Below, piece after piece: positions 1 through 64,000 of a stretch of 64,000 bases of DNA. Location of the stretch: positions 50,934 to 114,933 of the forward strand of contig NZ_BAAAYN010000030.1 in the NCBI RefSeq assembly GCF_039536245.1, given 5' to 3'. The DNA comes from Cryptosporangium minutisporangium. GTDB taxonomy: Bacteria > Actinomycetota > Actinomycetes > Mycobacteriales > Cryptosporangiaceae. The notes below the pieces were generated by a model that searched no databases, was not told the DNA's origin, and saw only the letters and a list, made by a program, of their open reading frames with translations. Both the position numbers and the translations under genes were made by a program. The number at the start of each line of letters is the position of its first letter. The first letter of the stretch is position 1.

Positions 1-37
1 AAGCAACTGCGCGCGCCTGGCGGCGCTCGACAAGTGA
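1..37 (+). CDS. 3' end of an unidentified gene (partial)
   Basis: Only the last 11 codons are in the window, read from base 2 and ending at TGA 35-37; they translate as SNCARLAALDK. Every one of the 11 codons ends in G or C, the strong codon signature of real genes here, whereas the other two frames lack it. The gene runs toward the convergent membrane-protein gene and is followed 10 bases later by a large hairpin. Too little protein is present to name it. Confidence 0.55.
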   Translation, partial: SNCARLAALDK

Positions 38-47
38 GCGCGCCTGC

Positions 48-107
48 GCCTGCGGCAACTAAGCGTGGTGTGGGCGAGCGCCCGCACCACGCTTAGTTGC
101 CGCAGGC
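48..107. terminator. Large bidirectional hairpin terminator
   Basis: Arms 48-76 and 79-107 are complementary over 29 bp with one mismatch (T71 opposite G84) and only AG between them. It separates two convergent genes. The right arm contains the last codons and TAA stop of the minus-strand gene. There is no T-run, as is usual for high-GC actinobacterial terminators. Seen directly; the terminator role is inferred from position. Confidence 0.8.
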
Positions 108-530
108 CTCGGCGACTCGAGTTCGGTGCATTACGACGAGCGTTACGCCGCCGACGAGCGTGAGGGCGAGCGCGCCGGCTCCGGTGGGGTCGAGGATGCC
201 GTCGACGCCTCGGGTGAGCGCGCCCACCGCCGGCCACCCGGCGAGCACCACCGTGCACAGCCCGGCCGTCATCAGGCGCCGTGGCTCCTCGGTCGCTCCG
301 TGGTACGCGCGTTTCCACGCCGCCCGTGCCCCGACCGCGGCGATCGCGGCGAGCAGCAGGACGCCGAGCACGACCATGCCGAGTGCGATCCCGTCGCCGA
401 CGGCGGCCGGTGGGGAGCCGGTGAACGCCGGGAGGACGAACGCGACCGCGACCGCCGTCCATCCGAGCGACAGCACCGCGCCGAGCAGTCCGGCCGCCGC
501 CCATCCGCGGCTCGTGGTGTCTCGCTGCAT
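93..530 (-). CDS. Small multi-pass membrane protein, function unknown
   Basis: A 145-residue protein beginning MQRDTTSRGW, with about four hydrophobic segments (near residues 10-35, 45-65, 85-105 and 115-135) and a short basic stretch in the middle; no motif that I recognise. The ATG at 530 was preferred over an in-frame start at 623 because AGGA lies 6 bases upstream and the upstream extension looks non-coding. Its stop codon lies inside the 48-107 hairpin. It is transcribed away from serA. No function can be assigned. Confidence 0.6.
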   Translation of the reverse strand: MQRDTTSRGWAAAGLLGAVLSLGWTAVAVAFVLPAFTGSPPAAVGDGIALGMVVLGVLLLAAIAAVGARAAWKRAYHGATEEPRRLMTAGLCTVVLAGWPAVGALTRGVDGILDPTGAGALALTLVGGVTLVVMHRTRVAEACGN

Positions 531-560
531 GCTGTCCTGGCTCACCCTGCTCCTGAATTC

Positions 561-576
561 CGTAGCTCGGCCTACG
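561..576. promoter_or_regulatory. Small inverted repeat upstream of the membrane-protein gene
   Basis: CGTAG (561-565) and CTACG (572-576) form a perfect inverted repeat with a 6-base spacer, 31 bases upstream of the ATG at 530. It could be an operator in the promoter of that gene. The rest of 531-845 shows no convincing gene on either strand. Confidence 0.25.
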
Positions 577-845
577 TCGTTCCCGCCATCCAGCCGCAAC
601 GACAGAGGCTGAAGAACTCTCATTGTGCCCGGCGTACGCGCGCCCGCAGAGCGTCCGACGCGGCGCGTTGAACCCGTGTGACGGGGCTGACGTCTGTTTC
701 TCGTGCTGGATTTCCGCCGATTCGGCGCCAGGTGATCACGGTGAGGACCGTCACGAACCCGTGTCTGCCGATCCCCGATGCGGACCGATCTTCCCTACTA
801 TCGGCATCGCTGCCATCCGCCGGTCGCCGATCGGCGAAGGGTGCC

Positions 846-869
846 GTGACGCAACGATGCCGACAGTGA
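846..869 (+). CDS. Candidate leader peptide of serA (MTQRCRQ)
   Basis: GTG at 846 opens a 7-codon ORF ending in TGA at 867-869, with GAAGGG 4 bases upstream as a possible ribosome site. The stop overlaps the left arm of the inverted repeat 866-880/922-936. The only notable codon is a single TGC (Cys). The segment around its start (829-852) resembles the segment directly before the serA start (938-960). Seen in sequence; translation and a regulatory role are inferred. Confidence 0.35.
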   Translation: MTQRCRQ

Positions 870-936
870 ACCTTCTCGACATCCGGCCTCCACCGAGGTC
901 ACGCGACTTGCGAGAACGCCGGTCGAGAAAGTTCAC
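866..936 (+). promoter_or_regulatory. serA leader inverted repeat
   Basis: GTGAACCTTCTCGAC (866-880) and GTCGAGAAAGTTCAC (922-936) pair over 15 bp with one mismatch. A smaller 6-bp hairpin (885-890/895-900, loop CACC) lies in the 41-base interval. The right arm ends 23 bases before the serA GTG. It may be an mRNA structure opened by translation of the short upstream ORF, or a protein-binding site. Confidence 0.45.
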
Positions 937-959
937 CCGATCGCCGAAGGGCCCCTGAC

Positions 960-2555
960 GTGTCCCAGCCTGTCGTCCTCGTCGCCGAGGAACTCGCACC
1001 GTCCGCGCTCGACGTGCTCGCCCGGGACTTCGAGGTCCGGCACGTCGACGGCGCTGACCGGCCCGCGTTGCTCGCGGCCCTCGCCGACGCGGACGCGGTC
1101 CTCGTCCGCAGCGCGACCCAGATCGACGCGGAGGCACTCGCCGTGGCACCGCGGCTGAAGGTCGTGGCCCGGGCCGGCATCGGACTGGACAACGTCGACG
1201 TCCCGGCCGCGACCGCCCGTGGCGTCATGGTGGTCAACGCCCCGACCTCGAACATCGTGTCGGCGGCCGAGCAGGCGATCGCCCTCCTGCTGGCCAGTGC
1301 ACGCAACGTCGCCCCAGCGCACGCCGCACTCCGAAACGGGGAGTGGAAGCGTTCGCGCTACAAGGGCGTGGAGATCTCCGACAAGACGATCGGCGTCGTC
1401 GGGCTGGGCCGGATCGGCGTGCTGTTCGCCCAGCGGATGGCCGCGTTCGGCACCCGGCTGATCGCCTACGACCCCTACGTCCAGCCCACCAGGGCCGCGC
1501 AGATCGGCGTCCGGCTGGTGAGCCTGGAGGAGCTGCTCGCCGAGAGCGACTTCATCTCGATCCACCTGCCGAAGACGGCGGAGACCGTGGGGCTGATCGG
1601 CGAGAAGGAGCTGCAGCTGGTCAAGCGCGGGGTCCGGATCATCAACGCTGCGCGCGGCGGCCTGGTGGACGAGAAGGCGCTCTACGAGGCGCTGGTCGAC
1701 GGCCGGGTGGCGGGCGCCGGGCTGGACGTCTACGCCACCGAGCCGTGCACCGACTCGCCGCTGTTCGGGCTGGAGAACGTCGTCGCCACCCCGCACCTCG
1801 GAGCCTCCACCGTGGAGGCGCAGGACAAGGCGGGTCTGGCGGTCGCGCGGAGCGTCCGGCTGGCGTTGAACGGCGAGTTCGTGCCGGACGCGGTGAACGT
1901 GCAGGCCGGCGGCGTCGTCGCCGAGGAGGTGCGGCCCTCGCTGCCGCTCGCGGAGAAGCTCGGCCGGGTGTTCACCGCGCTGGCCAGCGGTCTGGCGCAG
2001 TCGATCACCGTCGACGTCCGGGGTGACATCGCCGAGTACGACGTCAGCGTGTTGGAGCTGGCCGCGCTCAAGGGTGTGTTCGCGGACATCGTCGAGGAGT
2101 CGGTGACGTTCGTGAACGCGCCGCTGCTGGCGAAGGAGCGCGGCGTCGAGGTCGGCTTGACCACCGAGTCGGAGAGCCCGGAGTACCGGAACCTGGTGAC
2201 GGTCTCCGGTGTGCTCGTCGACGGCCGGACGCTGAGCGTGTCCGGCACCCTGTCCGGTCCGCGCCTCGTCCAGAAGCTCACGAGCATCGACGGGTTCGAC
2301 ATCGACCTCGTGCCCGACGGGCACCTGCTGTTCCTGCAGTACACCGACCGTCCCGGTGTGGTCGGGACGCTCGGCGTGCTGCTCGGGGACGCCGGGGTGA
2401 ACATCGCCGGCATGCAGGTGGCCCGGGCGTTCAGCGGCGGCGAGTCGCTGATGGCGCTCGCCGTCGATCAGGTGGTGCCGGGCGACCTCGTGCAGCGGCT
2501 GGCGGCGGCCATAGGAGCACACGCGGCAAGCACCGTCGACCTGTCCGCAGTGTGA
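960..2555 (+). CDS. serA: D-3-phosphoglycerate dehydrogenase
   Basis: It oxidises 3-phosphoglycerate to 3-phosphohydroxypyruvate with NAD, the first step of serine synthesis in the cytosol. At 531 residues it is the long form known from mycobacteria: catalytic and Rossmann domains (1-315), an intervening domain and a C-terminal ACT domain (about 458-525) that usually senses serine. Visible are the nucleotide-binding GLGRIG (148-153) and the catalytic triad R232 (ARGG), E261 and H279 (TPHLG). The start is GTG at 960, with GAAGGG about 8 bases upstream. Its 5' leader contains a short ORF and an inverted repeat. leuB follows after 44 bases in the same direction. Confidence 0.97.
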   Translation: MSQPVVLVAEELAPSALDVLARDFEVRHVDGADRPALLAALADADAVLVRSATQIDAEALAVAPRLKVVARAGIGLDNVDVPAATARGVMVVNAPTSNIVSAAEQAIALLLASARNVAPAHAALRNGEWKRSRYKGVEISDKTIGVVGLGRIGVLFAQRMAAFGTRLIAYDPYVQPTRAAQIGVRLVSLEELLAESDFISIHLPKTAETVGLIGEKELQLVKRGVRIINAARGGLVDEKALYEALVDGRVAGAGLDVYATEPCTDSPLFGLENVVATPHLGASTVEAQDKAGLAVARSVRLALNGEFVPDAVNVQAGGVVAEEVRPSLPLAEKLGRVFTALASGLAQSITVDVRGDIAEYDVSVLELAALKGVFADIVEESVTFVNAPLLAKERGVEVGLTTESESPEYRNLVTVSGVLVDGRTLSVSGTLSGPRLVQKLTSIDGFDIDLVPDGHLLFLQYTDRPGVVGTLGVLLGDAGVNIAGMQVARAFSGGESLMALAVDQVVPGDLVQRLAAAIGAHAASTVDLSAV

Positions 2556-2587
2556 GACCTGCGTACCGAAGCTTGGGAATCCTCCGC

Positions 2588-2593
2588 TAAGGT
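2588..2593 (+). promoter_or_regulatory. Possible -10 of a leaderless leuB transcript
   Basis: TAAGGT ends 6 bases before the leuB ATG, which would place transcription start at or next to the start codon. No good -35 is visible, and the same bases (AAGGTGG) could instead act as a ribosome-binding site for a serA-leuB transcript. Confidence 0.3.
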
Positions 2594-2599
2594 GGCGCC

Positions 2600-3631
2600 A
2601 TGAGCACGAACCTCGCGGTGATCGGCGGAGACGGTATCGGCCCCGAGGTGGTGGCCGAGGGACTGAAGGTGCTCGGCGCAGTGCTGCCGGGCGTCAGCAC
2701 CACCGAGTACGACCTCGGTGCCCGCCGCTACCACGCCACCGGTGAAGTCCTGCCCGACTCGGTCCAGGACGAGCTGGCCGGCCACGACGCGATCCTGCTC
2801 GGCGCCGTCGGCGACCCGGGCGTCCCGCCGGGCGTCCTCGAGCGGGGGCTGCTGCTCAAGCTGCGGTTCGCGTTCGACCACTTCGTCAACTTGCGCCCGG
2901 CGCGGCTCTACCCGGGTGTGTCCAGCCCGCTCAACGGTGTGAAGCCTGGCGACATCGACTTCGTGGTGGTCCGCGAGGGCACCGAGGGCCTCTACGTCGG
3001 CGCCGGCGGTGTGCTCGCCAAGGGCACTCCGCGCGAGGTCGCCACCGAGGAGAGCCTCAACTCCCGCAGCGGCGTCGAGCGCGTGGTCCGGGACGCCTAC
3101 GCCCGCGCTGCGGCCCGCCCACGGCGGAAGCTGACCCTCGTCCACAAGAACAACGTGCTGGTGAACGCAGGGAACCTGTGGGCACGGACCTTCGCCGAGG
3201 TGGGCAAGGAGTTCCCGGACGTCGCCACTGACTACCTGCACGTCGACGCGGCGAGCATGTTCTTCATCACCCAGCCGCAGCGCTTCGACGTCGTGGTCAC
3301 CGACAACCTGTTCGGCGACATCCTGACCGACATCGCGGCCGCGATCAGCGGCGGCATCGGGCTGGCCGCGAGCGGCAACATCAACCCGACCAAGGCGTTC
3401 CCGTCGATGTTCGAGCCGGTGCACGGCTCGGCGCCGGACATCGCCGGCCAGGGCATCGCCGACCCGACCGCCACGATCCTGTCGGTGTCGCTGCTGCTGC
3501 AGCACCTCGGCCACACCGAGGCGGCAACCCAGGTCGAAAACGCCGTCGCCGACGATCTGGCCGCGCGCGAGCCGGGCGTACCCGTACGCACCGCGGAGGT
3601 AGGCGACCGGATCGCCTCGCGCGTGAGCTGA
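2600..3631 (+). CDS. leuB: 3-isopropylmalate dehydrogenase
   Basis: It catalyses oxidative decarboxylation of 3-isopropylmalate in leucine synthesis, using NAD and Mg/Mn. The 343-residue protein opens with the family signature [11 protein letters not shown], carries the substrate-binding arginines near residues 85-100, the metal-binding [11 protein letters not shown] motif near 234-244 and the NAD site [12 protein letters not shown]. Length is normal for the actinobacterial type. It acts downstream of LeuCD, encoded at 30.4-32.5 kb. A strong hairpin follows its stop. Confidence 0.97.
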
Positions 3632-3644
3632 CGCTCGTCTTCGA

Positions 3645-3672
3645 CGACCCGGGGCCACGCGGCCCCGGGTCG
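3645..3672 (+). terminator. Terminator after leuB
   Basis: Twelve base pairs (3645-3656/3661-3672) close a four-base ACGC loop and are followed by TTCGTCGTTCC. It lies 13 bases after the leuB stop. Because ilvE is next in the same direction, it could also act as a partial block on read-through. Confidence 0.8.
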
Positions 3673-3728
3673 TTCGTCGTTCCGGGACCGCTGGCCGCCA
3701 CCGCCGCCTGAACGGGCGGTAAATTCGA

Positions 3729-3755
3729 GTCGGCCCCCTTCGTGGTCGGGCCGAC
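3729..3755 (+). other. Hairpin in the ilvE leader
   Basis: GTCGGCCC (3729-3736) and GGGCCGAC (3748-3755) are perfectly complementary around an 11-base loop and end 24 bases before the ilvE start codon. No T-run follows, so a role in translation or mRNA stability is as likely as termination. Confidence 0.4.
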
Positions 3756-3779
3756 CCTCAGCGAAGCGGAAGGACCGCC

Positions 3780-4868
3780 ATGAGCAGCACCCTGGACTTC
3801 GACGTTCGCCCGACCACGAACCCGGCCACCGCCGAGGAACGGGCCGCCCTGCTGGTCGACCCCGGCTTCGGGCGGGTCTTCACCGACCACATGGTGACGA
3901 TCCGGTACGCGGAGGGGAAGGGCTGGTACGACGCCCGCCTCGAGCCCTACGGCCCGATCAGCCTCGACCCGGCCACCGCCGCCCTGCACTACGGGCAGGA
4001 GATCTTCGAGGGCCTCAAGGTCTACCGCCACCCCGACGGTGGGCTCGGGCTGTTCCGGCCGGAGCAGAACGCCCGCCGGTTCAACCGGTCGGCGGCGCGA
4101 CTGGCGATGCCGCAGCTCCCCGAGGAACTGTTCCTCGAGTCGATCCGGGTGCTGGTCGAGCGCGATCAGGAGTGGGTGCCCAGCGCGCCCGAGACGAGCC
4201 TCTACCTGCGGCCGTTCATGTTCGCGACCGACCCGTACCTGGGCGTCCGTCCGGCGCAGGAGTACCTGTACGTGCTGATCGCCTCCCCGGTCGGTGCGTA
4301 CTTCCCGCGCGGCGTCGAGCCGGTGAGCGTCTGGCTCTCCACCGACTTCACCCGGGCCGCGCCGGGCGGCACCGGCGAGGCCAAGTGCGCGGGTAACTAC
4401 GCCGCGAGCCTGGTCGCCCAGGCCCAGGCCGCCGCGCAGGGCTGCGACCAGGTCGTCTGGCTCGACGCGATCGAGCACAAGTACATCGAAGAGATGGGCG
4501 GGATGAACCTGTACTTCGTCTTCGATGACAACACCCTCGTCACGCCCGAGCTCAACGGGTCGCTGCTGCCTGGCGTCACCCGGGACAGCATCCTGCTGCT
4601 CGCCGAAGAGTTCGGACTGCGTACCGAGGTCCGGCGGATCTCCACCGACGAGTGGCGCGAGGCGGCCGCCAGCGGGCGGATGACCGAGGCGTTCGCGTGC
4701 GGCACCGCTGCGGTGATCACGCCGGTCGGGCACGTGAAGAGCGCGGACGGCGAGTTCCCGGTCGCGGACGGCGGATCCGGCGAGGTGACGATGCGGCTGC
4801 GCGGCAAGCTGCTCGACATCCAGCACGGTCGCGTCGCCGACGAGCACGGCTGGGTCGTCCGCCTCTGA
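3780..4868 (+). CDS. ilvE: Branched-chain amino acid aminotransferase
   Basis: A PLP enzyme that makes the last step of leucine, isoleucine and valine synthesis from the 2-oxo acids and glutamate. The 362-residue class IV aminotransferase carries the PLP lysine K202 in GGTGEAKCAGNY, the YGQEIFEGLK motif (71-80), and the cofactor phosphate region EEMGGMNLYFVF. ATG 3780 has GGAAGGA 5 bases upstream. It sits after leuB, next to pathway partners leuCD and cimA within the window. Confidence 0.97.
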   Translation: MSSTLDFDVRPTTNPATAEERAALLVDPGFGRVFTDHMVTIRYAEGKGWYDARLEPYGPISLDPATAALHYGQEIFEGLKVYRHPDGGLGLFRPEQNARRFNRSAARLAMPQLPEELFLESIRVLVERDQEWVPSAPETSLYLRPFMFATDPYLGVRPAQEYLYVLIASPVGAYFPRGVEPVSVWLSTDFTRAAPGGTGEAKCAGNYAASLVAQAQAAAQGCDQVVWLDAIEHKYIEEMGGMNLYFVFDDNTLVTPELNGSLLPGVTRDSILLLAEEFGLRTEVRRISTDEWREAAASGRMTEAFACGTAAVITPVGHVKSADGEFPVADGGSGEVTMRLRGKLLDIQHGRVADEHGWVVRL

Positions 4869-5016
4869 GGCGGCGGGTTCGGTCGGGGTTCGGGTTCCCG
4901 TCCGGGAGGGGCCGGACGCGGTGACGGCGGCCGACCACCGTTGGCTCGGGAGGTTTACGCTGCCGCTTGGCGGGCGTGGATCGCGTACGTCCGCGCATCG
5001 CGCCAAGGAGGCTTCC

Positions 5017-5049
5017 GTGTTCCTGTCCTTCCAGCGGCTCGCGCAGTGA
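5017..5049 (+). CDS. Ten-codon upstream ORF coupled to the DUF2252 gene
   Basis: A near-consensus AAGGAGG (5005-5011) lies 5 bases before GTG 5017, which opens a 10-codon ORF (MFLSFQRLAQ) ending in TGA 5047-5049. That TGA overlaps the probable GTG start of the DUF2252 gene (5046-5048) as GTGA. The strong ribosome site therefore serves the short ORF and the long gene would be translated by coupling. The ORF itself is read from sequence; the coupling is inferred. Confidence 0.55.
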   Translation: MFLSFQRLAQ

Positions 5050-6413
5050 GCGACACGCCGGCGTCCGCGCTGATCGAGGCGATCGCGGCCCGCCCCGCGG
5101 AGGAGCGGGAGGGCGAGCTGATCCAGGTCCTCGTGGACGCGTTCGAGCCGCTGATCGAGGCCGCCCCCACTGCGTTCCGCACGAAGTTCCGGAAGATGGC
5201 GGCCGATCCGTTCGCGTTCTACCGCGGCAGCGCCTGCGTGTTCTACGCCGACGTCACCGACGAGCGGATCGACGTCGAGGACCCGTGGACCGACGAGCGC
5301 ACCCGCCGGGTCTGGATCCAGGGCGACCTGCACTGCCAGAACTTCGGCACGTACATGGACTCGTCCGGCGTCCTGGTGTTCGACGTCAACGACTACGACG
5401 AGGCCTACGTCGGCCACTACACCTGGGACCTGCAGCGTCTTGCGGCGAGCCTCGCGTTGCTCGGCTTCGGAAAAGCACTGTCGGACGCGACGATCGAGCG
5501 AATGATCCGCGCGGTGTCCGACGCGTACCTGAGCACCGTGCGGCGGTTCGTCGCGCACCACGGTGACGAGGAGTTCCGGCTGACGCTGGACAGTGCCACC
5601 GGCGTCCTCCGGAACGTCCTGCTCGACTCCCGGATGCAGACCCGGATCGCCTTGCTGCAGCGGACCACGACGATCCGGAACTCCGACCGGGTGTTCCGGG
5701 AGGGACCGGGCGTCCGGCTGCTCGACGCCGCCGAGAAGGCCACGGTGGAGGACGCGTTCCGCCGGTACCTGGAGACGATCCCGGCGGGCAAGCGCAAGGA
5801 CGTCCACAGCTACCTGGTGAAGGACATCGTCGGGCGGTCCGGGTTCGGGATCGGATCGGCCGGGCTACCCGCGTACAACCTGCTGGTGGAGGGCGCTACC
5901 CAGGCGCTGGAGAACGACGTCGTGCTCTCGATGAAGCAGGGAAACGTCGCGTCGCCCAGCCGGGTGATTCCGGACGCGGAGATCCGCGGCTACTTCCAGC
6001 ACCACGGACACCGCACGGCGGTGTCGCAGCGCGCGCTGCAGGCGCACGCCGACCCGTGGCTGGGGTGGACGGAGATCGACGGCGTCGGCCAGGTCGTGCA
6101 GGAGCTCTCGCCCTACGAGAACGACATCGACTGGTCGGACGTGAACGAGCCGGACGACATCCTGCCGCTGCTCGACCAGCTCGGACAGGCGGTGGCGAAG
6201 GTGCACTGCGTGTCGGACGCCGATAGCGAGCAGAGTCTGGTGAAGTTCCAGACCGAGGAAGCGATCGTCACCGCGATCGGTGACCGGGACGAGGAGTTCG
6301 CCACCGATCTGGTGACGTTCGGGTTGGGGTACGCGCGGCAGGTCCGCGACGACCACCGGCTCTTCGTCGACGCGTTCCGCAACGGCCGCATCCCCGGCGT
6401 CGACGGGGGATGA
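5046..6413 (+). CDS. DUF2252 family protein
   Basis: A 455-residue protein of the DUF2252 family, common in actinomycetes, with distant resemblance to aminoglycoside/choline kinase folds but no proven activity. The segment GDLHCQNFG followed by VFDVNDYDEA and WDLQRLAAS is the family signature and looks like a phosphotransferase catalytic loop (an HxxN-type motif, then an acidic metal site). An in-frame extension back to 4941 is rejected because its codons end in T or A too often and it would swallow the strong ribosome site. The start chosen is the GTG overlapping the stop of the 10-codon upstream ORF. The stop overlaps a downstream ATG as ATGA. Confidence 0.85.
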   Translation: MSDTPASALIEAIAARPAEEREGELIQVLVDAFEPLIEAAPTAFRTKFRKMAADPFAFYRGSACVFYADVTDERIDVEDPWTDERTRRVWIQGDLHCQNFGTYMDSSGVLVFDVNDYDEAYVGHYTWDLQRLAASLALLGFGKALSDATIERMIRAVSDAYLSTVRRFVAHHGDEEFRLTLDSATGVLRNVLLDSRMQTRIALLQRTTTIRNSDRVFREGPGVRLLDAAEKATVEDAFRRYLETIPAGKRKDVHSYLVKDIVGRSGFGIGSAGLPAYNLLVEGATQALENDVVLSMKQGNVASPSRVIPDAEIRGYFQHHGHRTAVSQRALQAHADPWLGWTEIDGVGQVVQELSPYENDIDWSDVNEPDDILPLLDQLGQAVAKVHCVSDADSEQSLVKFQTEEAIVTAIGDRDEEFATDLVTFGLGYARQVRDDHRLFVDAFRNGRIPGVDGG

Positions 6414-7438
6414 CCCCACAGGCCCCCCGCCCCGGTGCCGGGTCCGGGGCGGGGCCTCACGGGGCCAGGCCCCCCGACAGCGCTGCTGCCGGGTCCGGGG
6501 CGGGGCCTCACGGGGCCAGGCCCCCCGACAGCGCTGCTGCCGGGTCCGGGGCGGGGCCTCACGGGGCCAGGCCCCCCGACAGCGCTGCTGCCGGGTCCGG
6601 GGCGGGGCCTCACGGGGCCAGGCCCCCCGACAGCGCTGCTGCCGGGTCCGGGGCGGGGCCTCACGGGGCCAGGCCCCCCGACAGCGCTGCTGCCGGGTCC
6701 GGGGCGGGGCCTCACGGCGGCACGGAGCCGGATGCGGCCGTGGCGCGGACGTTGTTCCGGCCGGTTCGGGACGGGAACGCGTTCGAGGTGACGGTCGAGC
6801 GGCTGGCGACCGCGATTCGGCTCGGCGCGGTCACCGACCGGTTGCCGCCCGAGCGTGAACTCGCCACGATGCTGGGCGTCAGCCGGATGACGCTCCGCGA
6901 TGCCCTGCAGGCACTGGCCGACGCCGGGTTCGTCACCTCCCGCCGCGGCCGGGGCGGCGGCACGTTCGTCCGGTACCGGCTCCCCGCTGACCAGGACGTC
7001 CACGCGGTCGCGCGCTCGATGGGGGAGACGCTCACCCAGGCGCTGGACTACCGCCGGATCATCGAGCCCGGCGCGGCCGCGCTCGCCGCCGCGACCGCGC
7101 TCTCCACCGCCGACCAGCAGTACCTCACCGGGTGCCTCGCCGAGGTCGCCGCCGCCTCCGAGGACGCCGTCCGGCGCCGAGCCGACTCGCGTCTGCACCT
7201 GGCGATCGCGAGCATCACCGGCAACGCCCCGCTGATCGCGGCCGTCGCGGACGTGCAGGGCCGGCTGTCCGGGCTGCTCGAACTCATCCCCGTGCTGGGG
7301 CACAACATCGCGCACTCGGACGCCCAGCACGCCGAGATCGTCGCGGCGATCCTGGCGGGCGACGGCGACCGCGCCGCCGCCACGATGGCCCGGCACTGCG
7401 ACGCCACCGCAGCCCTGCTCCGCGGCTTCCTCCACTAG
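6410..7438 (+). CDS. GntR-family regulator (FadR/FCD type) with a repeat-encoded N-terminus
   Basis: A winged-helix GntR domain (from VARTLFRPV, with PPERELATMLGVSRMTLR and GRGGGTFV) is followed by an FCD ligand-binding domain with the expected metal-site pattern (D..H in DSRLHLAI, H in HSDAQH, H in ARHCD). These regulators bind small acids or metal-chelated ligands. The ORF opens at ATG 6410, overlapping the DUF2252 stop, but its first ~100 residues are only a 17-residue repeat (AGSGAGPHGARPPDSAA) from the tandem array. GTG 6740 would give a normal 233-residue FCD regulator and may be the true start. A plausible target is the ligase/dehydrogenase cluster at 9.1-12.6 kb. Confidence 0.85.
   Translation: MTPQAPRPGAGSGAGPHGARPPDSAAAGSGAGPHGARPPDSAAAGSGAGPHGARPPDSAAAGSGAGPHGARPPDSAAAGSGAGPHGARPPDSAAAGSGAGPHGGTEPDAAVARTLFRPVRDGNAFEVTVERLATAIRLGAVTDRLPPERELATMLGVSRMTLRDALQALADAGFVTSRRGRGGGTFVRYRLPADQDVHAVARSMGETLTQALDYRRIIEPGAAALAAATALSTADQQYLTGCLAEVAAASEDAVRRRADSRLHLAIASITGNAPLIAAVADVQGRLSGLLELIPVLGHNIAHSDAQHAEIVAAILAGDGDRAAATMARHCDATAALLRGFLH
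6437..6717. repeat. 51-bp tandem repeat array (5.5 copies)
   Basis: Units begin at 6437, 6488, 6539, 6590 and 6641, with a 26-base partial copy from 6692; the five full copies look identical. Each unit contains a small hairpin, GGGGCCT/AGGCCCC with a 9-base spacer (6451-6457/6467-6473 in the first). The unit length is a multiple of three, so it stays in frame with the GntR ORF. Identity between copies suggests recent expansion. Confidence 0.95.
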
Positions 7439-7538
7439 CCGGTCCGGGTGGATCGACGCCGAATCGCACTCCACGGAGTCTCTGAACTGCAACGCGGCGT
7501 CGTTCCGCGCGGTCACGCGGGGTAGCCCTCGGCGGCGG

Positions 7539-8156
7539 TCAGGCGCGCGGGGCGCCGGTGCGGCGGGCGTAGGCGCGGGCCGCCCGGGCTCGGTCACCGC
7601 ACCGCACGGAGCACCACTGCCGCCGACCCGAGCGCAGCAGGTACCGGATGCACGGCGGTGAGTCGCACGCGGCGAGCCGGGCGGCGTCCGGGCCGCTGAG
7701 CAGGTCCGCCGCGTCGGCCGCCAGGGTGCCGAGCGCATGGTCGACGATCTGGTCGGTGGGGTGCGTGGATCTCCGCGTGAAGCCCGTCGAGGAGTCCCAC
7801 CGCAGCAGAGCCGCGGTCGGGACCCGGCTGAGCGCCTCGTTGACGGCGTCCAGCGCCTCCGTCGAAGCCGGGTGGCCGTCGATCCGGGCCGCGATCAGCG
7901 CGCGCACGTGACCTCGGAGCGCGCGCAGCCGCCCGGCGCACACCTCCTGCAGCGCGGCGTCGTCCGGTGCGAGACCGCGCTCGACGAGCCACCGCGTCGC
8001 GTCCTCCGGAGTCCCCAGCAGATCGAGGCGCTGCCCACCGGGGAGAGCCACCGCGCTGTCGGCCAAGTCGAGGGCCGGGTGCTCGACGGCCCCGGGCGCG
8101 GGCGGAGGAGCGAGGTCGAGTAGTTCCACGGTTCTCACGGTACCGCTTGCCTTCAT
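7539..8156 (-). CDS. CGNR zinc-finger transcriptional regulator (ABATE domain)
   Basis: A 205-residue protein with an N-terminal ABATE-type stress domain and a C-terminal CGNR zinc finger: two cysteines in CDSPPC, then C in QWCSVRCGDRARAARAY, where the name-giving CGNR is CGDR. Such proteins are putative regulators of neighbouring genes. It is divergent from the MBL-fold gene, and an inverted repeat covers its own start codon (8154-8156), so autoregulation is likely. The GntR gene converges on it; about 100 bases separate their stops, with no clear terminator. Confidence 0.85.
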   Translation of the reverse strand: MKASGTVRTVELLDLAPPPAPGAVEHPALDLADSAVALPGGQRLDLLGTPEDATRWLVERGLAPDDAALQEVCAGRLRALRGHVRALIAARIDGHPASTEALDAVNEALSRVPTAALLRWDSSTGFTRRSTHPTDQIVDHALGTLAADAADLLSGPDAARLAACDSPPCIRYLLRSGRRQWCSVRCGDRARAARAYARRTGAPRA

Positions 8157-8203
8157 CCGTGACTAACACCTAGTGTCACGGATAACCCCATACGTATCCG
8201 TGA
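8155..8203. promoter_or_regulatory. Operator of the CGNR/MBL divergon
   Basis: ATCCGTGAC (8155-8163) and GTCACGGAT (8175-8183) form a perfect 9-bp inverted repeat with 11 bases between, and a third copy, ATCCGTGA, lies at 8196-8203. The first copy overlaps the CGNR start codon; the third ends 10 bases before the MBL-fold ATG. This is the expected layout for one regulator controlling both directions. Confidence 0.6.
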
Positions 8204-8213
8204 GGAGAACTCG

Positions 8214-8948
8214 ATGATCGTCAACGTCCGTCCCCTCGGTGGTCCCACCGCCCTGATCGAGTACGGCTCCCTGCGCCTGCTCACCGACCCGACGTTCGAC
8301 GCGCCGGGCGACTACCCGCTCCCCGACGGCCGGTTCCTCACCAAGACGACGCCTCCCCTCGCGAGCGCCGCCGACCTCGGGCGCCTCGACGTGGTCCTGC
8401 TCTCGCACGACCAGCACGCCGACAACCTCGACCACGCCGGCCGCGCGCTGCTCGGCGACGTACCGCTCACGCTCACGACCCGCGAGGGGGCCGCTCGTCT
8501 CGGCGGCTCGGTGCGGGGATTGGCGCCGTGGGAGGAGGTCACGCTGGAGGGCGACGTCGTCGTGACCGCCGTGCCGGCCCGGCACGGTCCCGAGGGCGCC
8601 GAGGCGGCACTGGGGGAGGTGACGGGCTTCGTCCTGACCGGCCAGGATCTCCCCACGGTCTACGTCAGCGGCGACAACGCGTCGTTGGAACTCGTCACGC
8701 AGATCGCCGAGCGGTTCGGGCCGGTCGACGTGGCCGTGCTCTTCGCCGGTGCGGTCCGTACGGTCTACTTCGACGGCTCGCTGCTCACGCTGGACAGCGC
8801 ACAGGCCGCCGAGGCGGCCACGATCCTCGGTGCGCGGCGGATCGTCCCGGTTCACTACGAGGGCTGGGGACACTTCACCGAGGGGTTCGCCACGCTGCGC
8901 GGCGCGTACGAGGCGGCCGGGCTCGGTGACCGTGTGCAGTGGAAATGA
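8214..8948 (+). CDS. MBL-fold metallo-hydrolase (UlaG-like)
   Basis: A 244-residue cytosolic protein with the metallo-beta-lactamase fold. Metal-site elements visible are LLSHDQHADNLD (the family HxHxDH appears as HDQHAD), PARHGPEG, SGDNAS and the C-terminal HYEGWGH. Similarity is to L-ascorbate-6-phosphate lactonase-like and N-acyl-phosphatidylethanolamine phospholipase D-like proteins; the substrate is unknown. ATG 8214 has GAGGAGAA 4 bases upstream. Divergent from the CGNR regulator through a shared operator region. Confidence 0.85.
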   Translation: MIVNVRPLGGPTALIEYGSLRLLTDPTFDAPGDYPLPDGRFLTKTTPPLASAADLGRLDVVLLSHDQHADNLDHAGRALLGDVPLTLTTREGAARLGGSVRGLAPWEEVTLEGDVVVTAVPARHGPEGAEAALGEVTGFVLTGQDLPTVYVSGDNASLELVTQIAERFGPVDVAVLFAGAVRTVYFDGSLLTLDSAQAAEAATILGARRIVPVHYEGWGHFTEGFATLRGAYEAAGLGDRVQWK

Positions 8949-8972
8949 CCTCGCGTATTGCGTCCACGTAAA

Positions 8973-8988
8973 GGTCTGAACGGAGACC
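8973..8988. promoter_or_regulatory. Candidate operator upstream of the glutamine-synthetase-like gene
   Basis: GGTCT (8973-8977) and AGACC (8984-8988) are a perfect inverted repeat with a 6-base spacer, flanked by CTCGCG (8950-8955) and CGCGAG (8993-8998). The site lies 69 bases before the TTG start of the ligase gene. FCD-type GntR operators commonly contain GGTC/GACC half-sites, so the regulator at 6.4-7.4 kb is a candidate. Confidence 0.35.
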
Positions 8989-9056
8989 ATTGCGCGAGAC
9001 GCCCGCACGTTCTACGTTGCGCCCAGCAGACGGAGCGCACCTAGGAGGCGGGTCGG

Positions 9057-10394
9057 TTGGATCTCGAACAGCTACGCGTGGAGATCGCCGGCGGGAAGGT
9101 CGACACCGTCGTGCTCGGCTTCACCGACATGCAGGGCCGCCTCCAGGGCAAGCGGCTGGACGCCGAGTACTTCCTCTCCGACGTGCTGGGTCACGCCGCC
9201 GAGGGATGTAACTACCTGCTGGCGGTGGACGTCGACATGAACACCGTCTCCGGTTACGCGATGAGCTCGTGGTCCACCGGCTACGGCGACTTCGTCCTCC
9301 GGCCCGACCTCAGCACGCTGCACCACATCCCGTGGCATCCCGGCAGCGTCGGCCTGCTCGCCGACCTGGAGTGGCACGACGGGTCGCCGGTGGTGGCCTC
9401 GCCGCGCCAGATTCTGCGCAAGCAAGCCGACCGGTTCGCCGAGCGGGGCTGGAAGGCCTACGCCGGCACCGAGCTGGAGTTCATCGTCTACAACGACTCC
9501 TACGAGGACGCCTGGAACGCCGACTACCGCAACCTCACCCCGGCGAACCAGTACAACAGCGACTACTCGCTGCTCGGCACCGCCCGGATCGAGCCGTTAC
9601 TGCGCCGGATCCGGCTGTCGATGTCCAGGGCCGGGCTGACCGTCGAGTCGGCGAAGGGCGAGTGCAACCTCGGCCAGCACGAGATCGCGTTCAAGTACGA
9701 CGAGGTCACCGCCGCCTGCGATCACCACGTGATCTACAAGAACGGCGCGAAGGAGATCGCGGCGCAGGGGAACGTCAGCATTACGTTCATGGCCAAGGTG
9801 AACGAGCGGGAGGGGAACTCCTGCCACATCCACCTGTCGCTGCGTGACTTCTCCGGCGCTCCGGTCTTCGCCGACGGTGAGGGCTTCTCGACGCTGTTCG
9901 AGCATTTCCTCGCCGGGCAGCTGAAGTACCTGGCGGAGTTGACGCTGCTGTTCGCGCCGAACATCAACTCGTACAAGCGGTACGCGGAGGGCAGCTTCGC
10001 GCCTACCGCGATCGCGTGGGGACGGGACAACCGCACCTGCGCGCTGCGCGTAGTGGGCCACGGCTTTGCGCTGCGGCCGGAGAACCGGGTGCCGGGCGCG
10101 GACGTCAACCCGTACCTGGCGTCGGCGGCGATGCTGGCCGCCGGGCTGGCGGGTATCAACGAGGAACTGCCGCTGGAGCCGGAGCTCGTCGGCAACGCGT
10201 ACGTCTCGGACGCGCCGAGGGTGCCCAAGACGCTGCGGGACGCACGCGAGGCGTTCGCCGGCTCGGCGCTGGCCCGGGAGGCCTTCGGTGACGACGTCGT
10301 CGACCACTACCTCAACGCCGCGGACGTCGAGCTGGCCGCGTTCGACGCCGCGGTGACCGACTGGGAGCTGCGCCGCGGCTTCGAGCGTCTGTAG
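9057..10394 (+). CDS. Glutamine synthetase family gamma-glutamyl ligase
   Basis: A 445-residue member of the type I glutamine synthetase superfamily: N-terminal beta-grasp (VLGFTDMQGRLQGKR), metal-site GTELEF, KGECNLGQHEI, the ATP/glutamate region GNSCHIHLSL and NRTCALRV. The adenylylation tyrosine loop of true GlnA is absent. In actinomycetes such GlnA-like paralogues gamma-glutamylate polyamines or ethanolamine rather than ammonia. TTG 9057 was chosen because AGGAGG lies 8 bases upstream and the family N-terminus fits. It leads an operon with an aldehyde dehydrogenase and an SDR, matching a gamma-glutamylated amine catabolic route. Confidence 0.9.
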   Translation: MDLEQLRVEIAGGKVDTVVLGFTDMQGRLQGKRLDAEYFLSDVLGHAAEGCNYLLAVDVDMNTVSGYAMSSWSTGYGDFVLRPDLSTLHHIPWHPGSVGLLADLEWHDGSPVVASPRQILRKQADRFAERGWKAYAGTELEFIVYNDSYEDAWNADYRNLTPANQYNSDYSLLGTARIEPLLRRIRLSMSRAGLTVESAKGECNLGQHEIAFKYDEVTAACDHHVIYKNGAKEIAAQGNVSITFMAKVNEREGNSCHIHLSLRDFSGAPVFADGEGFSTLFEHFLAGQLKYLAELTLLFAPNINSYKRYAEGSFAPTAIAWGRDNRTCALRVVGHGFALRPENRVPGADVNPYLASAAMLAAGLAGINEELPLEPELVGNAYVSDAPRVPKTLRDAREAFAGSALAREAFGDDVVDHYLNAADVELAAFDAAVTDWELRRGFERL

Positions 10395-10406
10395 ATCAGG
10401 AGCTTC

Positions 10407-11786
10407 ATGAGCACCAACACGCTGGACGCCGTCGGCGCCCACGACGTGGTCAACCCGGCGACCGCCGAGGTCGTCGCCTCCGTCCACCTGGCCTCGATCG
10501 AGGAGACCGACGCCGCGGTTTCCCGCGCGCGGGCCGCGTGGCCGGCCTGGCGGGACGTCGCTCCGGCCGACCGGGCGCGCCTTCTCCGGCGGTTCGCCGA
10601 CGTCGTGGACGCACATCTCGAGGAGCTGGCGCTGCTCGAGGTCCGCAACGCGGGGCACCCGATCGGCTCGGCGCGGTGGGAGGCGGGGAACGTCCGGGAC
10701 GTCCTGGAGTACTACGCGGCGGCGCCGGAGCGGAACTTCGGTAAGCAGATCCCGGTCGCCGGCGGCATCGACGTGACGTTCGCCGAACCGCTCGGCGTGG
10801 TGGGTGTCATCGTGCCGTGGAACTTCCCGATGCCGATCGCGGCGTGGGGCTTCGCGCCGGCGCTCGCTGCCGGGAACACCGTCGTGCTCAAACCCGCCGA
10901 GCTGACGCCGCTGACCGCGCTGCGGCTGGGCGAACTGGCCCTCGAAGCGGGTCTTCCGGAGGGTGTGTTCACCGTGCTGCCCGGCTCCGGGCGGGTCGCG
11001 GGTGAGCGACTGGTGCAGCACCCGGACGTCGCGAAGATCGTCTTCACCGGCTCGACGGCCGTCGGGCAGCACGTGATGTCCCAGTGCGCGTCGACGCTCA
11101 AGCGGGTCACGCTGGAGCTCGGCGGGAAGTCCGCGAACATCGTCTTCGCCGACGCCGACCTGGAGAAGGCCGCGGCGTCCGCGCCGGGTGGAGTGTTCGA
11201 CAACGCGGGGCAGGACTGCTGCGCGCGGTCGCGGATCCTGGTGCAGCGGTCGGTGTACGAGAAGTTCCTCTCGTTGCTGGAGCCCGCAGTGCGGGGAGTT
11301 CGGGTGGGCGACCCGAACTCGCCGGCCACCGAGATGGGGCCGCTGGTCAGCGCCGCACAGCGGGACCGGGTGGCGGGGTTCGTCGAGGGCGCCTCGGTGG
11401 CTTTCGCCGGGGAGGCGCCGGACGGTCCGGGCTTCTGGTTCCCGCCGACCGTGGTGCTGCCTTCCGGCCCGACCGACCGGATCGTCACCGAGGAGGTGTT
11501 CGGTCCTGTCGTCGTGGTGCTGCCGTTCGACGACGAGGACGACGCGGTGCGGATCGCGAACGACACGCTGTACGGGCTGTCCGGTTCGATCTGGACGCGC
11601 GACGTCGGCCGGGCGCTGCGGGTCGCGCGCGGCGTCGAGGCGGGCAACCTGAGCGTCAACTCCAACTCCTCGGTGCGCTACTCGACGCCGTTCGGCGGCT
11701 TCAAGCGCTCCGGGCTGGGTCGGGAACTCGGCCCGGACGCGCTGGCCGCGTTCACCGAGGTCAAGAACGTGTTCATTGCTGTCTGA
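10407..11786 (+). CDS. NAD(P)-dependent aldehyde dehydrogenase
   Basis: It oxidises an aldehyde to the carboxylic acid. The 459-residue protein carries N139 (PWNFP), the general base E237 (LELGGKS) and the nucleophile C271 in GQDCCARSR, with a second cysteine directly after it. ATG 10407 follows AGGAG by 5 bases and starts 12 bases after the ligase stop. In the proposed pathway it would oxidise a gamma-glutamyl amino-aldehyde (PuuC-like role). Substrate is inferred from context only. Confidence 0.92.
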   Translation: MSTNTLDAVGAHDVVNPATAEVVASVHLASIEETDAAVSRARAAWPAWRDVAPADRARLLRRFADVVDAHLEELALLEVRNAGHPIGSARWEAGNVRDVLEYYAAAPERNFGKQIPVAGGIDVTFAEPLGVVGVIVPWNFPMPIAAWGFAPALAAGNTVVLKPAELTPLTALRLGELALEAGLPEGVFTVLPGSGRVAGERLVQHPDVAKIVFTGSTAVGQHVMSQCASTLKRVTLELGGKSANIVFADADLEKAAASAPGGVFDNAGQDCCARSRILVQRSVYEKFLSLLEPAVRGVRVGDPNSPATEMGPLVSAAQRDRVAGFVEGASVAFAGEAPDGPGFWFPPTVVLPSGPTDRIVTEEVFGPVVVVLPFDDEDDAVRIANDTLYGLSGSIWTRDVGRALRVARGVEAGNLSVNSNSSVRYSTPFGGFKRSGLGRELGPDALAAFTEVKNVFIAV

Positions 11787-11812
11787 GATTCTGGGCGACG
11801 GAGGAACTCCGA

Positions 11813-12577
11813 ATGGAACGGCTGGCTGACCGGGTGGCGATCGTCACCGGTGGGGGGAGCGGTATCGGGCTGGCGACCGTGCGCCGGTTCGCGTCCGAGG
11901 GTGCACGGGTGGTGGTCGCGGACGTCGACTCGTCTGCCGGTGAGGCGGCGGCGAAGGAGGTCGACGGGATCTTCGTCCGTACCGACGTGACGTCGGAGTC
12001 GGACGTCGCGGCGATGGTCGGAGCCGCGGTGGACACGTACGGGCGGCTGGACATCGCGTTCAACAACGCGGGCATCTCCCCGCCGGACGACGACTCGATC
12101 CTCACCACCGGCCTGGACGCCTGGCGGAAGGTGCAGGAAGTCAACCTGACGTCGGTGTACCTGTGCTGCAAGGCGCAGATCCCGGTGATGCAGAAGCAGG
12201 GCAAGGGCTCGATCATCAACACCGCGTCGTTCGTCGCGCGGATGGGGGCGGCGACGTCGCAGATCTCCTACACCGCGTCCAAGGGCGGGGTGCTGGCGAT
12301 GTCGCGGGAGCTGGGCGTGCAGTTCGCGCGGGAGGGGATTCGGATCAACGCGATCTCGCCCGGGCCGGTGGACACGCCGCTGCTGCGGGAGCTGTTCGCC
12401 TCCGACCCGGAGCGGGCCGCGCGGCGGATGGTGCACATTCCGATGGGGCGGTTCGCGGAGGCGACCGAGATCGCGGCGGCGGTCGCGTTCTTGGCGTCCG
12501 ACGATTCGTCGTTCATCACGGCGAGCGAGTTCCTGGTCGACGGCGGCATCTCCGGCGCGTACGTAACCCCGCTCTAG
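11813..12577 (+). CDS. Short-chain dehydrogenase/reductase
   Basis: A 254-residue classical SDR: TGGGSGIG (12-19), NNAG (84-87), catalytic S139, Y153 and K157 (YTASK), and a C-terminal DGG. ATG 11813 has GGAGGAA 7 bases upstream and is 26 bases after the aldehyde dehydrogenase, so the three genes form one operon. Upstream sequence in the same frame is a spurious extension inside the previous gene. SDRs of this kind accompany GlnA-like ligases and aldehyde dehydrogenases in actinomycetes; the substrate is not predictable. Its TAG overlaps the TAG of the convergent Uma2 gene inside one CTAG. Confidence 0.92.
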   Translation: MERLADRVAIVTGGGSGIGLATVRRFASEGARVVVADVDSSAGEAAAKEVDGIFVRTDVTSESDVAAMVGAAVDTYGRLDIAFNNAGISPPDDDSILTTGLDAWRKVQEVNLTSVYLCCKAQIPVMQKQGKGSIINTASFVARMGAATSQISYTASKGGVLAMSRELGVQFAREGIRINAISPGPVDTPLLRELFASDPERAARRMVHIPMGRFAEATEIAAAVAFLASDDSSFITASEFLVDGGISGAYVTPL

Positions 12578-13146
12578 GGATAAAGCCGATCGACATCGAG
12601 GAAGTGCGGAAACGGCTGGTCGAGGCGGACTTTGCCGCGCTCGACCGCCGTCTCGACGTACTTCCCGCGATCGTTCAGCGCGAAGAGGTGGGCGACTGTC
12701 TCACCGTGATCGTCTTCGATGCGCCAATACTGCGGGATGCCGGCGGCGGCGAACTTTTCCGGCTTGATGACTCGGTCACGGAACATCGAGTCCGGCGAGA
12801 CGACCTCGATCGCTAGCGCCATATCCGGCGGAAAGCAGGTCGTCGTGTCTCTCCTGAGGGACGTGCCCGGCCGGAGTACCACGATGTCCGGCTCCGGTCG
12901 GTTGTGCTCGTCGATGCGAACAGTCATCTCGGTGAGGACTTTCCATTCCGGCGGTGCCGCGAATTCCAGCAGGTTCGCGAGGCGCCGGATCACGATCGAG
13001 TGAAACGCGCGCTGGGGAGACATCACGATAAGTGCTCCGTCGAGCACCTCACAGCGGCCGACCTCCTCGGGCACCAGGTCCAAGTCGTCGGCCGTCCACT
13101 GCCCCTGGGGAATGCGCATCCAGTCCGGAATCGCTTCGGCGCCCAT
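12574..13146 (-). CDS. Uma2 family (DUF820) nuclease-fold protein
   Basis: A 190-residue protein of the Uma2/DUF820 family, which has a PD-(D/E)XK restriction-endonuclease fold and is found in many copies in actinomycetes and cyanobacteria. The layout is typical: GQWTADDLDLVPE, CEVLDGALIVM, PEPDIVVL (the catalytic Asp region) and ALAIEVVSPDS (the E-x-S/K region). Biological role is unknown. Start ATG 13146 has AAGGAGG 6 bases upstream; in-frame extensions lack this. Its third codon positions are less GC-rich than those of its neighbours, hinting at transfer. A promoter with an internal palindrome lies upstream. Confidence 0.85.
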   Translation of the reverse strand: MGAEAIPDWMRIPQGQWTADDLDLVPEEVGRCEVLDGALIVMSPQRAFHSIVIRRLANLLEFAAPPEWKVLTEMTVRIDEHNRPEPDIVVLRPGTSLRRDTTTCFPPDMALAIEVVSPDSMFRDRVIKPEKFAAAGIPQYWRIEDDHGETVAHLFALNDRGKYVETAVERGKVRLDQPFPHFLDVDRLYP

Positions 13147-13223
13147 GGCGCCTCCTTCCGACGGCGTTCCGTCCCCATCGCCCATGCACGTCACTGTGCC
13201 TGAGCGGAGGACCCGACGCCACG

Positions 13224-13254
13224 ACCATAACACTCGTTGGTACGAGTAGGTCAA
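13224..13254 (-). promoter_or_regulatory. Uma2 promoter with an operator between -35 and -10
   Basis: Read on the minus strand, TTGACC (13254-13249) is followed after 18-19 bases by TTATGG/TATGGT (about 13230-13224). The interval holds a perfect inverted repeat ACTCGT-TGGT-ACGAGT (13232-13247). A repressor bound there would block RNA polymerase. Confidence 0.5.
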
Positions 13255-13272
13255 GGTATCGGGTCCGCCGAC

Positions 13273-14049
13273 TCAGGACGAGCGCTGGTAGGCGCGGAAG
13301 GCGCCCGCCGCAACGAAACCGAGCACCAGGGCGAGCACCGTGAGCTGGGCGGCGTCCCGGCCCACCAGGCCCCAGTCCGGGTTCGCCGACAGCGCCTCCC
13401 GGCTACCGGACGCCGCCCAGTCGAGCGGGTTCCACTTCGCCGCGGACGCCACCCACGACGGCATCAGCTCCGGCGCGATCATCACCGACGACAGGAACGA
13501 CAGCGGCAGCGTGAGGAACTGCGACAGGCCGATCAGCGCCTCCTGCGAGCGGAGCAGCAGCGCCAGCGCGTCCGACAAGCCGGTGAACGCGGCAGCGAGC
13601 AGGACCGCGAGTCCGATCGCGACCGGGACCCCGACCCAGCTGCCGGAGTACCGAACCCCCGCTACCCACGCGGCGCCGAAGACCAGCAGCCCGAGGATCA
13701 CCATGCTGATCCCCTGGTAGCAGACCGACGCAGCCACCAACGATCCGCGCCGGACCGGCGAACTCAACGTCCGTTCCATCACGCCGCGCTCGATGTCCTG
13801 GATGAACGTGGTGCCCGCCCAGTTCGCGACGAGCATCGCGGTCATCGCGACCACGCCCGGCGTGAGGTACGCCAGGTACGAGTCCTCGCCGAAGCCGGGC
13901 AGCTTCCCGATCGCGCTGAACACCGTGCCGAACAGCAGCAGCCAGACCAGCGGCTGGACGAGCGAGAACGCGAGGTAGACAGGTTGCCTGCGCAGCGTCC
14001 GGAGCGAACGGACGGTAAGTAACCCGGTCTGGGACAGCGCGAGCGTCAT
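13273..14049 (-). CDS. ABC-2 type transporter permease (DrrB-like)
   Basis: A 258-residue inner-membrane protein with about six hydrophobic helices and the ABC-2 signature near residues 80-110 (FIQDIERGVMERTLSSPVRR). It pairs with the upstream ATPase to form an exporter of the daunorubicin-resistance type. Its ATG overlaps the ATPase stop (ATGA, 14049-14046), showing tight coupling. The cargo cannot be read from sequence; drug or lipid export is typical of the family. Confidence 0.9.
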   Translation of the reverse strand: MTLALSQTGLLTVRSLRTLRRQPVYLAFSLVQPLVWLLLFGTVFSAIGKLPGFGEDSYLAYLTPGVVAMTAMLVANWAGTTFIQDIERGVMERTLSSPVRRGSLVAASVCYQGISMVILGLLVFGAAWVAGVRYSGSWVGVPVAIGLAVLLAAAFTGLSDALALLLRSQEALIGLSQFLTLPLSFLSSVMIAPELMPSWVASAAKWNPLDWAASGSREALSANPDWGLVGRDAAQLTVLALVLGFVAAGAFRAYQRSS

Positions 14050-15056
14050 GCCGCCACCTCGCTGCCCTCGACGTCGGTCGTAGCCCGGTACGCCCGGCCG
14101 GCGTAGCGCAGGTAGACGTCGTCCAGCGACGCGCGGCTGAGTCCCGCGCCGAGCAGGGGCACCCCGGCGCGCCGGAGCTCGGCGAGCGCGTCCGGCAGCA
14201 CGTCGGCCGCGTCCCGGGCCTGTGCGCGCAGACGAAGGCCGTCGCGTCGCACGTGGACCACGCCTGCGAGCTGCTCCAGCAGCGCGGCGGCGCGTCCGGT
14301 GTCGTCGGCGGTCTGGAGGTCGACCTGGACCGTGTCGCCGCCGAGGTCGGCCTTGAGCGCGGCCGGGTCTCCCTCGGCGACGACCTGGCCGCGGTCGACG
14401 ATCACCAGGTGGTCGGCCATCTGATCGGCCTCGTCCAGGTAGTGCGTGGTCAGGACGACGGTGAGCTGGCTGGTGCGGGTGAGCGCGGTGACCGTGGCCC
14501 AGAGCTGGGCCCGCGCCTCCGGGTCGAGGCCGGTGGTCGGCTCGTCCAGGAACAGCACCCGGGGTTGGTGCACCAGCCCCATTGCGACGTCGAGCTTGCG
14601 CTGCATGCCACCGGACCAGGTGCGGGTCAGCCGGTCGGCGGGCTCCTCGAGGCCGAACGCGGTGAGCAGCTCGGTGGTCCGCCGCGCCGCGGCCCGGCGC
14701 GACAGGCCGCGCAGCCGGGCGCTGAGCACCAGGTTCTCCCGGCCGGTCGCCATCTGGTCGAAGCCGGGGCGCTGCGAGACGTAGCCGATCGCGGCTCGGA
14801 CCGCGGCGGGCTGTCGCAGGACGTCGAGCCCGGCGATCTCGGCGGTACCACCGTCCGGGCGGCTGAGCGTGCTGAGGATCTTGACGGTGGTGGACTTACC
14901 GGCGCCGTTCGGGCCCAGCATCGCGAAGACGGAGCAGGGCGCGACCTGGAAGCTCACGCCCTTCAACGCATGGACGGCTCTGGCGCCGCGTCCGTAGGTC
15001 TTGGTCAGGTCGGTGGCGCGGATCGCTGGGCTCACCGCGCGGTCGTACTCGGGCAT
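14046..15056 (-). CDS. ABC transporter ATP-binding protein (DrrA-like)
   Basis: A 336-residue ATPase: Walker A GPNGAGKST, Q-loop YVSQRPGFDQ, signature WSGGMQRKLD, Walker B RVLFLDEPTTGLD and H-loop TTHYLDEAD, then a C-terminal domain of about 100 residues typical of DrrA-type exporters. ATG 15056 (MPEYDRAV) is preferred to the longer ORF because the extension is compositionally non-coding. It lies 164 bases downstream of the PadR gene in the same direction, so the exporter is probably under PadR control. Confidence 0.93.
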   Translation of the reverse strand: MPEYDRAVSPAIRATDLTKTYGRGARAVHALKGVSFQVAPCSVFAMLGPNGAGKSTTVKILSTLSRPDGGTAEIAGLDVLRQPAAVRAAIGYVSQRPGFDQMATGRENLVLSARLRGLSRRAAARRTTELLTAFGLEEPADRLTRTWSGGMQRKLDVAMGLVHQPRVLFLDEPTTGLDPEARAQLWATVTALTRTSQLTVVLTTHYLDEADQMADHLVIVDRGQVVAEGDPAALKADLGGDTVQVDLQTADDTGRAAALLEQLAGVVHVRRDGLRLRAQARDAADVLPDALAELRRAGVPLLGAGLSRASLDDVYLRYAGRAYRATTDVEGSEVAA

Positions 15057-15220
15057 GACGAACCCTTTCGGGGTCGACGGCCGAGCCGACGGAGGCGGCG
15101 ACGGTACCCTGAAGATGCGACTCTCGGGATCGTCGTCCGCTCCGGCGGGCTCGACTCGGGGATTCGGGATGGCCCTCGGTCCGGCGTTGGCGCGCCGGTC
15201 CGGGGGCCATGTCTGTCCTC

Positions 15221-15940
15221 TCAGCGGCTCTCCGGCGGCCTCACCTCCGACGACGCCTCGGCCCGGCGGGCGAGCTCGCCCAGGCCGGTGTCGAGCACCG
15301 GGAACTCGGCGCGGAGCTTCGCGTCGATCTCCTCGGGCGGCAGGCCGGCGGCGCGCAGCTCGTGGATCCGACGCCAGCCGTCGAGCCCGCTCAGCGTGCC
15401 GGTCTCGATGTCGTCCAGCAGGTCGCGCACGAACCGAATCTCCGCGTCGCGCATGGCCGCTTCGTACTCGGTCTCCAGCACGAAGATTCGCGGAAAGCCG
15501 GCCAGCGCGCTCCGGACCGCTTCGCACGACCGCGCGGCGAGCGTCAGCGTGTCCAGCCGCAGGCGCAGCAGCCGTACGGCGTCGTCCACCGGCAGCGCAC
15601 CCAGCAATGAGAGCGCGGCCTCGAACTGGGTGTACTCCTTGGCGGGGCGGGCCACCAGCTCGCTGAGCCAGTCCTCGACCTCCCGGTGGCCGGCCTCGGT
15701 GATCGCGTAGACCGTGCGCTCGGGGCGACGGCCCGCACGGGAAGTCTCCTGCGCCTCGATCAACCCGTGGCGCTGCAACGCTTCGATGACGGAGTACAGC
15801 GAGCCGTAATTGAGCTTGATGCTGTCGTCCTTGTGCCGCTCCCGCAGCGTCGAGGAGATCTCGTACGGGTGCATCGGGCGTTCCTGGAGCAGCGTGAGCG
15901 CGGCGAGGGCCAAGGGGTTCGAGACCCGGCGACGCACCAT
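15221..15940 (-). CDS. PadR family transcriptional regulator
   Basis: A 239-residue winged-helix repressor: N-terminal PadR domain (NPLALAALTLLQERPMHPYE, GSLYSVIEALQRHGLI, RTVYAITEAG) and a C-terminal effector/dimerisation domain. PadR proteins usually repress an adjacent multidrug exporter until a toxic ligand binds, which fits the ABC genes downstream. ATG 15940 has GGAGG 5 bases upstream. A palindrome 16 bases upstream is the likely autoregulatory operator. Confidence 0.92.
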   Translation of the reverse strand: MVRRRVSNPLALAALTLLQERPMHPYEISSTLRERHKDDSIKLNYGSLYSVIEALQRHGLIEAQETSRAGRRPERTVYAITEAGHREVEDWLSELVARPAKEYTQFEAALSLLGALPVDDAVRLLRLRLDTLTLAARSCEAVRSALAGFPRIFVLETEYEAAMRDAEIRFVRDLLDDIETGTLSGLDGWRRIHELRAAGLPPEEIDAKLRAEFPVLDTGLGELARRAEASSEVRPPESR

Positions 15941-15956
15941 GACCGCCTCCTCCAAT

Positions 15957-15982
15957 CCGAATACTCGACTCAGAGTACTCGG
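15957..15982. promoter_or_regulatory. Candidate PadR operator
   Basis: CCGAATACTC (15957-15966) and GAGTACTCGG (15973-15982) form a 10-bp inverted repeat with one mismatch and a 6-base spacer. It lies directly upstream of padR and covers the last codons and stop of the C26 gene. Confidence 0.5.
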
Positions 15983-16665
15983 GCTTGCGAGGCCGCGTCG
16001 ACGAGTGCGACGAACAGGCGCGGATCGTCGAGCATCTCCGGGTGCCACTGCACGCCGATCGCGAACGTCCGGGTCGGATCCTCGACCGCCTCGATCGTGC
16101 CGTCCTCCGCCCACGCGGTCACTACCAGCGCGCCGGGGTCGTCGACCGCCTGGTGGTGATGGGCGTTCACCTTCAGCTCGGCGTCGCCGAGGATGCGCGC
16201 GACGCCGCTGCCCGGCTCCGCGCGGACGGGGTGCGAGCTGAACACCCCGAGCACTTCGCGGTGGATTCCGCTGGGCAGGTCCTGGATCAGCGTCCCGCCG
16301 CGAGCGACCGCCATCAGCTGCGCGCCCCGGCAGACCCCCAGCAACGGGAGGTCGCGGGCGAACGCGCCCTGGATCAGCAGCAGCTCGCCCGCATCGCGTA
16401 ACGGCTGTGGCGCGTCGGTGCTCGGGTGCGGCTCCGCGCCGTACCGGGCCGGATCCACGTCCACGCCCCCGGCGACGATCAGCGCGTCGAGCACGTCGAG
16501 CACCGCGTCGTCCGTGGTGTCCGGCGGGAGCACCAGCGCACGGCCCCCGGCGGCGGTCACCGCGTCGACGTACGCCTGGGGGATCAGCGAAGCCCGGAAG
16601 TCCCACACCCCCCACCGAGCCTGCTCGACGTAACAGGTGATCCCGACCAGCGGACGACGGGTCAT
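15970..16665 (-). CDS. Gamma-glutamyl-gamma-aminobutyrate hydrolase family protein (peptidase C26, PuuD-like)
   Basis: A 231-residue class I glutamine-amidotransferase-fold hydrolase with nucleophile C112 (GVCRGAQ) and H208/E210 (GVQWHPE). The family cleaves gamma-glutamyl amides, such as gamma-glutamyl-GABA in putrescine breakdown. ATG 16665 has GGAGG 4 bases upstream; the much longer in-frame ORF is an artefact running antisense to cimA. It would complete the pathway begun by the GlnA-like ligase and aldehyde dehydrogenase at 9.1-11.8 kb, although separated from them by Uma2, ABC and PadR genes. A 12-bp inverted repeat precedes it. Confidence 0.9.
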   Translation of the reverse strand: MTRRPLVGITCYVEQARWGVWDFRASLIPQAYVDAVTAAGGRALVLPPDTTDDAVLDVLDALIVAGGVDVDPARYGAEPHPSTDAPQPLRDAGELLLIQGAFARDLPLLGVCRGAQLMAVARGGTLIQDLPSGIHREVLGVFSSHPVRAEPGSGVARILGDAELKVNAHHHQAVDDPGALVVTAWAEDGTIEAVEDPTRTFAIGVQWHPEMLDDPRLFVALVDAASQARVL

Positions 16666-16686
16666 GCGGCCTCCTCGACTAAAGCC

Positions 16687-16727
16687 GTGTCTCAAAGGCC
16701 AGCAACCCGCCTGAACCTTTGAGACAC
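16687..16727. promoter_or_regulatory. Inverted repeat upstream of the C26 hydrolase gene
   Basis: GTGTCTCAAAGG (16687-16698) and CCTTTGAGACAC (16716-16727) are perfectly complementary with a 17-base spacer. It lies 22 bases upstream of the C26 ATG. It could be an operator with half-sites nearly three helical turns apart, or a leader hairpin. Confidence 0.5.
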
Positions 16728-16860
16728 GTCGAAAAGCTCCATCGTCTTTCGGCAGCATTGCGGAACTGTGTCGGGTGAATACCGTCACATTGAATCCAGC
16801 ATCTGGACACAAGCGCGGGTCGCACCACCTCCCGCGCTCGGGATGTGTCAGTATCGAGCC

Positions 16861-16887
16861 GTGACCCGGTTCTGCATTACCAGCTAG
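16861..16887 (+). CDS. cimA leader peptide (MTRFCITS)
   Basis: GTG 16861 opens an 8-codon ORF ending in TAG 16885-16887. It includes TGC-ATT-ACC (Cys-Ile-Thr); ATT is a rare isoleucine codon in this genome, and isoleucine and threonine are both tied to the pathway that cimA feeds. It ends exactly where the attenuator stems begin. No Shine-Dalgarno is obvious; CAGTAT 6 bases upstream may be a -10, making it leaderless. Confidence 0.55.
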   Translation: MTRFCITS

Positions 16888-16946
16888 CGCGCCAGCACGC
16901 ACCACGCTGACGCGCAGACCTCCCACGAGCGTGGGGGGTCTTTTTG
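16887..16946 (+). promoter_or_regulatory. cimA transcription attenuator
   Basis: Three mutually exclusive structures are visible. Stem A: 16887-16896/16906-16915 (10 bp, one mismatch). Antiterminator: CCACGCT 16902-16908 with AGCGTGG 16928-16934 (7 bp). Terminator: 16917-16926/16931-16940 (10 bp, GAGC loop) followed by TTTTTG. A ribosome stalled at the Ile codon would cover the 5' arm of stem A, freeing 16902-16908 to pair and disrupt the terminator. The U tract is unusually good for such a GC-rich genome. Confidence 0.75.
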
Positions 16947-17022
16947 TTGGTCCCGGGTCTGCTCTCCTGCTGCGCCCGGGCCCGGTTCGAGCCGTACCCG
17001 ACCGCGCTGAGAGGTCCACACG

Positions 17023-18642
17023 ATGTCCACCGCGCCCACCGCTCCTTTGGATGACAGCTTCCACGTCTTCGACACCACGCTCCGGGACGGCGGACAGCGC
17101 GAGGGGATTTCGTACTCCGCGACCGACAAGCTCGCGGTCGCCCGGCTGCTGGACGAGGTCGGTGTCGGGTTCATCGAGGGCGGTTGGCCGGGCGCGCTGC
17201 CCACGGACACCGAGTTCTTCGCCCGCGCGCGTGACGAGCTGTCGCTGAAGCACGCCCAGCTGGTCGCGTTCGGCTCGACCCGGCGCGCCGGCGTCCGCGT
17301 CCAGGACGACAAGCAGGTGGCCGCGCTGCTCGAAGCGCAGACGCCGGTCGTCTGCCTGGTGGCGAAGTCCGACGTCCGGCACGTCACCGACGCGCTGCGG
17401 ACGACCTACGAGGAGAACCTGGCGATGGTGCGGGACACCGTCGCCTACCTGGTCGGCGAGGGCCGCCGGGTGTTCCTCGACTGCGAGCACTTCTTCGACG
17501 GCTACGAGCACGACCGGGACTACGGGATCCGGGTGCTGGAAGCCGCGTTCGAGGCCGGTGCCGACGTGGGGGTGCTCTGCGACACCAACGGCGGCATGCT
17601 GCCGATGGGCGTCGGACGGGTGGTGTCGGAGGTCATCGCGCGGACCGGGTTCCGCGTCGGCATGCACGCCCAGGACGACACCGCGTGCGCGGTCGCCAAC
17701 ACGCTCGCGGCGGTCGAGGCCGGGGCGACGCACGTCCAGGGCACCGCGAACGGCTACGGGGAGCGGGCCGGCAACGCCGACCTGTTCGCGGTCATCGGCG
17801 GGCTGGTGACCAAGATGAACCGGCAGGTGGTGCCGGAGGAGTGCCTCGGCGAGCTGGTGCGGGTCTCGCACGCGATCGCGGAGATCGCGAACATCGCGCC
17901 GGACACCCACCAGCCCTACGTCGGCGCGAGCGCGTTCGCGCACAAGGCCGGCCTGCACGCCAGCGCGATCAAGGTGGCGCCGGAGCTCTACAACCACCTC
18001 GAACCCTCGGTCGTCGGCAACGACATGCGGATCCTGGTCACCGAGATGGCCGGTCGCGCCTCGATCGAGCTGAAGGCGCGTGAGCTGGGGATCGACCTCA
18101 CCGACGAGCCCGACGCGGTGGGTCGGGTGGTGTCGCGGGTGAAGGAGCTGGAGGCCTCCGGCTCGTCGTTCGAGGCCGCGGACGCGTCGTTCGAGCTGCT
18201 CGTCCGCTCGGAGCTGGAGGGCGACGCCGCGCCGCTGTTCTTCCGCCTGGAGTCCTACCGCGTCCTGTCCGAGCAGCACGAAGGCGGGGCGGTGGTCAGC
18301 GAGGCGACGGTCAAGGTGACCGTCGACGGCGAGCGGGTGATCTGCACCGCGGAGGGCAACGGCCCGGTCAGCGCCCTCGACCGCGCGCTGCGTCAGGCGC
18401 TCACCCGGTTCTACCCGACGCTCGCGGACCTGGAGCTCGCGGACTACAAGGTCCGGATCCTGGACGGCCGGTACGGCACCGACGCGGTCACCCGCGTGCT
18501 GATCGACACCACCGACCACACGACCGAGTGGACGACGGTGGGCGTGCACGAGAACGTCATCGAGGCCTCCTGCCGGGCACTGATCGACGCGATCGAGTAC
18601 GGCGTCCGCCGCGCCGGAGTCCCGGCCCTCGCCCCGTCCTGA
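17023..18642 (+). CDS. cimA: Citramalate synthase
   Basis: It condenses pyruvate and acetyl-CoA to (R)-citramalate, giving threonine-independent 2-oxobutyrate for isoleucine. The 539-residue protein has the DRE-TIM fold (FDTTLRDGGQREG near 17-29, metal-binding HxH within TAFAHKAGLHASAI) and a C-terminal LeuA-type allosteric domain (from about 420). The long form and sequence pattern match CimA rather than 2-isopropylmalate synthase. ATG 17023 is preceded by GAGAGG. The product feeds LeuCD and LeuB, both in this window. Expression is probably controlled by the attenuator just upstream. Confidence 0.93.
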   Translation: MSTAPTAPLDDSFHVFDTTLRDGGQREGISYSATDKLAVARLLDEVGVGFIEGGWPGALPTDTEFFARARDELSLKHAQLVAFGSTRRAGVRVQDDKQVAALLEAQTPVVCLVAKSDVRHVTDALRTTYEENLAMVRDTVAYLVGEGRRVFLDCEHFFDGYEHDRDYGIRVLEAAFEAGADVGVLCDTNGGMLPMGVGRVVSEVIARTGFRVGMHAQDDTACAVANTLAAVEAGATHVQGTANGYGERAGNADLFAVIGGLVTKMNRQVVPEECLGELVRVSHAIAEIANIAPDTHQPYVGASAFAHKAGLHASAIKVAPELYNHLEPSVVGNDMRILVTEMAGRASIELKARELGIDLTDEPDAVGRVVSRVKELEASGSSFEAADASFELLVRSELEGDAAPLFFRLESYRVLSEQHEGGAVVSEATVKVTVDGERVICTAEGNGPVSALDRALRQALTRFYPTLADLELADYKVRILDGRYGTDAVTRVLIDTTDHTTEWTTVGVHENVIEASCRALIDAIEYGVRRAGVPALAPS

Positions 18643-18854
18643 CCCTCGCTCCACGCTGCTCTTCCCACCGTGTCGACCAGCAGGGCGACGCCGGCGGACC
18701 CGCGCCGATCCGCGGGGCCACCGGCAGCGCACGAGACCGGCCTTCCGCGCGATCCGCGGGGGCGGTCCGGCGCACGAGCCCAGACGCGCGGCGCCGCACC
18801 ATGCACCGCGGCGCCGCGCGTTAGGCGGAATCGAAGCGGGGTAGCCCTCGCGGC

Positions 18855-18950
18855 ATGTTCTTCTTCTTCTCGAACCGTGTCGGCTGCCTCGGCTCGATCC
18901 TGATCAGCCTGGCGATCACCGCGATCCTGCTCGCGATCTTCGCGCTCTGA
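18855..18950 (+). CDS. 31-residue membrane miniprotein (MFFFFSNR...)
   Basis: ATG 18855 to TGA 18950 encodes a 31-residue peptide: MFFFFSNRVGCLGS followed by a single hydrophobic helix rich in Ile, Leu and Ala. Nearly all codons end in C or G. I recall similar MFFFFSNR-type miniproteins annotated as hypothetical in other actinomycetes. It lies between cimA (212 bases upstream) and a convergent gene whose stop is 4 bases away. Function unknown. The interval 18643-18854 shows nothing else convincing. Confidence 0.7.
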   Translation: MFFFFSNRVGCLGSILISLAITAILLAIFAL

Positions 18951-18953
18951 CGG

Positions 18954-19829
18954 TCAGGCGCTCGCCGGCTCGTCGGTGAGTGCTCGGGCGCAGACGGCGA
19001 GGAGACGGCTTCGGAGTGCGGTGCCGCGCTCGGCGAACGTGCGCTGGGCGGCGACGTACTCGGCACGGCCCTCGGGGGTCTCGATCGGCACCGGGACGTA
19101 CCCGAGCGCCGAGAAGTCGTACGGGCTCGCCCGCATGTCCAGCTCCCGCACGTCGCGGGCCAGCCGGAAGCAGTCGAGGACCAGCTCGGACGGCGTCAGC
19201 GGGGTGAGCTTGTAGGCCCACTTGTAGAGGTCCATCGTCGCGTGCAGACAGCCCGGCTGCTCCAGCTGCGTCTGTGTCTCCCGGCGCGGCTGCAGGACGT
19301 TGAGCGGCCGCGCGGGCTCGGTGAAGAACCGGAACGCGTCGAAGTGACTGCAGCGGACGCCGCGCTCCTCGACGACCGCGTTCGTCCGCTCGGGACCGAG
19401 CCGGAGCGGCCAGGTGGTGTGGCGGACCTCGTCCGAGCGGTAAACCATCGCCCACTCGTGCAGGCCGAAGCATCCCAGCTGGGCCGGGCGGGTCGCGGTG
19501 GCGGCGAGCAGGTCGCGGACCCATCGCAGGGTGTCGCCCCGCCGGGCCAGGAACGCGTCCAGATCCAGCGCGACGCCACCCTCGACGCGATGATGCCCCG
19601 GGAAGTCCTCGGGCCGGGCGCCGGCCAGCACCACGGAAGCACCCGGATGCCAGCGCCGGAGCTGCCCCGGACGGTGAGAGTAGTACTCGAACAAGAAGTC
19701 CTCGACCGGATGGCGCTGCCCGCGGCGGCGTCGCTCCAGGTGGTCCCGGAGGAGTGCGTCCACGTCCGCTGCGTGGGCATCCCGCCGTGCTGTCCACTCC
19801 TCGAACGGCAGCACGATCACGCCGCCCAT
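18954..19829 (-). CDS. Putative 3-methyladenine DNA glycosylase-type protein
   Basis: A 291-residue protein matching a conserved actinobacterial family usually annotated as 3-methyladenine DNA glycosylase; recognisable parts are HPVEDFLFEYYSHRP, QLRRWHPGASVVLAG, LGCFGLHEWAMVYR and MDLYKWAYKL. I see no helix-hairpin-helix or AlkA signature, so the annotation rests on family naming, not on visible catalytic residues. ATG 19829 starts MGGVIVLPFEEW. It is transcribed in the same direction as, and 33 bases downstream of, the LacI gene. Confidence 0.6.
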   Translation of the reverse strand: MGGVIVLPFEEWTARRDAHAADVDALLRDHLERRRRGQRHPVEDFLFEYYSHRPGQLRRWHPGASVVLAGARPEDFPGHHRVEGGVALDLDAFLARRGDTLRWVRDLLAATATRPAQLGCFGLHEWAMVYRSDEVRHTTWPLRLGPERTNAVVEERGVRCSHFDAFRFFTEPARPLNVLQPRRETQTQLEQPGCLHATMDLYKWAYKLTPLTPSELVLDCFRLARDVRELDMRASPYDFSALGYVPVPIETPEGRAEYVAAQRTFAERGTALRSRLLAVCARALTDEPASA

Positions 19830-19862
19830 CGTACGGCCGGCCGGGCAGCGACCCCGAAACCG

Positions 19863-20870
19863 TCAGCGCGGGGGTGCGGTGCTGTCCCGGACGACGAGGC
19901 TCGTCGCGAGCTCGATGCTCGTCGAGTCCAGCGACTCTCCGCCGATCAGCCGCAGCAGCGTCCGGGCCGCCGTGGCCCCCATCTCGTGCAGCGGTTGCCG
20001 GACGGTGGTGAGCCCGGGCGCGGTCCAGGACGCGAAGTTCAAGTCGTCGAACCCGACGACGCTCAGGTCACCGGGGACGTGGCAACCGAACTGTCTCGCC
20101 GCCTCGTACACGCCCATCGCGTGCATGTCGCTGCCGGCGAAGATGGCGGTCGGCGGCTCCGGCAGCTCGAGCAGCGACCGCGCGGCCCGCAGCCCGCCGT
20201 CGTGGTAGAAGTTCCCGTACCGCAGCAGGTGGCGCGGCACCGGCAGCCCGGCGGCCTCGTGGGCGGCCCGGTAGCCGGCGATGCGGGCGCGCGTGCAGGC
20301 CAGCTGCTCCGGCCCTCCGATGACGCCGATGCGCCGGTGTCCCAGCCCGATCAGGTGCTCGGTCGCCGCGTACCCGCCGGCGAAGTTCGTCGCGCCGACC
20401 GACGGCACGTCCGGCGGTGGCTGGCTCACCCCGTCGATGACGACGATCGGCGTCCCGTGGCGGCGGAGCTGCTCGCGCTGGGCCGGGTCCAAGTCCGAGA
20501 GCACCAGGATCGCGCCCTGCGAGCCGCGCGCCAGCAGCGAGTCGAGCCACCGCCGGGTCAGCGCGGCGCGGCTGTGCACGGCGGAGATCACCAGCCCGAT
20601 ACCGGCGGACTCGACCACCTCCTCGACGCCGGTCAGGATCTCCAGCCCCCACGCGCTGTCGAGGTTGTTGATCACCAGGTCGAGCAGGTCGCCGTGGTTG
20701 CGGTGGTGCGCGGCCCGGCGGCGTCGGTATCCGCGTTCGTCGAGCAGGCGCTGCACCCGGCGGCGGGTCTCGTCCGCGACGTCGGTATGGCCGTTCAGCA
20801 CCTTCGACACGGTGGACACCGACACGTCGGCCGAGCGGGCGATCTGCGCGATCGTCGTTCGTCCTGGCAT
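19863..20870 (-). CDS. LacI family transcriptional regulator
   Basis: A 335-residue sugar-responsive repressor: N-terminal helix-turn-helix (TTIAQIARSADVSVSTVSKV), hinge, and a periplasmic-binding-protein-like domain with DVPSVGATNFAGGY and SVVGFDDLNFASWTAPGLTT. Divergent from the sugar ABC operon; two copies of a CGAAAC-type palindrome lie between them, one close to its own start. The GH43 enzyme in the operon suggests xylo- or arabino-oligosaccharides as the inducer source. ATG 20870 gives the canonical LacI N-terminus. Confidence 0.93.
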   Translation of the reverse strand: MPGRTTIAQIARSADVSVSTVSKVLNGHTDVADETRRRVQRLLDERGYRRRRAAHHRNHGDLLDLVINNLDSAWGLEILTGVEEVVESAGIGLVISAVHSRAALTRRWLDSLLARGSQGAILVLSDLDPAQREQLRRHGTPIVVIDGVSQPPPDVPSVGATNFAGGYAATEHLIGLGHRRIGVIGGPEQLACTRARIAGYRAAHEAAGLPVPRHLLRYGNFYHDGGLRAARSLLELPEPPTAIFAGSDMHAMGVYEAARQFGCHVPGDLSVVGFDDLNFASWTAPGLTTVRQPLHEMGATAARTLLRLIGGESLDSTSIELATSLVVRDSTAPPR

Positions 20871-20905
20871 GCACGCTCCTCACTCGGTGATGCGCAGCGT
20901 AGGGC

Positions 20906-20917
20906 CGAAACTTTTCG
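20906..20917. promoter_or_regulatory. LacI operator copy 1
   Basis: CGAAA-CT-TTTCG, a perfect 5-bp inverted repeat with a 2-base centre, 36 bases upstream of the lacI-type gene. The same consensus recurs exactly 100 bases away at 21006-21017. Confidence 0.65.
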
Positions 20918-20957
20918 AAAGCGTCGCAACGTTATCGGATCGTGATTTGCGGGCTCA

Positions 20958-20986
20958 TTGACCGGTGAGAGCGCTCCCCCTACCGT
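20958..20986 (+). promoter_or_regulatory. Promoter of the oligosaccharide ABC operon with a CebR-like box
   Basis: TTGACC (20958-20963) and TACCGT (20981-20986) are separated by 17 bases. The spacer contains GAGAGCGCTCCC (20967-20978), matching 11 of 12 bases of the core of the actinobacterial CebR box (GGGAGCGCTCCC). Predicted transcription start is near 20993, about 12 bases before LacI operator copy 2. Confidence 0.55.
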
Positions 20987-21004
20987 CCGTGCACCTCAAC
21001 CCGC

Positions 21005-21018
21005 TCGAAACCTTTCGA
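21005..21018. promoter_or_regulatory. LacI operator copy 2
   Basis: TCGAAA-CC-TTTCGA is a perfect 6-bp inverted repeat with a 2-base centre. It lies just downstream of the predicted transcription start and 33 bases before the solute-binding-protein ATG, a position suited to repression. Confidence 0.65.
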
Positions 21019-21051
21019 ACCCAAAGACGTGGGGAAGGACTGGTGCGGACC

Positions 21052-22344
21052 ATGCGCCGACGTGCGCTTTTCTCTCGAACAGCAATTGCTCTCGCGACGG
21101 CTACGGCACTCGCGTTAGCCGGATGCGGTAGCTCCGGACCCGGGGCCACCGACGAAGTGCAGGTGTGGGCTCTTCAGGACGCCGGCCTGACGCCGGTCGT
21201 CAAGGCCTCGGTCGACCGGTACAACAAGGACTCCGACAACAAGGCGACGCTGAGCACCTACATCAACGACGCCTACAAGCAGAAGATCCAGGTCGCGATG
21301 GGATCGCCCAACGCGCCCGACGTCTTCTTCAACTGGGGCGGCGGCAACCTGGCCCAGTTCGTCCAGGCCGATCAGGTGGAGCCGCTCGACGACACGCTGG
21401 CGAAGAAACCCGAAGTGCGGGACGCATTTCTGGCGAACGTCATGGACACCGCGAAGATCGACGGCAAACAGTACGGGTTGCCGATGACCGGCACCCAGCC
21501 GGTGATCTTCTTCTACAACAAGGCCGTTTTCACCGCGGCCGGCGTGCAGCCGCCGAAGACCTACCCCGAATTCCTCAAGCTCGTCGACACCTTCAAGTCC
21601 AAGAAGGTGACGCCGATCGCGCTGCCCGGCTCGCAGGGCTGGACCGAGCTGATGTACGCCGAGTACTTCCTCGACCGCATCGGTGGACCCGAGAAATTCG
21701 CCGCGATCGCGAAGAGCGGCGGCGCGGCCTGGCAGGACCCGGCCGTCGTCAAGGCCCTCCAGATGTGCCAGGACCTGGCGAAGATGGGCGCGTTCGGCAC
21801 CAACTTCGCGTCGATCAACTACGACAACGCTGGTGCGTCGAAGCTGCTCGCGACCGGTAAGGCCGCGATGTTCCTGATGGGCACGTGGGAGTACCCGAAC
21901 CAGCTGACGAACAACCCGGCCTTCGCCAAGAAGGACCTGGGCTGGTTCCCGTTCCCGACCGTTCCCGGTGGCGTCGGCGAGCCCGGCAACCTGGTCGGCA
22001 ACCCGAGCAACTACTTCTCGGTCGCGAGCGGGTCGAAGAACAAGGACGCGGCGATCGACTACCTCACCACGACCGTCGCCTCCGACGCGTACATCGACGA
22101 CCTGATCAAGAGTGGTGCGGTGCCCGCGACGAAGGGCGCGGACGCGAAGCTCGCCGGCAAGCCGAACGCCGAGTTCAACACCGACGTCTACAAGATGGTC
22201 TCGACCGCCCCGGCGTTCGCGCAGTCCTGGGACCAGGCGGTCTCGCCGGACGTCGCCAAGCGGCTGCTGAGCAACCTGCAGAAGCTGTTCCTGCAACAAA
22301 TGACCGCCCAGGCCTTCGCCGACGACATGGCGCAGGCCCAGTGA
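21052..22344 (+). CDS. Sugar ABC transporter substrate-binding lipoprotein
   Basis: A 430-residue family 1 extracellular solute-binding protein. It has a basic n-region (MRRRALFSR), a hydrophobic core and the lipobox LALAGC with the lipidated cysteine at residue 25. It captures oligosaccharides outside the membrane and delivers them to the two permeases that follow. ATG 21052 gives the standard signal peptide; GTG 21043 is an in-frame alternative, and GGAAGGA lies upstream of both. Its stop overlaps the next gene as GTGA. No ATPase gene is in the operon, so a shared MsiK-type ATPase elsewhere is expected. Confidence 0.93.
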   Translation: MRRRALFSRTAIALATATALALAGCGSSGPGATDEVQVWALQDAGLTPVVKASVDRYNKDSDNKATLSTYINDAYKQKIQVAMGSPNAPDVFFNWGGGNLAQFVQADQVEPLDDTLAKKPEVRDAFLANVMDTAKIDGKQYGLPMTGTQPVIFFYNKAVFTAAGVQPPKTYPEFLKLVDTFKSKKVTPIALPGSQGWTELMYAEYFLDRIGGPEKFAAIAKSGGAAWQDPAVVKALQMCQDLAKMGAFGTNFASINYDNAGASKLLATGKAAMFLMGTWEYPNQLTNNPAFAKKDLGWFPFPTVPGGVGEPGNLVGNPSNYFSVASGSKNKDAAIDYLTTTVASDAYIDDLIKSGAVPATKGADAKLAGKPNAEFNTDVYKMVSTAPAFAQSWDQAVSPDVAKRLLSNLQKLFLQQMTAQAFADDMAQAQ

Positions 22345-23231
22345 GTAGCGTCTCTCTACGGGAGCGGCCCGGATTCGTCTGGGCCGCCCCCGCGGCGGTG
22401 TTCTTCGCATTGTTCGGCCTCGTGCCGATCGCGGTGGTCGTGTACCTGAGCGGCACCAGCTGGAACGGCCTCGGCACTCCCCAGTGGGTCGGCACCGAGA
22501 ACTGGTCCGCGCTGCTCGACGACAGCGACTTCCTGCCGTCGCTGCGGACGACGGCCCTGCTCACGGTGGGGACCTGGCTCGTCCAGACGCCGCTCGCCCT
22601 GCTGCTGGGCGTCTGGTCGGCCGGTGCGCAGCGGTTCCGGGCGGTGCTGTCCACGGTGTTCTTCCTGCCGCTGCTGCTCTCGACGGCCGCGATCGCGCTC
22701 GTCTTCGTCTCGCTGCTCGACCCGAACTTCGGGCTGGCAGCGTCCTGGGGGAAGTACCTCGGCGCCCCGGACGGCAACTTCCTGGGCGACCCCTCCCGGG
22801 CGCTGCCGACCGTCATCTTCGTCCTGGCGTGGCAGTTCGTACCGTTCCACACGCTGCTCTACCAGGCGGCGACCCGGCAGATCCCGGCCTCGCTCTACGA
22901 GGCCGCGCAGCTCGACGGCGCGAACACCGTCCGGCAGTTCTTCGCGATCACGCTGCCGCAGCTGCGGAACACGATCGTCGCGTCCTCGGTGATGATGCTG
23001 GTCGGCTCCGTGACGTACTTCGAATCGGTGCTGCTGCTGACGAACGGCGGCCCGGGTAACGCGACCAAGGTCCTCCCGCTGCACATGTACCAAGAGGGCT
23101 TCGTCGCGTTCGACATGGGCTACGCCAGCGTCCTGGCGGTGCTGCTGGTGATCATCGGCACCGTGCTCTCGGTCGTCGTCGTGCGGACGACCGGTTACCA
23201 CCGGATGGCGAGTGACCGGGAGGGCCTGTGA
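22341..23231 (+). CDS. Sugar ABC transporter permease (MalF-type)
   Basis: A 296-residue membrane protein with six predicted helices and the ATPase-contact EAA loop (YEAAQLDGANTVRQFFAITLP). The GTG at 22341 overlaps the upstream stop and is followed by the typical sequence RPGFVWAAPAAVFF. It forms the channel with the next gene product. Both junctions are 4-base GTGA overlaps, indicating translational coupling. Confidence 0.93.
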   Translation: MSSVSLRERPGFVWAAPAAVFFALFGLVPIAVVVYLSGTSWNGLGTPQWVGTENWSALLDDSDFLPSLRTTALLTVGTWLVQTPLALLLGVWSAGAQRFRAVLSTVFFLPLLLSTAAIALVFVSLLDPNFGLAASWGKYLGAPDGNFLGDPSRALPTVIFVLAWQFVPFHTLLYQAATRQIPASLYEAAQLDGANTVRQFFAITLPQLRNTIVASSVMMLVGSVTYFESVLLLTNGGPGNATKVLPLHMYQEGFVAFDMGYASVLAVLLVIIGTVLSVVVVRTTGYHRMASDREGL

Positions 23232-24112
23232 GCGCTCAAGTGATGACCCGACCGGAGACCCGGACCCAGCGGAGCAGCCCGGGCAAACCCCGGCGCCGCC
23301 GGGTCGGCAACGTACCGGCCGGCCTCGCGGCCGGCGTCTGGTTCCTGATCGTCGCGGTACCGATCTACTTCATCGTGGTGACGAGCATCCGCACCCAGGA
23401 CGCCTACGTCACCGACGGCCCGCTGGATCCGCCCACCTCGGTGACGCTCGACAACTACTCGAACGTCCTGGAGCTGGGCTTCGCGACGTTCCTCCGCAAC
23501 AGCGTGATCGCGGCGGTGGCCACCGTTGTGCTCGTGCTGGTGCTCGCGCTGCCCGCCGCCTACGCGATCGTGCGGGGGCGTAGTCGCGCGGTGCGGATGG
23601 GCTTCACGCTGTTCCTGGTCGGGCTGGCGATCCCGGCGCAGGCGGTGATCATCCCGATCTACCTGATCATCACCCGCCTGAACCTCTACGACAGCCTCAC
23701 CGCGATCGTGCTGCCGACCGCCGCGTTCTCGCTGCCGATGGGTGTGGTGGTGCTGACCAGCGCGCTCCGGGACATCCCCGGCGAGCTGTACGAGGCGATG
23801 ACGGTCGACGGCGCCGGGCCGGGCGTGCTGTTCCGGAGGCTCGTCCTGCCGCTCTCCCGGCCGGCCCTGGCCAGCGTCGGGATCTTCGCCGGGCTGAACG
23901 CCTGGAACGGCTTCCTGTTCCCCCTCGTCCTGACGCAGAGCGCGGACCAGCGGGTGCTCCCGCTCGGGCTGTGGAACTTCCAGAGCCAGTACGGCACCGA
24001 CGTCCCGGGGCTGCTCGCCGCGGTGGTGCTCTCCGCGCTGCCCGTCCTGGCTCTCTACCTCTTCGGCCGACGTCACCTACTCAGCGGCCTGGCCGCCGGA
24101 TTCGGTAAGTGA
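23228..24112 (+). CDS. Sugar ABC transporter permease (MalG-type)
   Basis: A 294-residue partner permease. A basic N-terminal stretch of about 35 residues precedes the first helix; the EAA loop is YEAMTVDGAGPGVLFRRLVLP. GTG 23228 overlaps the previous stop. Its own stop lies 9 bases before the ATG of the GH43 gene, completing a transport-and-hydrolysis operon. Confidence 0.93.
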   Translation: MSAQVMTRPETRTQRSSPGKPRRRRVGNVPAGLAAGVWFLIVAVPIYFIVVTSIRTQDAYVTDGPLDPPTSVTLDNYSNVLELGFATFLRNSVIAAVATVVLVLVLALPAAYAIVRGRSRAVRMGFTLFLVGLAIPAQAVIIPIYLIITRLNLYDSLTAIVLPTAAFSLPMGVVVLTSALRDIPGELYEAMTVDGAGPGVLFRRLVLPLSRPALASVGIFAGLNAWNGFLFPLVLTQSADQRVLPLGLWNFQSQYGTDVPGLLAAVVLSALPVLALYLFGRRHLLSGLAAGFGK

Positions 24113-24120
24113 GGATCTTT

Positions 24121-25752
24121 ATGGCGCTCGACTCCGTGACGGAACTCGCGGCACCGCCCGCAGTGATCCAGAACCCGGTGCTGACCGGCTTCCATCCCGA
24201 CCCGTCGATTCTCCGGGTGGGGGAGGACTACTACCTCGCGACCTCGACGTTCGAATGGTTCCCGGGGGTCGGGCTGCACCACTCGCGCGACCTCGTGCAC
24301 TGGCGGTCGCTGGGCGGGGCGCTGACCACCGAGGAACTCCTCCAGATGCGCGGCGTCCGGGACTCCGGCGGGGTGTGGGCGCCCTGCCTGTCCTACGCCG
24401 ATGGGCTGTTCTACCTGGTGTACTCGAACGTCGGCACGTACGGCGGTGGGTTCTGGGACACCCCGAACTTCGTCGTCACCGCCCCGGACATCACCGGTCC
24501 GTGGTCGGAGCCGGTGCGGCTGCACTCGCTGGGCTTCGACGCGTCGATGTTCCACGACGACGACGGCCGCAGCTGGATGCTCAGCATGGCCGCGGACTTC
24601 CGGCCGGGGCGCGAGGTGTTCGCCGGCATCGTGCTGCAGGAGTACGACCGCGCGGCGCGGCGGCTGCGCGGGGAGCCGACGACGATCTTCACCGGTACGC
24701 AGGCCGGGCTGGTCGAGGGCCCGCACCTCTACCGGCACGACGGCTGGTACTACCTGGTGACCGCCGAGGGCGGTACGCAGTGGGAGCACCAGGTGACGGT
24801 GGCGCGGTCGCGGACGATCGCCGGGCCCTACGAGGTGGACCCGGCGGGGCCGATGCTGACGTCCTGGCCCGACCCGACGCTGGCGCTGCAGAAGGCGGGT
24901 CACGGCTCGCTCGTCGCGACACCGGACGGGGAGTGGTACCTCGCGCACCTGACCGGGCGGCCGCTCACCGAGCGCGGACGCTGCGTTCTGGGGCGGGAGA
25001 CCGCGCTCCAGCGGGTGGAGTGGAGCGCGGACGGTTGGCCCCGGGTTCCGGGCGGGCGGCCCAGCAGCGAGGTGGTCGCGCCGCGTCTCGAGCCGCACCC
25101 GTGGCCGGCCGAGCCGGAGCGGGACGACTTCGACGCGCTGGTGCTCGGATCGCCGTGGAGCACGCTGCGGCGGCCCCCCTCGTCGGACTGGCTCAGCCTG
25201 ACCGAGCGCCCCGGGCAGCTGCGGCTCTACGGCGGCGAATCGCCGGTCTCGCTCCGCGACTCCAGTCTGGTCGGACGCCGGATCGAGCACCTGTCCTGTG
25301 CGTTCGAGACCCGGGTGAGTTCCGCGCCGGCCACGTTCCGCCACATGGCCGGAGTCGCGGCGTACTACAACACGCTCAACTGGGCGTACGCCCGGCTCAC
25401 CTGGCACGAGGTGCACGGGCCGTGCGTGGACGTGCTGGTCTCCGACCGGGGCCGGCTGGTCAACGCCAGCGCGCCGGTCCCGGTCGCCGACCCGGCTGCG
25501 GGCGTGACGCTGCGTGCCGAGCTCGACCGCGCGTCGCTGCGCTTCGGGTACGCGATCGGTGACGGCGCGCTGCAGTGGTGGCCGGAGACGCACGACGCCA
25601 CCCGGCTCTCCGACGAGTACGCGCTGGAGATCTACGACGCGAGGGAGAAGGTGTCCGGGTTCACCGGGGCGTTCTTCGCGCTCTGGGCGCAGGACCTGAC
25701 CGGCGGCCAGCTCCCCGCCGACTTCGCCTACGCGACGTACGAGCGGCGCTGA
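24121..25752 (+). CDS. Glycoside hydrolase family 43 beta-xylosidase/arabinofuranosidase
   Basis: A 543-residue cytosolic enzyme with no signal peptide: a five-bladed GH43 propeller (about 15-320) and a C-terminal concanavalin-like beta-xylosidase domain. Expected catalytic residues are visible: the base Asp in GFHPDPSIL, the pKa-tuning Asp in FDASMFHDDDG and the acid Glu in VEGPHLY. It likely releases xylose or arabinose from imported oligosaccharides. ATG 24121 has GAGG 6 bases upstream; GTG 24109, overlapping the permease stop, is an alternative. It closes the operon and is followed by a terminator. Confidence 0.93.
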   Translation: MALDSVTELAAPPAVIQNPVLTGFHPDPSILRVGEDYYLATSTFEWFPGVGLHHSRDLVHWRSLGGALTTEELLQMRGVRDSGGVWAPCLSYADGLFYLVYSNVGTYGGGFWDTPNFVVTAPDITGPWSEPVRLHSLGFDASMFHDDDGRSWMLSMAADFRPGREVFAGIVLQEYDRAARRLRGEPTTIFTGTQAGLVEGPHLYRHDGWYYLVTAEGGTQWEHQVTVARSRTIAGPYEVDPAGPMLTSWPDPTLALQKAGHGSLVATPDGEWYLAHLTGRPLTERGRCVLGRETALQRVEWSADGWPRVPGGRPSSEVVAPRLEPHPWPAEPERDDFDALVLGSPWSTLRRPPSSDWLSLTERPGQLRLYGGESPVSLRDSSLVGRRIEHLSCAFETRVSSAPATFRHMAGVAAYYNTLNWAYARLTWHEVHGPCVDVLVSDRGRLVNASAPVPVADPAAGVTLRAELDRASLRFGYAIGDGALQWWPETHDATRLSDEYALEIYDAREKVSGFTGAFFALWAQDLTGGQLPADFAYATYERR

Positions 25753-25760
25753 GGGACGCC

Positions 25761-25792
25761 CGGCCCCAACCCCCGGCGGTGGGTTGGGGTCG
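25761..25792 (+). terminator. Terminator of the oligosaccharide operon
   Basis: Twelve base pairs (25761-25772/25781-25792, one G-T pair) enclose an 8-base loop, beginning 8 bases after the GH43 stop. No T-run. Confidence 0.75.
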
Positions 25793-25881
25793 GTGCCCGG
25801 CGCGATATCGCCGGAATGCGGGGGACTACCCGGGGTTAGGGTTGCGGCACAACGACTTTCCTCGGACCCAGGAGTACAACC

Positions 25882-26673
25882 GTGCGCATCGCGCTCTTCG
25901 CTCACCCCGGCGGCCGTGCCTTCGGCGTCGTGGAAGGGCCGGCCGGAACCGACGATCCGGAGGCGCTGACGATCGCGGAGATCGAGGGTGTGCCGTTCGC
26001 CGGCATCCAGTTCACCGGCGAACGGTGGGCGCTCGCCGACGTCCAGTTGCTACCGCCGATCCTGCCCAGCAAGGTGGTCGGCATCGGCCGCAACTACGCC
26101 GCCCACGCCAGCGAGCTCGGCAACCAGGTCCCCAGCGCGCCGCTGCTGTTCCTCAAGCCGCCGACCACGGTCATCGGTCCGGGCGCGCCGATCCGGCTCC
26201 CGGTCGACTCGAAGCAGGTCGAGCACGAGGCCGAGCTCGCCGTCGTGATCGGCGGCAAGGGCGCCCGCGCGGTGAGCCGCGAGAAGGCGATGGAATCGGT
26301 CTTCGGCTACACCTGCGCCAACGACGTCACCGCCCGCGACCAGCAGCGCGCGGACATCCAGTTCACCCGGGCCAAGGGTTACGACTCGTTCTGCCCGATC
26401 GGGCCGTGGATCGAGACCGACCTCAAGTACGCCGACGTCGGCGTGCAGGCGCTGGTCAACGACGAGGTGAAGCAGGACGGCCGTACCAAGGACATGATCT
26501 TCGACGTCCCGACGCTGGTCTCCTACGTCTCGCACGTGATGACGCTGCTGCCCGGCGACGTGATCCTCACCGGCACCCCCTCCGGCGTCGGGCCGATCGT
26601 CGCCGGCGACTCGGTCAGCGTCCGCATCGAGGGTCTCGGCACCCTGACCAACCCCGTAGCCAACCGCGCCTGA
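25882..26673 (+). CDS. Fumarylacetoacetate hydrolase family protein
   Basis: A 263-residue member of the FAH superfamily (hydrolases, decarboxylases and isomerases of 2-oxo acids). It has VVGIGRNYAAHASELG, the metal-site Glu pair in EHEAELAVVIG, the Asp in CANDVTARD, and LLPGDVILTGTPSGVG. The specific substrate is unknown, though this gene is regularly found next to gltX in actinomycetes. GTG 25882 has AGGAG 7 bases upstream; TAGGGT (25837-25842) may be its -10. The gltX start is 9 bases after its stop, so they are co-transcribed. Confidence 0.92.
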   Translation: MRIALFAHPGGRAFGVVEGPAGTDDPEALTIAEIEGVPFAGIQFTGERWALADVQLLPPILPSKVVGIGRNYAAHASELGNQVPSAPLLFLKPPTTVIGPGAPIRLPVDSKQVEHEAELAVVIGGKGARAVSREKAMESVFGYTCANDVTARDQQRADIQFTRAKGYDSFCPIGPWIETDLKYADVGVQALVNDEVKQDGRTKDMIFDVPTLVSYVSHVMTLLPGDVILTGTPSGVGPIVAGDSVSVRIEGLGTLTNPVANRA

Positions 26674-26682
26674 AGGATTTCC

Positions 26683-28173
26683 GTGTCGACCACCCTGCAC
26701 CGCGATCCGTCCGTACGAGTGCGGTTCTGTCCGTCGCCCACCGGTAACCCGCACGTCGGGTTGGTCCGGACCTGCCTGTTCAACTGGGCGTTCGCTCGCC
26801 ACCACGGTGGGACGTTCGTGTTCCGGATCGAGGACACCGACGCCGCCCGCGACTCGGAGGAGTCGTACCAGCAGCTGCTGGACTCGCTGCGCTGGCTCGG
26901 CCTGGACTGGGACGAGGGCCCCGAAGTCGGTGGTCCGTACGGGCCGTACCGGCAGTCGGAGCGGCGGGACGTGTACGCCGACGTCGTCGCGAAGCTCACC
27001 GACGCCGGGTACCTCTACGAGTCGTTCTCCACGGCCGAGGAGATCGAGGCCAGGCACCGTGCCGCCGGCCGCGACCCGAAGCTCGGCTACGACAACCACG
27101 ACCGGAACCTCACCGACGCCGAGAAGGACGCGTTCCGCGCCGCCGGCCGGTCGCCGGTGCTGCGGTTCCGGATGCCCGACGACTCGATCGGCTGGACCGA
27201 CCTGGTCCGCGGCGACGTCACGTTCGCGCCCGGCACGGTGCCGGACTACGTCGTCGTGCGGGGGAACGGCGACCCGCTCTACCCGCTGGTGAACCCGGTC
27301 GACGACGCGCTGATGCGGATCACCCACATCCTGCGTGGTGAGGACCTGCTGCCCAGCACCCCGCGGCAGATCGCGCTCTACCGTGCGCTCATCGACGTCG
27401 GCGTGGCCGAGCGGGTACCGGAGTTCGGGCACCTGCCGTACGTCATGGGGGAGGGCAACAAGAAGCTCTCCAAGCGCGACCCGCAGGCCAACCTGCTGCA
27501 CTACCGCGAGCGCGGTTTCCTGCCCGAAGGGCTGCTGAACTACCTCGCGCTGCTCGGCTGGTCGATCGCCGAGGACCGCGACATCTTCACGCTGCGGGAG
27601 ATGACCGAGGCGTTCGACGTCCGGCGGGTGAGCCCGAACCCGGCGCGCTTCGACGGCAAGAAGTGCGAGGCGATCAACGCCGCGCACCTCCGGCTGCTCG
27701 CGCCGGACGACTTCGCCGAGCGGTTGGTGCCCTACCTCGCGGGCGCCGGCCTGGTGTCCCCGGAGCCGACCGAGGCCGAGCGGGCGCTGATCACCGCGGC
27801 TGCGCCGCTGGTCCAGGAGCGGATGCCGGTCCTCGGCGACGCGCGCGGCATGCTCGGGTTCCTGTTCGTGAAAGACATCACTGTCGACGCCGACGTGCAG
27901 GCGAAGGTGCTCGGTCCCGACGCCGCCCCGGTGCTGGACGCGACGATCGCGGTGCTCGACGGGTTGGCGCCGTGGGCGGCCCCGGAGATCGAGAACGCGC
28001 TGAAATCGGCGTTGGTGGACGGCCTCGGGCTCAAGCCGCGGAAGGCGTTTGCGCCGGTCCGGGCCGCGATCACGGGCCGAACGGTGTCGCCGCCGCTCTA
28101 CGAGTCGATGGAGCTGCTCGGCGCGGAACAGACCCTGGCGCGGCTGCGGGCCGCCCGCGAGACGATCGGTTAG
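26683..28173 (+). CDS. gltX: Glutamyl-tRNA synthetase
   Basis: A 496-residue class I aminoacyl-tRNA synthetase (discriminating or non-discriminating type not decided). The HIGH-like element is [10 protein letters not shown] near the N-terminus and the KMSKS-like element KLSKRD near residue 265; an anticodon-binding domain follows. GTG 26683 has GAAGGA 6 bases upstream. tRNA-Glu and tRNA-Gln genes follow within 360 bases, an apt neighbourhood since actinomycetes usually make Gln-tRNA through Glu-tRNA(Gln) amidation. Confidence 0.97.
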
Positions 28174-28243
28174 CCCTGGAGTGCGGGGCCGGTGGCGGGC
28201 TCGGTCCGTCCGCCCACCGGCCACCGCCCGGGGTGGGGCCGAT

Positions 28244-28273
28244 TTGGGAGCGGGCGGAAGTCTCGGCTAGAGT
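28244..28273 (+). promoter_or_regulatory. Putative promoter of the tRNA pair
   Basis: TTGGGA (28244-28249) and TAGAGT (28268-28273), 18 bases apart, about 70 bases upstream of tRNA-Gln. The interval 28274-28343 would be the 5' leader removed by RNase P. Confidence 0.45.
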
Positions 28274-28343
28274 TACTGACGTTGCGAGCGGATGACCGCC
28301 AAGCAGACGCCTCGCAGCAAGAAGCTCGGTAGTACAGCAATAT

Positions 28344-28415
28344 TGGGGTATGGGGTAATTGGCAGCCCGACGGTTTCTGGTTCCGTTAGTCTAGGTTCGA
28401 GTCCTGGTACCCCAG
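28344..28415 (+). tRNA. tRNA-Gln (CTG anticodon)
   Basis: A full cloverleaf: acceptor TGGGGTA/TACCCCA, discriminator G, T-arm CTAGG-TTCGAGT-CCTGG, anticodon CTG at 28377-28379. The top anticodon-stem pair is T-T. The 3' CCA is not encoded. Confidence 0.95.
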
Positions 28416-28455
28416 CTCCAACAGCGTTCGACCCCTCAGTTGAACGTTGTCCTAG

Positions 28456-28528
28456 GGCCCCGTCGTCTAGCGGCCTAGGACGCCGCCCTCTCAAGGCGGT
28501 AGCGCCGGTTCGAATCCGGTCGGGGCTA
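28456..28528 (+). tRNA. tRNA-Glu (CTC anticodon)
   Basis: Acceptor GGCCCCG/CGGGGCT (first pair G-U), discriminator A, anticodon stem CCGCC/GGCGG with loop CTCTCAA (anticodon 28490-28492), T-arm GCCGG-TTCGAAT-CCGGT. CCA is not encoded. It lies 40 bases after tRNA-Gln; the spacer contains a 9-bp near-perfect inverted repeat around ACAGCGTTC, probably a processing hairpin. Confidence 0.96.
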
Positions 28529-28534
28529 CAAGTG

Positions 28535-28568
28535 AAAGGCCCGGTCGCACTCGTGCGACCGGGCCTTT
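28535..28568 (+). terminator. Terminator of the tRNA operon
   Basis: A perfect 15-bp stem (28535-28549/28554-28568) with a CTCG loop begins 7 bases after tRNA-Glu; the stem's own 3' end supplies TTT. Confidence 0.92.
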
Positions 28569-28636
28569 GTCGTTCCGTTACCTGGCCGTCGCGGGTCGGC
28601 GCGGAACCGGACGGGCTCCTGGCGCGCCCAACCTCC

Positions 28637-28750
28637 ATGCGCCCTCCCGGGTTACGAATCGAGCTCGTGCTCTTCATCCTCACGGTGCTCGCGGTGGTCG
28701 CCTGGTTCGTCTGGCACGAGACTCGTCCGCCCGCACCGATCGACTACTGA
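28637..28750 (+). CDS. 37-residue single-helix membrane miniprotein
   Basis: ATG 28637 to TGA 28750 encodes 37 residues: a short basic start (MRPPGLR), one hydrophobic helix (LVLFILTVLAVVAWFVW) and a Pro-rich tail ending PAPIDY. Codons are strongly GC-ending in the helix region. No ribosome site is evident and I do not recognise the family. The following interval 28751-28970 shows no gene. Confidence 0.5.
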   Translation: MRPPGLRIELVLFILTVLAVVAWFVWHETRPPAPIDY

Positions 28751-28970
28751 CTCCCTCGGCCAGCAGCCTGGCGGTGAGGTCCTCCGCGTGTCTCGCTGCA
28801 ACGCGCCGTACGGATAAAAGATGGTTCGCCCCAGACACGCTTTCCAGTCCCGTAAGGCCCGCGAACATCACCCGCGTCTGATTCATCCTGTTAAATGACC
28901 TGTGACAGAGCTATGTACAGGTTTGAGGGATCCAGACGGGTCCACTGACTGTGGACAGGTAGGTGTTGAT

Positions 28971-29561
28971 ATGAAGCCCAGGTTCCGCCGCCTCGCGCAC
29001 GCGGGCGCTGCAACCGTCGGAGCCGCGGTCACGGCGTTCGTCCTCGCGGGCGGATCGACCGCGAACGCGGACCAGCTCGAACTGCTGCCCGGTGTCCCGG
29101 CAGTGGCCGGGGTGCCGAACCAGGCCAGTGCTCCGGCCGAGGAGGAGACCCCAGAGGCCAACCCGGTGGTGCCGGGTGCGTCCCGCGGGCCGGAGGTGCC
29201 GGAGACGACGCCGCCCGAGGAGGCGGAGAACCAGCCCGTCGTGCCGACCGGCCAGCCGCAGGTGCCGGAGACGACGCCGCCGGGCGAGGAGACCAGTACG
29301 CAGCCCGTCGTGCCCGCGGCGAGCCCGACGCCGAGCGGGACGCCCAGCGAGGGTGTCGGGACGCAGCCGGCCGTGCCGGCGAGCCCTACGCCCAGTGAGG
29401 GAGTCGCCACCGGGCCCGCGGTGCCGGAGACCGCGGAGAACCAGCCGCAGTTGCCGGTTACCGGCCGGGACGACGGCCCGATGATCGCGGCCCTCGGTGG
29501 CCTCACCCTGGCCGCCGGCGCGGGCCTCGTGCTCGCCACCCGCAGACGCCGGGTCCGCTGA
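28971..29561 (+). CDS. Sortase-anchored (LPXTG) surface protein
   Basis: A 196-residue secreted protein: signal peptide of about 34 residues (basic MKPRFRR, hydrophobic core, ANA cleavage site), a spacer rich in Pro, Thr, Glu and Val with degenerate repeats (VPETTPPEE, QPVVP, PTPSEG), then LPVTG at 161-165, a hydrophobic helix and the basic tail RRRRVR. This is a classic sortase substrate that displays a flexible Pro-rich stalk on the wall. ATG 28971 has AGGTAGGTG upstream. No sortase gene is nearby. Confidence 0.85.
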   Translation: MKPRFRRLAHAGAATVGAAVTAFVLAGGSTANADQLELLPGVPAVAGVPNQASAPAEEETPEANPVVPGASRGPEVPETTPPEEAENQPVVPTGQPQVPETTPPGEETSTQPVVPAASPTPSGTPSEGVGTQPAVPASPTPSEGVATGPAVPETAENQPQLPVTGRDDGPMIAALGGLTLAAGAGLVLATRRRRVR

Positions 29562-29613
29562 CCTACCGCGCCGCGTGCCCCTGTGGCCCGCCGGCGCCCA
29601 CCACACGTGCGAT

Positions 29614-29637
29614 GGCCCCGGGCTCCTGCCCGGGGCC
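29614..29637. terminator. Terminator between the LPXTG gene and ndgR
   Basis: GGCCCCGGG (29614-29622) and CCCGGGGCC (29629-29637) pair perfectly around a 6-base loop between two convergent genes, so it can serve both strands. Confidence 0.75.
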
Positions 29638-29670
29638 GTCGTGGTTCCCATGCTTGTGCAAGAGCCCCTG

Positions 29671-30369
29671 CTACAGCCCGGACAAGCGCTGGCCCGCCCG
29701 GATGACCTGCACCGCGTGGCGCTCGCCGGGGCGGCGGCCGAGGCGCTCTATCGGGCCGGAGATCGAGATCGCGGCGATCACGCGCCCCTGCCGGTCCCGC
29801 ACCGGCGCGGACACCGACGCGACGCCGGGCTCCCGCTCGGCGACGCTCGACGCCCACCCGCGACGCCGCACCTCGGCGAGCGTCCGCCCGCTGAACCGGC
29901 ACCGCGGCAGCAGCGGAAGCACCGACTCCGGCGGCTCCCAGGCCAGCAGCACCTGTGCGCCGGAGCCCGCGGTGATCGGCAGCGCGGTGCCGACCGGAAC
30001 CGTGTCACGCAAACCACTCGACCGTTCGGCGGCGGCCACGCAGATCCGCTCGTCCGCGCGGCGAAGATAGAGCTGGGTGCTCTCCCCGGTCGCGTCGCGC
30101 AACTGGGCCAGCACCGGCGACGCCGCGGTCAGCAGCGCGTCGGGAGCGGCGTTGGCCAGTTCGGCCAGCCGCGGCCCGGGACGCCAGCGTCCGGCCTCGT
30201 CGCGAACGAGCAGCCGATGCGCCTCGAGCGCCTGCGCGAGGCGGTGCGCGGTTGCCCGGGGAAGGCCGGAACGCTCGACGAGCTCGGCCAGGCTGGCGCC
30301 GTCGACCGTGGCCTCGAGGATCGCTACGGCCTTGTCGAGAACACCGACACCGCTGATAGTCTGTCCCAC
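29671..30369 (-). CDS. ndgR: IclR family regulator, NdgR type
   Basis: A 232-residue IclR protein: N-terminal winged helix (GVGVLDKAVAILEA, LAELVERSGLPRATAHRLAQAL) and a C-terminal ligand domain. Its place, divergent from leuCD, is that of NdgR/AreB in Streptomyces and its mycobacterial counterpart, which controls leuCD and other amino-acid genes. GTG 30369 starts MGQTISGVGV; direct repeats overlap this start codon. Family assignment is firm; NdgR orthology is inferred from synteny. Confidence 0.88.
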   Translation of the reverse strand: MGQTISGVGVLDKAVAILEATVDGASLAELVERSGLPRATAHRLAQALEAHRLLVRDEAGRWRPGPRLAELANAAPDALLTAASPVLAQLRDATGESTQLYLRRADERICVAAAERSSGLRDTVPVGTALPITAGSGAQVLLAWEPPESVLPLLPRCRFSGRTLAEVRRRGWASSVAEREPGVASVSAPVRDRQGRVIAAISISGPIERLGRRPGERHAVQVIRAGQRLSGL

Positions 30370-30391
30370 AAGACGAAACTACCATCCCACA
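30364..30391. promoter_or_regulatory. Direct repeats in the ndgR-leuC intergenic region
   Basis: TCCCACA occurs at 30364-30370 and again at 30385-30391, 21 bases apart (two helical turns), within the 53-base gap between the divergent starts. The first copy overlaps the ndgR start codon. Suitable for a tetrameric IclR protein binding one face of the helix. Confidence 0.4.
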
Positions 30392-30422
30392 TCGCAGGAA
30401 GTCATGAGGTTGGGAGCCTGAC

Positions 30423-31847
<1,425 letters not shown>

Positions 31848-31852
31848 GAACG

Positions 31853-32452
31853 ATGGAGAAATTCACCACGCACACCGGCCGGGCGGTGCCGCTGCGCCGG
31901 TCCAACGTCGACACGGACCAGATCATCCCGGCCGTCTACCTGAAGCGGGTCACCCGCACCGGGTTCGAGGACGGGCTGTTCTCGGCGTGGCGCGCCGATC
32001 CCGAGTTCGTGCTCAATCAGCCGCAATACGCGAACGCCACGGTGTTGGTCGCCGGGCCTGAGTTCGGCACCGGATCGTCGCGTGAGCACGCGGTGTGGGC
32101 GTTGAAGGACTACGGCTTCAAGGTCGTCATCTCGCCGCGTTTCGCCGATATCTTCCGCGGTAACTCGCTCAAGGCAGGTCTGCTCACGGTTGTCCTCCCG
32201 GAAGCGACCGTGGAGTGGCTCTGGAAGACGATCGAGGCGGATCCCACCACCGAGATCACCGTCGATCTGGACGCGCAGCAGGTGCGGGTCGGCGACCGGA
32301 TCGAGGAATTCGAGTTCGACGAGTACAGCCGTTGGCGGCTGATGGAAGGGCTCGACGACATCGGCCTCACACTGCGCCACGCGGACGCCGTCGACGCTTT
32401 CGAGAAGCAGCGTCCGAGCTGGTTGCCGCGGACGCTGAGCGCGGCTCAGTAG
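31853..32452 (+). CDS. leuD: 3-isopropylmalate dehydratase small subunit
   Basis: The 199-residue swivelling-domain subunit that completes LeuCD. Recognisable are [32 protein letters not shown] and [12 protein letters not shown] 31853 sits 5 bases after leuC. A strong Rho-independent terminator follows its stop by 29 bases. Confidence 0.97.
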
Positions 32453-32481
32453 GCGCTGCAAGGCGTTTCCTCTCGGCTCTG

Positions 32482-32519
32482 GCGGCCGGAATTCGTTGCG
32501 GGCAACGGATTCCGGCCGC
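32482..32519 (+). terminator. Rho-independent terminator of leuCD
   Basis: A 17-bp stem (32482-32498/32503-32519, one G-U pair) with a CGGG loop, followed by TTCGTTTTTG. One of the two best U-tract terminators in the window. Confidence 0.93.
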
Positions 32520-32615
32520 TTCGTTTTTGCCGGAACAGAGCGCTTCTCACGCGTAAACCGGGCGTGTGCGAGGAGAAACCGTTACGACACAACGAAATTC
32601 GTCCTCCCGTGGTCA

Positions 32616-32644
32616 TTGTGCGTTCTCGAAAGCGGGCCTAACGT
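32616..32644 (+). promoter_or_regulatory. Candidate hup promoter
   Basis: TTGTGC (32616-32621) and TAACGT (32639-32644) with a 17-base spacer, giving a leader of about 55 bases before the GTG at 32706. Confidence 0.45.
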
Positions 32645-32705
32645 TCGCGCCGAGGCGTCCGGCCTGCGCGCATTCGTACTTGATGCGCACTTTGAGGGGG
32701 AACTA

Positions 32706-33791
32706 GTGAACAAGACCGAACTGATCGAGACGCTCGTGCAGCGCCTCGGCGACCGTCGATCCGCGACCGCGGCCCTCGACGGCGTTATCGAGGAGATCCA
32801 GCGGGCCGTCGCCCGGGGAGAACGAGTGGCGATCACCGGCTTCGGCACTTTCGAGAAGCGAGTGCGGAACGCGCGGACCGCGCGGAATCCGCGTACCGGG
32901 GAAGCCGTGAAGGTGAAGAAGACGTTCACCCCGGCTTTCAAGGCGGGGCAGGGATTCAAGGACATCGTTACCGGAACGAAGAAGCTCGCGAAGGCTCCGG
33001 TGGCGTCGATCTCGGCACCGGTCGCGGCGTCCACGTCGGCCCCGGTCGCCGCCGCGGCCCGGAACGGCGCGACTCGTCCGGCGCGATCCACGGCAACCCG
33101 CTCGACGACGTCGCGGGCGGTCAACGGAACACCGACGCGGGCCACCAAGGCCACGACTCCGGCGAAGTCGACGGCCACCGCCACCGCGACGAAGGCCGCT
33201 CCGGCCAGGACCTCGCGGGCCACGGCGACGAAGTCCACGGCCGCGAAGTCCACGGCGACGAAGGCGACGGCGACCAAGGCCTCCGCGAGCAAGGCCACAG
33301 CGAGCAAGGCCACGGCGACCAAGGCCGCGGCCGCGAAGTCCACCGGGGCCACCGCGACCAAGGCCACCGCGAAGGCGACGCCCGCCAAGAGCGCGGCCAA
33401 GGCCACGCCGACGAAGACCGCGGCCACCAAGTCGACCGCGGCCAAGGCAACGACGTCCCGGGCCGCGACCGCGACGAAGAGCACGGCGGCGAAGGCCACC
33501 CCGGCGAAGTCGGGCGCGACCAAGGCCACCACCGCGAAGGCCACCACGGCGAAGGCCACTGCCGCCAAGGCGCCGGCCAAGAGCGCGGCGAAGGCAGCAC
33601 CGGCCAAGACCAGCGCAGCGGCGGCTCCGGCCAAGACCGCCACCGCCAAGGCCACCGCGACGAAGGCGGCACCGGCCAAGGCCCGCGCCGGCGCGGGTAG
33701 CAAGCCGGCCTCGGCCGGGTCCGCGAACACCGCGCCGAAGGCGGCAGGCAAGAAGGCGAAGACCGCGTCGGGCGGCAAGAAGAAGAAGTAG
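32706..33791 (+). CDS. hupB: HU-like nucleoid protein with a long basic tail
   Basis: Residues 1-95 are a complete HU fold (MNKTELIETLVQRLGDRR, AITGFGTFEKR, ARNPRTGEAVKVKK). A tail of about 265 residues built from Ala, Lys, Thr and Ser in degenerate ATKAT/AAKST/KATA steps follows, ending in GGKKKK. Mycobacterial HupB has the same design but a tail of about 110 residues; here the total is 361. Such histone H1-like tails bind and compact DNA. GTG 32706 has GAGGGGG 5 bases upstream; the longer ORF before it is not HU. The repetitive tail also opens spurious ORFs on the other strand. Confidence 0.95.
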   Translation: MNKTELIETLVQRLGDRRSATAALDGVIEEIQRAVARGERVAITGFGTFEKRVRNARTARNPRTGEAVKVKKTFTPAFKAGQGFKDIVTGTKKLAKAPVASISAPVAASTSAPVAAAARNGATRPARSTATRSTTSRAVNGTPTRATKATTPAKSTATATATKAAPARTSRATATKSTAAKSTATKATATKASASKATASKATATKAAAAKSTGATATKATAKATPAKSAAKATPTKTAATKSTAAKATTSRAATATKSTAAKATPAKSGATKATTAKATTAKATAAKAPAKSAAKAAPAKTSAAAAPAKTATAKATATKAAPAKARAGAGSKPASAGSANTAPKAAGKKAKTASGGKKKK

Positions 33792-33918
33792 GAAGACACC
33801 CAGGTGCGATGACCGGGGTACCGGCCGCGGGACAACGAGAACCATCCAGCGCTGCTGACTGGTCCTCGATCGAGACGTCGCGGGGAAGCGGCGTTCTCAC
33901 CGGTCCCGCGGGCCGGTC

Positions 33919-33948
33919 GGTCCGGACCCGCTGATCAGGGTCCGGGCC
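33919..33948. terminator. Bidirectional hairpin between hup and mutT1
   Basis: An 11-bp stem (33919-33929/33938-33948, one G-U pair) with an 8-base loop, in the 270-base gap between convergent genes. The rest of 33792-34061 is GC-rich with short GTC(A/G)ACCGCTCGGG(T/C) repeats near 33968-34003 and no gene that I can support. Confidence 0.6.
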
Positions 33949-34061
33949 GCTGCACAGTTCGGGTTCGCGTCAACCGCTCGGGTCGGCGTCGACCGCTCGG
34001 GCCGTGGAGCCGCCTCGGGCCCGCGGAACCGCCCGGGCCCGGGGCACGGCCCCGGGAGTCG

Positions 34062-35030
34062 TTACGGGTTGCTCTCCGGGCGGATGCTCGGCAGGTAATC
34101 CGCCTGCACCAGCCGCTCACCGGCGAAGTGCAGGGCCCAGATGCTGCCCTTGCGGCTGCGGAGCCCGCCGTTGCGGTGCGCGGTCGGGTTGGCGTCGACG
34201 ATCGACCCGTCGGCGTCCGCGAGGTCGGTGATGACGCCCGGGATCAGCCCACCCTGGCTGCACACCGCGGTGACGTCTCCGCCCGCGGCCAGCTCGCGGA
34301 TCCGGCCGACGACCGCGGCGGGATCGTCGCCGAACGTCTCCTCGTCGAACACCGCGTCCGTCACGACGTCGAGACCGAGCGCTGCGGCCAGCGGTTCCAC
34401 CGTCTGCCGGCACCGGACCTTGTCCGACGAGAGCACGCGCACCGGCCGGAACCAGGGGACCAAGTCGGCCAACCACACCGCCTGGGCCTGCCCACTGGCC
34501 TCCAGTGGACGCTCGGCGTCCGGGCCGGGCCACGTCTGCTTGTCACCGGCCTTCCCGTGCCGGACCAGGAGCACGGTGGCCGTGATCTCGGGGAGGCCCG
34601 CGAACGCCCGCACGACGCCGGCGTCGTGGGAGTGCGTCACCCGCTCGACGGCGCGCTCCGGGGAGAGCCAGACCAGGCCGTCCACTTCCTCGTTGCGGGT
34701 GAACTCGCCCTCCACGGCGCGCATCGCCCAGTAGTCCACGATCTTGGGCACCAGGCCGGTACCCGTACTGCGGTGCTGACCCCCACGCGGCGGCACCAAG
34801 TAGGACGTCGAGGGCAGCCGAGGTCCCACCACCGGCTGCAGCCCGGTCTCCTCGATCACCTCGCGGCAGGCCGCGGCCAGCTCGTGCTCGTCCGGATCGA
34901 GCTTGCCCTTCGGCAGCGACCAGTCGTCGTAGCGCGGGCGGTGGATCAGCGCGATCTCCACACCGTCGGCCCCGTGCCGCCAGACGACACCGCCGGCGGC
35001 TCGCACCTCGGCGTGGTTCTCCGACGTCAT
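34062..35030 (-). CDS. mutT1: MutT1-type NUDIX hydrolase / histidine phosphatase
   Basis: A 322-residue two-domain protein. The N-terminal NUDIX box is visible from GKLDPDEHELAAACREVIEETG, split here as GKLDPDEHELAAACREV and IEETG; the C-terminal histidine phosphatase begins LLVRHGKAG. The mycobacterial homologue hydrolyses 8-oxo-GTP/dGTP and diadenosine polyphosphates to prevent mutation. ATG 35030 overlaps the stop of the CHAD gene. It ends the ppk-CHAD-mutT1 operon, linking polyphosphate and nucleotide clean-up. Confidence 0.9.
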   Translation of the reverse strand: MTSENHAEVRAAGGVVWRHGADGVEIALIHRPRYDDWSLPKGKLDPDEHELAAACREVIEETGLQPVVGPRLPSTSYLVPPRGGQHRSTGTGLVPKIVDYWAMRAVEGEFTRNEEVDGLVWLSPERAVERVTHSHDAGVVRAFAGLPEITATVLLVRHGKAGDKQTWPGPDAERPLEASGQAQAVWLADLVPWFRPVRVLSSDKVRCRQTVEPLAAALGLDVVTDAVFDEETFGDDPAAVVGRIRELAAGGDVTAVCSQGGLIPGVITDLADADGSIVDANPTAHRNGGLRSRKGSIWALHFAGERLVQADYLPSIRPESNP

Positions 35031-36568
35031 CCGCGCAGCCAGCCGGTCAGCCTCGGCTGGTTCGTCCGCTCCCAGACCGGTGCGTACCGGGCCCGGGACG
35101 CGTGGACCGCGGCACGCTCCCGCTCGACCAGCCGTCCGCAGGTGATCACCAGCTCGGTGTCGTCCGCGTGGGCGAGCGCGATGTCGCGCCACTCGTCGGC
35201 GGCGATCGCGGCGTCCTGGTGTTCGCCGAGGACTTCCTGCACTTCCGCGCACGCCTTGGCCAGCCGGGTCGCGGGCGCACCGACGACCGGCGCCACGGCC
35301 TCCGCGGCGTACCGCGCACGCTTGGCATGGATCCGGGCGGCGTGCCAGGTGTCGTCCGGGTCGTCCAGTGTCAACCTGCCGGCCTTACGGGCGAGCTTGT
35401 CCCAGACCACCTCGACCATCGACGGCAGGACCCAGACGGCCCGTTGGCCGGCCAGCTCCACGGTCTCCGGCGTGCGGACGGTGTCGATCAGCAGGTCCAA
35501 CAGGGCCGGGTAACGGTCCGAGGTCAATGCGGCGTCCAGATTCTTCAGCGCCGTGCGCTGCCGGTCACCGAGGATCGAATCGATCCGCGCGACGACCGCA
35601 GCGTCCAGTGGCGCGAGTGGGTCGGTCTCAGCGGTCGACCGTAGCCGGGCGCGCAGCACCTCGGCGTCCCGGGGGCCACCGAGCGCCGCGGCGAGCCAGC
35701 GCAGTTCGGCGTCGAGCGGTGCGGCCCACTCCCGGTCGACCAGCGGTCCGAACGTCCGCAGATCGCTGCGGAGCCGGCGGCAGCAGACCCGCGCCTGGTG
35801 CACGGCGTCCGGCTCGCCGCGGCGCACCCGGACGTCGTAGTCGAGGAGCCGGCGCGCCGACCGGCGCAGCACGTACCCGATCGCGTCCGCGGCCGACGAC
35901 CGTTCGGTGACCTCGCCGGCGACCGGCAGATCCGGCGGAGCGGTGGCCCGCCGGCCGAGCGCGCGGACCAGCTTCGGGGTGGTCGCGCCCCCGACCGCAC
36001 CCGCCTGCACGAGGGCGGCGGCGGTCGCTTCCAGCGCACGGCCGGCCTTCTTGCCGTCGGCCTTGCGCTCGACCTCCAGCTCCCGGAACGTCGTCCGGAC
36101 ACCGGATCCGTCGGCGAGCAAACCACGGCCCTCGGACACCTCGACGGTGTCGTCGACCAGCTCGGCCAGCGGCCCCGAGCCGTCCACGATCAGGTACCGG
36201 TCGCGGTCGGTGCGCAGGGTCGCGACCGGCACGAGCGGCGCGGTGCGGACCCAGGCGGTCACCAGGTCGGTCAGTTCGGTCGGCGGCGCGTCGGCCGGGC
36301 CGTCGACGGCGATCTCGTCGCGCACGGTCGCGCCGGCTGCCGTCGCACCCTTCGGCAGCTTGAGGTGCCAGGGCGGACCGTCCTCGCCGGTGCGGTGCCG
36401 CAGCGTGATGCCGAGCCGGGCCAGCCGCAGATCGGTGGTGTCGTAGTAGACGGCGGTGAGCACCTGCCGTCCCTGCGCCTCCACCCGGCGTCCGTTGCCG
36501 AGGGCGGCCGTCAGGTCCGGGAGGACGAACCTCCCGTGGACCCCGAACTTCAGTTCTTCCTCGCGCAA
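35027..36568 (-). CDS. CYTH-CHAD domain protein
   Basis: A 513-residue cytosolic protein. The N-terminal CYTH domain shows the ExExK element (EEELK) directly after the start and typical acidic/basic strands (VYYDTTDLRL, LRHRTG, WHLKLP, ELEVERK); these domains bind or hydrolyse triphosphates. The C-terminal CHAD domain (about 240-513) is helical with conserved His/Arg patches (VHQARVCCRRLRSDLRTF, IHAKRARYAAEA) that bind polyphosphate. Adjacent ppk supports a polyphosphate role. TTG 36568 is chosen because CYTH starts here and the longer ORF overlaps ppk; AGGA lies about 11 bases upstream, so the start is uncertain. Confidence 0.88.
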   Translation of the reverse strand: MREEELKFGVHGRFVLPDLTAALGNGRRVEAQGRQVLTAVYYDTTDLRLARLGITLRHRTGEDGPPWHLKLPKGATAAGATVRDEIAVDGPADAPPTELTDLVTAWVRTAPLVPVATLRTDRDRYLIVDGSGPLAELVDDTVEVSEGRGLLADGSGVRTTFRELEVERKADGKKAGRALEATAAALVQAGAVGGATTPKLVRALGRRATAPPDLPVAGEVTERSSAADAIGYVLRRSARRLLDYDVRVRRGEPDAVHQARVCCRRLRSDLRTFGPLVDREWAAPLDAELRWLAAALGGPRDAEVLRARLRSTAETDPLAPLDAAVVARIDSILGDRQRTALKNLDAALTSDRYPALLDLLIDTVRTPETVELAGQRAVWVLPSMVEVVWDKLARKAGRLTLDDPDDTWHAARIHAKRARYAAEAVAPVVGAPATRLAKACAEVQEVLGEHQDAAIAADEWRDIALAHADDTELVITCGRLVERERAAVHASRARYAPVWERTNQPRLTGWLRG

Positions 36569-36605
36569 TGGACGTCCGTTCCTGGTCTGCGCCGTGATGG
36601 CGGTG

Positions 36606-39161
36606 TCAGCCGACGATGCGGGCCAGCAACCTCTCCTGGACGTCACGCAGCGGTCGGTCGGTGGTGCCCTGCCGACGCGTCCACGCGCCGTCCGGGCCGA
36701 GATCGAAACCGGCGGCCGAGGCGGCGAGCGCGGTGTCCAGCGTCGCCCGGAGCATTCGGCGAGCCTGGTCGTCGCTGACCCGCACCATCGCTTCGACGCG
36801 GCGGTCGAGGTTGCGGTGCATCATGTCGGCCGAGCCGATCCAGAACTCCTCGGCCTCGGTGCCGGGCGCACCGTTGCCGAACCGGATGACCCGGGAGTGC
36901 TCGAGGAACCGGCCGAGGATCGACCGGACCCGGATGTTCTCGCTCAGCCCGGGGACCCCGGGCCGCAGCGCGCAGATGCCCCGGATCACCAAGTCGACCT
37001 TCACCCCGGCGCGGGAGGCCCGGTAGAGCGCGTCGATCACACCTTCGTCGACGATCGAGTTCGCTTTGAGCTGCACCAGCCCGGGGCGGCCGGCCTTCAC
37101 GTGCTCGATCTCGCGCTCGAGTCGCTCGACGATGCCCCGCCGGACGCCGTACGGCGCCACCATCAGCGTCCGGTAGTCGGTCTGCCGCGAGTAGCCGGTG
37201 AGGACGTTGAACAGGTCGGTCAGGTCGCGGCCCACGTCCGGGTCGGCGGTGAACAGCCCGAGGTCCTCGTAGAGGCGCGCGGTCTTCGGGTTGTAGTTGC
37301 CGGTGCCGATGTGCGCGTACCGGCGGATCCGGCCGTTCTCGTTCCGCACCACCAGCGACGTCTTGCAGTGCGTCTTCAAGCCCACCAGGCCGTAGACGAC
37401 GTGGCATCCCGCGCGCTCCAGCGCCTTCGCCCAGGAGATGTTGGCCTGCTCGTCGAACCGGGCCTTGATCTCCACCAGGACGACGACCTGCTTGCCCGCG
37501 CTCGCGGCGTCGATCAGCGCGTCGACGATCGGCGAGTCACCGGACGTGCGGTAAAGGGTCTGCTTGATCGCGAGCACGTTCGGGTCGGCCGCGGCCTGCT
37601 CGATGAACCGCTGCACGCTGGTCGCGAACGAGTGGTACGGGTGGTGCACCAGCACGTCGCCCTCGCGCAGCGTCGCGAACACGCTGCGCGGCGTCTCGCC
37701 CTCGGCGAAGCGCGGGTGCGTGGCCGGCACGAACGGCTCGAACTTCAGGTCCGGCCGGTCGACGCCGGCGAGCGCGAACAACCCGGAGAGGTCGAGCAGA
37801 CCGGGCACCCGCAGGACGTCCTGCTCGGCGACGTCCAGCTCGCGGACGAGTAGCTCCAGCACGTGCTCGCTGACGTTGGAGGCCACCTCCAGCCGGACGA
37901 CCGGGCCGAACCGGCGGCGGGCGAGCTCGCGTTCGAGCGCCTGCAGCAGGTCCTCGTCCCGGTCCTCCTCGACCTCCAGGTCGGCGTTGCGGGTGACCCG
38001 GAACAGGTGGTGCTCGACCACCTGCATGCCCGGGAACAGCTGGCTCAGGTGGACGGCGATGAGGTCTTCCACCGGCAGGAAGCCGCCCTCGACGGCGACG
38101 AAGCGCGGGACGTTGTCCGGCACCTTGACCCGGGCGAACCGCTCGGAGCCTTGGCCGCCCTCCGGATCGCGGACCACCACGGCGAGGTTGAGCGAGAGTC
38201 CGCTGATGTACGGGAACGGGTGTGCCGGGTCGACCGCCAGCGGCGTGAGCACCGGGAAGATCAGTTCGCGGAAGAACCGGTGCAGCCGGTGCTGCTCGTC
38301 GTCGCCGAGCTCGGCCCAGTGCAGGATCTTGACGCCGGTGGCCTCCAGCGCGGGCTGGACGTCGTCGGAGAAGCAGCGGGCGTGCCGCTCGACCAGCTCG
38401 GCCGAGCGCTGGGCGATCAGCGAGAGCTGGTCACCGGCGGAGAGACCGTCCACCGACCGGACCGAGAGGCCGGTCGACTTGCGGCGCTTCAGGCCGGCCA
38501 CCCGGACCATGTAGAACTCGTCGAGGTTCGAGGCGAAGATCGCGAGGAACTTGGCGCGCTCGAGCAGCGGGACCGTGCTGTCCTCGGCGAGGGAGAGCAC
38601 CCGCGCGTTGAAGTCGAGCCAGGACAGCTCGCGGTTGAGGAACCGGCCCTCGGGCAGCGGCTGGTCGGCCAGCGGGAGGGCGTCGTCCTCCTGCTCGGCG
38701 AGCTGCTCGACCTCCTCGGCCAGTTCGCTCGCGGGCGGCACGGCGGCGTCCGGGGGTGCGGCCACGGTCTCCGGTACGGCGGGGGCGCCCGGCGTCTCGC
38801 TCTCGGCCGGCGACTCGACGCCTGCCGTGGTCGGGCCACCGGCAATCGCCGCGGCGTCGGCGGCCTCGGCCGCGGTGACGGCCTCCGGCGCCCGGGCCCG
38901 GGACGGAGCTTTGACGGGAGCCAACGCGTCGGCCGGAACGTGGGCCGGCGCGCTGCCGTTCGCGGTCGGCTCGTGGGCGATCGGAGCCTCGACGGTCGGA
39001 GCCTCGACGGTCGGGGCCTCGCTCGGCGCGGTGCCGTTACCGCCGCGAGGGAGGAACCGGCCGTTGGCATCCCGGGCCCGGCCGGCCCGCTTCGCCTGGT
39101 CGTCCGCGGCGGGGGCCACGGACGCGCTGGTGGTCGCGGTGCTCTCGGTCGTGGCGCTCAC
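36606..39161 (-). CDS. ppk1: Polyphosphate kinase 1
   Basis: It polymerises ATP gamma-phosphate into polyphosphate. The 851-residue protein has the full PPK1 core from about residue 170 ([16 protein letters not shown]), including the phospho-accepting histidine in HIGTGNYN and [12 protein letters not shown]. The first ~165 residues are a low-complexity extension rich in Ala, Pro, Glu and Thr (repeated APTVE) not found in most homologues. GTG 39161 has GGAAGGA about 9 bases upstream. It is first in an operon with CYTH-CHAD and mutT1. Confidence 0.95.
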
Positions 39162-39272
39162 GGTTCCATCCTTCCCGCCGTCGGGTGGGCTCTGTCCACA
39201 AATCCTGCTTTGACGGTTCGTGCACTTCGCGCGAACTCGTCCGGCGGGGTAGCCCCGATGCTCGGTCCGACG

Positions 39273-39488
39273 TCAGCCGGCGCCGGGGAACGTGACGATC
39301 GTCACCAGCGTGACCTCGTCGGATGCGTTCCGTTCCAGCCGCACCCGCTGGCCGGGGCGCAGCCGGAGAAGACCGCCCGCGTCGAAGGCCGCCGCCGCGA
39401 ACGGGACGTCGCTTCCGTCGTCGAGCAACACGCTGCCGTCACGGGTTTCCGGAGCGAACTGCCGCACCGTGCCCTGGACGCTCGTCAC
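39273..39488 (-). CDS. Small cold-shock/OB-like protein
   Basis: A 71-residue protein starting VTSVQGTVRQF, with the beta-rich pattern of a cold-shock fold (GTVRQFAPETRDGSVLLDDG, LRPGQRVRLE) but without the RNP1/RNP2 aromatic motifs, so nucleic-acid binding is uncertain. On the minus strand TAGAGT lies 7 bases before the GTG at 39488, so the message is probably leaderless; an earlier start would fall inside or before the promoter. It lies between cofC and ppk. Confidence 0.7.
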   Translation of the reverse strand: MTSVQGTVRQFAPETRDGSVLLDDGSDVPFAAAAFDAGGLLRLRPGQRVRLERNASDEVTLVTIVTFPGAG

Positions 39489-39559
39489 GACGTCCACTCT
39501 AGTCGCGCACCCCGGTTGCCGCGAACGGGGAACTGTGCCGAATACGCAGGTGGAACCGA

Positions 39560-40324
39560 TCAGCACGCCGCGCAACCGGCTGGGAACACGGACGGGGTGG
39601 AAGCGAGCAACGCGGCGGTCCGCGGCCCGAGCCCGAGCGCCCGGGCGGCGGCGAGGTCGGCGGCGGTGTCCACGTCCTGGCGGAGCGACGGACCGACGCG
39701 CCGAGTCGCGATCTCCGGGCCGCCCGACGCGAGGTCGACCGCGCCGTCGCTCGCGTGGACGAGTGCCGACCCCGGCCCGTACGCCGGGTTCAGCGGTGTG
39801 CGCCCGGGTGCGGCGAGCAGCGTGGTGCCGGTACCGGCGGCGTCCGGGACGAAGGAGCGGACGCCCAGCCGCTCGACCGTGCGCAGGGCGACGTCCAGCT
39901 CGGCCGTTCGGAGCGCGGGGAGATCGGCGCCGAGCGTCGCCGTACCGCGGGCACCACGGCGATCGGTCCGGCTCAGCAGCGCGGCCACCGACGCGCCGTG
40001 TCGCAGCGCGGCGTTCAGCCCGCTGCCCGGGGTGTCCGGAACGCAGACCGCGCCGAGCGCGCCGAGCGCGGCTGCGGCGACCGGGTCGTCGGTCACGACG
40101 ACGACGCGGTCGACGCGGTCCGCGGCGAGGACCGCGGCCACCGTGTCCAGCGCCATCGCGAGCGCCACCTCGGCGTGCCAGTCACCGGTTTCGTCCGGTG
40201 CTTCCAGCGCGCCGAGCGGGTCAGGGCCGCTGAAGTACGCGACGGCGGCCGGCAGCGTCGCACGCAGCCGGCTCTTCGCCTGTCCCAGCGGTTTGACCGG
40301 CGTCACGATCGACCATCCCGTCAC
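39560..40324 (-). CDS. cofC: 2-phospho-L-lactate/phosphoenolpyruvate guanylyltransferase
   Basis: A 254-residue CofC/FbiD nucleotidyltransferase that activates 2-phospholactate or phosphoenolpyruvate with GTP for the side chain of coenzyme F420. Typical are the N-terminus WSIVTPVKPLGQAKSRL, VVVVTDD, LNAALRHG and LGADLPALR. This shows that the organism makes F420. Other F420 genes are not in the window. It is transcribed toward the small OB-like gene and divergently from plsC. Confidence 0.92.
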   Translation of the reverse strand: MTGWSIVTPVKPLGQAKSRLRATLPAAVAYFSGPDPLGALEAPDETGDWHAEVALAMALDTVAAVLAADRVDRVVVVTDDPVAAAALGALGAVCVPDTPGSGLNAALRHGASVAALLSRTDRRGARGTATLGADLPALRTAELDVALRTVERLGVRSFVPDAAGTGTTLLAAPGRTPLNPAYGPGSALVHASDGAVDLASGGPEIATRRVGPSLRQDVDTAADLAAARALGLGPRTAALLASTPSVFPAGCAAC

Positions 40325-40542
40325 GCCCCCATCCTCACACTGCGCGGGTTATCCGTCTCCAGGGTGGCGGCGAGGGTCTTTCGTCTTCAGGGTGGGCGGG
40401 CGGGGGGTGTAGGGCCGGAGAAACACTGTCTTCGCTGCCTGGCTCCGGCCCGCTGGTGTACGGCGTAGGGTGAGGTTTCCTGCAAGCGAGTGGCTCGAAG
40501 GCCGGCGACGTTCGGTCCCGCGGACGAGGAGGCGGCACTGCG

Positions 40543-41259
40543 GTGCGCCGGGGATTCTGGCTGCGGTTCGCGGAGTTCATCGTGCGTCCGCTTCTCACCG
40601 TTTTCACCCGCCGGACGTGGCTGGGGCACGACAACGTGCCGTCGACCGGCCCGGCGATCTTCGTCGCGAACCACACCTCCTGGGCCGACCCGCTCGTCAT
40701 CGCCCACTTCCTCTACGACCGACCGCGCGAGATGCGGTTTCTGATCAAGTCGGGACTGTTCAGGGTGCCGTTGGTCGGCACCGTGCTGCGGTCGTCCGGC
40801 CAGATCCCGGTCCACCGGTCGACCCGTAACGCCGGGGACGCTCTACACACCGCGGCGGTACGGATCCGTGCCGGCGAAGCACCGTTGATTTACCCGGAGG
40901 GCACCATCACCCGCGATCCCGACCTGTGGCCGATGCAGGGCAAGACCGGCGCCGCCCGCCTGTTCCTGGACACCGGTGCGCCGGTGATTCCGATCGTGCA
41001 GTGGGGTGCGCAGCAGATCCACGACCACCGCACCAGCAAGGTCAGACTGCGTCCGCGCACGCCGGTGACCGTGTCGGCCGGGCCACCGGTCGACCTGTCC
41101 GCGTACGTCGGCGCATCGCCGACCGGACCAGTGCTCAAGGAGATCACCGACGTGATCATGCGGCGGCTGCGGGACGACCTCGCCGAACTGCGTGGTGAGC
41201 CGGCGCCGACCGGCCCGCTGTTCACCCTCGAGGAGTCGCCGCGAGGGCTGGCGCAGTGA
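40543..41259 (+). CDS. plsC: 1-acyl-sn-glycerol-3-phosphate acyltransferase
   Basis: A 238-residue membrane-associated acyltransferase that makes phosphatidate. The HX4D motif is NHTSWADP and the acceptor-binding motif [13 protein letters not shown] 40543 follows GAGGAGG by about 10 bases. It overlaps gpsA (GTGA), which supplies glycerol-3-phosphate, forming a phospholipid operon. TAGGGT at about 40467 may be its -10. Confidence 0.92.
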
Positions 41260-42275
41260 GCGGCGCGGACACGGTGCGCGCCGCCGTTCTGGGCGCCGGT
41301 TCATGGGGCACCGCGTACGGCAAGGTGCTGGCCGACGCCGGGTGCGAAGTGACGATCTGGGCGCGCCGGCCGGAGCTGGCCGTCGCGCTGAACGAGCACC
41401 GGGAGAACGGCGACTACCTGCCCGGCGTCCGGCTGCCGGACCGGCTCAAAGCGACCGCCGACCACAAGGAGGCGCTCTCCGGCGCCGACCTGGTCGTGCT
41501 GGCGGTGCCGTCGCAGACGATGCGGGCGAACCTGGAGCACTGGGTCGACGCGCTCGGCGACGACACCACACTCGTCAGCCTCGCCAAGGGCGTCGAGCTC
41601 GGCACGCACAAGCGGATGACCGAGGTGATCATCGAGGTCACCGGGGTACCGGCCAGCCGGGTCGCGGTGGTGTCCGGCCCGAACCTGGCCAAGGAGATCG
41701 CGTCCGAGCAGCCCGCCGCGACGGTGGTGGCCTGCACCGACCCGGCCCGGGCCGAGTTGCTCCAGCGGGCGTCCACGACGTGGTACCTGCGCCCGTACAC
41801 GAACACCGACGTCGTCGGCTGCGAGCTCGGCGGCGCGGTGAAGAACGTCATCGCGCTCGCCTGCGGGATGGCCGAGGGCATGGGGTTCGGCGACAACACG
41901 AAGGCGTCGCTGATCACCCGCGGGCTCGCGGAGACCGCGCGGCTCGGGGTGGCGCTCGGGGCCGACCCGATGACGTTCGCCGGGCTGGCGGGGCTGGGCG
42001 ACCTGGTGGCGACGTGCACGTCGCCGCTGTCCCGGAACCGGACGTTCGGCGAGCGGCTCGGGCGCGGCGAGACGCTCGAGCAGGTGTACGCGCACAGCAG
42101 GCAGACCGCCGAGGGCGTCAAGTCCTGCCTCTCGATCTCCGAGCTGGCCGCCGGGGTCGGGGTGGAGATGCCGATCACCGAGCAGGTCGTGCAGGTGTGC
42201 CACGAGGGCATCGCGCCGTCGGTCGCGATGAAGTACCTGATGCGCCGGGAGCCGAAGCCGGAGCGTCGCTCGTGA
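41256..42275 (+). CDS. gpsA: Glycerol-3-phosphate dehydrogenase (NAD(P)+)
   Basis: A 339-residue enzyme that reduces dihydroxyacetone phosphate to sn-glycerol-3-phosphate for phospholipids. Rossmann [13 protein letters not shown] at the N-terminus, [11 protein letters not shown] and the catalytic Lys in [13 protein letters not shown] are visible. GTG 41256 overlaps the plsC stop; its stop overlaps the next start. The last residues (EPKPERRS) are basic. Confidence 0.97.
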
Positions 42276-43402
42276 CCGTCGTTCCCGGCGACGGAACACT
42301 CGCTTCGCACGCGGGGGAGCGGCCGGCCGCGCTCGGCGAACCCGCTCGTCCCGGGCCGGTGCTCTCGTCGGTCTTCCATCTGGCGCCGGCTCCCGGTGGT
42401 CCCGCGCTCGACGGCTACGGCCGCCCGGACAACCCGACCTACCGCGACTTGGAGCGGGCTCTCTCCGCGCTGGAGGCCGGCTCCGGCGATCCGGTCCGCA
42501 CCACGACGTTCGCCTCTGGGATGGCGGCGATCTCGGCCGTCCTGTTCGGACTGCTGAAGGCCGGCGACACGGTCGTGATCCCGTCCGACGGGTACTACGC
42601 GACCCGGCCGCTCGCCGCCGACCGGCTGGCCGCGTTCGGTGTGACGGTCCGGGAGGCTCCGACGCTCGGGCCGTATCCGGTCGAGGGCGCCGCGCTGGTA
42701 CTGCTGGAGACGCCGAGCAACCCCGGGATGGACGTCTGCGACCTCCCTGCGGTCTGCGCGGCGGCCCATGCGGCCGGTGCGCTCGTGGCGGTCGACAACA
42801 CCACAGCGACGCCGCTCGGCCAGCGTCCGCTCGACCTGGGTGCCGACCTGGTGGTGGCCAGCGACACCAAGGCACTGGCCGGCCACGGCGACCTGCTGCT
42901 GGGCCACGTGAGCACGCGGGACGAGCAGCTCGCGGCGAAGGCGCGGCAGTGGCGGACCTGGACCGGCGCGATCCCCGGTCCGTTCGAGGCCTGGCTCGCG
43001 CTGCGCTCGCTGGCGACGCTCGACGTCCGGCTCGCGCGGCAGGCCGCCAACGCGCTGGCCGTCGCGGAGCTGTTGAGCGCCCGCCCGGAGGTGCGCGAAG
43101 TGCGCTATCCGGGCCGGCCCGGCGACCCCGCGCACGCGGTCGCGGCGCGGCAGATGCGCCGGTACGGCGGTGTGCTCTCGGCGGTGCTGCCGGACGCGGC
43201 GTTCGTCGAGCGGATGCTGGCGGCGTCCGGGCTGGCGTCCGCGGTGACCAGCTTCGGCGACGTCCGCACCGGCATCGACCGCCGGGCACAGTGGGGCGGC
43301 GACGTGGTTCCGGACGGGTTCATCCGGATCTCATGTGGAATCGAGGACACCGCGGACCTGATCGCCGACCTGACGGCGGCCCTGGACGCTGCGTCCGGAT
43401 AA
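42272..43402 (+). CDS. Cystathionine gamma-lyase/synthase family PLP enzyme
   Basis: A 376-residue Cys/Met-metabolism PLP enzyme. The Schiff-base lysine is in [12 protein letters not shown], with [12 protein letters not shown] near the N-terminus and [14 protein letters not shown]. It is shorter than MetB and starts GTG 42272, overlapping the gpsA stop as GTGA. Homologues in this position are commonly called cystathionine gamma-lyase, but gamma-lyase and gamma-synthase cannot be separated here. Its presence in the plsC-gpsA-ddl string is usual in several actinomycetes. Confidence 0.9.
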
Positions 43403-43530
43403 CGCGCCGGAGTTGTCCGGTTGCCGGTGGTACAGCAGGTCGGGGGGTGCGAACCGGTGGGCGAATATCGGCGAAATCCGCTTCAGGGCGGGTGGGCGGT
43501 GGGCGTGGCGCCGGAGGTAGGGTCTGCCGG

Positions 43531-44643
43531 GTGATGACCGATCCCACCCCCGGATCAAAGAAGCTGCGCGTCGCCGTCGTGTTCGGCGGGCGCAGCACCG
43601 AGCACGCCATCTCCTGCGTCAGCGGGGGTGCGGTGCTGGCCGGCCTCGACCGGGAGGCGTTCGACGTGATCCCGGTCGGCATCACCCCGGAAGGACGTTG
43701 GGTGCTGGCACCCGACGACCCAGCCGCACTGCGGGCGGTCGGCAGGGAACTGCCCACCGTCAAGGACGGTGCGGAGGTGATGCTGCCCGGCGACCCGACC
43801 CGTGGCGGGCTGGTGGTCACCGATCCGGCGGTCGGCGTCGGGGCACTGTCCGGCGTCGACGTGGTGTTCCCGGTGCTGCACGGTCCCTACGGCGAGGACG
43901 GCACGATCCAGGGCCTGCTGGAGATGGCCGGCCTGCCGTACGTCGGGTCGGGTGTGTTCGCGTCCGCCGCGGCGATGGACAAGGAGTACACGAAGAAGCT
44001 GCTCGCGGCCGAGGGTCTCGCGGTCGGCGACTACGTGGTGCTGCGTAACGGCGGCACGCTCACCGAGGCGCAGCGGAGCCGGCTCGGCCTGCCGGTGTTC
44101 GTCAAGCCGGCCCGTGCCGGGTCGAGCATCGGGATCACCCGCGTCACCGACTGGGCGCAGCTCGACGAGGCGATCGCGGCCGCCCGTGCCGTCGACCCCA
44201 AGGTGCTGGTCGAGGCCGCGGTGGTGGGCCGTGAGGTGGAGTGCGGTGTGCTGGAGGGCGAGCACGGTGGTCCGCCGGAGGCCAGCGTCCCGGCCGAGAT
44301 CCGCCTGGTCAGCCCGGACCACGACTGGTACGACTTCGAGGCCAAGTACCTCGACGACGCCTGCGAGTTCGACGTCCCGGCGAAGCTGTCCGACGAGGTG
44401 ACCGCGAACCTGCGGGACGCCGCCTGCCGGGCGTTCCAGGCGCTGGACTGCGCGGGGCTGGCGCGGGTCGACTTCTTCGTGACGCCGGATGGCGGGTTGG
44501 TTGTCAACGAGATCAACACGATGCCGGGCTTCACCCCGATCTCGATGTTCCCCCGGATGTGGGCGGAGACCGGGCTGCCCTTCGACGAGCTGGTCGGACG
44601 CCTGGTGCGCACCGCGGTCGCACGTGGCTCCGGCCTGCGCTGA
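43531..44643 (+). CDS. ddl: D-alanine-D-alanine ligase
   Basis: It joins two D-alanines for peptidoglycan precursors, using ATP. The 370-residue ATP-grasp protein has [43 protein letters not shown] and [17 protein letters not shown] (metal site and loop). TAGGGT at 43518-43523 ends 7 bases before GTG 43531, so the message may be leaderless; ATG 43534 is the next in-frame start. A 128-base gap separates it from the upstream PLP gene. Confidence 0.96.
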
Positions 44644-44707
44644 ACCGCGTCCGGTTCCGGTCGCGTCGGTGCGTCCGCTTCCGTCGCGCGGTACGGACGC
44701 ACCGGGC

Positions 44708-45268
44708 TCAGCGGGCGGGCGGTACCGCCTCCAGGATCGGCTCGGCCAGCGGGCGCAGCAGCGATCCGGGGCGTCCCACGTTGTACGGGGCCGGGAGGCG
44801 CAGGTCCACCGCGACGCTCAAGCCGACCGTCCGCAGGAACGTCTGCTTCTCACCCTCGGTGACCAACCAGTCCACCCCGTCGATCACGATCAGCTGACCG
44901 GTGCTGCCGGCGGTGGTCGTCGGCGGACCGATGCCGCACCGGAGCACGATCGCCGGATCCCCCCAGGCTGCGGTCCGTTCGGAGGCCGAAGCCGGCTCCA
45001 CCGGGCGGCTAGCGTGCTCGCTCAGCGTGGTGGGCAGCTTGGCCAGCAGCGCGCGGCAGACGGTCTCGGTGCTCGGGTCGGCCTTCGCGACGTCGACAGT
45101 GACCGGTCCGGTGGCGGCGGGTTTCGGATCGTCGGCGAACCCGCCGGACCACCAGAACATGCCCAGGCCGGTCAACAGCGCGAGCGGGACCGCGACCAGC
45201 GTCGCGGTCATCGCCGCGCGGTAGCGGTCGGATTTGCTGCTCGCCGCCGGGGTCACGGTCGTAGCCAC
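44708..45268 (-). CDS. DUF3515 family membrane-anchored protein
   Basis: A 186-residue protein with one N-terminal hydrophobic segment (MTATLVAVPLALLTGLGMFWW) and an exported domain containing paired cysteines (TVCRALLAKLP, VLRCGIGPP) typical of DUF3515. The family is restricted to actinobacteria and regularly sits beside ddl and thiL; function unknown. ATG 45268 starts 2 bases after the Lrp-like stop, so the two are co-transcribed. Confidence 0.85.
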   Translation of the reverse strand: MATTVTPAASSKSDRYRAAMTATLVAVPLALLTGLGMFWWSGGFADDPKPAATGPVTVDVAKADPSTETVCRALLAKLPTTLSEHASRPVEPASASERTAAWGDPAIVLRCGIGPPTTTAGSTGQLIVIDGVDWLVTEGEKQTFLRTVGLSVAVDLRLPAPYNVGRPGSLLRPLAEPILEAVPPAR

Positions 45269-45270
45269 GG

Positions 45271-45504
45271 TCAGAGGTGGACGACCGAACAGGTCAGCGT
45301 GCGGGTGATACCGGTGACGCTCTGCACCTTGCTGACGACCAGCGAGCCGAGCTCGTCCACGTTCTCCGCCTGGGTCAGCACGATGACGTCGTACGGGCCG
45401 GTCACCGCGTCCACCTGGACGACGCCGGGCAGGTCGCTGACCGTAGCGGCAACATCCCGGGCCTTGCCGACCTCGGTCTGGATGAGGATGTATGCCTGGA
45501 CCAC
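45271..45504 (-). CDS. Stand-alone Lrp/AsnC ligand-binding (RAM) domain protein
   Basis: A 77-residue protein consisting only of the RAM/ACT-like ligand domain of Lrp/AsnC regulators (VQAYILIQTEVGKA, DAVTGPYDVIVL, VQSVTGITRTLTC); there is no DNA-binding helix. Such proteins may sense amino acids or modulate full-length Lrp proteins. GTG 45504 is preferred to ATG 45534 because GGGAG lies 8 bases upstream and family members start MVQAYIL. Confidence 0.88.
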   Translation of the reverse strand: MVQAYILIQTEVGKARDVAATVSDLPGVVQVDAVTGPYDVIVLTQAENVDELGSLVVSKVQSVTGITRTLTCSVVHL

Positions 45505-45702
45505 GGACACGCTCCCTGTAACGCCATTCGACACCGTCCGTACCGGAACGACGGATGGTAGGACGGGTGCACGCTACCGCACCACCATGTTCGGAAATAT
45601 GGCCCAGTCCGGCACCGGGTCAGCGGTGTGGTCCAGGTCGCGGCAGCGCGATGTTTCTAGGCCGCGGGAGCTTCGGGCGCGGGCAGGGGAGGAGAGGGCG
45701 GC

Positions 45703-46641
45703 GTGACCGTCTCGGACATCGGGGAAGCCGGTCTGCTGGAGCGGCTGTTCCCCCGGCTGCCACAGAGTCGCGCGACCCTGCTGGGGCCCGGCGACGACGC
45801 CGCGCTCGTGGCCGTCCGCGGTGGTCGGGTCGTGGCCACCACCGACATGCTGGTCGAGGGAAGGCACTTCCGGCTGGACTGGTCGAGCCCGCGCGACGTG
45901 GGGCGGAAGGCCGCCGCGCAGAACCTGGCGGACGTCGCCGCGATGGGCGGCGTCGGCACCGCGCTGCTGGTCGCCTTGGCATTGCCAGGTGAGACCGAGG
46001 TGAGCTGGGCGGAGGGGTTCTACGACGGGCTGCGCGAGGAGTGCGACCTGATCGGGGCCGGTGTCGTCGGCGGCGACGTGGTGCGCTCCGAACACGGGAT
46101 CACGATCGCGGTGACCGCGCTCGGCTCGATGCGTGGCCGGGAGCCGGTGACCCGCGCCGGTGCCAAGCCGGGTGACGTCGTTGCGATCGCCGGCCGGGTC
46201 GGTTGGTCGGCGGCGGGTCTCGCGGTGCTGTCCCGCGGTTTCCGGACACCCCGGGCGCTGGTGGACGCGCATCGGTACCCGTCGGTGCCGTACGCGGCAG
46301 GCCCGGCCGCAGCCGATCTCGGCGCCACCGCGATGTGTGACGTCTCCGACGGGCTGGTCGCGGACCTGCGTTCGATCGCGGTCGCCAGCGGCGTCTCGAT
46401 CGAGATCACCACCGAGGTGCTGGAGGTCACGGCGCAGATGCGGGACGCCGCCCAGGCGCTCGGGATCGACCCGGTCCGGTGGCTGCTGGATGGGGGCGAA
46501 GATCACGCATTGATCGCGACGTTCCCGGCACGCGTCGATCTTCCGGAATCCTGGCGGACGATCGGCCGTGTGGTGCGCGGCCGTGGTGTGTACGTCGACG
46601 GGCAGCCCAGCGCTGACCAGGGCTTCGACCATTTCCGCTGA
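45703..46641 (+). CDS. thiL: Thiamine-monophosphate kinase
   Basis: It makes thiamine diphosphate from the monophosphate. The 312-residue protein of the PurM/ThiL fold has the metal and ATP motif LGPGDDAALVAV, TTDMLVEGRHF, AAQNLADVAAMGG and CDVSDGLVADLRS. GTG 45703 has GGGGAGGAGAGG upstream. Divergent from the Lrp-like gene. Confidence 0.96.
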   Translation: MTVSDIGEAGLLERLFPRLPQSRATLLGPGDDAALVAVRGGRVVATTDMLVEGRHFRLDWSSPRDVGRKAAAQNLADVAAMGGVGTALLVALALPGETEVSWAEGFYDGLREECDLIGAGVVGGDVVRSEHGITIAVTALGSMRGREPVTRAGAKPGDVVAIAGRVGWSAAGLAVLSRGFRTPRALVDAHRYPSVPYAAGPAAADLGATAMCDVSDGLVADLRSIAVASGVSIEITTEVLEVTAQMRDAAQALGIDPVRWLLDGGEDHALIATFPARVDLPESWRTIGRVVRGRGVYVDGQPSADQGFDHFR

Positions 46642-46852
46642 GCCCGGCTCCACCCCTGGGTGAGCTTCGTCTCAGCCTTCGACTATCGTCGCCGATGGGT
46701 GATTTGACCTGGAATGGGCATCCCGAGACAGGCGTGCACACCGGCCGTGTGCGTCGAATTCGGCGTTTCGTCCTTCGGGCCGGAGGCTAACCCGCCTCCA
46801 GTGAGTCGCTACCTCCAGCGGGCCGACGTGTGAACGAGGGGCAGGGTGGACT

Positions 46853-48211
46853 GTGCAGGCGATCGACACCGACACCAGGTCCTCCGCTCCTCCTCCGCTC
46901 GTATTGGACGGCCGGTACGAGATCGAGAACCGCCTCGGCGGCGGTGGCGCCTCGGACGTCTATCGGGCCCGTGACTTGCGACTCGATCGGCCGGTAGCGG
47001 TGAAGATGTTCCGGGTTCGGGCCGGAGCGCACTCCGACCGGCGGTGCGGTGACGAGGCCCGCCTGCTGGCCGCGCTCAACCACCCCGGGCTGGTGGCGGT
47101 CTACGACGCGGGGTGGCACGACGACCGCGAGTACCTGGTGCTGCAGCTGATCGAGGGGCGGACGCTCGGACGCTGCATCGCTGCCGGCGCGCTTCCGCCG
47201 AAGGACGTCGTCCGGATCGGGGCCGTCCTCGCCGACGTGCTGCACCACGTGCACGCTCGCGGCATCGTCCACCGCGACGTGAAACCGTCGAACGTCCTCT
47301 GCGGGAACGGCGGGGGAGTGTTCCTGGCGGACTTCGGCATATCCCATCCCGCCGGCGCCGAGGAGACCAACGGTTCGGGCGTCGTCGTCGGAACCGCGCC
47401 TTACCTGGCGCCGGAGCAGGTGCAGGGCGGTCCGGTCGGACCGCCCTGTGACGTGTATGCGCTCGGGTTGGTCCTACTGGAGTGCCTGACCGGCAAGCGC
47501 GAGTACCCCGGTGGGCAGCTCGAGGCCGCGATGGCCCGGCTGCACCGCGAGCCGGTCGTACCGGATCACACGCCGGCGCCGCTCGGTCGCCTGATCCGCG
47601 CGATGACCGCACTGGACCCCGCCGCGCGCCCCACCGCACTCCAGTGCCGCAAGCTGCTCGCGGTGCACGATCCGAACCTCTCCCGTCCGACGTTCCCGGC
47701 CGGGATGCCGGTGCTGGAGCCGGTCGTGGTCGAACGGCCGGTGGGCGCGCAGGCGACCCCGGGCGCGCGGTGGGACAGCGCCGACCTGCCGACCGCGGAG
47801 GTGTTGGTCGCCGCTGCCCTCGGCGAAGCGCCCGCTGCGGACGTCGTCCCGGAGCCGGACCCGGTTCGAGAGCCGGACCTGGTTCGGGAGCCGGACCCGG
47901 TTCGGGAGGCGGACCCGGTTCCGGTCGGGGCCGAACAGCGTCGGGACGAGGGTCTGGACGTGGGGCTCGACGTCTTCGACGTGCTGGACGACCCGGCGGA
48001 TGACCAGTCGCCGGACGACGTGGCCGACGATGACGTGGTCACCGGGGCGGTCGGCGTCGGCGCGGAGGAGGTCGGGGAGGCCGTCGATCCCGCGCGTGCC
48101 CGTCGTCGCCGTACCACCGGCGCGCACCGCCGGCGGCGCGGCGCGGGCCTGGGCTCCACGCTGTGGCTGGCGCGCGGCCGAGCGGGCACCCCGGAGTCCC
48201 GCGCGAGTTAG
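46853..48211 (+). CDS. Serine/threonine protein kinase, soluble
   Basis: A 452-residue Hanks-type kinase: glycine loop LGGGGASDVY, K51, HRDVKPSN (D142), DFG 160-162 and LAPEQ. The kinase domain ends near residue 285. The remainder is a proline- and acid-rich tail with a 6-residue repeat (PDPVRE/PDLVRE/ADPVP near 340-365), followed by a basic end (RARRRR, HRRRRG). No transmembrane helix or PASTA domain, so it is probably cytosolic. GTG 46853. Substrates unknown. Confidence 0.92.
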   Translation: MQAIDTDTRSSAPPPLVLDGRYEIENRLGGGGASDVYRARDLRLDRPVAVKMFRVRAGAHSDRRCGDEARLLAALNHPGLVAVYDAGWHDDREYLVLQLIEGRTLGRCIAAGALPPKDVVRIGAVLADVLHHVHARGIVHRDVKPSNVLCGNGGGVFLADFGISHPAGAEETNGSGVVVGTAPYLAPEQVQGGPVGPPCDVYALGLVLLECLTGKREYPGGQLEAAMARLHREPVVPDHTPAPLGRLIRAMTALDPAARPTALQCRKLLAVHDPNLSRPTFPAGMPVLEPVVVERPVGAQATPGARWDSADLPTAEVLVAAALGEAPAADVVPEPDPVREPDLVREPDPVREADPVPVGAEQRRDEGLDVGLDVFDVLDDPADDQSPDDVADDDVVTGAVGVGAEEVGEAVDPARARRRRTTGAHRRRRGAGLGSTLWLARGRAGTPESRAS

Positions 48212-48247
48212 TCGCTCCGGCTGGGGCGGGCCGGGCGCTGTGGCACG

Positions 48248-48799
48248 GTGGTGGGCGTGACCGGGAACCCTTCTCAACCGTCGGCCTACCCCGAGGTCGA
48301 GGCGCCTCAGCAGGATTCACTCGCTGCCACCGGAGTCGAGCTGCGGCCGACCGCTTTCGACTCACCCGAAGCCGGAACGCTGATCGCGGCACTCCAGCAG
48401 GAGTACCTGGTCCGCTACGGCGGCTACGACGAGACGCCGGTCGACCCGGCGGAGTTCGCACCGCCCCAGGGCTGGTTCGTCGTCGCCTGGATCGGCGACA
48501 CACCGGTCGGCTGCGGGGGCTGGCGGGCGCACCCGCTGCCGGGCGGGAGCGCGTCGGCGGCCGAGATCAAGCGGATGTTCGTCGCGGCGGCCGCGCGGCG
48601 TCGCGGCGTCGCCCGGACGCTCCTCGCCGAGCTGGAGCGCACGGCTGCGGCGGCCGGGTACGCGCGGCTGATCCTGGAGGCCGGTGACCAGCAACCGGAG
48701 GCCGTGGCGCTCTACACGGCCGCGGGATACCGCGAGGCCGCACCGTTCGGGCTCTACGTCGAGGAGGAGGGTTCGCTCTACTTCGCGAAGGAGCTGTGA
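48248..48799 (+). CDS. GNAT family N-acetyltransferase
   Basis: A 183-residue acetyltransferase with the acetyl-CoA signature KRMFVAAAARRRGVARTLL and the C-terminal LYTAAGYREAAPFG. The acceptor is unknown. GTG 48248 and GTG 48257 are both possible starts; neither has a good ribosome site. A hairpin follows the stop, facing the convergent rpmB. Confidence 0.88.
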   Translation: MVGVTGNPSQPSAYPEVEAPQQDSLAATGVELRPTAFDSPEAGTLIAALQQEYLVRYGGYDETPVDPAEFAPPQGWFVVAWIGDTPVGCGGWRAHPLPGGSASAAEIKRMFVAAAARRRGVARTLLAELERTAAAAGYARLILEAGDQQPEAVALYTAAGYREAAPFGLYVEEEGSLYFAKEL

Positions 48800-48817
48800 C
48801 GTTCTCCGGACACACGA

Positions 48818-48849
48818 ACGACGCGTAGCCCACTCGGACTACGCGTCGT
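48818..48849. terminator. Bidirectional terminator between the GNAT gene and rpmB
   Basis: ACGACGCGTAG (48818-48828) and CTACGCGTCGT (48839-48849) pair perfectly around a 10-base loop between convergent genes. Confidence 0.8.
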
Positions 48850-48870
48850 CGAACGGTCAGGCGGGGGCTC

Positions 48871-49062
48871 TCAGCCCCGGACGACCTTGCCGGCCTTGAT
48901 GCACGAGGTGCAGACCTGCTTGCGCACGGTCGTGCCGCCACCCGCCGGGACCCGCACGGTCTGGATGTTCGGGTTCCACCGGCGGTGGGTGCGCCGGTGG
49001 GAGTGCGAGACCGACATGCCGAAGCCCGGCCCCTTGCCACAGACGTCGCACACGCTCGCCAC
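48871..49062 (-). CDS. rpmB: 50S ribosomal protein L28
   Basis: A 63-residue zinc-ribbon L28: C5/C8 (CDVC) and C51/C54 (CTSC) bind zinc, and GMSVSHSHRRTHRRWNPN is the family core. GTG 49062 has AGGAG 8 bases upstream, so the longer reading from 49089 is rejected. It keeps all four zinc cysteines, unlike the C- paralogues induced in zinc starvation. Confidence 0.96.
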   Translation of the reverse strand: MASVCDVCGKGPGFGMSVSHSHRRTHRRWNPNIQTVRVPAGGGTTVRKQVCTSCIKAGKVVRG

Positions 49063-49326
49063 GGAAACACTCCTGCACTGGTTGGACAACAGGCGGCCGG
49101 GATCAGAACCGCCCTGACCACGTTCTGAACACGTGGACGCGCCCGCCTGGAGCGGGGCACCGCAACAGCCTACCTACTCCACTGACCGGCGCCAAACCGA
49201 CGGCCAGGTGGGGCGGACCGACGGCGGCAGCTCGGGCCGGGGCGCCGGGTGGCGGCTCGGGCGGATGGGCCACCATACGTGCGAGACAGGACCGTGGCAG
49301 CCACGGGTCGGACCGGGAGGGGTTGC

Positions 49327-51015
49327 GTGCCAGACCGCCTCGACGCCGGTTCGGTCCGGCGGTGGTGCGCCGCGACGCTGGCCGCGCTCCGGCGTGAGCA
49401 GCGGGAGATCGACGCGCTCAACTTCTTCCCGGTCGCCGACTCCGACACCGGCACGAACCTCGTCCTCACCCTGCAGGCGGCGGTCGAAGCCGTGGCGGCG
49501 AACGGACAGGGCGAGTCGGTGCGGGGCGAGTCGGCGCGGGGCGAGTCGGCTCGCGGCGTCTGGAAGCGGATGGCGCGCGGCGCGCTGCTGGGCGCCAGGG
49601 GCAACTCCGGAATGATCGTCTCGCAGCTGCTCGCGGGTGCGGCCGCCGCGCTGCCCGCCGACGAGCCGGTGCGCGGCCGCGCGCTGGCGGCGTCCCTGCG
49701 GGCGGCGGTCGCCGCCGGGTACGCAGCCGTCGCCCAGCCCGTGGAGGGCACCGTGCTCTCGGTGGCCGACGCGGCCGCGCGGGGCGCGACCGCGGCCGAT
49801 TCCGACGACCTCGCGGTGGTCAGTGCCGCCGCGCTGCGCGCGGCTGCGCTCGCCCTGGAGAGCACGCCTGCCCAGCTCGCCGCGATGGGACTGCCCGGTG
49901 TGGTCGACGCCGGCGGGCGGGGCCTCGTCGTGATGCTGGACGCCTTGGACGCGGTCGTGCGGGACGACGTGCCGCTCCTCGACGCGCTCGGCGCGCCACC
50001 CGCCGACCCGGTGAACGAGCAGCCGGCCCTCGGCGCGCAGGAGGGCTGGGAGATCCAGTACCTGCTGGACGTCCCGCTCAACGGCTCGACCGGCGACGAC
50101 CACCGCATCGCTGCGCTGCGGACCCGGCTGACCGAGGTCGGCGACTCGGTGGTGGTCGCGTGCGCCGACCCGGACGACGGTGGACACGCGGTCTGGACGG
50201 TCCACGTGCACGCGCACGACATCGGCCCGGCGCTGGAGGCCGGCTTGGTGGCCGGGCGCCCGCACCAGGTCGTGGTGACCCCGTTGATCGTGACCGGAGG
50301 ATTGGACGAACACGACCATTCCGGTCACAGCTCCGGTGGAGACCCAGACCCGAGCGCCGCGCGAGCCGTCGTCGCGGTGGTGCCGGGCGCCGGGTTGGCC
50401 CAGCTCTTCGCCGCCGAGGGCGCGGTACCGGTGGAGGTGGCGCCGGGGACGTTTCCGACGGTCGGGGAGCTGCGCGCCGCGATCGAGCGCAGCGGTGCCA
50501 CCGAGGTCGTCCTGCTGCCGAACGACGGCGCGTACGCCGCGGTGGCCGAAGCGGCATCGGCCGCGGCCGACGCCGACTGCACGGTCTCGGTGCTGCACAC
50601 CCGTTCCCCGGTGCAGGGCATCGCCGCCCTGGCCGTGGCGGACGGCACCCGGCCGTTCCGGAACGACGTCGTCGCGATGGCGGAGGCCGCAGCGGCGACC
50701 CGGTGGGCCGAGGTCACGGTCGCCGAGGAGGCGGGCTTGACGGTCGTCGGCCCCTGCCGAGCCGGTGACGTGCTGGGGCTGGTCGACGGCGACGTAGTGG
50801 CGATCGGCGCGGACACCGAGCGGGTCACCCGGGACCTCGTGGACCGCCTGCTCAACGCCGGCGGCGAACTCGTGACGGTCGTCCTCGGGTCGGACGCGGC
50901 CCCGACGCTCGGCGACGCGCTGAGCGCCCATCTCCGAGCCCGCTGGCCGTTCTGCGAAGTGCACCTGTTCGACGGCGGTCAGCCCCGCGCGGTGGTCCTG
51001 CTCGGCGTCGAATAG
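49327..51015 (+). CDS. DAK2 domain fatty-acid-kinase-like protein (FakA/YloV type)
   Basis: A 562-residue protein: N-terminal DAK2 (DhaL-like) domain with the ATP/Mg motif DALNFFPVADSDTGTNL and GARGNSGMIVSQLL, a middle linker domain, and a C-terminal FakA-type domain (VVLLPNDGAY). In Firmicutes the homologue phosphorylates fatty acids bound by FakB. A small repeat (GESVRGESARGESARG near residue 60) and an aspartate-rich loop are inserted. GTG 49327 has GGGAGGGG 6 bases upstream. It sits before recG as in other actinomycetes and is divergent from rpmB. Confidence 0.9.
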   Translation: MPDRLDAGSVRRWCAATLAALRREQREIDALNFFPVADSDTGTNLVLTLQAAVEAVAANGQGESVRGESARGESARGVWKRMARGALLGARGNSGMIVSQLLAGAAAALPADEPVRGRALAASLRAAVAAGYAAVAQPVEGTVLSVADAAARGATAADSDDLAVVSAAALRAAALALESTPAQLAAMGLPGVVDAGGRGLVVMLDALDAVVRDDVPLLDALGAPPADPVNEQPALGAQEGWEIQYLLDVPLNGSTGDDHRIAALRTRLTEVGDSVVVACADPDDGGHAVWTVHVHAHDIGPALEAGLVAGRPHQVVVTPLIVTGGLDEHDHSGHSSGGDPDPSAARAVVAVVPGAGLAQLFAAEGAVPVEVAPGTFPTVGELRAAIERSGATEVVLLPNDGAYAAVAEAASAAADADCTVSVLHTRSPVQGIAALAVADGTRPFRNDVVAMAEAAAATRWAEVTVAEEAGLTVVGPCRAGDVLGLVDGDVVAIGADTERVTRDLVDRLLNAGGELVTVVLGSDAAPTLGDALSAHLRARWPFCEVHLFDGGQPRAVVLLGVE

Positions 51016-51130
51016 GCGGTGCGCCGCGCTGCCGGGGCCGGCTGGAGCGGCCGGGGCGGGCTGGACTTGTCGCAGGCGCCTGGTAGGAGTTGAGCCGCCA
51101 GGGTCGACCAGAGCCGGAGAGGTGACATCG

Positions 51131-53416
51131 GTGCAGCGCCCCACCCTCGCTTCGCCGTTGCGCGACGCGGTCGGAGCCAAGACCGCGAACGCGCTGGCCG
51201 AGAAGCTCGACCTGCAGACGGTCGGCGACCTGCTGCACCACTACCCCCGGCGGTACGCGGAGCGCGGCGAGGTCTCCGACCTGGGTGCGCTGGAGATCGG
51301 CGAGCACGTCACGGTCGCGGCGAAGATCGAGAAGATCAGCGTGCGCCCGATGCGGCAGAAGCCGCGCAGCAAGATGCTCGAGGTGACGGTCACCGACGGC
51401 CGGCGCAACCTGCAGCTGACGTTCTTCAACCAGGCGTGGCGAGAGAAGCAGCTGACGCTCGGCCGCTGGGGGCTGTTCTCCGGCAAGGTCGGCCAGTTCC
51501 GCGACAAGCTCCAGCTCAACCAGCCCGACTACCAGCTGCTGGCCGAACCCGGTGAGCTGGCCGACGGCGAGGGCAGCAACGCGCTCGCCGAGTTCGCGAA
51601 CGCGCTGATCCCGGTCTACCCGGCTGCGGCGAACGTGCCGACCTGGGTGATCGCCCGGGCGGTGCGGGCGACGCTGGACATCGTCGCCGACGTCGATGAT
51701 CCGATGCCGGAGGGCATCCGGCGCCGTCGTCATCTGGTCGAGCTCTCCACGGCACTGCGCGCGATCCACCAGCCGGCCTCCAAGACCGAGCTCTACCAGG
51801 CCAGGCACCGGCTGAAGTGGGACGAGGCCTTCGGTCTGCAGGCAACGCTGGCCAAGCGGCGGCTGGCCGCGGCCGCACGTCCGGCCACCGCACGCCCCTC
51901 CCGGCCCGGCGGTCTGCTGACGGCGTTCGAGGCGGCGCTGCCGTTCGCGTTGACCGAGGGGCAGGCCGAGGTCGGGCAGGAGATCGCCGACGACCTGGCG
52001 GCCGCGCACCCGATGCACCGGCTGCTCCAGGGCGAGGTCGGTTCCGGCAAGACGGTCGTCGCCGTGCGGGCGATGCTGCAGGTCGTCGACGCCGGAGGGC
52101 AGGCCGCCCTGCTGGCCCCCACCGAGGTGCTCGCCGCGCAGCACGCCCGGTCGATCCGCGCGATGCTCGGGCCGATGGCGAGGGCAGGCGAGCTGGACGC
52201 GGCCGAGACCGCCACCCGGGTCGCGCTGCTCACCGGCTCGCTCCCGGCAGCGGCCCGCCGAGCGGCGCTGGCCGAGGCCGCCGACGGCACCGCGGGCATC
52301 GTCGTCGGCACCCACGCGCTGCTCTCGGAGGGCGTCGAGTTCGCGGACCTGGGCCTGGTCGTCATCGACGAGCAGCACCGCTTCGGCGTCGAACAGCGCG
52401 ACGCGCTACGGGCGAAGGCGGGCGAGACGCCGCCGCACGTGCTGGTGATGACCGCCACGCCGATCCCGCGGACGGTCGCGATGACCGTGTTCGGCGATCT
52501 GGAGACGTCGGCGCTGACCCAGCTGCCCAGTGGCCGGTCGCCGATCGCCACGTCGGTGGTGCCGGTCGCCGAGAAGCCGGCCTGGCTGGCGCGCGCCTGG
52601 CAGCGGGTCGCCGAGGAGGTGGCCGCGGGTCACCAGGCCTACGTGGTCTGCCCGCGGATCGGTGAGGCGCTCGCCGGTGACGCGGAAGAGGAGCCCGGAA
52701 GCGCAGCTTCCGATCAAGAGCGGGCGGGTGGGGGGCGTAGGGCTGGAGGGGCCGACGACCCCGAGGTCGAGCCGCCGCCCGAGGACGACGCGTCGGCGAA
52801 GCGTCCGCCGCTGGCGGTGCTCGACGTCGCGCCGAGGCTCGCTGAAGGGCCGCTCGCCGAGCTCCGGATCGGCGTACTGCACGGCAAACTGCCCCCGGAC
52901 GAGAAGGACGCGGTGATGGCCGACTTCGCCGCGCGCCGCCTCGACGTCCTGGTGGCCACGACCGTGATCGAGGTCGGCGTCGACGTGCCGAACTCCACGG
53001 TCATGGTGATCATGGACGCCGACCGCTTCGGCGTGAGCCAGCTCCACCAGCTGCGCGGCCGGGTCGGGCGGGGGAGCGCGGCCGGGTTGTGCCTCCTGGT
53101 CACCGACGCTCCGGCGGGGACGAAGGCCAGGGAACGCCTCGACGCGGTGGCCAGCACCACGGACGGCTTCGAGCTGGCGCAGCTCGACCTCGAACAGCGT
53201 CGGGAGGGTGACGTGCTCGGCGTCGCCCAGTCGGGGCGGCGTTCCCGGCTCAAGCTGCTCTCGCTGCTGCACGACGAAGAGCTGATCCGCGACGCCCGCA
53301 CCGAGGCGATGACGCTGGTCGCGGAGGACCCGGAGCTACGGGCGTACCCGGGGCTGGCCGCCGCCGTCGACGCGCTGGTCGACGCCGACGCGGCCGACTA
53401 CCTGGAGAAGACGTGA
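51131..53416 (+). CDS. recG: ATP-dependent DNA helicase RecG
   Basis: A 761-residue branch-migration helicase for stalled forks: N-terminal wedge/OB domain, Walker A GEVGSGKT, Walker B-type DEQH (VVIDEQHRFG), motif III TATPIPRT, and the C-terminal TRG region with QLHQLRGRVGRG. A charged insert (about 510-555, GDAEEEP to DDASAKRPP) between helicase motifs is common in actinobacterial RecG. GTG 51131 is preferred to GTG 51122 because GGAGAGG then lies 8 bases upstream. Stop overlaps rsmD. Confidence 0.96.
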   Translation: MQRPTLASPLRDAVGAKTANALAEKLDLQTVGDLLHHYPRRYAERGEVSDLGALEIGEHVTVAAKIEKISVRPMRQKPRSKMLEVTVTDGRRNLQLTFFNQAWREKQLTLGRWGLFSGKVGQFRDKLQLNQPDYQLLAEPGELADGEGSNALAEFANALIPVYPAAANVPTWVIARAVRATLDIVADVDDPMPEGIRRRRHLVELSTALRAIHQPASKTELYQARHRLKWDEAFGLQATLAKRRLAAAARPATARPSRPGGLLTAFEAALPFALTEGQAEVGQEIADDLAAAHPMHRLLQGEVGSGKTVVAVRAMLQVVDAGGQAALLAPTEVLAAQHARSIRAMLGPMARAGELDAAETATRVALLTGSLPAAARRAALAEAADGTAGIVVGTHALLSEGVEFADLGLVVIDEQHRFGVEQRDALRAKAGETPPHVLVMTATPIPRTVAMTVFGDLETSALTQLPSGRSPIATSVVPVAEKPAWLARAWQRVAEEVAAGHQAYVVCPRIGEALAGDAEEEPGSAASDQERAGGGRRAGGADDPEVEPPPEDDASAKRPPLAVLDVAPRLAEGPLAELRIGVLHGKLPPDEKDAVMADFAARRLDVLVATTVIEVGVDVPNSTVMVIMDADRFGVSQLHQLRGRVGRGSAAGLCLLVTDAPAGTKARERLDAVASTTDGFELAQLDLEQRREGDVLGVAQSGRRSRLKLLSLLHDEELIRDARTEAMTLVAEDPELRAYPGLAAAVDALVDADAADYLEKT

Positions 53417-53970
53417 CCCGGATCGTGGCCGGCGCCGCCGGTGGCAGGCGGATCGACGTGCCGCCGGGCCGCGGCACCCGCCCGACGTCCGACCGGGCGC
53501 GGGAGGCGATGTTCAGCGCGGTGCAGGCGACGCTCGACCTCGACGGCGCGGCCGTGCTGGACCTGTACGCCGGATCGGGTGCGGTCGGGTTCGAAGCGCT
53601 GTCCCGCGGGGCCGCCCACGCCCTGCTCGTCGAGTCCGACCCCCGCGCGGTCCGGACGCTGCGCGCGAACGTCGGCGCGCTGAAGCTGCCGGGCGCCGAG
53701 ATCTGGTCCGGACCGGTCGAGCGGTTCGCCGCGTCGCCCGCTTCACGCCGGTACGACCTGGTTTTCGCCGATCCGCCGTACGAGCTGGCCGCAGCGGCAC
53801 TGGCGGCCGTACTCACCGACCTCGAATCCTCTGGTTGGCTCGGTTCAGACGCCCTGGTGATCGTGGAACGCCGCACCCGGGACCAGCCCTGGGTGTGGCC
53901 GAAGCCACTGGTCGCGGTACGTGAGCGGCGATACGGCGAAGGAACCCTTTGGTACGGTCGCCGTTCGTGA
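53413..53970 (+). CDS. rsmD: 16S rRNA (guanine(966)-N(2))-methyltransferase
   Basis: A 185-residue SAM methyltransferase: TRIVAGAAGGRRI at the start, the SAM site LDLYAGSGAVGFEALSRG and the catalytic DPPY (FADPPYEL). It methylates G966 of the small-subunit rRNA. GTGA overlaps link it to recG upstream and coaD downstream. Confidence 0.95.
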   Translation: MTRIVAGAAGGRRIDVPPGRGTRPTSDRAREAMFSAVQATLDLDGAAVLDLYAGSGAVGFEALSRGAAHALLVESDPRAVRTLRANVGALKLPGAEIWSGPVERFAASPASRRYDLVFADPPYELAAAALAAVLTDLESSGWLGSDALVIVERRTRDQPWVWPKPLVAVRERRYGEGTLWYGRRS

Positions 53971-54449
53971 GACGCGCGGTGTGTCCCGGATCTTTCGACC
54001 CTGTGACCAACGGTCACCTCGACATCATCGGACGGGCGAGCCGCCTGTACGACGAGGTCGTGGCGGCAGTCCTGATCAATCCCCGCAAAGCCGGTCTGTT
54101 CACGGTGGAAGAGCGCATCGAGCTGCTGACCGAGGTCACCGCCTCGTACGGGAACGTCCGGGTGGACACGTTCACGGGGCTGCTCGTCGACTACTGCAAG
54201 GCGAACGACATCCCGGTCGTCGTGAAAGGGCTCCGCGCGGTCAGCGACTTCGACTACGAACTCCAGCAGGCCCAGATGAACCACGGCCTGGCCGGCGTCG
54301 AGACGCTGTTCATGGCCACCAACCCGCTGTTCTCGTTCCTCTCCTCCAGCCTGATCAAAGAGGTCGCCAAGTACGGTGGCGACGTGTCCGCGCACGTGCC
54401 GGAGGCGGTACGGCGTCGGCTGGTCGAGCGGCTCTCCACTCAGACGTAA
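53967..54449 (+). CDS. coaD: Phosphopantetheine adenylyltransferase
   Basis: It makes dephospho-CoA from 4'-phosphopantetheine and ATP. 160 residues, the family's usual length. CPGSFDPVTNGHLDII carries the nucleotidyltransferase (T/H)xGH motif, and VVKGLRAVSDFDYE and SSSLIKEVAKYGGDVS complete the active site. GTG 53967 overlaps the rsmD stop as GTGA. The next 214 bases hold a likely promoter (TGTAAGGGT near 54600) but no gene. Confidence 0.97.
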   Translation: MRRAVCPGSFDPVTNGHLDIIGRASRLYDEVVAAVLINPRKAGLFTVEERIELLTEVTASYGNVRVDTFTGLLVDYCKANDIPVVVKGLRAVSDFDYELQQAQMNHGLAGVETLFMATNPLFSFLSSSLIKEVAKYGGDVSAHVPEAVRRRLVERLSTQT

Positions 54450-54663
54450 GTCCTGCAATGCCCGTCGAGGTCGCCGGAGGCACCCGGAGGCGGCAGGATG
54501 ACGCCGCGGGCAGATGACGTGTGCCTGGTCTCCCGCGGGGCAAGAACTCTTCTCGACCGGCGACTACCGGGGTCACTCGATCTCGGAGAGGGCCGGAGGC
54601 TGTAAGGGTTCTGTTGCCGGGCAGCAGATCTGACCGTCGGAGCTATCGAACCGGAGCAGTGCT

Positions 54664-55176
54664 GTGGATCCTCTCGACCGAATCGACGAGATCAGCGCGT
54701 TCGTGGAGTCGGCGCGTTCGATGCCGATGTCGTCGAACGCGATCGTGAACCGCAACGAGTTGCTCGCGATGCTCGACGAGTTGCGGGCCGACCTCCCGAC
54801 CGAGATCCGACGCGCCCAAGCGCTGCTCGACGAGCGCGACAAGGTGATCGCCGCCGGGCAGCGCGAGGCCGACCGGATCATCGGCGAGGGTGAGGTGGAG
54901 CACTCCCGGCTCGTGTCGGTCGCCGAGGTGACGGTCTCGGCCGAGCACGAGGCCGCCCGGATCGTGGGTGAGGCGCGGGCAGAGGCCCAGCGGCTGCGCG
55001 ACGAGGTCGAGGAGTACGTCGACACGACGCTCGCCAACTTCGAGCAGATGCTGAACCGGACGCTGGCCACGGTCGAGCGAGGCCGCGACAAGATGCGGGC
55101 GCTCTCCGAGATCGGCGGCTACGACGCCGCCCAAGGCTTCGACCCCGCCCAAGAAGAACGCCCCCTCCCCTTCTGA
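54664..55176 (+). CDS. SepIVA-like DivIVA-domain coiled-coil protein
   Basis: A 170-residue, highly charged helical protein (AQALLDERDKVIAAGQREAD, ARIVGEARAEAQRLRDEVEE) with the DivIVA/Wag31-like heptad pattern. Its position between coaD and DUF177-rpmF is that of SepIVA in mycobacteria, an essential septation and polar-growth factor. GTG 54664 has GGAG 7 bases upstream. Family assignment by composition and synteny. Confidence 0.8.
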   Translation: MDPLDRIDEISAFVESARSMPMSSNAIVNRNELLAMLDELRADLPTEIRRAQALLDERDKVIAAGQREADRIIGEGEVEHSRLVSVAEVTVSAEHEAARIVGEARAEAQRLRDEVEEYVDTTLANFEQMLNRTLATVERGRDKMRALSEIGGYDAAQGFDPAQEERPLPF

Positions 55177-55328
55177 GGGCGGGTTCCACGTCAGAGCATC
55201 AGCGCCTTCGGCGCTTGGATTTGTTCGCAGTACGCTTGTACGTCGGACCTCATGAGAGGCCGAATCGACTGGGGGCGTCGGACTCAGGTAGAGTTCCCCG
55301 ACGGCCTCACCAGCGCCGAGAGATCATC

Positions 55329-55943
55329 ATGCCCGAGAACAGGAAGACGCAGGAGCGCCTCGACCCCCGGAAGCCCCTCGTGTTCGATGCACGCGAGGTC
55401 GGCCGCCGTCCAGGGTCGATGAAGCGCCTACGCCGCCCCGTCCCCGTGCCGGAGGGCCTCGCGCTGGACCTGGTCCGGGTCCCGGCAGGGACCACGCTCG
55501 ACCTCGACGTACGGCTCGAGTCGGTGTTGGAAGGCGTACTCGCCTCCTCCACCGTCACCGTGCCGCTCGAGGGTGAGTGCGGTCGCTGCCTGGAGTCGTT
55601 CCAGGACACCCTCGTCGTGGACATCCAGGAGCTGTACGCCTACCCGGACAGCGAGACGGACGACACCACCGACGAGGACGAGGTCAGCCGGTTGCAGGGA
55701 GACTTCCTCGACCTGGAGCCGGCGCTGCGGGATGCGGTGGTGCTCGCGCTGCCGACCAACCCGCTGTGCCGCGACGACTGTCCCGGGATGTGCCCCGACT
55801 GCGGGGTGCACTGGGACGATCTGCCGCCGGAGCACTCGCACGACGTAACCGACCCCCGGTGGGCCGCGCTGCAGTCGCTGCAAGAGCCGGCGTCGGAGTC
55901 GACGGACGCCTTCGGCGCCCACCGCGGTAGCCAGCCGAACTGA
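55329..55943 (+). CDS. DUF177 (YceD) family protein
   Basis: A 204-residue protein of the YceD/DUF177 family, found before rpmF in most bacteria and thought to act in 23S rRNA biogenesis. It has the central CGRCLESF and a C-terminal cysteine cluster (CRDDCPGMCPDCG) that probably binds zinc. ATG 55329 is chosen; the longer ORF lacks coding character. TAGAGT at 55289-55294 may be the -10. rpmF follows after 80 bases. Confidence 0.92.
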   Translation: MPENRKTQERLDPRKPLVFDAREVGRRPGSMKRLRRPVPVPEGLALDLVRVPAGTTLDLDVRLESVLEGVLASSTVTVPLEGECGRCLESFQDTLVVDIQELYAYPDSETDDTTDEDEVSRLQGDFLDLEPALRDAVVLALPTNPLCRDDCPGMCPDCGVHWDDLPPEHSHDVTDPRWAALQSLQEPASESTDAFGAHRGSQPN

Positions 55944-56023
55944 ACGAACGTCGGCCCCACCTCGGGGCCTCGTGACCGAAGGCCCCCCGGGGCCGGCGAC
56001 CAGAGAAATCAGGAGCTAGAGCC

Positions 56024-56197
56024 GTGGCCGTACCGAAGCGGAAGATGTCGCGCAGCAACACCCGCTCGCGCCGCGCCCAGTGGAAGACCACCGTGGTGAA
56101 CACCCAGCCGTGTGACCGTTGCCGGTCGCCGAAGCTGCCGCACACGGCGTGCTCCAACTGCGGCACCTATAACGGCCGTCAGGTTGTCGCGGTCTGA
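56024..56197 (+). CDS. rpmF: 50S ribosomal protein L32
   Basis: A 57-residue protein starting [20 protein letters not shown] with a zinc ribbon C30/C33/C43/C46. GTG 56024 has AGGAG 8 bases upstream. The DUF177-rpmF pair and downstream plsX are the conserved fatty-acid/ribosome junction. A small hairpin, GGGGCCT/AGGCCCC, lies between DUF177 and rpmF near 55964-55986. Confidence 0.97.
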
Positions 56198-56262
56198 GCC
56201 GGAGGAGATCCCGACCCGGTGATCCGGCGTGTGACCTCGCCACGGCGTCCACTGACGCTGCG

Positions 56263-57393
56263 GTGATGGCCACACGTCCGGTTCGGGTCGCTCTCGACCT
56301 GCTCGGCGGCGATCGCGCGCCGGACGTCGTCGTCGAAGGAGCGCTCGCCGCCCTCGCGGAGGACCCTCAGCTCCACCTGGTCGTGGCCGGCCCGTCCGGC
56401 CTGCGGCCGCGGTGGGCTTCGGTCGCCGACCGGGTGACGCTGCTCCCCACCGACGAGGGAGTCGGTATGGCGGACGCCCCGGTGCGGGCGGTCCGCAACC
56501 GTCGGACCTCGGTGCGGCTCGCCGTCGAGGCGGTCCGCAACGGTGCCGCGGACGCGGTGGTGAGCATCGGTCCGACCGGCGCCGCCGTCGCCGCTGCCGT
56601 CACCGAGCTGGGCAAGCTTCCGGGGTACCGCCGTCCCGTGCTGGCGGCGGTACTGCCCGCGGTCGCTCATCCCGTGGTGCTTCTGGACGTCGGTGCACAC
56701 GCCGGAGCTTCCGACGCCGATCTGGTCCGGCACGGACGCCTCGGCTCCGCGTTCGCCCGGACGGCGCTCGGTCTCGACTGGCCGCGGGTGGGTCTGCTGT
56801 CGGTCGGCACCGAGCCGGGCAAGGGCGACTCGCTCCGGAAGAAGGCCGATCGCGGCCTGACCGGCAGTGGCCTGCACTACGTCGGCCTCGTCGAGGGCTA
56901 CGACATCCCGCTCGGCGGACGTGCCGACGTCGTCGTCACCGACGGATTCACCGGCAACGTCGTGCTGAAGACCCTGGAGGGCTCGTTGGCGCTGGCTGCG
57001 ACGAACGACGCCGCGACCAACGGCGCCGGTCCGAACGGTGTCTGCTCCAACAGTTCCTGTCCGCACGGGGCTGCGAGGAACTTCGCGAGCTCCGCGTCGG
57101 GCGTCCTGGGTGGCGGCTCGCGCCGGGCCGCGACGCTGCTCGGCGTCGCAGGGACCGTCGTCATCGGCCACGGAGCGGCTGGCTCCGCGGACGTCGCCGA
57201 CTGCGTCGCGCTGGCCGCGGCCGCCGTCCGCGACAACTATCTGCTCCACCTCCGCGCGGTGCTCGACCACTCCGCGCAGGCGTCCGAGATCGCACCACCG
57301 CCGGAAGCCGATCCGGACGAGCAGCACCGGTCGGCCGCCCGGCAGCAGAACCGCCCGCAGGCACGAATGACCGCCGCACCGGCGGCGACCTGA
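56263..57393 (+). CDS. plsX: Phosphate acyltransferase PlsX
   Basis: It converts acyl-ACP to acyl-phosphate for phospholipid synthesis. 376 residues; [20 protein letters not shown], the active-site region [17 protein letters not shown] and [14 protein letters not shown] match PlsX. An Asn/Ala/Cys-rich loop (about 245-275, with CSNSSCPHG) is an unusual insert relative to the family. GTG 56263 or ATG 56266 may start it; no ribosome site is visible. Confidence 0.92.
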
Positions 57394-57407
57394 GAGAAGG
57401 CACGGCG

Positions 57408-58346
57408 ATGAGGGAGCGACCCCCCGCAGCGCTGCTGGAGGAAGCGATCGGCGTCGAGCTGGACGCGGATTTGCTCGAACGCGCGCTGACGCATCGGTCG
57501 TATGCGTACGAGAACGGCGGGCTGCCGACGAACGAGCGGCTGGAGTTCCTCGGGGACGCCGTGCTGGGCCTGGTCATCACGTCCTCGCTCTACTTGAGCT
57601 ACCCCGACCTGCCGGAGGGCCAGCTGGCCAAGCTCCGTGCGTCGGTGGTGAACATGCGTGCGCTGGCCGGCGTGGCGCGCGACCTGGGGCCCGGTGGCCT
57701 GGGTGCGCATCTCCTGCTCGGCAAGGGCGAGGAGGCGACCGGCGGCCGGAACAAGGCCAGCATCCTCGCCGACACGCTGGAGGCGCTGCTCGGCTCCGTC
57801 TACCTCGAACACGGCCTGGAGACCGCGTCCAAGGTGATCCACCGGCTGTTCGACGAACTGATGGCCGACGTGGCGCAGCGCGGCGCCGGGCTGGACTGGA
57901 AGACGAGCCTGCAGGAGCTGACCGCGAGCAACGCGCTGGGCGTCCCGGAGTACCGGGTCACCGAGGCCGGTCCCGACCACGCCAAGACGTTCACCGCGAC
58001 GGCGGTCGTCGGGGGCGAGGAACTGGGCACCGGCGAGGGGCGGAGCAAGAAGGAGGCCGAGCAGAAAGCGGCCGAGCTCGCCTGGCGCACGCTGCGCAAC
58101 CGCATCGACGCCGGGAGCAGCGCGACGCCAGGGGCCGCGCCTGCGCAGAGCGCGGTCAACCCGGCGTTCGCCGACCCGGGAGCCGCCGACACCAGGGCCC
58201 CGCAGGCCGAGGTCCGGAAGATCCGGAACGTCGGCGTCCTGAACGGCTCCACATCCGCCGACGGCTCCACATCCGCCGATGGCCCGGTACCCGCCGACGG
58301 GTCCGCGCCCGACGACGACGGCTCTGCTCGCGAGTCCGACGGCTGA
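57408..58346 (+). CDS. rnc: Ribonuclease III
   Basis: Double-strand RNA endonuclease for rRNA and mRNA processing. Of 312 residues, the catalytic domain (1-150) has [14 protein letters not shown] with the metal-binding Glu/Asp and [13 protein letters not shown]; the dsRNA-binding domain (about 155-230) ends [16 protein letters not shown]. An 80-residue acidic, Ser/Asp-rich tail with a repeated STSADG element follows, absent from most RNase III. ATG 57408 has AGAAGG 8 bases upstream. mutM follows 4 bases after the stop. Confidence 0.96.
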
Positions 58347-58350
58347 CCGG

Positions 58351-59256
58351 ATGCCTGAACTCCCCGAGGTCGAGGTCGTCCGCCGCGGCCTCGACCGCTG
58401 GATCCTCGGTCGCCCGATCGAGACGGTCGAGGTCTACAACCCCCGATCGATCCGCCGGCACACCGCCGGACCGCTGCACTTCGCCGAGGTCCTGACCGGC
58501 CGGACGTTGCTCGCCGCCCACCGGCGCGGCAAGTACCTCTGGCTGCCGACCGACGGCGGTGACGCGCTCGTCGGCCACCTGGGCATGAGTGGGCAGCTCC
58601 TGGTCCAGCCTCCGGACGCGCCCGACGAGACGCATCTGCGCGCCCGTATCCGGTTCGCTCCGGACGACGGTCGTGACCACGAGAACCGCGAGCTGCGCTT
58701 CGTCGACCAGCGGACGTTCGGTGGCCTGTCGGTGGAGCCGCTACCGGTCCCCGGCAATGCGGTCGACCACTGGGACCGCGAGAACGTCCCGCCGAGCATC
58801 GCGCACATCGCCCGTGACCCGCTCGACCCGAACTTCGATCCGGACGCGTTCGCGGTCGCGCTGCGGCGCAAGCGCACCGGCGTCAAACGGGCGTTGTTGG
58901 ATCAGACGTTGATCTCCGGCGTGGGCAACATCTACGCCGACGAGGCGCTCTGGCGTGCGCAGCTGCACTACGCGCGCCCGACCGAGTCGCTGACCGGGCC
59001 GCAGATCCGTCGCCTGCTCGACGCCGTCCGGGACGTGATGCTCGAGGCGCTGGAGCAGGGCGGGACATCGTTCGACGCGCTGTACGTCAACGTGAACGGG
59101 GAGAGCGGGTACTTCGAGCGGTCGCTGGCCGCCTATGGCCGCGCGGATCAGGCGTGTCCGCGCTGCGGGACGCTGATCCGCCGCGACGCGTTCATGAACC
59201 GCTCCTCGTACACCTGCCCGAAGTGTCAACCACGGCCCCGCCGAGCGCGGTGGTAG
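58351..59256 (+). CDS. mutM: Formamidopyrimidine-DNA glycosylase
   Basis: It removes 8-oxoguanine and FapyG from DNA and nicks the strand. 301 residues; the mature N-terminus PELPEVE supplies catalytic P2 and E3, the helix-two-turn-helix includes [14 protein letters not shown], and the zinc finger is CPRCG...CPKCQ. Complete and canonical. Together with MutT1 it gives the window two defences against oxidised guanine. Confidence 0.97.
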
Positions 59257-59324
59257 GTGCGGATAAAGCCCCCTATTTGTGGTTACATCTTCTATCTAGG
59301 GTCAACTCGCACGGGGGGCGCGGG

Positions 59325-59699
59325 ATGAGCACGATCCTGGTCGCGGATGACGACCGCGACATCCTCGACCTGGTCGCCTTCAAGCTCAGCGCGGCCGGGC
59401 ACGAGCTGATCACCGCGACCGACGGCGCCACGGCGCTCACCGAGGCGCGCCGGGCGGTCCCCGACATCATCGTTCTCGACGTCGCGATGCCGGGCATGTC
59501 GGGGCTGGACGTGTGTCGCGAACTGCGGGCCGACGCGGTTACCAGCGCGATCCCGGTCATCCTGCTCACCGCCCGCGGCCAGGAGTCCGACGTCGAGGCC
59601 GGGTTCAGCGTCGGGGCCGACGACTACATCGTCAAGCCCTTCAGCCCCCGCGAACTCCAAAGCCGCGTGACGGCCCTACTCAGCCGCGCCCGAACCTGA
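59325..59699 (+). CDS. Stand-alone receiver-domain response regulator
   Basis: A 124-residue receiver domain without an output domain: acidic DDD (8-10), phospho-acceptor D52 (VLDVAMP), T82 and K104 (VKPFSPRE). It may relay phosphate to another protein; no histidine kinase is adjacent. ATG 59325; TAGGGT at 59297-59302 is a possible -10. Confidence 0.9.
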   Translation: MSTILVADDDRDILDLVAFKLSAAGHELITATDGATALTEARRAVPDIIVLDVAMPGMSGLDVCRELRADAVTSAIPVILLTARGQESDVEAGFSVGADDYIVKPFSPRELQSRVTALLSRART

Positions 59700-59715
59700 C
59701 CGGGCGGGCCGCCCC

Positions 59716-60561
59716 CTACTCAGCGCCGAACATTTGGGTCCAGTAAGGGGTGCCCGCCGAGTCGGTGGCCACGCCGATCCCGACCGCCTTCGAGGCGCAG
59801 TTCAGGATGTTCGCCCGGTGTCCCGCGCTGTTCATCCATGCGTCCATCACGGCCGCGGCGTCCTTCTGGCCCAGCGCGATGTTCTCCCCGGTCGGCACCT
59901 CGTACCCGGCTTCCTTCGCGCGGTCCCAGGGCGAGACGCCGTCCGGCGTCATGTGCGCGAAGTAGTCGCGGGCGATCATGTCCTCGCTGTGCTTCAGCGC
60001 GGCCGCCGCCAGACGCGAGTCGGCGTGGACCGGGTCGCATCCGGCCTCGGCCCGCGCGGTGTTGACCAGCTCGATGACCTGATCGCTCTCGTTGGCCGGC
60101 CCGGCCAGTGCGGTGGAGGGCTCTTCGGCGCTCTTCTCGGCGGTCGGCGCCGACGACCCGGCGCTGCTGGGGGACTGGGCGGCGCTCGCCGACGGCGCGG
60201 CGGAGGTGGGCGTGGCACCGGGCCCGGCGGCCGCCGGCCTCTTGGAGCGGCTCGCGGTGTCACCGCCGGACTTGGCCGGGTCGGTGGTCGCCGCCTCGAC
60301 CGGTTGGCTCGCCGGGGCGTCGATCGACACCGGGGAACCCTTCGCGGTCTGCAGCGTGTCGGCGCCGGCGCGCCCGAGGTACCACGGGATCCACGCACCG
60401 ACGGCGATGGCGGCGAGCACGACCAGCACGAGGACGCTGCGCGTGCTGAAGCCGGCGCGCTCACGTGCGCTGCCGCGTCCCCCGGCGGAACGCCAGGGGG
60501 TCGGGCTGACCCTGTCGGCCCGCCGGTGGCGTGGTTGGTAACTGCTCCGTTGCTGCTCCAT
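59716..60561 (-). CDS. CAP/SCP-domain protein, membrane-anchored
   Basis: A 281-residue protein: a cytoplasmic basic stretch, one helix ([20 protein letters not shown]), a 100-residue Ala/Ser/Pro-rich linker and a C-terminal CAP (SCP/PR-1-like) domain with the family His/Glu pattern ([37 protein letters not shown]). Extracellular CAP domains in bacteria often resemble the sporulation protein YkwD; function unknown. ATG 60561 (MEQQRSSYQ) is chosen over a longer ORF with poor coding character. Confidence 0.88.
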
Positions 60562-60652
60562 CGGCGGCGAGCCTAGGAACCGCCGCAGCCGACGCACCAG
60601 GCCCACGCCGCAACTACAAGGTCGGTTTAATGCGCGGTTAGAGTTGGGCTCT

Positions 60653-61012
60653 GTGAGCACTCCCGTGTACCCGGGTGAACCATCCGAGGATGGCAGCCCG
60701 CGTCAAGTGACTCGTCACCCCCAAGACGTACCGCTGCCCGACCCGGTTCGACTGACCGCGTGGGTCCGTGGCCGGGTTCAGGGAGTCGGCTTCCGGTGGT
60801 GGACGCGGAGCCGCGCGCTGGAGCTCGGACTGGTCGGTTGGGCCCGGAATGCGGCCGACGGACGGGTCGAGGTGGTCGCCGAAGGACCCCGAAGTGACTG
60901 CGATGCGCTGCTGGCCTTGCTGCGTGGCGGCGGAACTCCGGGTCACGTCGATCACGTCGCCGAACGATTCAGTCCCCCGAAGGGTGGACTGTCGGGTTTT
61001 TCCGAGCGCTGA
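60653..61012 (+). CDS. Acylphosphatase
   Basis: A 119-residue protein whose last ~90 residues are acylphosphatase: [15 protein letters not shown] with catalytic R48 and [17 protein letters not shown] with N66. It hydrolyses carboxyl-phosphate bonds. A 30-residue non-conserved extension precedes it. TAGAGT (60639-60644) ends 8 bases before GTG 60653, so the transcript is probably leaderless. Acylphosphatase upstream of smc is usual in actinobacteria. Confidence 0.92.
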
Positions 61013-61259
61013 GACGGGTACGGCCGAATGTGGCAGACCACATCCCCACGCCTGGCGTGACCTTGGCCGCGAGAGACCGTAAGCTGTTTGCGGACCATTT
61101 CAGTGGACTGCGTGAGCAGGGGTTGACCGTCGCCCTACACGTACCGGCCCTGCGAGGACCAGCCTGGTTGCCCGGGTCGGTATCGCCAGTGGGGTCGGTG
61201 TCTGCGCGTCCACGGGTCACCATAAACACGGCGTTCGAACGCCCATACGAGGAGACACC

Positions 61260-61463
61260 ATGGCGAAGGCCCTCTTCGGCCATGTCGGCAATGTTGCCGA
61301 CGGCCGACTGCGCGACGAGGTAGTGCGGCTGCGCGGGACGGTACGGACGTTGGAGTTCGAGATCGCTCGACTCCGCGCCGAGAACGACCGACTCGCTGCC
61401 GAGCTTTCCGACCGCGATTCGGAGCTGAGCCGGGTCTCCGAGCTGGAGCACCAGCCCGTCTGA
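61260..61463 (+). CDS. Small coiled-coil protein, 67 residues
   Basis: A short protein with a clear heptad coiled coil (RDEVVRLRGTVRTLEFEIAR, then LRAENDRLAAEL). ATG 61260 has GAGGAGA 5 bases upstream. I do not recognise a named family. It is located between acylphosphatase and smc. The preceding interval 61013-61259 shows no convincing gene. Confidence 0.75.
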   Translation: MAKALFGHVGNVADGRLRDEVVRLRGTVRTLEFEIARLRAENDRLAAELSDRDSELSRVSELEHQPV

Positions 61464-61744
61464 CCTCGACCGGGCCGGGCGGCGAAGGGTCAGCACCCCG
61501 CCGAGGACCCGGCAGATCCGGTTGGGCGAGGGCTTCGCTGGTCACCAGCCCGTCCGATCCGGCAGAACTACTCAAGGCACCGCCCCGGCTGTGCTGTGGG
61601 GGGCCGCCGCACCGGCCCGCCCCGACACGAACCCGTCTGCGCAGATAGCCGCTGGTGGGGAAGGTATGGTCGTCCAAAACCTTCCCCTACTCGCGCCTGT
61701 CCGCGCAGGGACGACCGCGCGGAGATCCCACCAGCCGGAGAGTC

Positions 61745-64000
61745 GTGCACCTCAAAAGCCTCACGCTGAGGGGCTTCAAGTCCTTCGCTTCGTCGACGAC
61801 CCTGCGGTTCGAGCCCGGCATCACGTGCGTCGTCGGGCCGAACGGTTCGGGCAAGTCCAACGTCGTCGATGCGATCGCCTGGGTGCTCGGCGAGCAGGGT
61901 GCGAAGGCGCTGCGGGGCGGCAAGATGGAAGACGTCATCTTCGCCGGTACCGCGGGTCGCGCGCCGCTCGGGCGGGCTGAGGTCACGCTGACGATCGACA
62001 ACCACGATGGTGCGTTGCCGATCGAGTACGCCGAGGTGTCGATCACCCGGCGCCTGTTCCGTACCGGCGACTCCGAGTACGAGATCAACGGCGATTCGTG
62101 CCGTCTGCTCGACATCCAGGAGTTGCTCTCGGACTCGGGTATCGGCCGGGAGATGCACGTCATCGTCGGCCAGGGGCAGCTGGACAGCGTCCTCCAGTCG
62201 CGCCCGGAAGACCGTCGCGGGTTCATCGAGGAAGCCGCCGGCGTCTTGAAGCACCGCAAACGCAAGGAAAAAGCACTGCGGAAGCTCGACGCCATGCAGG
62301 CGAACCTCACCCGCCTCACCGACCTCACCGCCGAGCTGCGCCGTCAGCTCAAGCCGTTGGGGCGTCAGGCCGAGGTCGCCCGCCGGGCCGCCGGTGTCCA
62401 ATCCGCCCTGCGGGACGCGCGGCTGCGGCTGCTCGCCGACGACCTGGTCACCCTGCGCACGGCGCTGGAGCAGGACGTCGCCGACGAGGCCGCGGTCCGG
62501 GCCCGGCGGGTGCAGGTCGAGGCCGATCTGGAGGCCGACCGCGAGCGGGAGGCCCAACTGGACGCCGCGATGGCGGCCGACGCCCCGGTGCTCGCCCGTG
62601 CGCAGGACACCTGGTACCGGCTGTCCGCGTTGCAGGAGCGTTTCCGCGGGTTGGCGCAGCTCGCCGACGAACGTCTGCGGTACCTCTCGGCCGAGCCGGA
62701 GGAGAGCCGCCCGACCCGCGACCCGGAGGTGCTCGAACAGGAAGCCGCCGTGGTCCGGGGGCAGCACGAGGCGCTCACCGAGGCGCTGGAGGCCGATCAG
62801 GAGCGTCTGGCCGAGGCGACCGAGGCCCGGGCCGAGTACGAGCGGCGGGCCTACGACGCCGAGCGCGCCCACGTCGCCGCGATGAAGGCGGTCGCCGACC
62901 GCCGGGAAGGCTTCGCGCGGCTGACCGGCCAGGTCAACGCGTTGCGCACCAGGGCAACCGCGGCCGAGGACGAGATCGCCCGGCTCTCCGCGTCGTTGGG
63001 CGAGGCCCGGGCGCGGACCGACGTCGCACAGTCCGAATTGGAGGTCGCCCAGGAGGCCGCCGACGGGCTGGACGAGGGCGACACCGACCTGTTCGCCCGG
63101 CACGCCGCCGCCCGCGAGGAGCTGGAGGTCGCCGAGGCGCGGGTCCGTGAGCTCACCCAGAGCGAGCGGGTCGCCGAGCGCGAGGCGTCGGAGTGGAAGG
63201 CCCGCCAGGAAGCGCTGGCCCTCGGACTGTCCCGGAAGGACGGCGCGGGTGCCCTGCTGTCCGCCGGTGACCAGGTGCCCGGACTGCTCGGCGGCGTCGC
63301 CGGGCTGCTCAGCGTCGAAGTGGGGTACGAGGCGGCGCTCGCCGCGGCGCTCGGTGGACTCGCCGATGCGGTCGCGGTGGCGTCGGTGGACAGCGCTGTG
63401 GACGCGATCGAGTGGCTGCGGTCGGCAGACGCCGGCCGGGCCACGCTGCTGGTGGCCGGCGGCGGCGACGCCGCGGACGGCCCGTGGCCGGTCCTGCCGG
63501 ACGACGCCCGATGGGCGGTCGACCTGGTCAAGGTCGCCGACGACCTGCGTCCCGCGGTCCGGCGCGCGCTCCACCAGGTCGCGTGCGTTCCGTCGGTGGA
63601 CGCGGCCCGCGCGCTGGTGTCCCGCGAACCGGGCGTCCGTGCGATCACGCCCGAGGGCGACGTCGTGGGCGCGGTCGAGGCGGCGGGCGGCGCGGCCAAG
63701 GCGCAGAGCACGCTGGAGATCCAGGCGGCGGTGGACGACGCCCGCGACCGCCGGGCCGAGGCCGAACGCCGGGGCGAGCGGCTGCGCGCCCAGCTGGAGG
63801 CCGCCCGCGCCGAGGTGGACACCCGTAAGGAGACCGTGCGGGTGGTGGCGGCGGCCCAGAAGGAGGCCGAGACCCAGCGCCACCAGGCCGAGCGGCGGAT
63901 CGCCGAGCTGTCGACCGCCGCCCGGTCGGCGCGTGCCGAGGCCGAGCGGCTCGCGCAGGGAAGGTTGCGCGCCGAGGAGGCGCGGGACAAGGATTTGGAG
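61745..64000 (+). CDS. smc: Chromosome segregation protein SMC (partial, 5' portion)
   Basis: The first 752 codons are present and the gene runs off the window. The N-terminal head has Walker A GPNGSGKSN (31-39) and the family opening VHLKSLTLRGFKSFAS; QGQLDSVLQSRPEDRRGFIEEAAG follows. Long coiled-coil arms flank a hinge near residues 510-640. SMC works with ScpA/ScpB to compact and segregate the chromosome. GTG 61745 has GGAGAG just upstream. Truncation is due to the window edge only. Confidence 0.96.
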   Translation, partial: MHLKSLTLRGFKSFASSTTLRFEPGITCVVGPNGSGKSNVVDAIAWVLGEQGAKALRGGKMEDVIFAGTAGRAPLGRAEVTLTIDNHDGALPIEYAEVSITRRLFRTGDSEYEINGDSCRLLDIQELLSDSGIGREMHVIVGQGQLDSVLQSRPEDRRGFIEEAAGVLKHRKRKEKALRKLDAMQANLTRLTDLTAELRRQLKPLGRQAEVARRAAGVQSALRDARLRLLADDLVTLRTALEQDVADEAAVRARRVQVEADLEADREREAQLDAAMAADAPVLARAQDTWYRLSALQERFRGLAQLADERLRYLSAEPEESRPTRDPEVLEQEAAVVRGQHEALTEALEADQERLAEATEARAEYERRAYDAERAHVAAMKAVADRREGFARLTGQVNALRTRATAAEDEIARLSASLGEARARTDVAQSELEVAQEAADGLDEGDTDLFARHAAAREELEVAEARVRELTQSERVAEREASEWKARQEALALGLSRKDGAGALLSAGDQVPGLLGGVAGLLSVEVGYEAALAAALGGLADAVAVASVDSAVDAIEWLRSADAGRATLLVAGGGDAADGPWPVLPDDARWAVDLVKVADDLRPAVRRALHQVACVPSVDAARALVSREPGVRAITPEGDVVGAVEAAGGAAKAQSTLEIQAAVDDARDRRAEAERRGERLRAQLEAARAEVDTRKETVRVVAAAQKEAETQRHQAERRIAELSTAARSARAEAERLAQGRLRAEEARDKDLE

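Follow-up and report, generated by a model that had tools for sequence, protein, structure and literature searches.

An isoleucine-codon leader with two abutting hairpins upstream of cimA: a probable ribosome-mediated attenuator in Cryptosporangium minutisporangium and other actinobacteria

Known attenuators and the leader of cimA

In trp- and his-type attenuators of enterobacteria, the leader peptide contains codons for the end product of the pathway and the position of the ribosome decides termination, while in pyrBI-type attenuators a ribosome close behind RNA polymerase antiterminates, this closeness arising through nucleotide-dependent pausing. The citramalate route to isoleucine begins with the cimA product. 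For actinobacteria, leaders or regulatory elements have been predicted for trp, trpS, ilvB, leuA, leuS, cys and ileS (PMC1262725), and the accessible part of that source reports no conserved structures for other amino-acid pathways. Neither cimA nor citramalate appears in the accessible text on eight S. lividans leader peptides (PMC8079986), and citramalate is also absent from that of PMC2965389. The original prediction of an attenuator at this locus knew of no described case for cimA, and we likewise found no published cimA leader or attenuator in the open-licence literature, judged by titles.

The systems most similar to this locus are the uORF attenuators of ilvBNC and ilvB1, namely C. glutamicum ilvL (PMC11857589, PMC10272879) and its M. 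tuberculosis counterpart (PMC13236596), which according to the accessible parts of these papers combine a short ORF carrying branched-chain codons, a hairpin, an adjoining terminator and a branched-chain target. Attenuation of actinobacterial ilvB depends on leader codons (PMC13236596, PMC11857589), and the M. tuberculosis ilvB1 leader lost its induction when LVVI was replaced by AAAA (PMC13236596). As computed from the positions given for C. glutamicum, its LVVV codons start 19 to 10 nt before the antiterminator, overlapping the slot of 10-12 nt occupied by the sensor codon of cimA leaders. The leader described here shares with these systems its branched-chain codons before a terminator-adjoining hairpin, and the ilvB leaders analysed below have the same slot and a similar junction. 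It differs from them in its target, cimA, its Ile sensor and its 8-codon ORF ending at the stem base, and cimA leaders also have no detected anti-antiterminator or conserved shared bases. Furthermore, leaders of the cimA type span many families, whereas ilvB-II has been reported from Corynebacterium (PMC10272879, accessible part).

The window, by which we mean the entire 64,000-nucleotide stretch of C. minutisporangium DNA analysed, contains the following features, all on the forward (+) strand:

16844 to 16854 (+): extended -10-like element TGTGTCAGTAT, with hexamer CAGTAT at 16849-16854; the GTG starts 6 nt later
16861 to 16887 (+): leader ORF GTGACCCGGTTCTGCATTACCAGCTAG, read from the sequence as MTRFCITS* with stop codon TAG; an in-frame ORF is found in 129 of 129 leaders
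16876 to 16878 (+): putative sensor codon ATT (Ile), 11 nt upstream of the first base of stem A
16887 to 16896 (+): stem A, 5' arm GCGCGCCAGC, beginning at the G of the TAG stop and covarying with the 3' arm
16906 to 16915 (+): stem A, 3' arm GCTGACGCGC, whose last base adjoins the terminator
16916 to 16941 (+): terminator hairpin, AGACCTCCCAC (16916-16926) with GTGGGGGGTCT (16931-16941), 11 pairs and a 4-nt loop
16941 to 16945 (+): T-run of the terminator, from sequence and terminator scan
17009 to 17014 (+): GAGAGG, likely ribosome-binding site of cimA, from sequence only
17023 to 18642 (+): cimA, citramalate synthase (TIGR00977, 628 bits; cut-off 450)

The ORF, stem A, the terminator and an alternative pairing of CCACGCT (16902-16908) with AGCGTGG (16928-16934) all lie where the original prediction had placed them, as judged by sequence and fold check. 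Stem A is paired at nine of its ten positions, the exception being the mismatch C16892.A16910, the ORF has a single Ile codon, and a terminator scan over 1 kb found one terminator compared with 0.3 expected. Given the -10-like element 6 nt before the GTG, the leader transcript is probably leaderless. The motif TG[TA]Gn[CT]AnnnY ends 6-10 nt before the candidate start in 64 of the 129 leaders analysed below, and occurs twice in 11,570 bases of control sequence. A promoter scan did not find a sigma-70-type site at the cimA leader, and TANNNT, present in only 16 of 129 leaders, was rejected as the -10 box in favour of the TGTGnCAnnnT-like element.

The gene upstream of the leader is a divergent Peptidase_C26/glutamine-amidotransferase-like gene. 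The divergent intergenic region also holds a perfect 12-bp inverted repeat (GTGTCTCAAAGG, window 16687-16698, and CCTTTGAGACAC, 16716-16727), possibly an operator of the amidotransferase-like gene, which is not present in the stretch examined upstream of cimA in a congener (L002).

The RNA of 16861-16946 folds better than 200 of 200 dinucleotide shuffles (z -3.0). Its predicted fold is stem A beside the terminator, formed without any ribosome, with energies of -13.8 kcal/mol for stem A, -19.9 for the terminator and -9.8 for the alternative pairing. A covariance model (R2) built from 17 leaders of other genera, with the host genus left out, matches window positions 16873-16951 at 75.6 bits (E 8.3e-23, on a rough calibration), and the leader is therefore not a chance arrangement. 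Across the whole 64 kb this model found no second full-length match; its partial matches are one on the reverse strand to the same terminator (E 8e-4) and another at E 0.28. The combination of ORF, stem A and terminator exceeds chance, confirming the leader as a real feature. No Rfam 15 covariance model matched at the leader (E up to 1) or in 12 leader loci, and a T-box or riboswitch was rejected given the lack of a matching Rfam family and stem A loops that vary in both length and sequence.

Distribution of the leader and identity of its sensor codon

The cimA gene is present in 52 of 61 genomes, the host counted, and upstream regions were compared in 50 of these 52 (without G016 and G035). 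A full-length leader match, ranging from 89 down to 26 bits, was found at 35 of the 50 related cimA loci and was missing at 15. At 14 of the 15 leaderless loci a leuB-like gene lies directly upstream on the same strand, and all five that were checked more widely have the order ilvB, leuB, cimA on one strand. Based on this gene order, cimA genes without their own leader may depend on the ilvB leader.

A class-wide search returned a leader match in 199 of 296 genomes at E up to 0.01. Typing 121 class-level loci by best match assigned 116 to cimA, four to ilvB and one to neither, in a list sorted by score and hence tilted toward cimA. A draw from the phylum gave matches in 55 of 296 genomes at E up to 1e-4. 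Twenty loci taken from matches outside the class comprise 15 before ilvB, one before cimA, one before leuA and three directly before neither. The leuA leader (L326/L359) reads MSQNLLLT* and its gene matches TIGR00973 at 713 bits. Two of these three loci directly before neither gene (L335 and L343), and also L350 and L351, have an Ile-rich leader followed by leuB, with cimA further down, both genes lying above family cut-offs in the L335/L343 operons. A leader-like match at L337/L352 precedes a prephenate-dehydratase-like gene (245 bits, under that model's cut-off), with no Phe codon among the last codons before the stop. A pattern scan of named genomes retrieved at least 119 stretches, from genera including Micromonospora, Actinoplanes, Blastococcus, Geodermatophilus, Pseudonocardia, Cellulomonas, Knoellia and Nakamurella; among the matches listed, 110 precede cimA, five are genuine leaders truncated where the stored locus ends, and four, left out of the counts, are chance matches within other sequence.

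Searching the host genome with a model built from 20 leaders, the host cimA leader among them, produced two strong matches, the cimA leader itself (E 1.6e-21) and an ilvB leader (E 9.8e-10), and a third, partial match on the reverse strand at E 0.19. The ilvB leader is located at G000:C30:47280-47363, beyond the window on the same contig, approximately 20.4 kb upstream of the cimA leader. It encodes MRSTLILVLS* with a TAG stop, has a stem and a terminator, and contains Leu and Val (GTA) codons. Among 30 ilvB loci, 29 were matched by the cimA model at E up to 0.1.

Leader counts omit reverse-strand rows consisting of the terminator only (7 of 107 in set A4, 17 of 52 in A2), and identical sequences were removed. 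The resulting set of 129 includes two ilvB leaders (L143, L158) and one leader matching neither cimA nor ilvB (L164); one class-level hit was retrieved twice (L099, L206), and the order- and class-level sets share a few genomes. The model that retrieved these leaders incorporates a short junction and the four final codons, and statistics on them are thus partly biased. A scan blind to the ORF, yielding 115 leaders, removes this bias for the codon and leaves it for the junction.

An Ile codon lies 10-12 nt before stem A in 122 of the 129 leaders (54 of 60 and 16 of 18 in non-redundant subsets), and the ORF-blind scan likewise has Ile in this slot in 111 of 115 leaders (30 of 32 and 6 of 7 non-redundant), with ATT accounting for 92 of the 111 codons. 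All 127 leaders of the set of 129 that do not precede ilvB have Ile within one codon of the sensor slot. Thr, encoded by ACC in the host leader and named alongside Ile as a possible sensor in the original prediction, occupies the codon after the sensor in only 11 of 129 leaders, which argues against that part of the claim. Of 29 ilvB leaders 28 have a usable ORF (L075, one of the 28, had its ORF start misparsed), and in 26 of these 28 the slot is occupied by GTA (Val). Within the cimA-model set GTA stands in the slot in just two leaders, both of which precede ilvB. The share of ATT among Ile codons is 155 of 293 in leaders compared with 19 of 377 in cimA bodies (Fisher P 2e-47), and that of GTA among Val codons is 31 of 46 in ilvB leaders compared with 36 of 1448 in cimA bodies (P 2e-34); both P values are nominal, as kin leaders are not independent and cimA bodies serve as the reference both times. 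Judged from these sequences, the sensor codon changes with the downstream gene, from Ile for cimA to Val for ilvB.

The stop codon coincides with the stem base in 87 of the 129 leaders and falls within the hairpin in the remaining 42, whose ORF continues through the 5' arm. All four genomes of the host genus have a Cys codon (window 16873-16875) before the sensor, reading FCITS with one Ile left, and three leaders of a distant family (f23; L099, L102 and L108) similarly read C-I-T-T.

These patterns make it extremely unlikely that no regulator is present, and that the locus is instead a terminator shielding cimA from upstream transcription beside a chance ORF, or encodes a small peptide with a function of its own. 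Insulation would be conceivable for an intrinsic terminator placed between divergent genes, but the conserved Ile slot with its rare ATT codon, peptide N-termini that by eye are variable, the placement before cimA of 110 of at least 119 pattern matches among those listed, and the matching ilvB leaders with Val and Leu codons all speak against this explanation.

Covariation, ribosome position and the antitermination step

Compensatory change was observed in both hairpins. The alignment of 20 leaders has both-sided changes at four of nine stem A pairs and 28 cells changed on both sides compared with 9.3 in shuffles; its count of both-sided pairs (six) was equalled or exceeded in 36 of 500 shuffles and its number of further pair types in 497 of 500. 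Across the class, both-sided changes occur at 15 of 21 pairs (score 0.328, compared with a mean of 0.167 after shuffling and at most 0.115 after sliding), including five of nine pairs in stem A and nine of 11 in the terminator. All five covariation measures lie above 500 of 500 shuffles, for an alignment (A4) that was fitted to the structure and still includes its seven partial rows. Swapping partners among the 129 leaders changed the values for stem A and terminator arms from -18.25 and -18.26 (native) to -14.16 and -14.58, respectively, and 0 of 2000 permutations were as low in 18 non-redundant leaders.

The region proposed originally as antiterminator behaved differently from these arms. 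The stem A loop and 3' arm paired with the terminator loop and 3' arm gave -12.45 kcal/mol for native vs -12.64 for swapped partners (n=129), 1422 of 2000 permutations were as low in the 18 non-redundant leaders, and 29 ilvB leaders likewise gave no sign of coevolution. Runs of at least seven alternative pairs were equally frequent in native and swapped combinations of the 18 non-redundant leaders (22% each). Among non-redundant leaders, searches for a third helix that paired the ORF, the loop or arms of stem A, or 80 nt downstream with terminator or stem arms found none clearly above swapped controls. One candidate, the ORF end with the sequence following the T-run, gave a weak signal (full cimA set, 21 of 2000 permutations; ilvB, 75 of 2000) and was rejected when it disappeared in 60 less redundant leaders (1217 of 2000). 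Directly after the T-run (window 16946-16949), GTTG or GTTT occurs in at least 79 of 129 cimA-set and at least 18 of 29 ilvB leaders, and a pairing partner for it, looked for in both kinds of leader, was not found. Only stem A and the terminator thus appear to covary; the two can coexist, and no third helix was detected.

We consider a classical three-structure attenuator, in which a stalled ribosome would let CCACGCT pair with AGCGTGG to the exclusion of both stem A and the terminator, to be very unlikely. Its seven pairs do exist in the window, and pairing of the P1 loop with the 3' side of the terminator has been proposed for Corynebacterium ilvB-II (PMC10272879, accessible part). In addition to the lack of coevolution, however, the longest alternative run is only four pairs in a congener (L003; seven in L001 and L004, ten in L006), and the stem A loop ranges from 3 to 54 nt among the 18 non-redundant leaders. 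The direction of control would also be wrong: with the footprint assumed below, a ribosome stalled at Ile leaves stem A foldable, and it is a ribosome at the stop codon that would favour the alternative helix. The cimA leader resembles trp- and his-type attenuators in its end-product codons and in the role of ribosome position, and departs from them in that no mutually exclusive, coevolving third helix was found.

We consider it probable, from comparison of leader sequences, that the locus is an isoleucine-responsive ribosome-mediated transcription attenuator of cimA consisting of an 8-codon leaderless ORF and two abutting hairpins. It has the hallmarks of an attenuator, with end-product codons in a short ORF and a conserved, covarying intrinsic terminator between ORF and gene. 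With charged Ile-tRNA, the ribosome would reach the stop codon and cover the 5' arm of stem A, leaving the RNA before the terminator single-stranded, and transcription would terminate. With scarce Ile-tRNA, the ribosome would stall with ATT in the A site and its leading edge at the base of stem A, which could then fold. Clamped between the stalled ribosome and the terminator with little slack, stem A would prevent the terminator from zipping at RNA polymerase, resulting in read-through into cimA.

The leading edge of the ribosome was placed 13 nt from the start of the A-site codon, a footprint rule taken from other bacteria. Under this assumption a ribosome at the sensor leaves stem A foldable, defined as pairing of at least half of its 5' arm, in 129 of 129 leaders, and a ribosome at the stop does so in 0 of 129. 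Since it is foldable in the one state and masked in the other, stem A is likely the hairpin of the starved state in this model, termination belonging to the state without it. The same folds run counter to the logic proposed originally, in which stalling at Ile would allow an antiterminator to replace stem A. With a ribosome at the sensor, the terminator is kept in the minimum-energy fold of all 129 leaders, unlike in trp-type antitermination, and with one at the stop in that of 128, and pairing energies therefore do not account for antitermination.

Steric block of the terminator by stem A is inferred because no third helix able to displace the terminator was found and the two hairpins share no pairs, and we regard this step as possible, at somewhat less than an even chance. 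With stem A fully exposed, the junction between the hairpins is 0, 1 or 2 nt in 94, 33 and 2 of the 129 leaders, respectively. Strict use of the footprint, with the sensor codon in the A site, masks the initial bases of stem A and gives a junction of 2 nt in 64, 3 nt in 34, 0-1 nt in 29 and more in 2 of 129 leaders, and the argument from lack of slack is correspondingly weaker; with the sensor in the A site, ilvB leaders have a wider junction than cimA leaders. Because stem A forms without a ribosome, the model either needs the stalled ribosome or predicts high basal read-through. The single Ile codon of the host leader and the 15 of 50 cimA loci that have no leader also count against the explanation. 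In C. glutamicum, mutating the start codon of the leader peptide lowered expression by 80% (cited in the accessible part of PMC11857589), and since a ribosome-free leader is thus off there, stem A alone may not suffice. Regulation by Ile via stem A, well supported by the leader comparisons, is a firmer part of the explanation than the steric step. The proposed mechanism is similar to that of pyrBI in using no RNA antiterminator and distinct from it in that stem A would remove the slack.

The main rival, which we consider unlikely, is competition at the boundary between the hairpins as in C. glutamicum ilvBNC, with stem A acting as an antiterminator that pairs into the terminator base. In the window this would involve C16884-G16917 and U16885-A16916 with A16886 bulged, the hairpins trading a few bases. 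In support, the C. glutamicum antiterminator (36-79) and terminator (77-113) share boundary bases, which mutations support (PMC11857589, accessible part), and with the 5' flank free and the 3' arm of the terminator absent, at least one of the first four terminator bases pairs upstream in 78 of 129 cimA-set and 21 of 29 ilvB leaders. However, the 5' partners sit inside the stalled ribosome. When RNA is exposed from one base before stem A, such pairing falls to 28 of 129 and 17 of 29 leaders, respectively, leaving 101 of 129 cimA-set leaders sharing no bases and one-base sharing possible in 17 of 29 ilvB leaders; from the first base of stem A it falls to 10 of 129 and 0 of 29. Pairings of the ORF with the terminator and with stem A are furthermore without coevolution, unlike what the three-hairpin scheme of C. 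glutamicum, with an anti-antiterminator formed by the ORF and a trinucleotide shared at the boundary, would lead one to expect.

Pause hairpins are usual in attenuators, and stem A could be merely such a hairpin, synchronising RNA polymerase and ribosome, with antitermination by another route such as RNA polymerase closeness or Rho. This would fit with the ability of both hairpins to coexist, but it requires neither the short junction (at most 2 nt in all 129 leaders with stem A fully exposed, a model-biased count) nor the fixed sensor distance, and we regard it as improbable.

Isoleucine control in actinobacteria

On this evidence, the original prediction was right on its main point, a ribosome-mediated attenuator of cimA sensing Ile, as indicated by homologous leaders, a covarying stem and terminator and a conserved Ile codon, and wrong on the antiterminating structure: in the alignment of related cimA upstream regions stem A and the terminator covary and the third pairing does not. 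The logic is that of ordinary amino-acid attenuation on a target for which no report was found, in an economical and widely conserved form with no detectable pairing antiterminator.

We tentatively propose, while holding it to be somewhat doubtful, that these leaders represent a phylum-wide class of attenuators (cimA, ilvB, leuA, leuB-cimA) without a competing antiterminator, in which a ribosome-gated hairpin abuts and sterically blocks the terminator and the sensor, often a rare codon (ATT, GTA), is fixed 10-12 nt from the hairpin, a shift of three codons deciding the outcome. If an abutting hairpin suffices, attenuation would be simpler than in the textbook scheme and would be overlooked when only helices that exclude one another are sought. 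The host genome offers a natural pair for codon specificity in its two leaders of like build, with Ile for cimA and Leu/Val for ilvB, and knowledge of such leaders is useful in practice for obtaining branched-chain acids or their precursors. The leaders also constitute independent evidence that these cimA genes serve isoleucine synthesis, and with them the citramalate route to isoleucine would gain a direct sensor of its product across many actinobacterial families.
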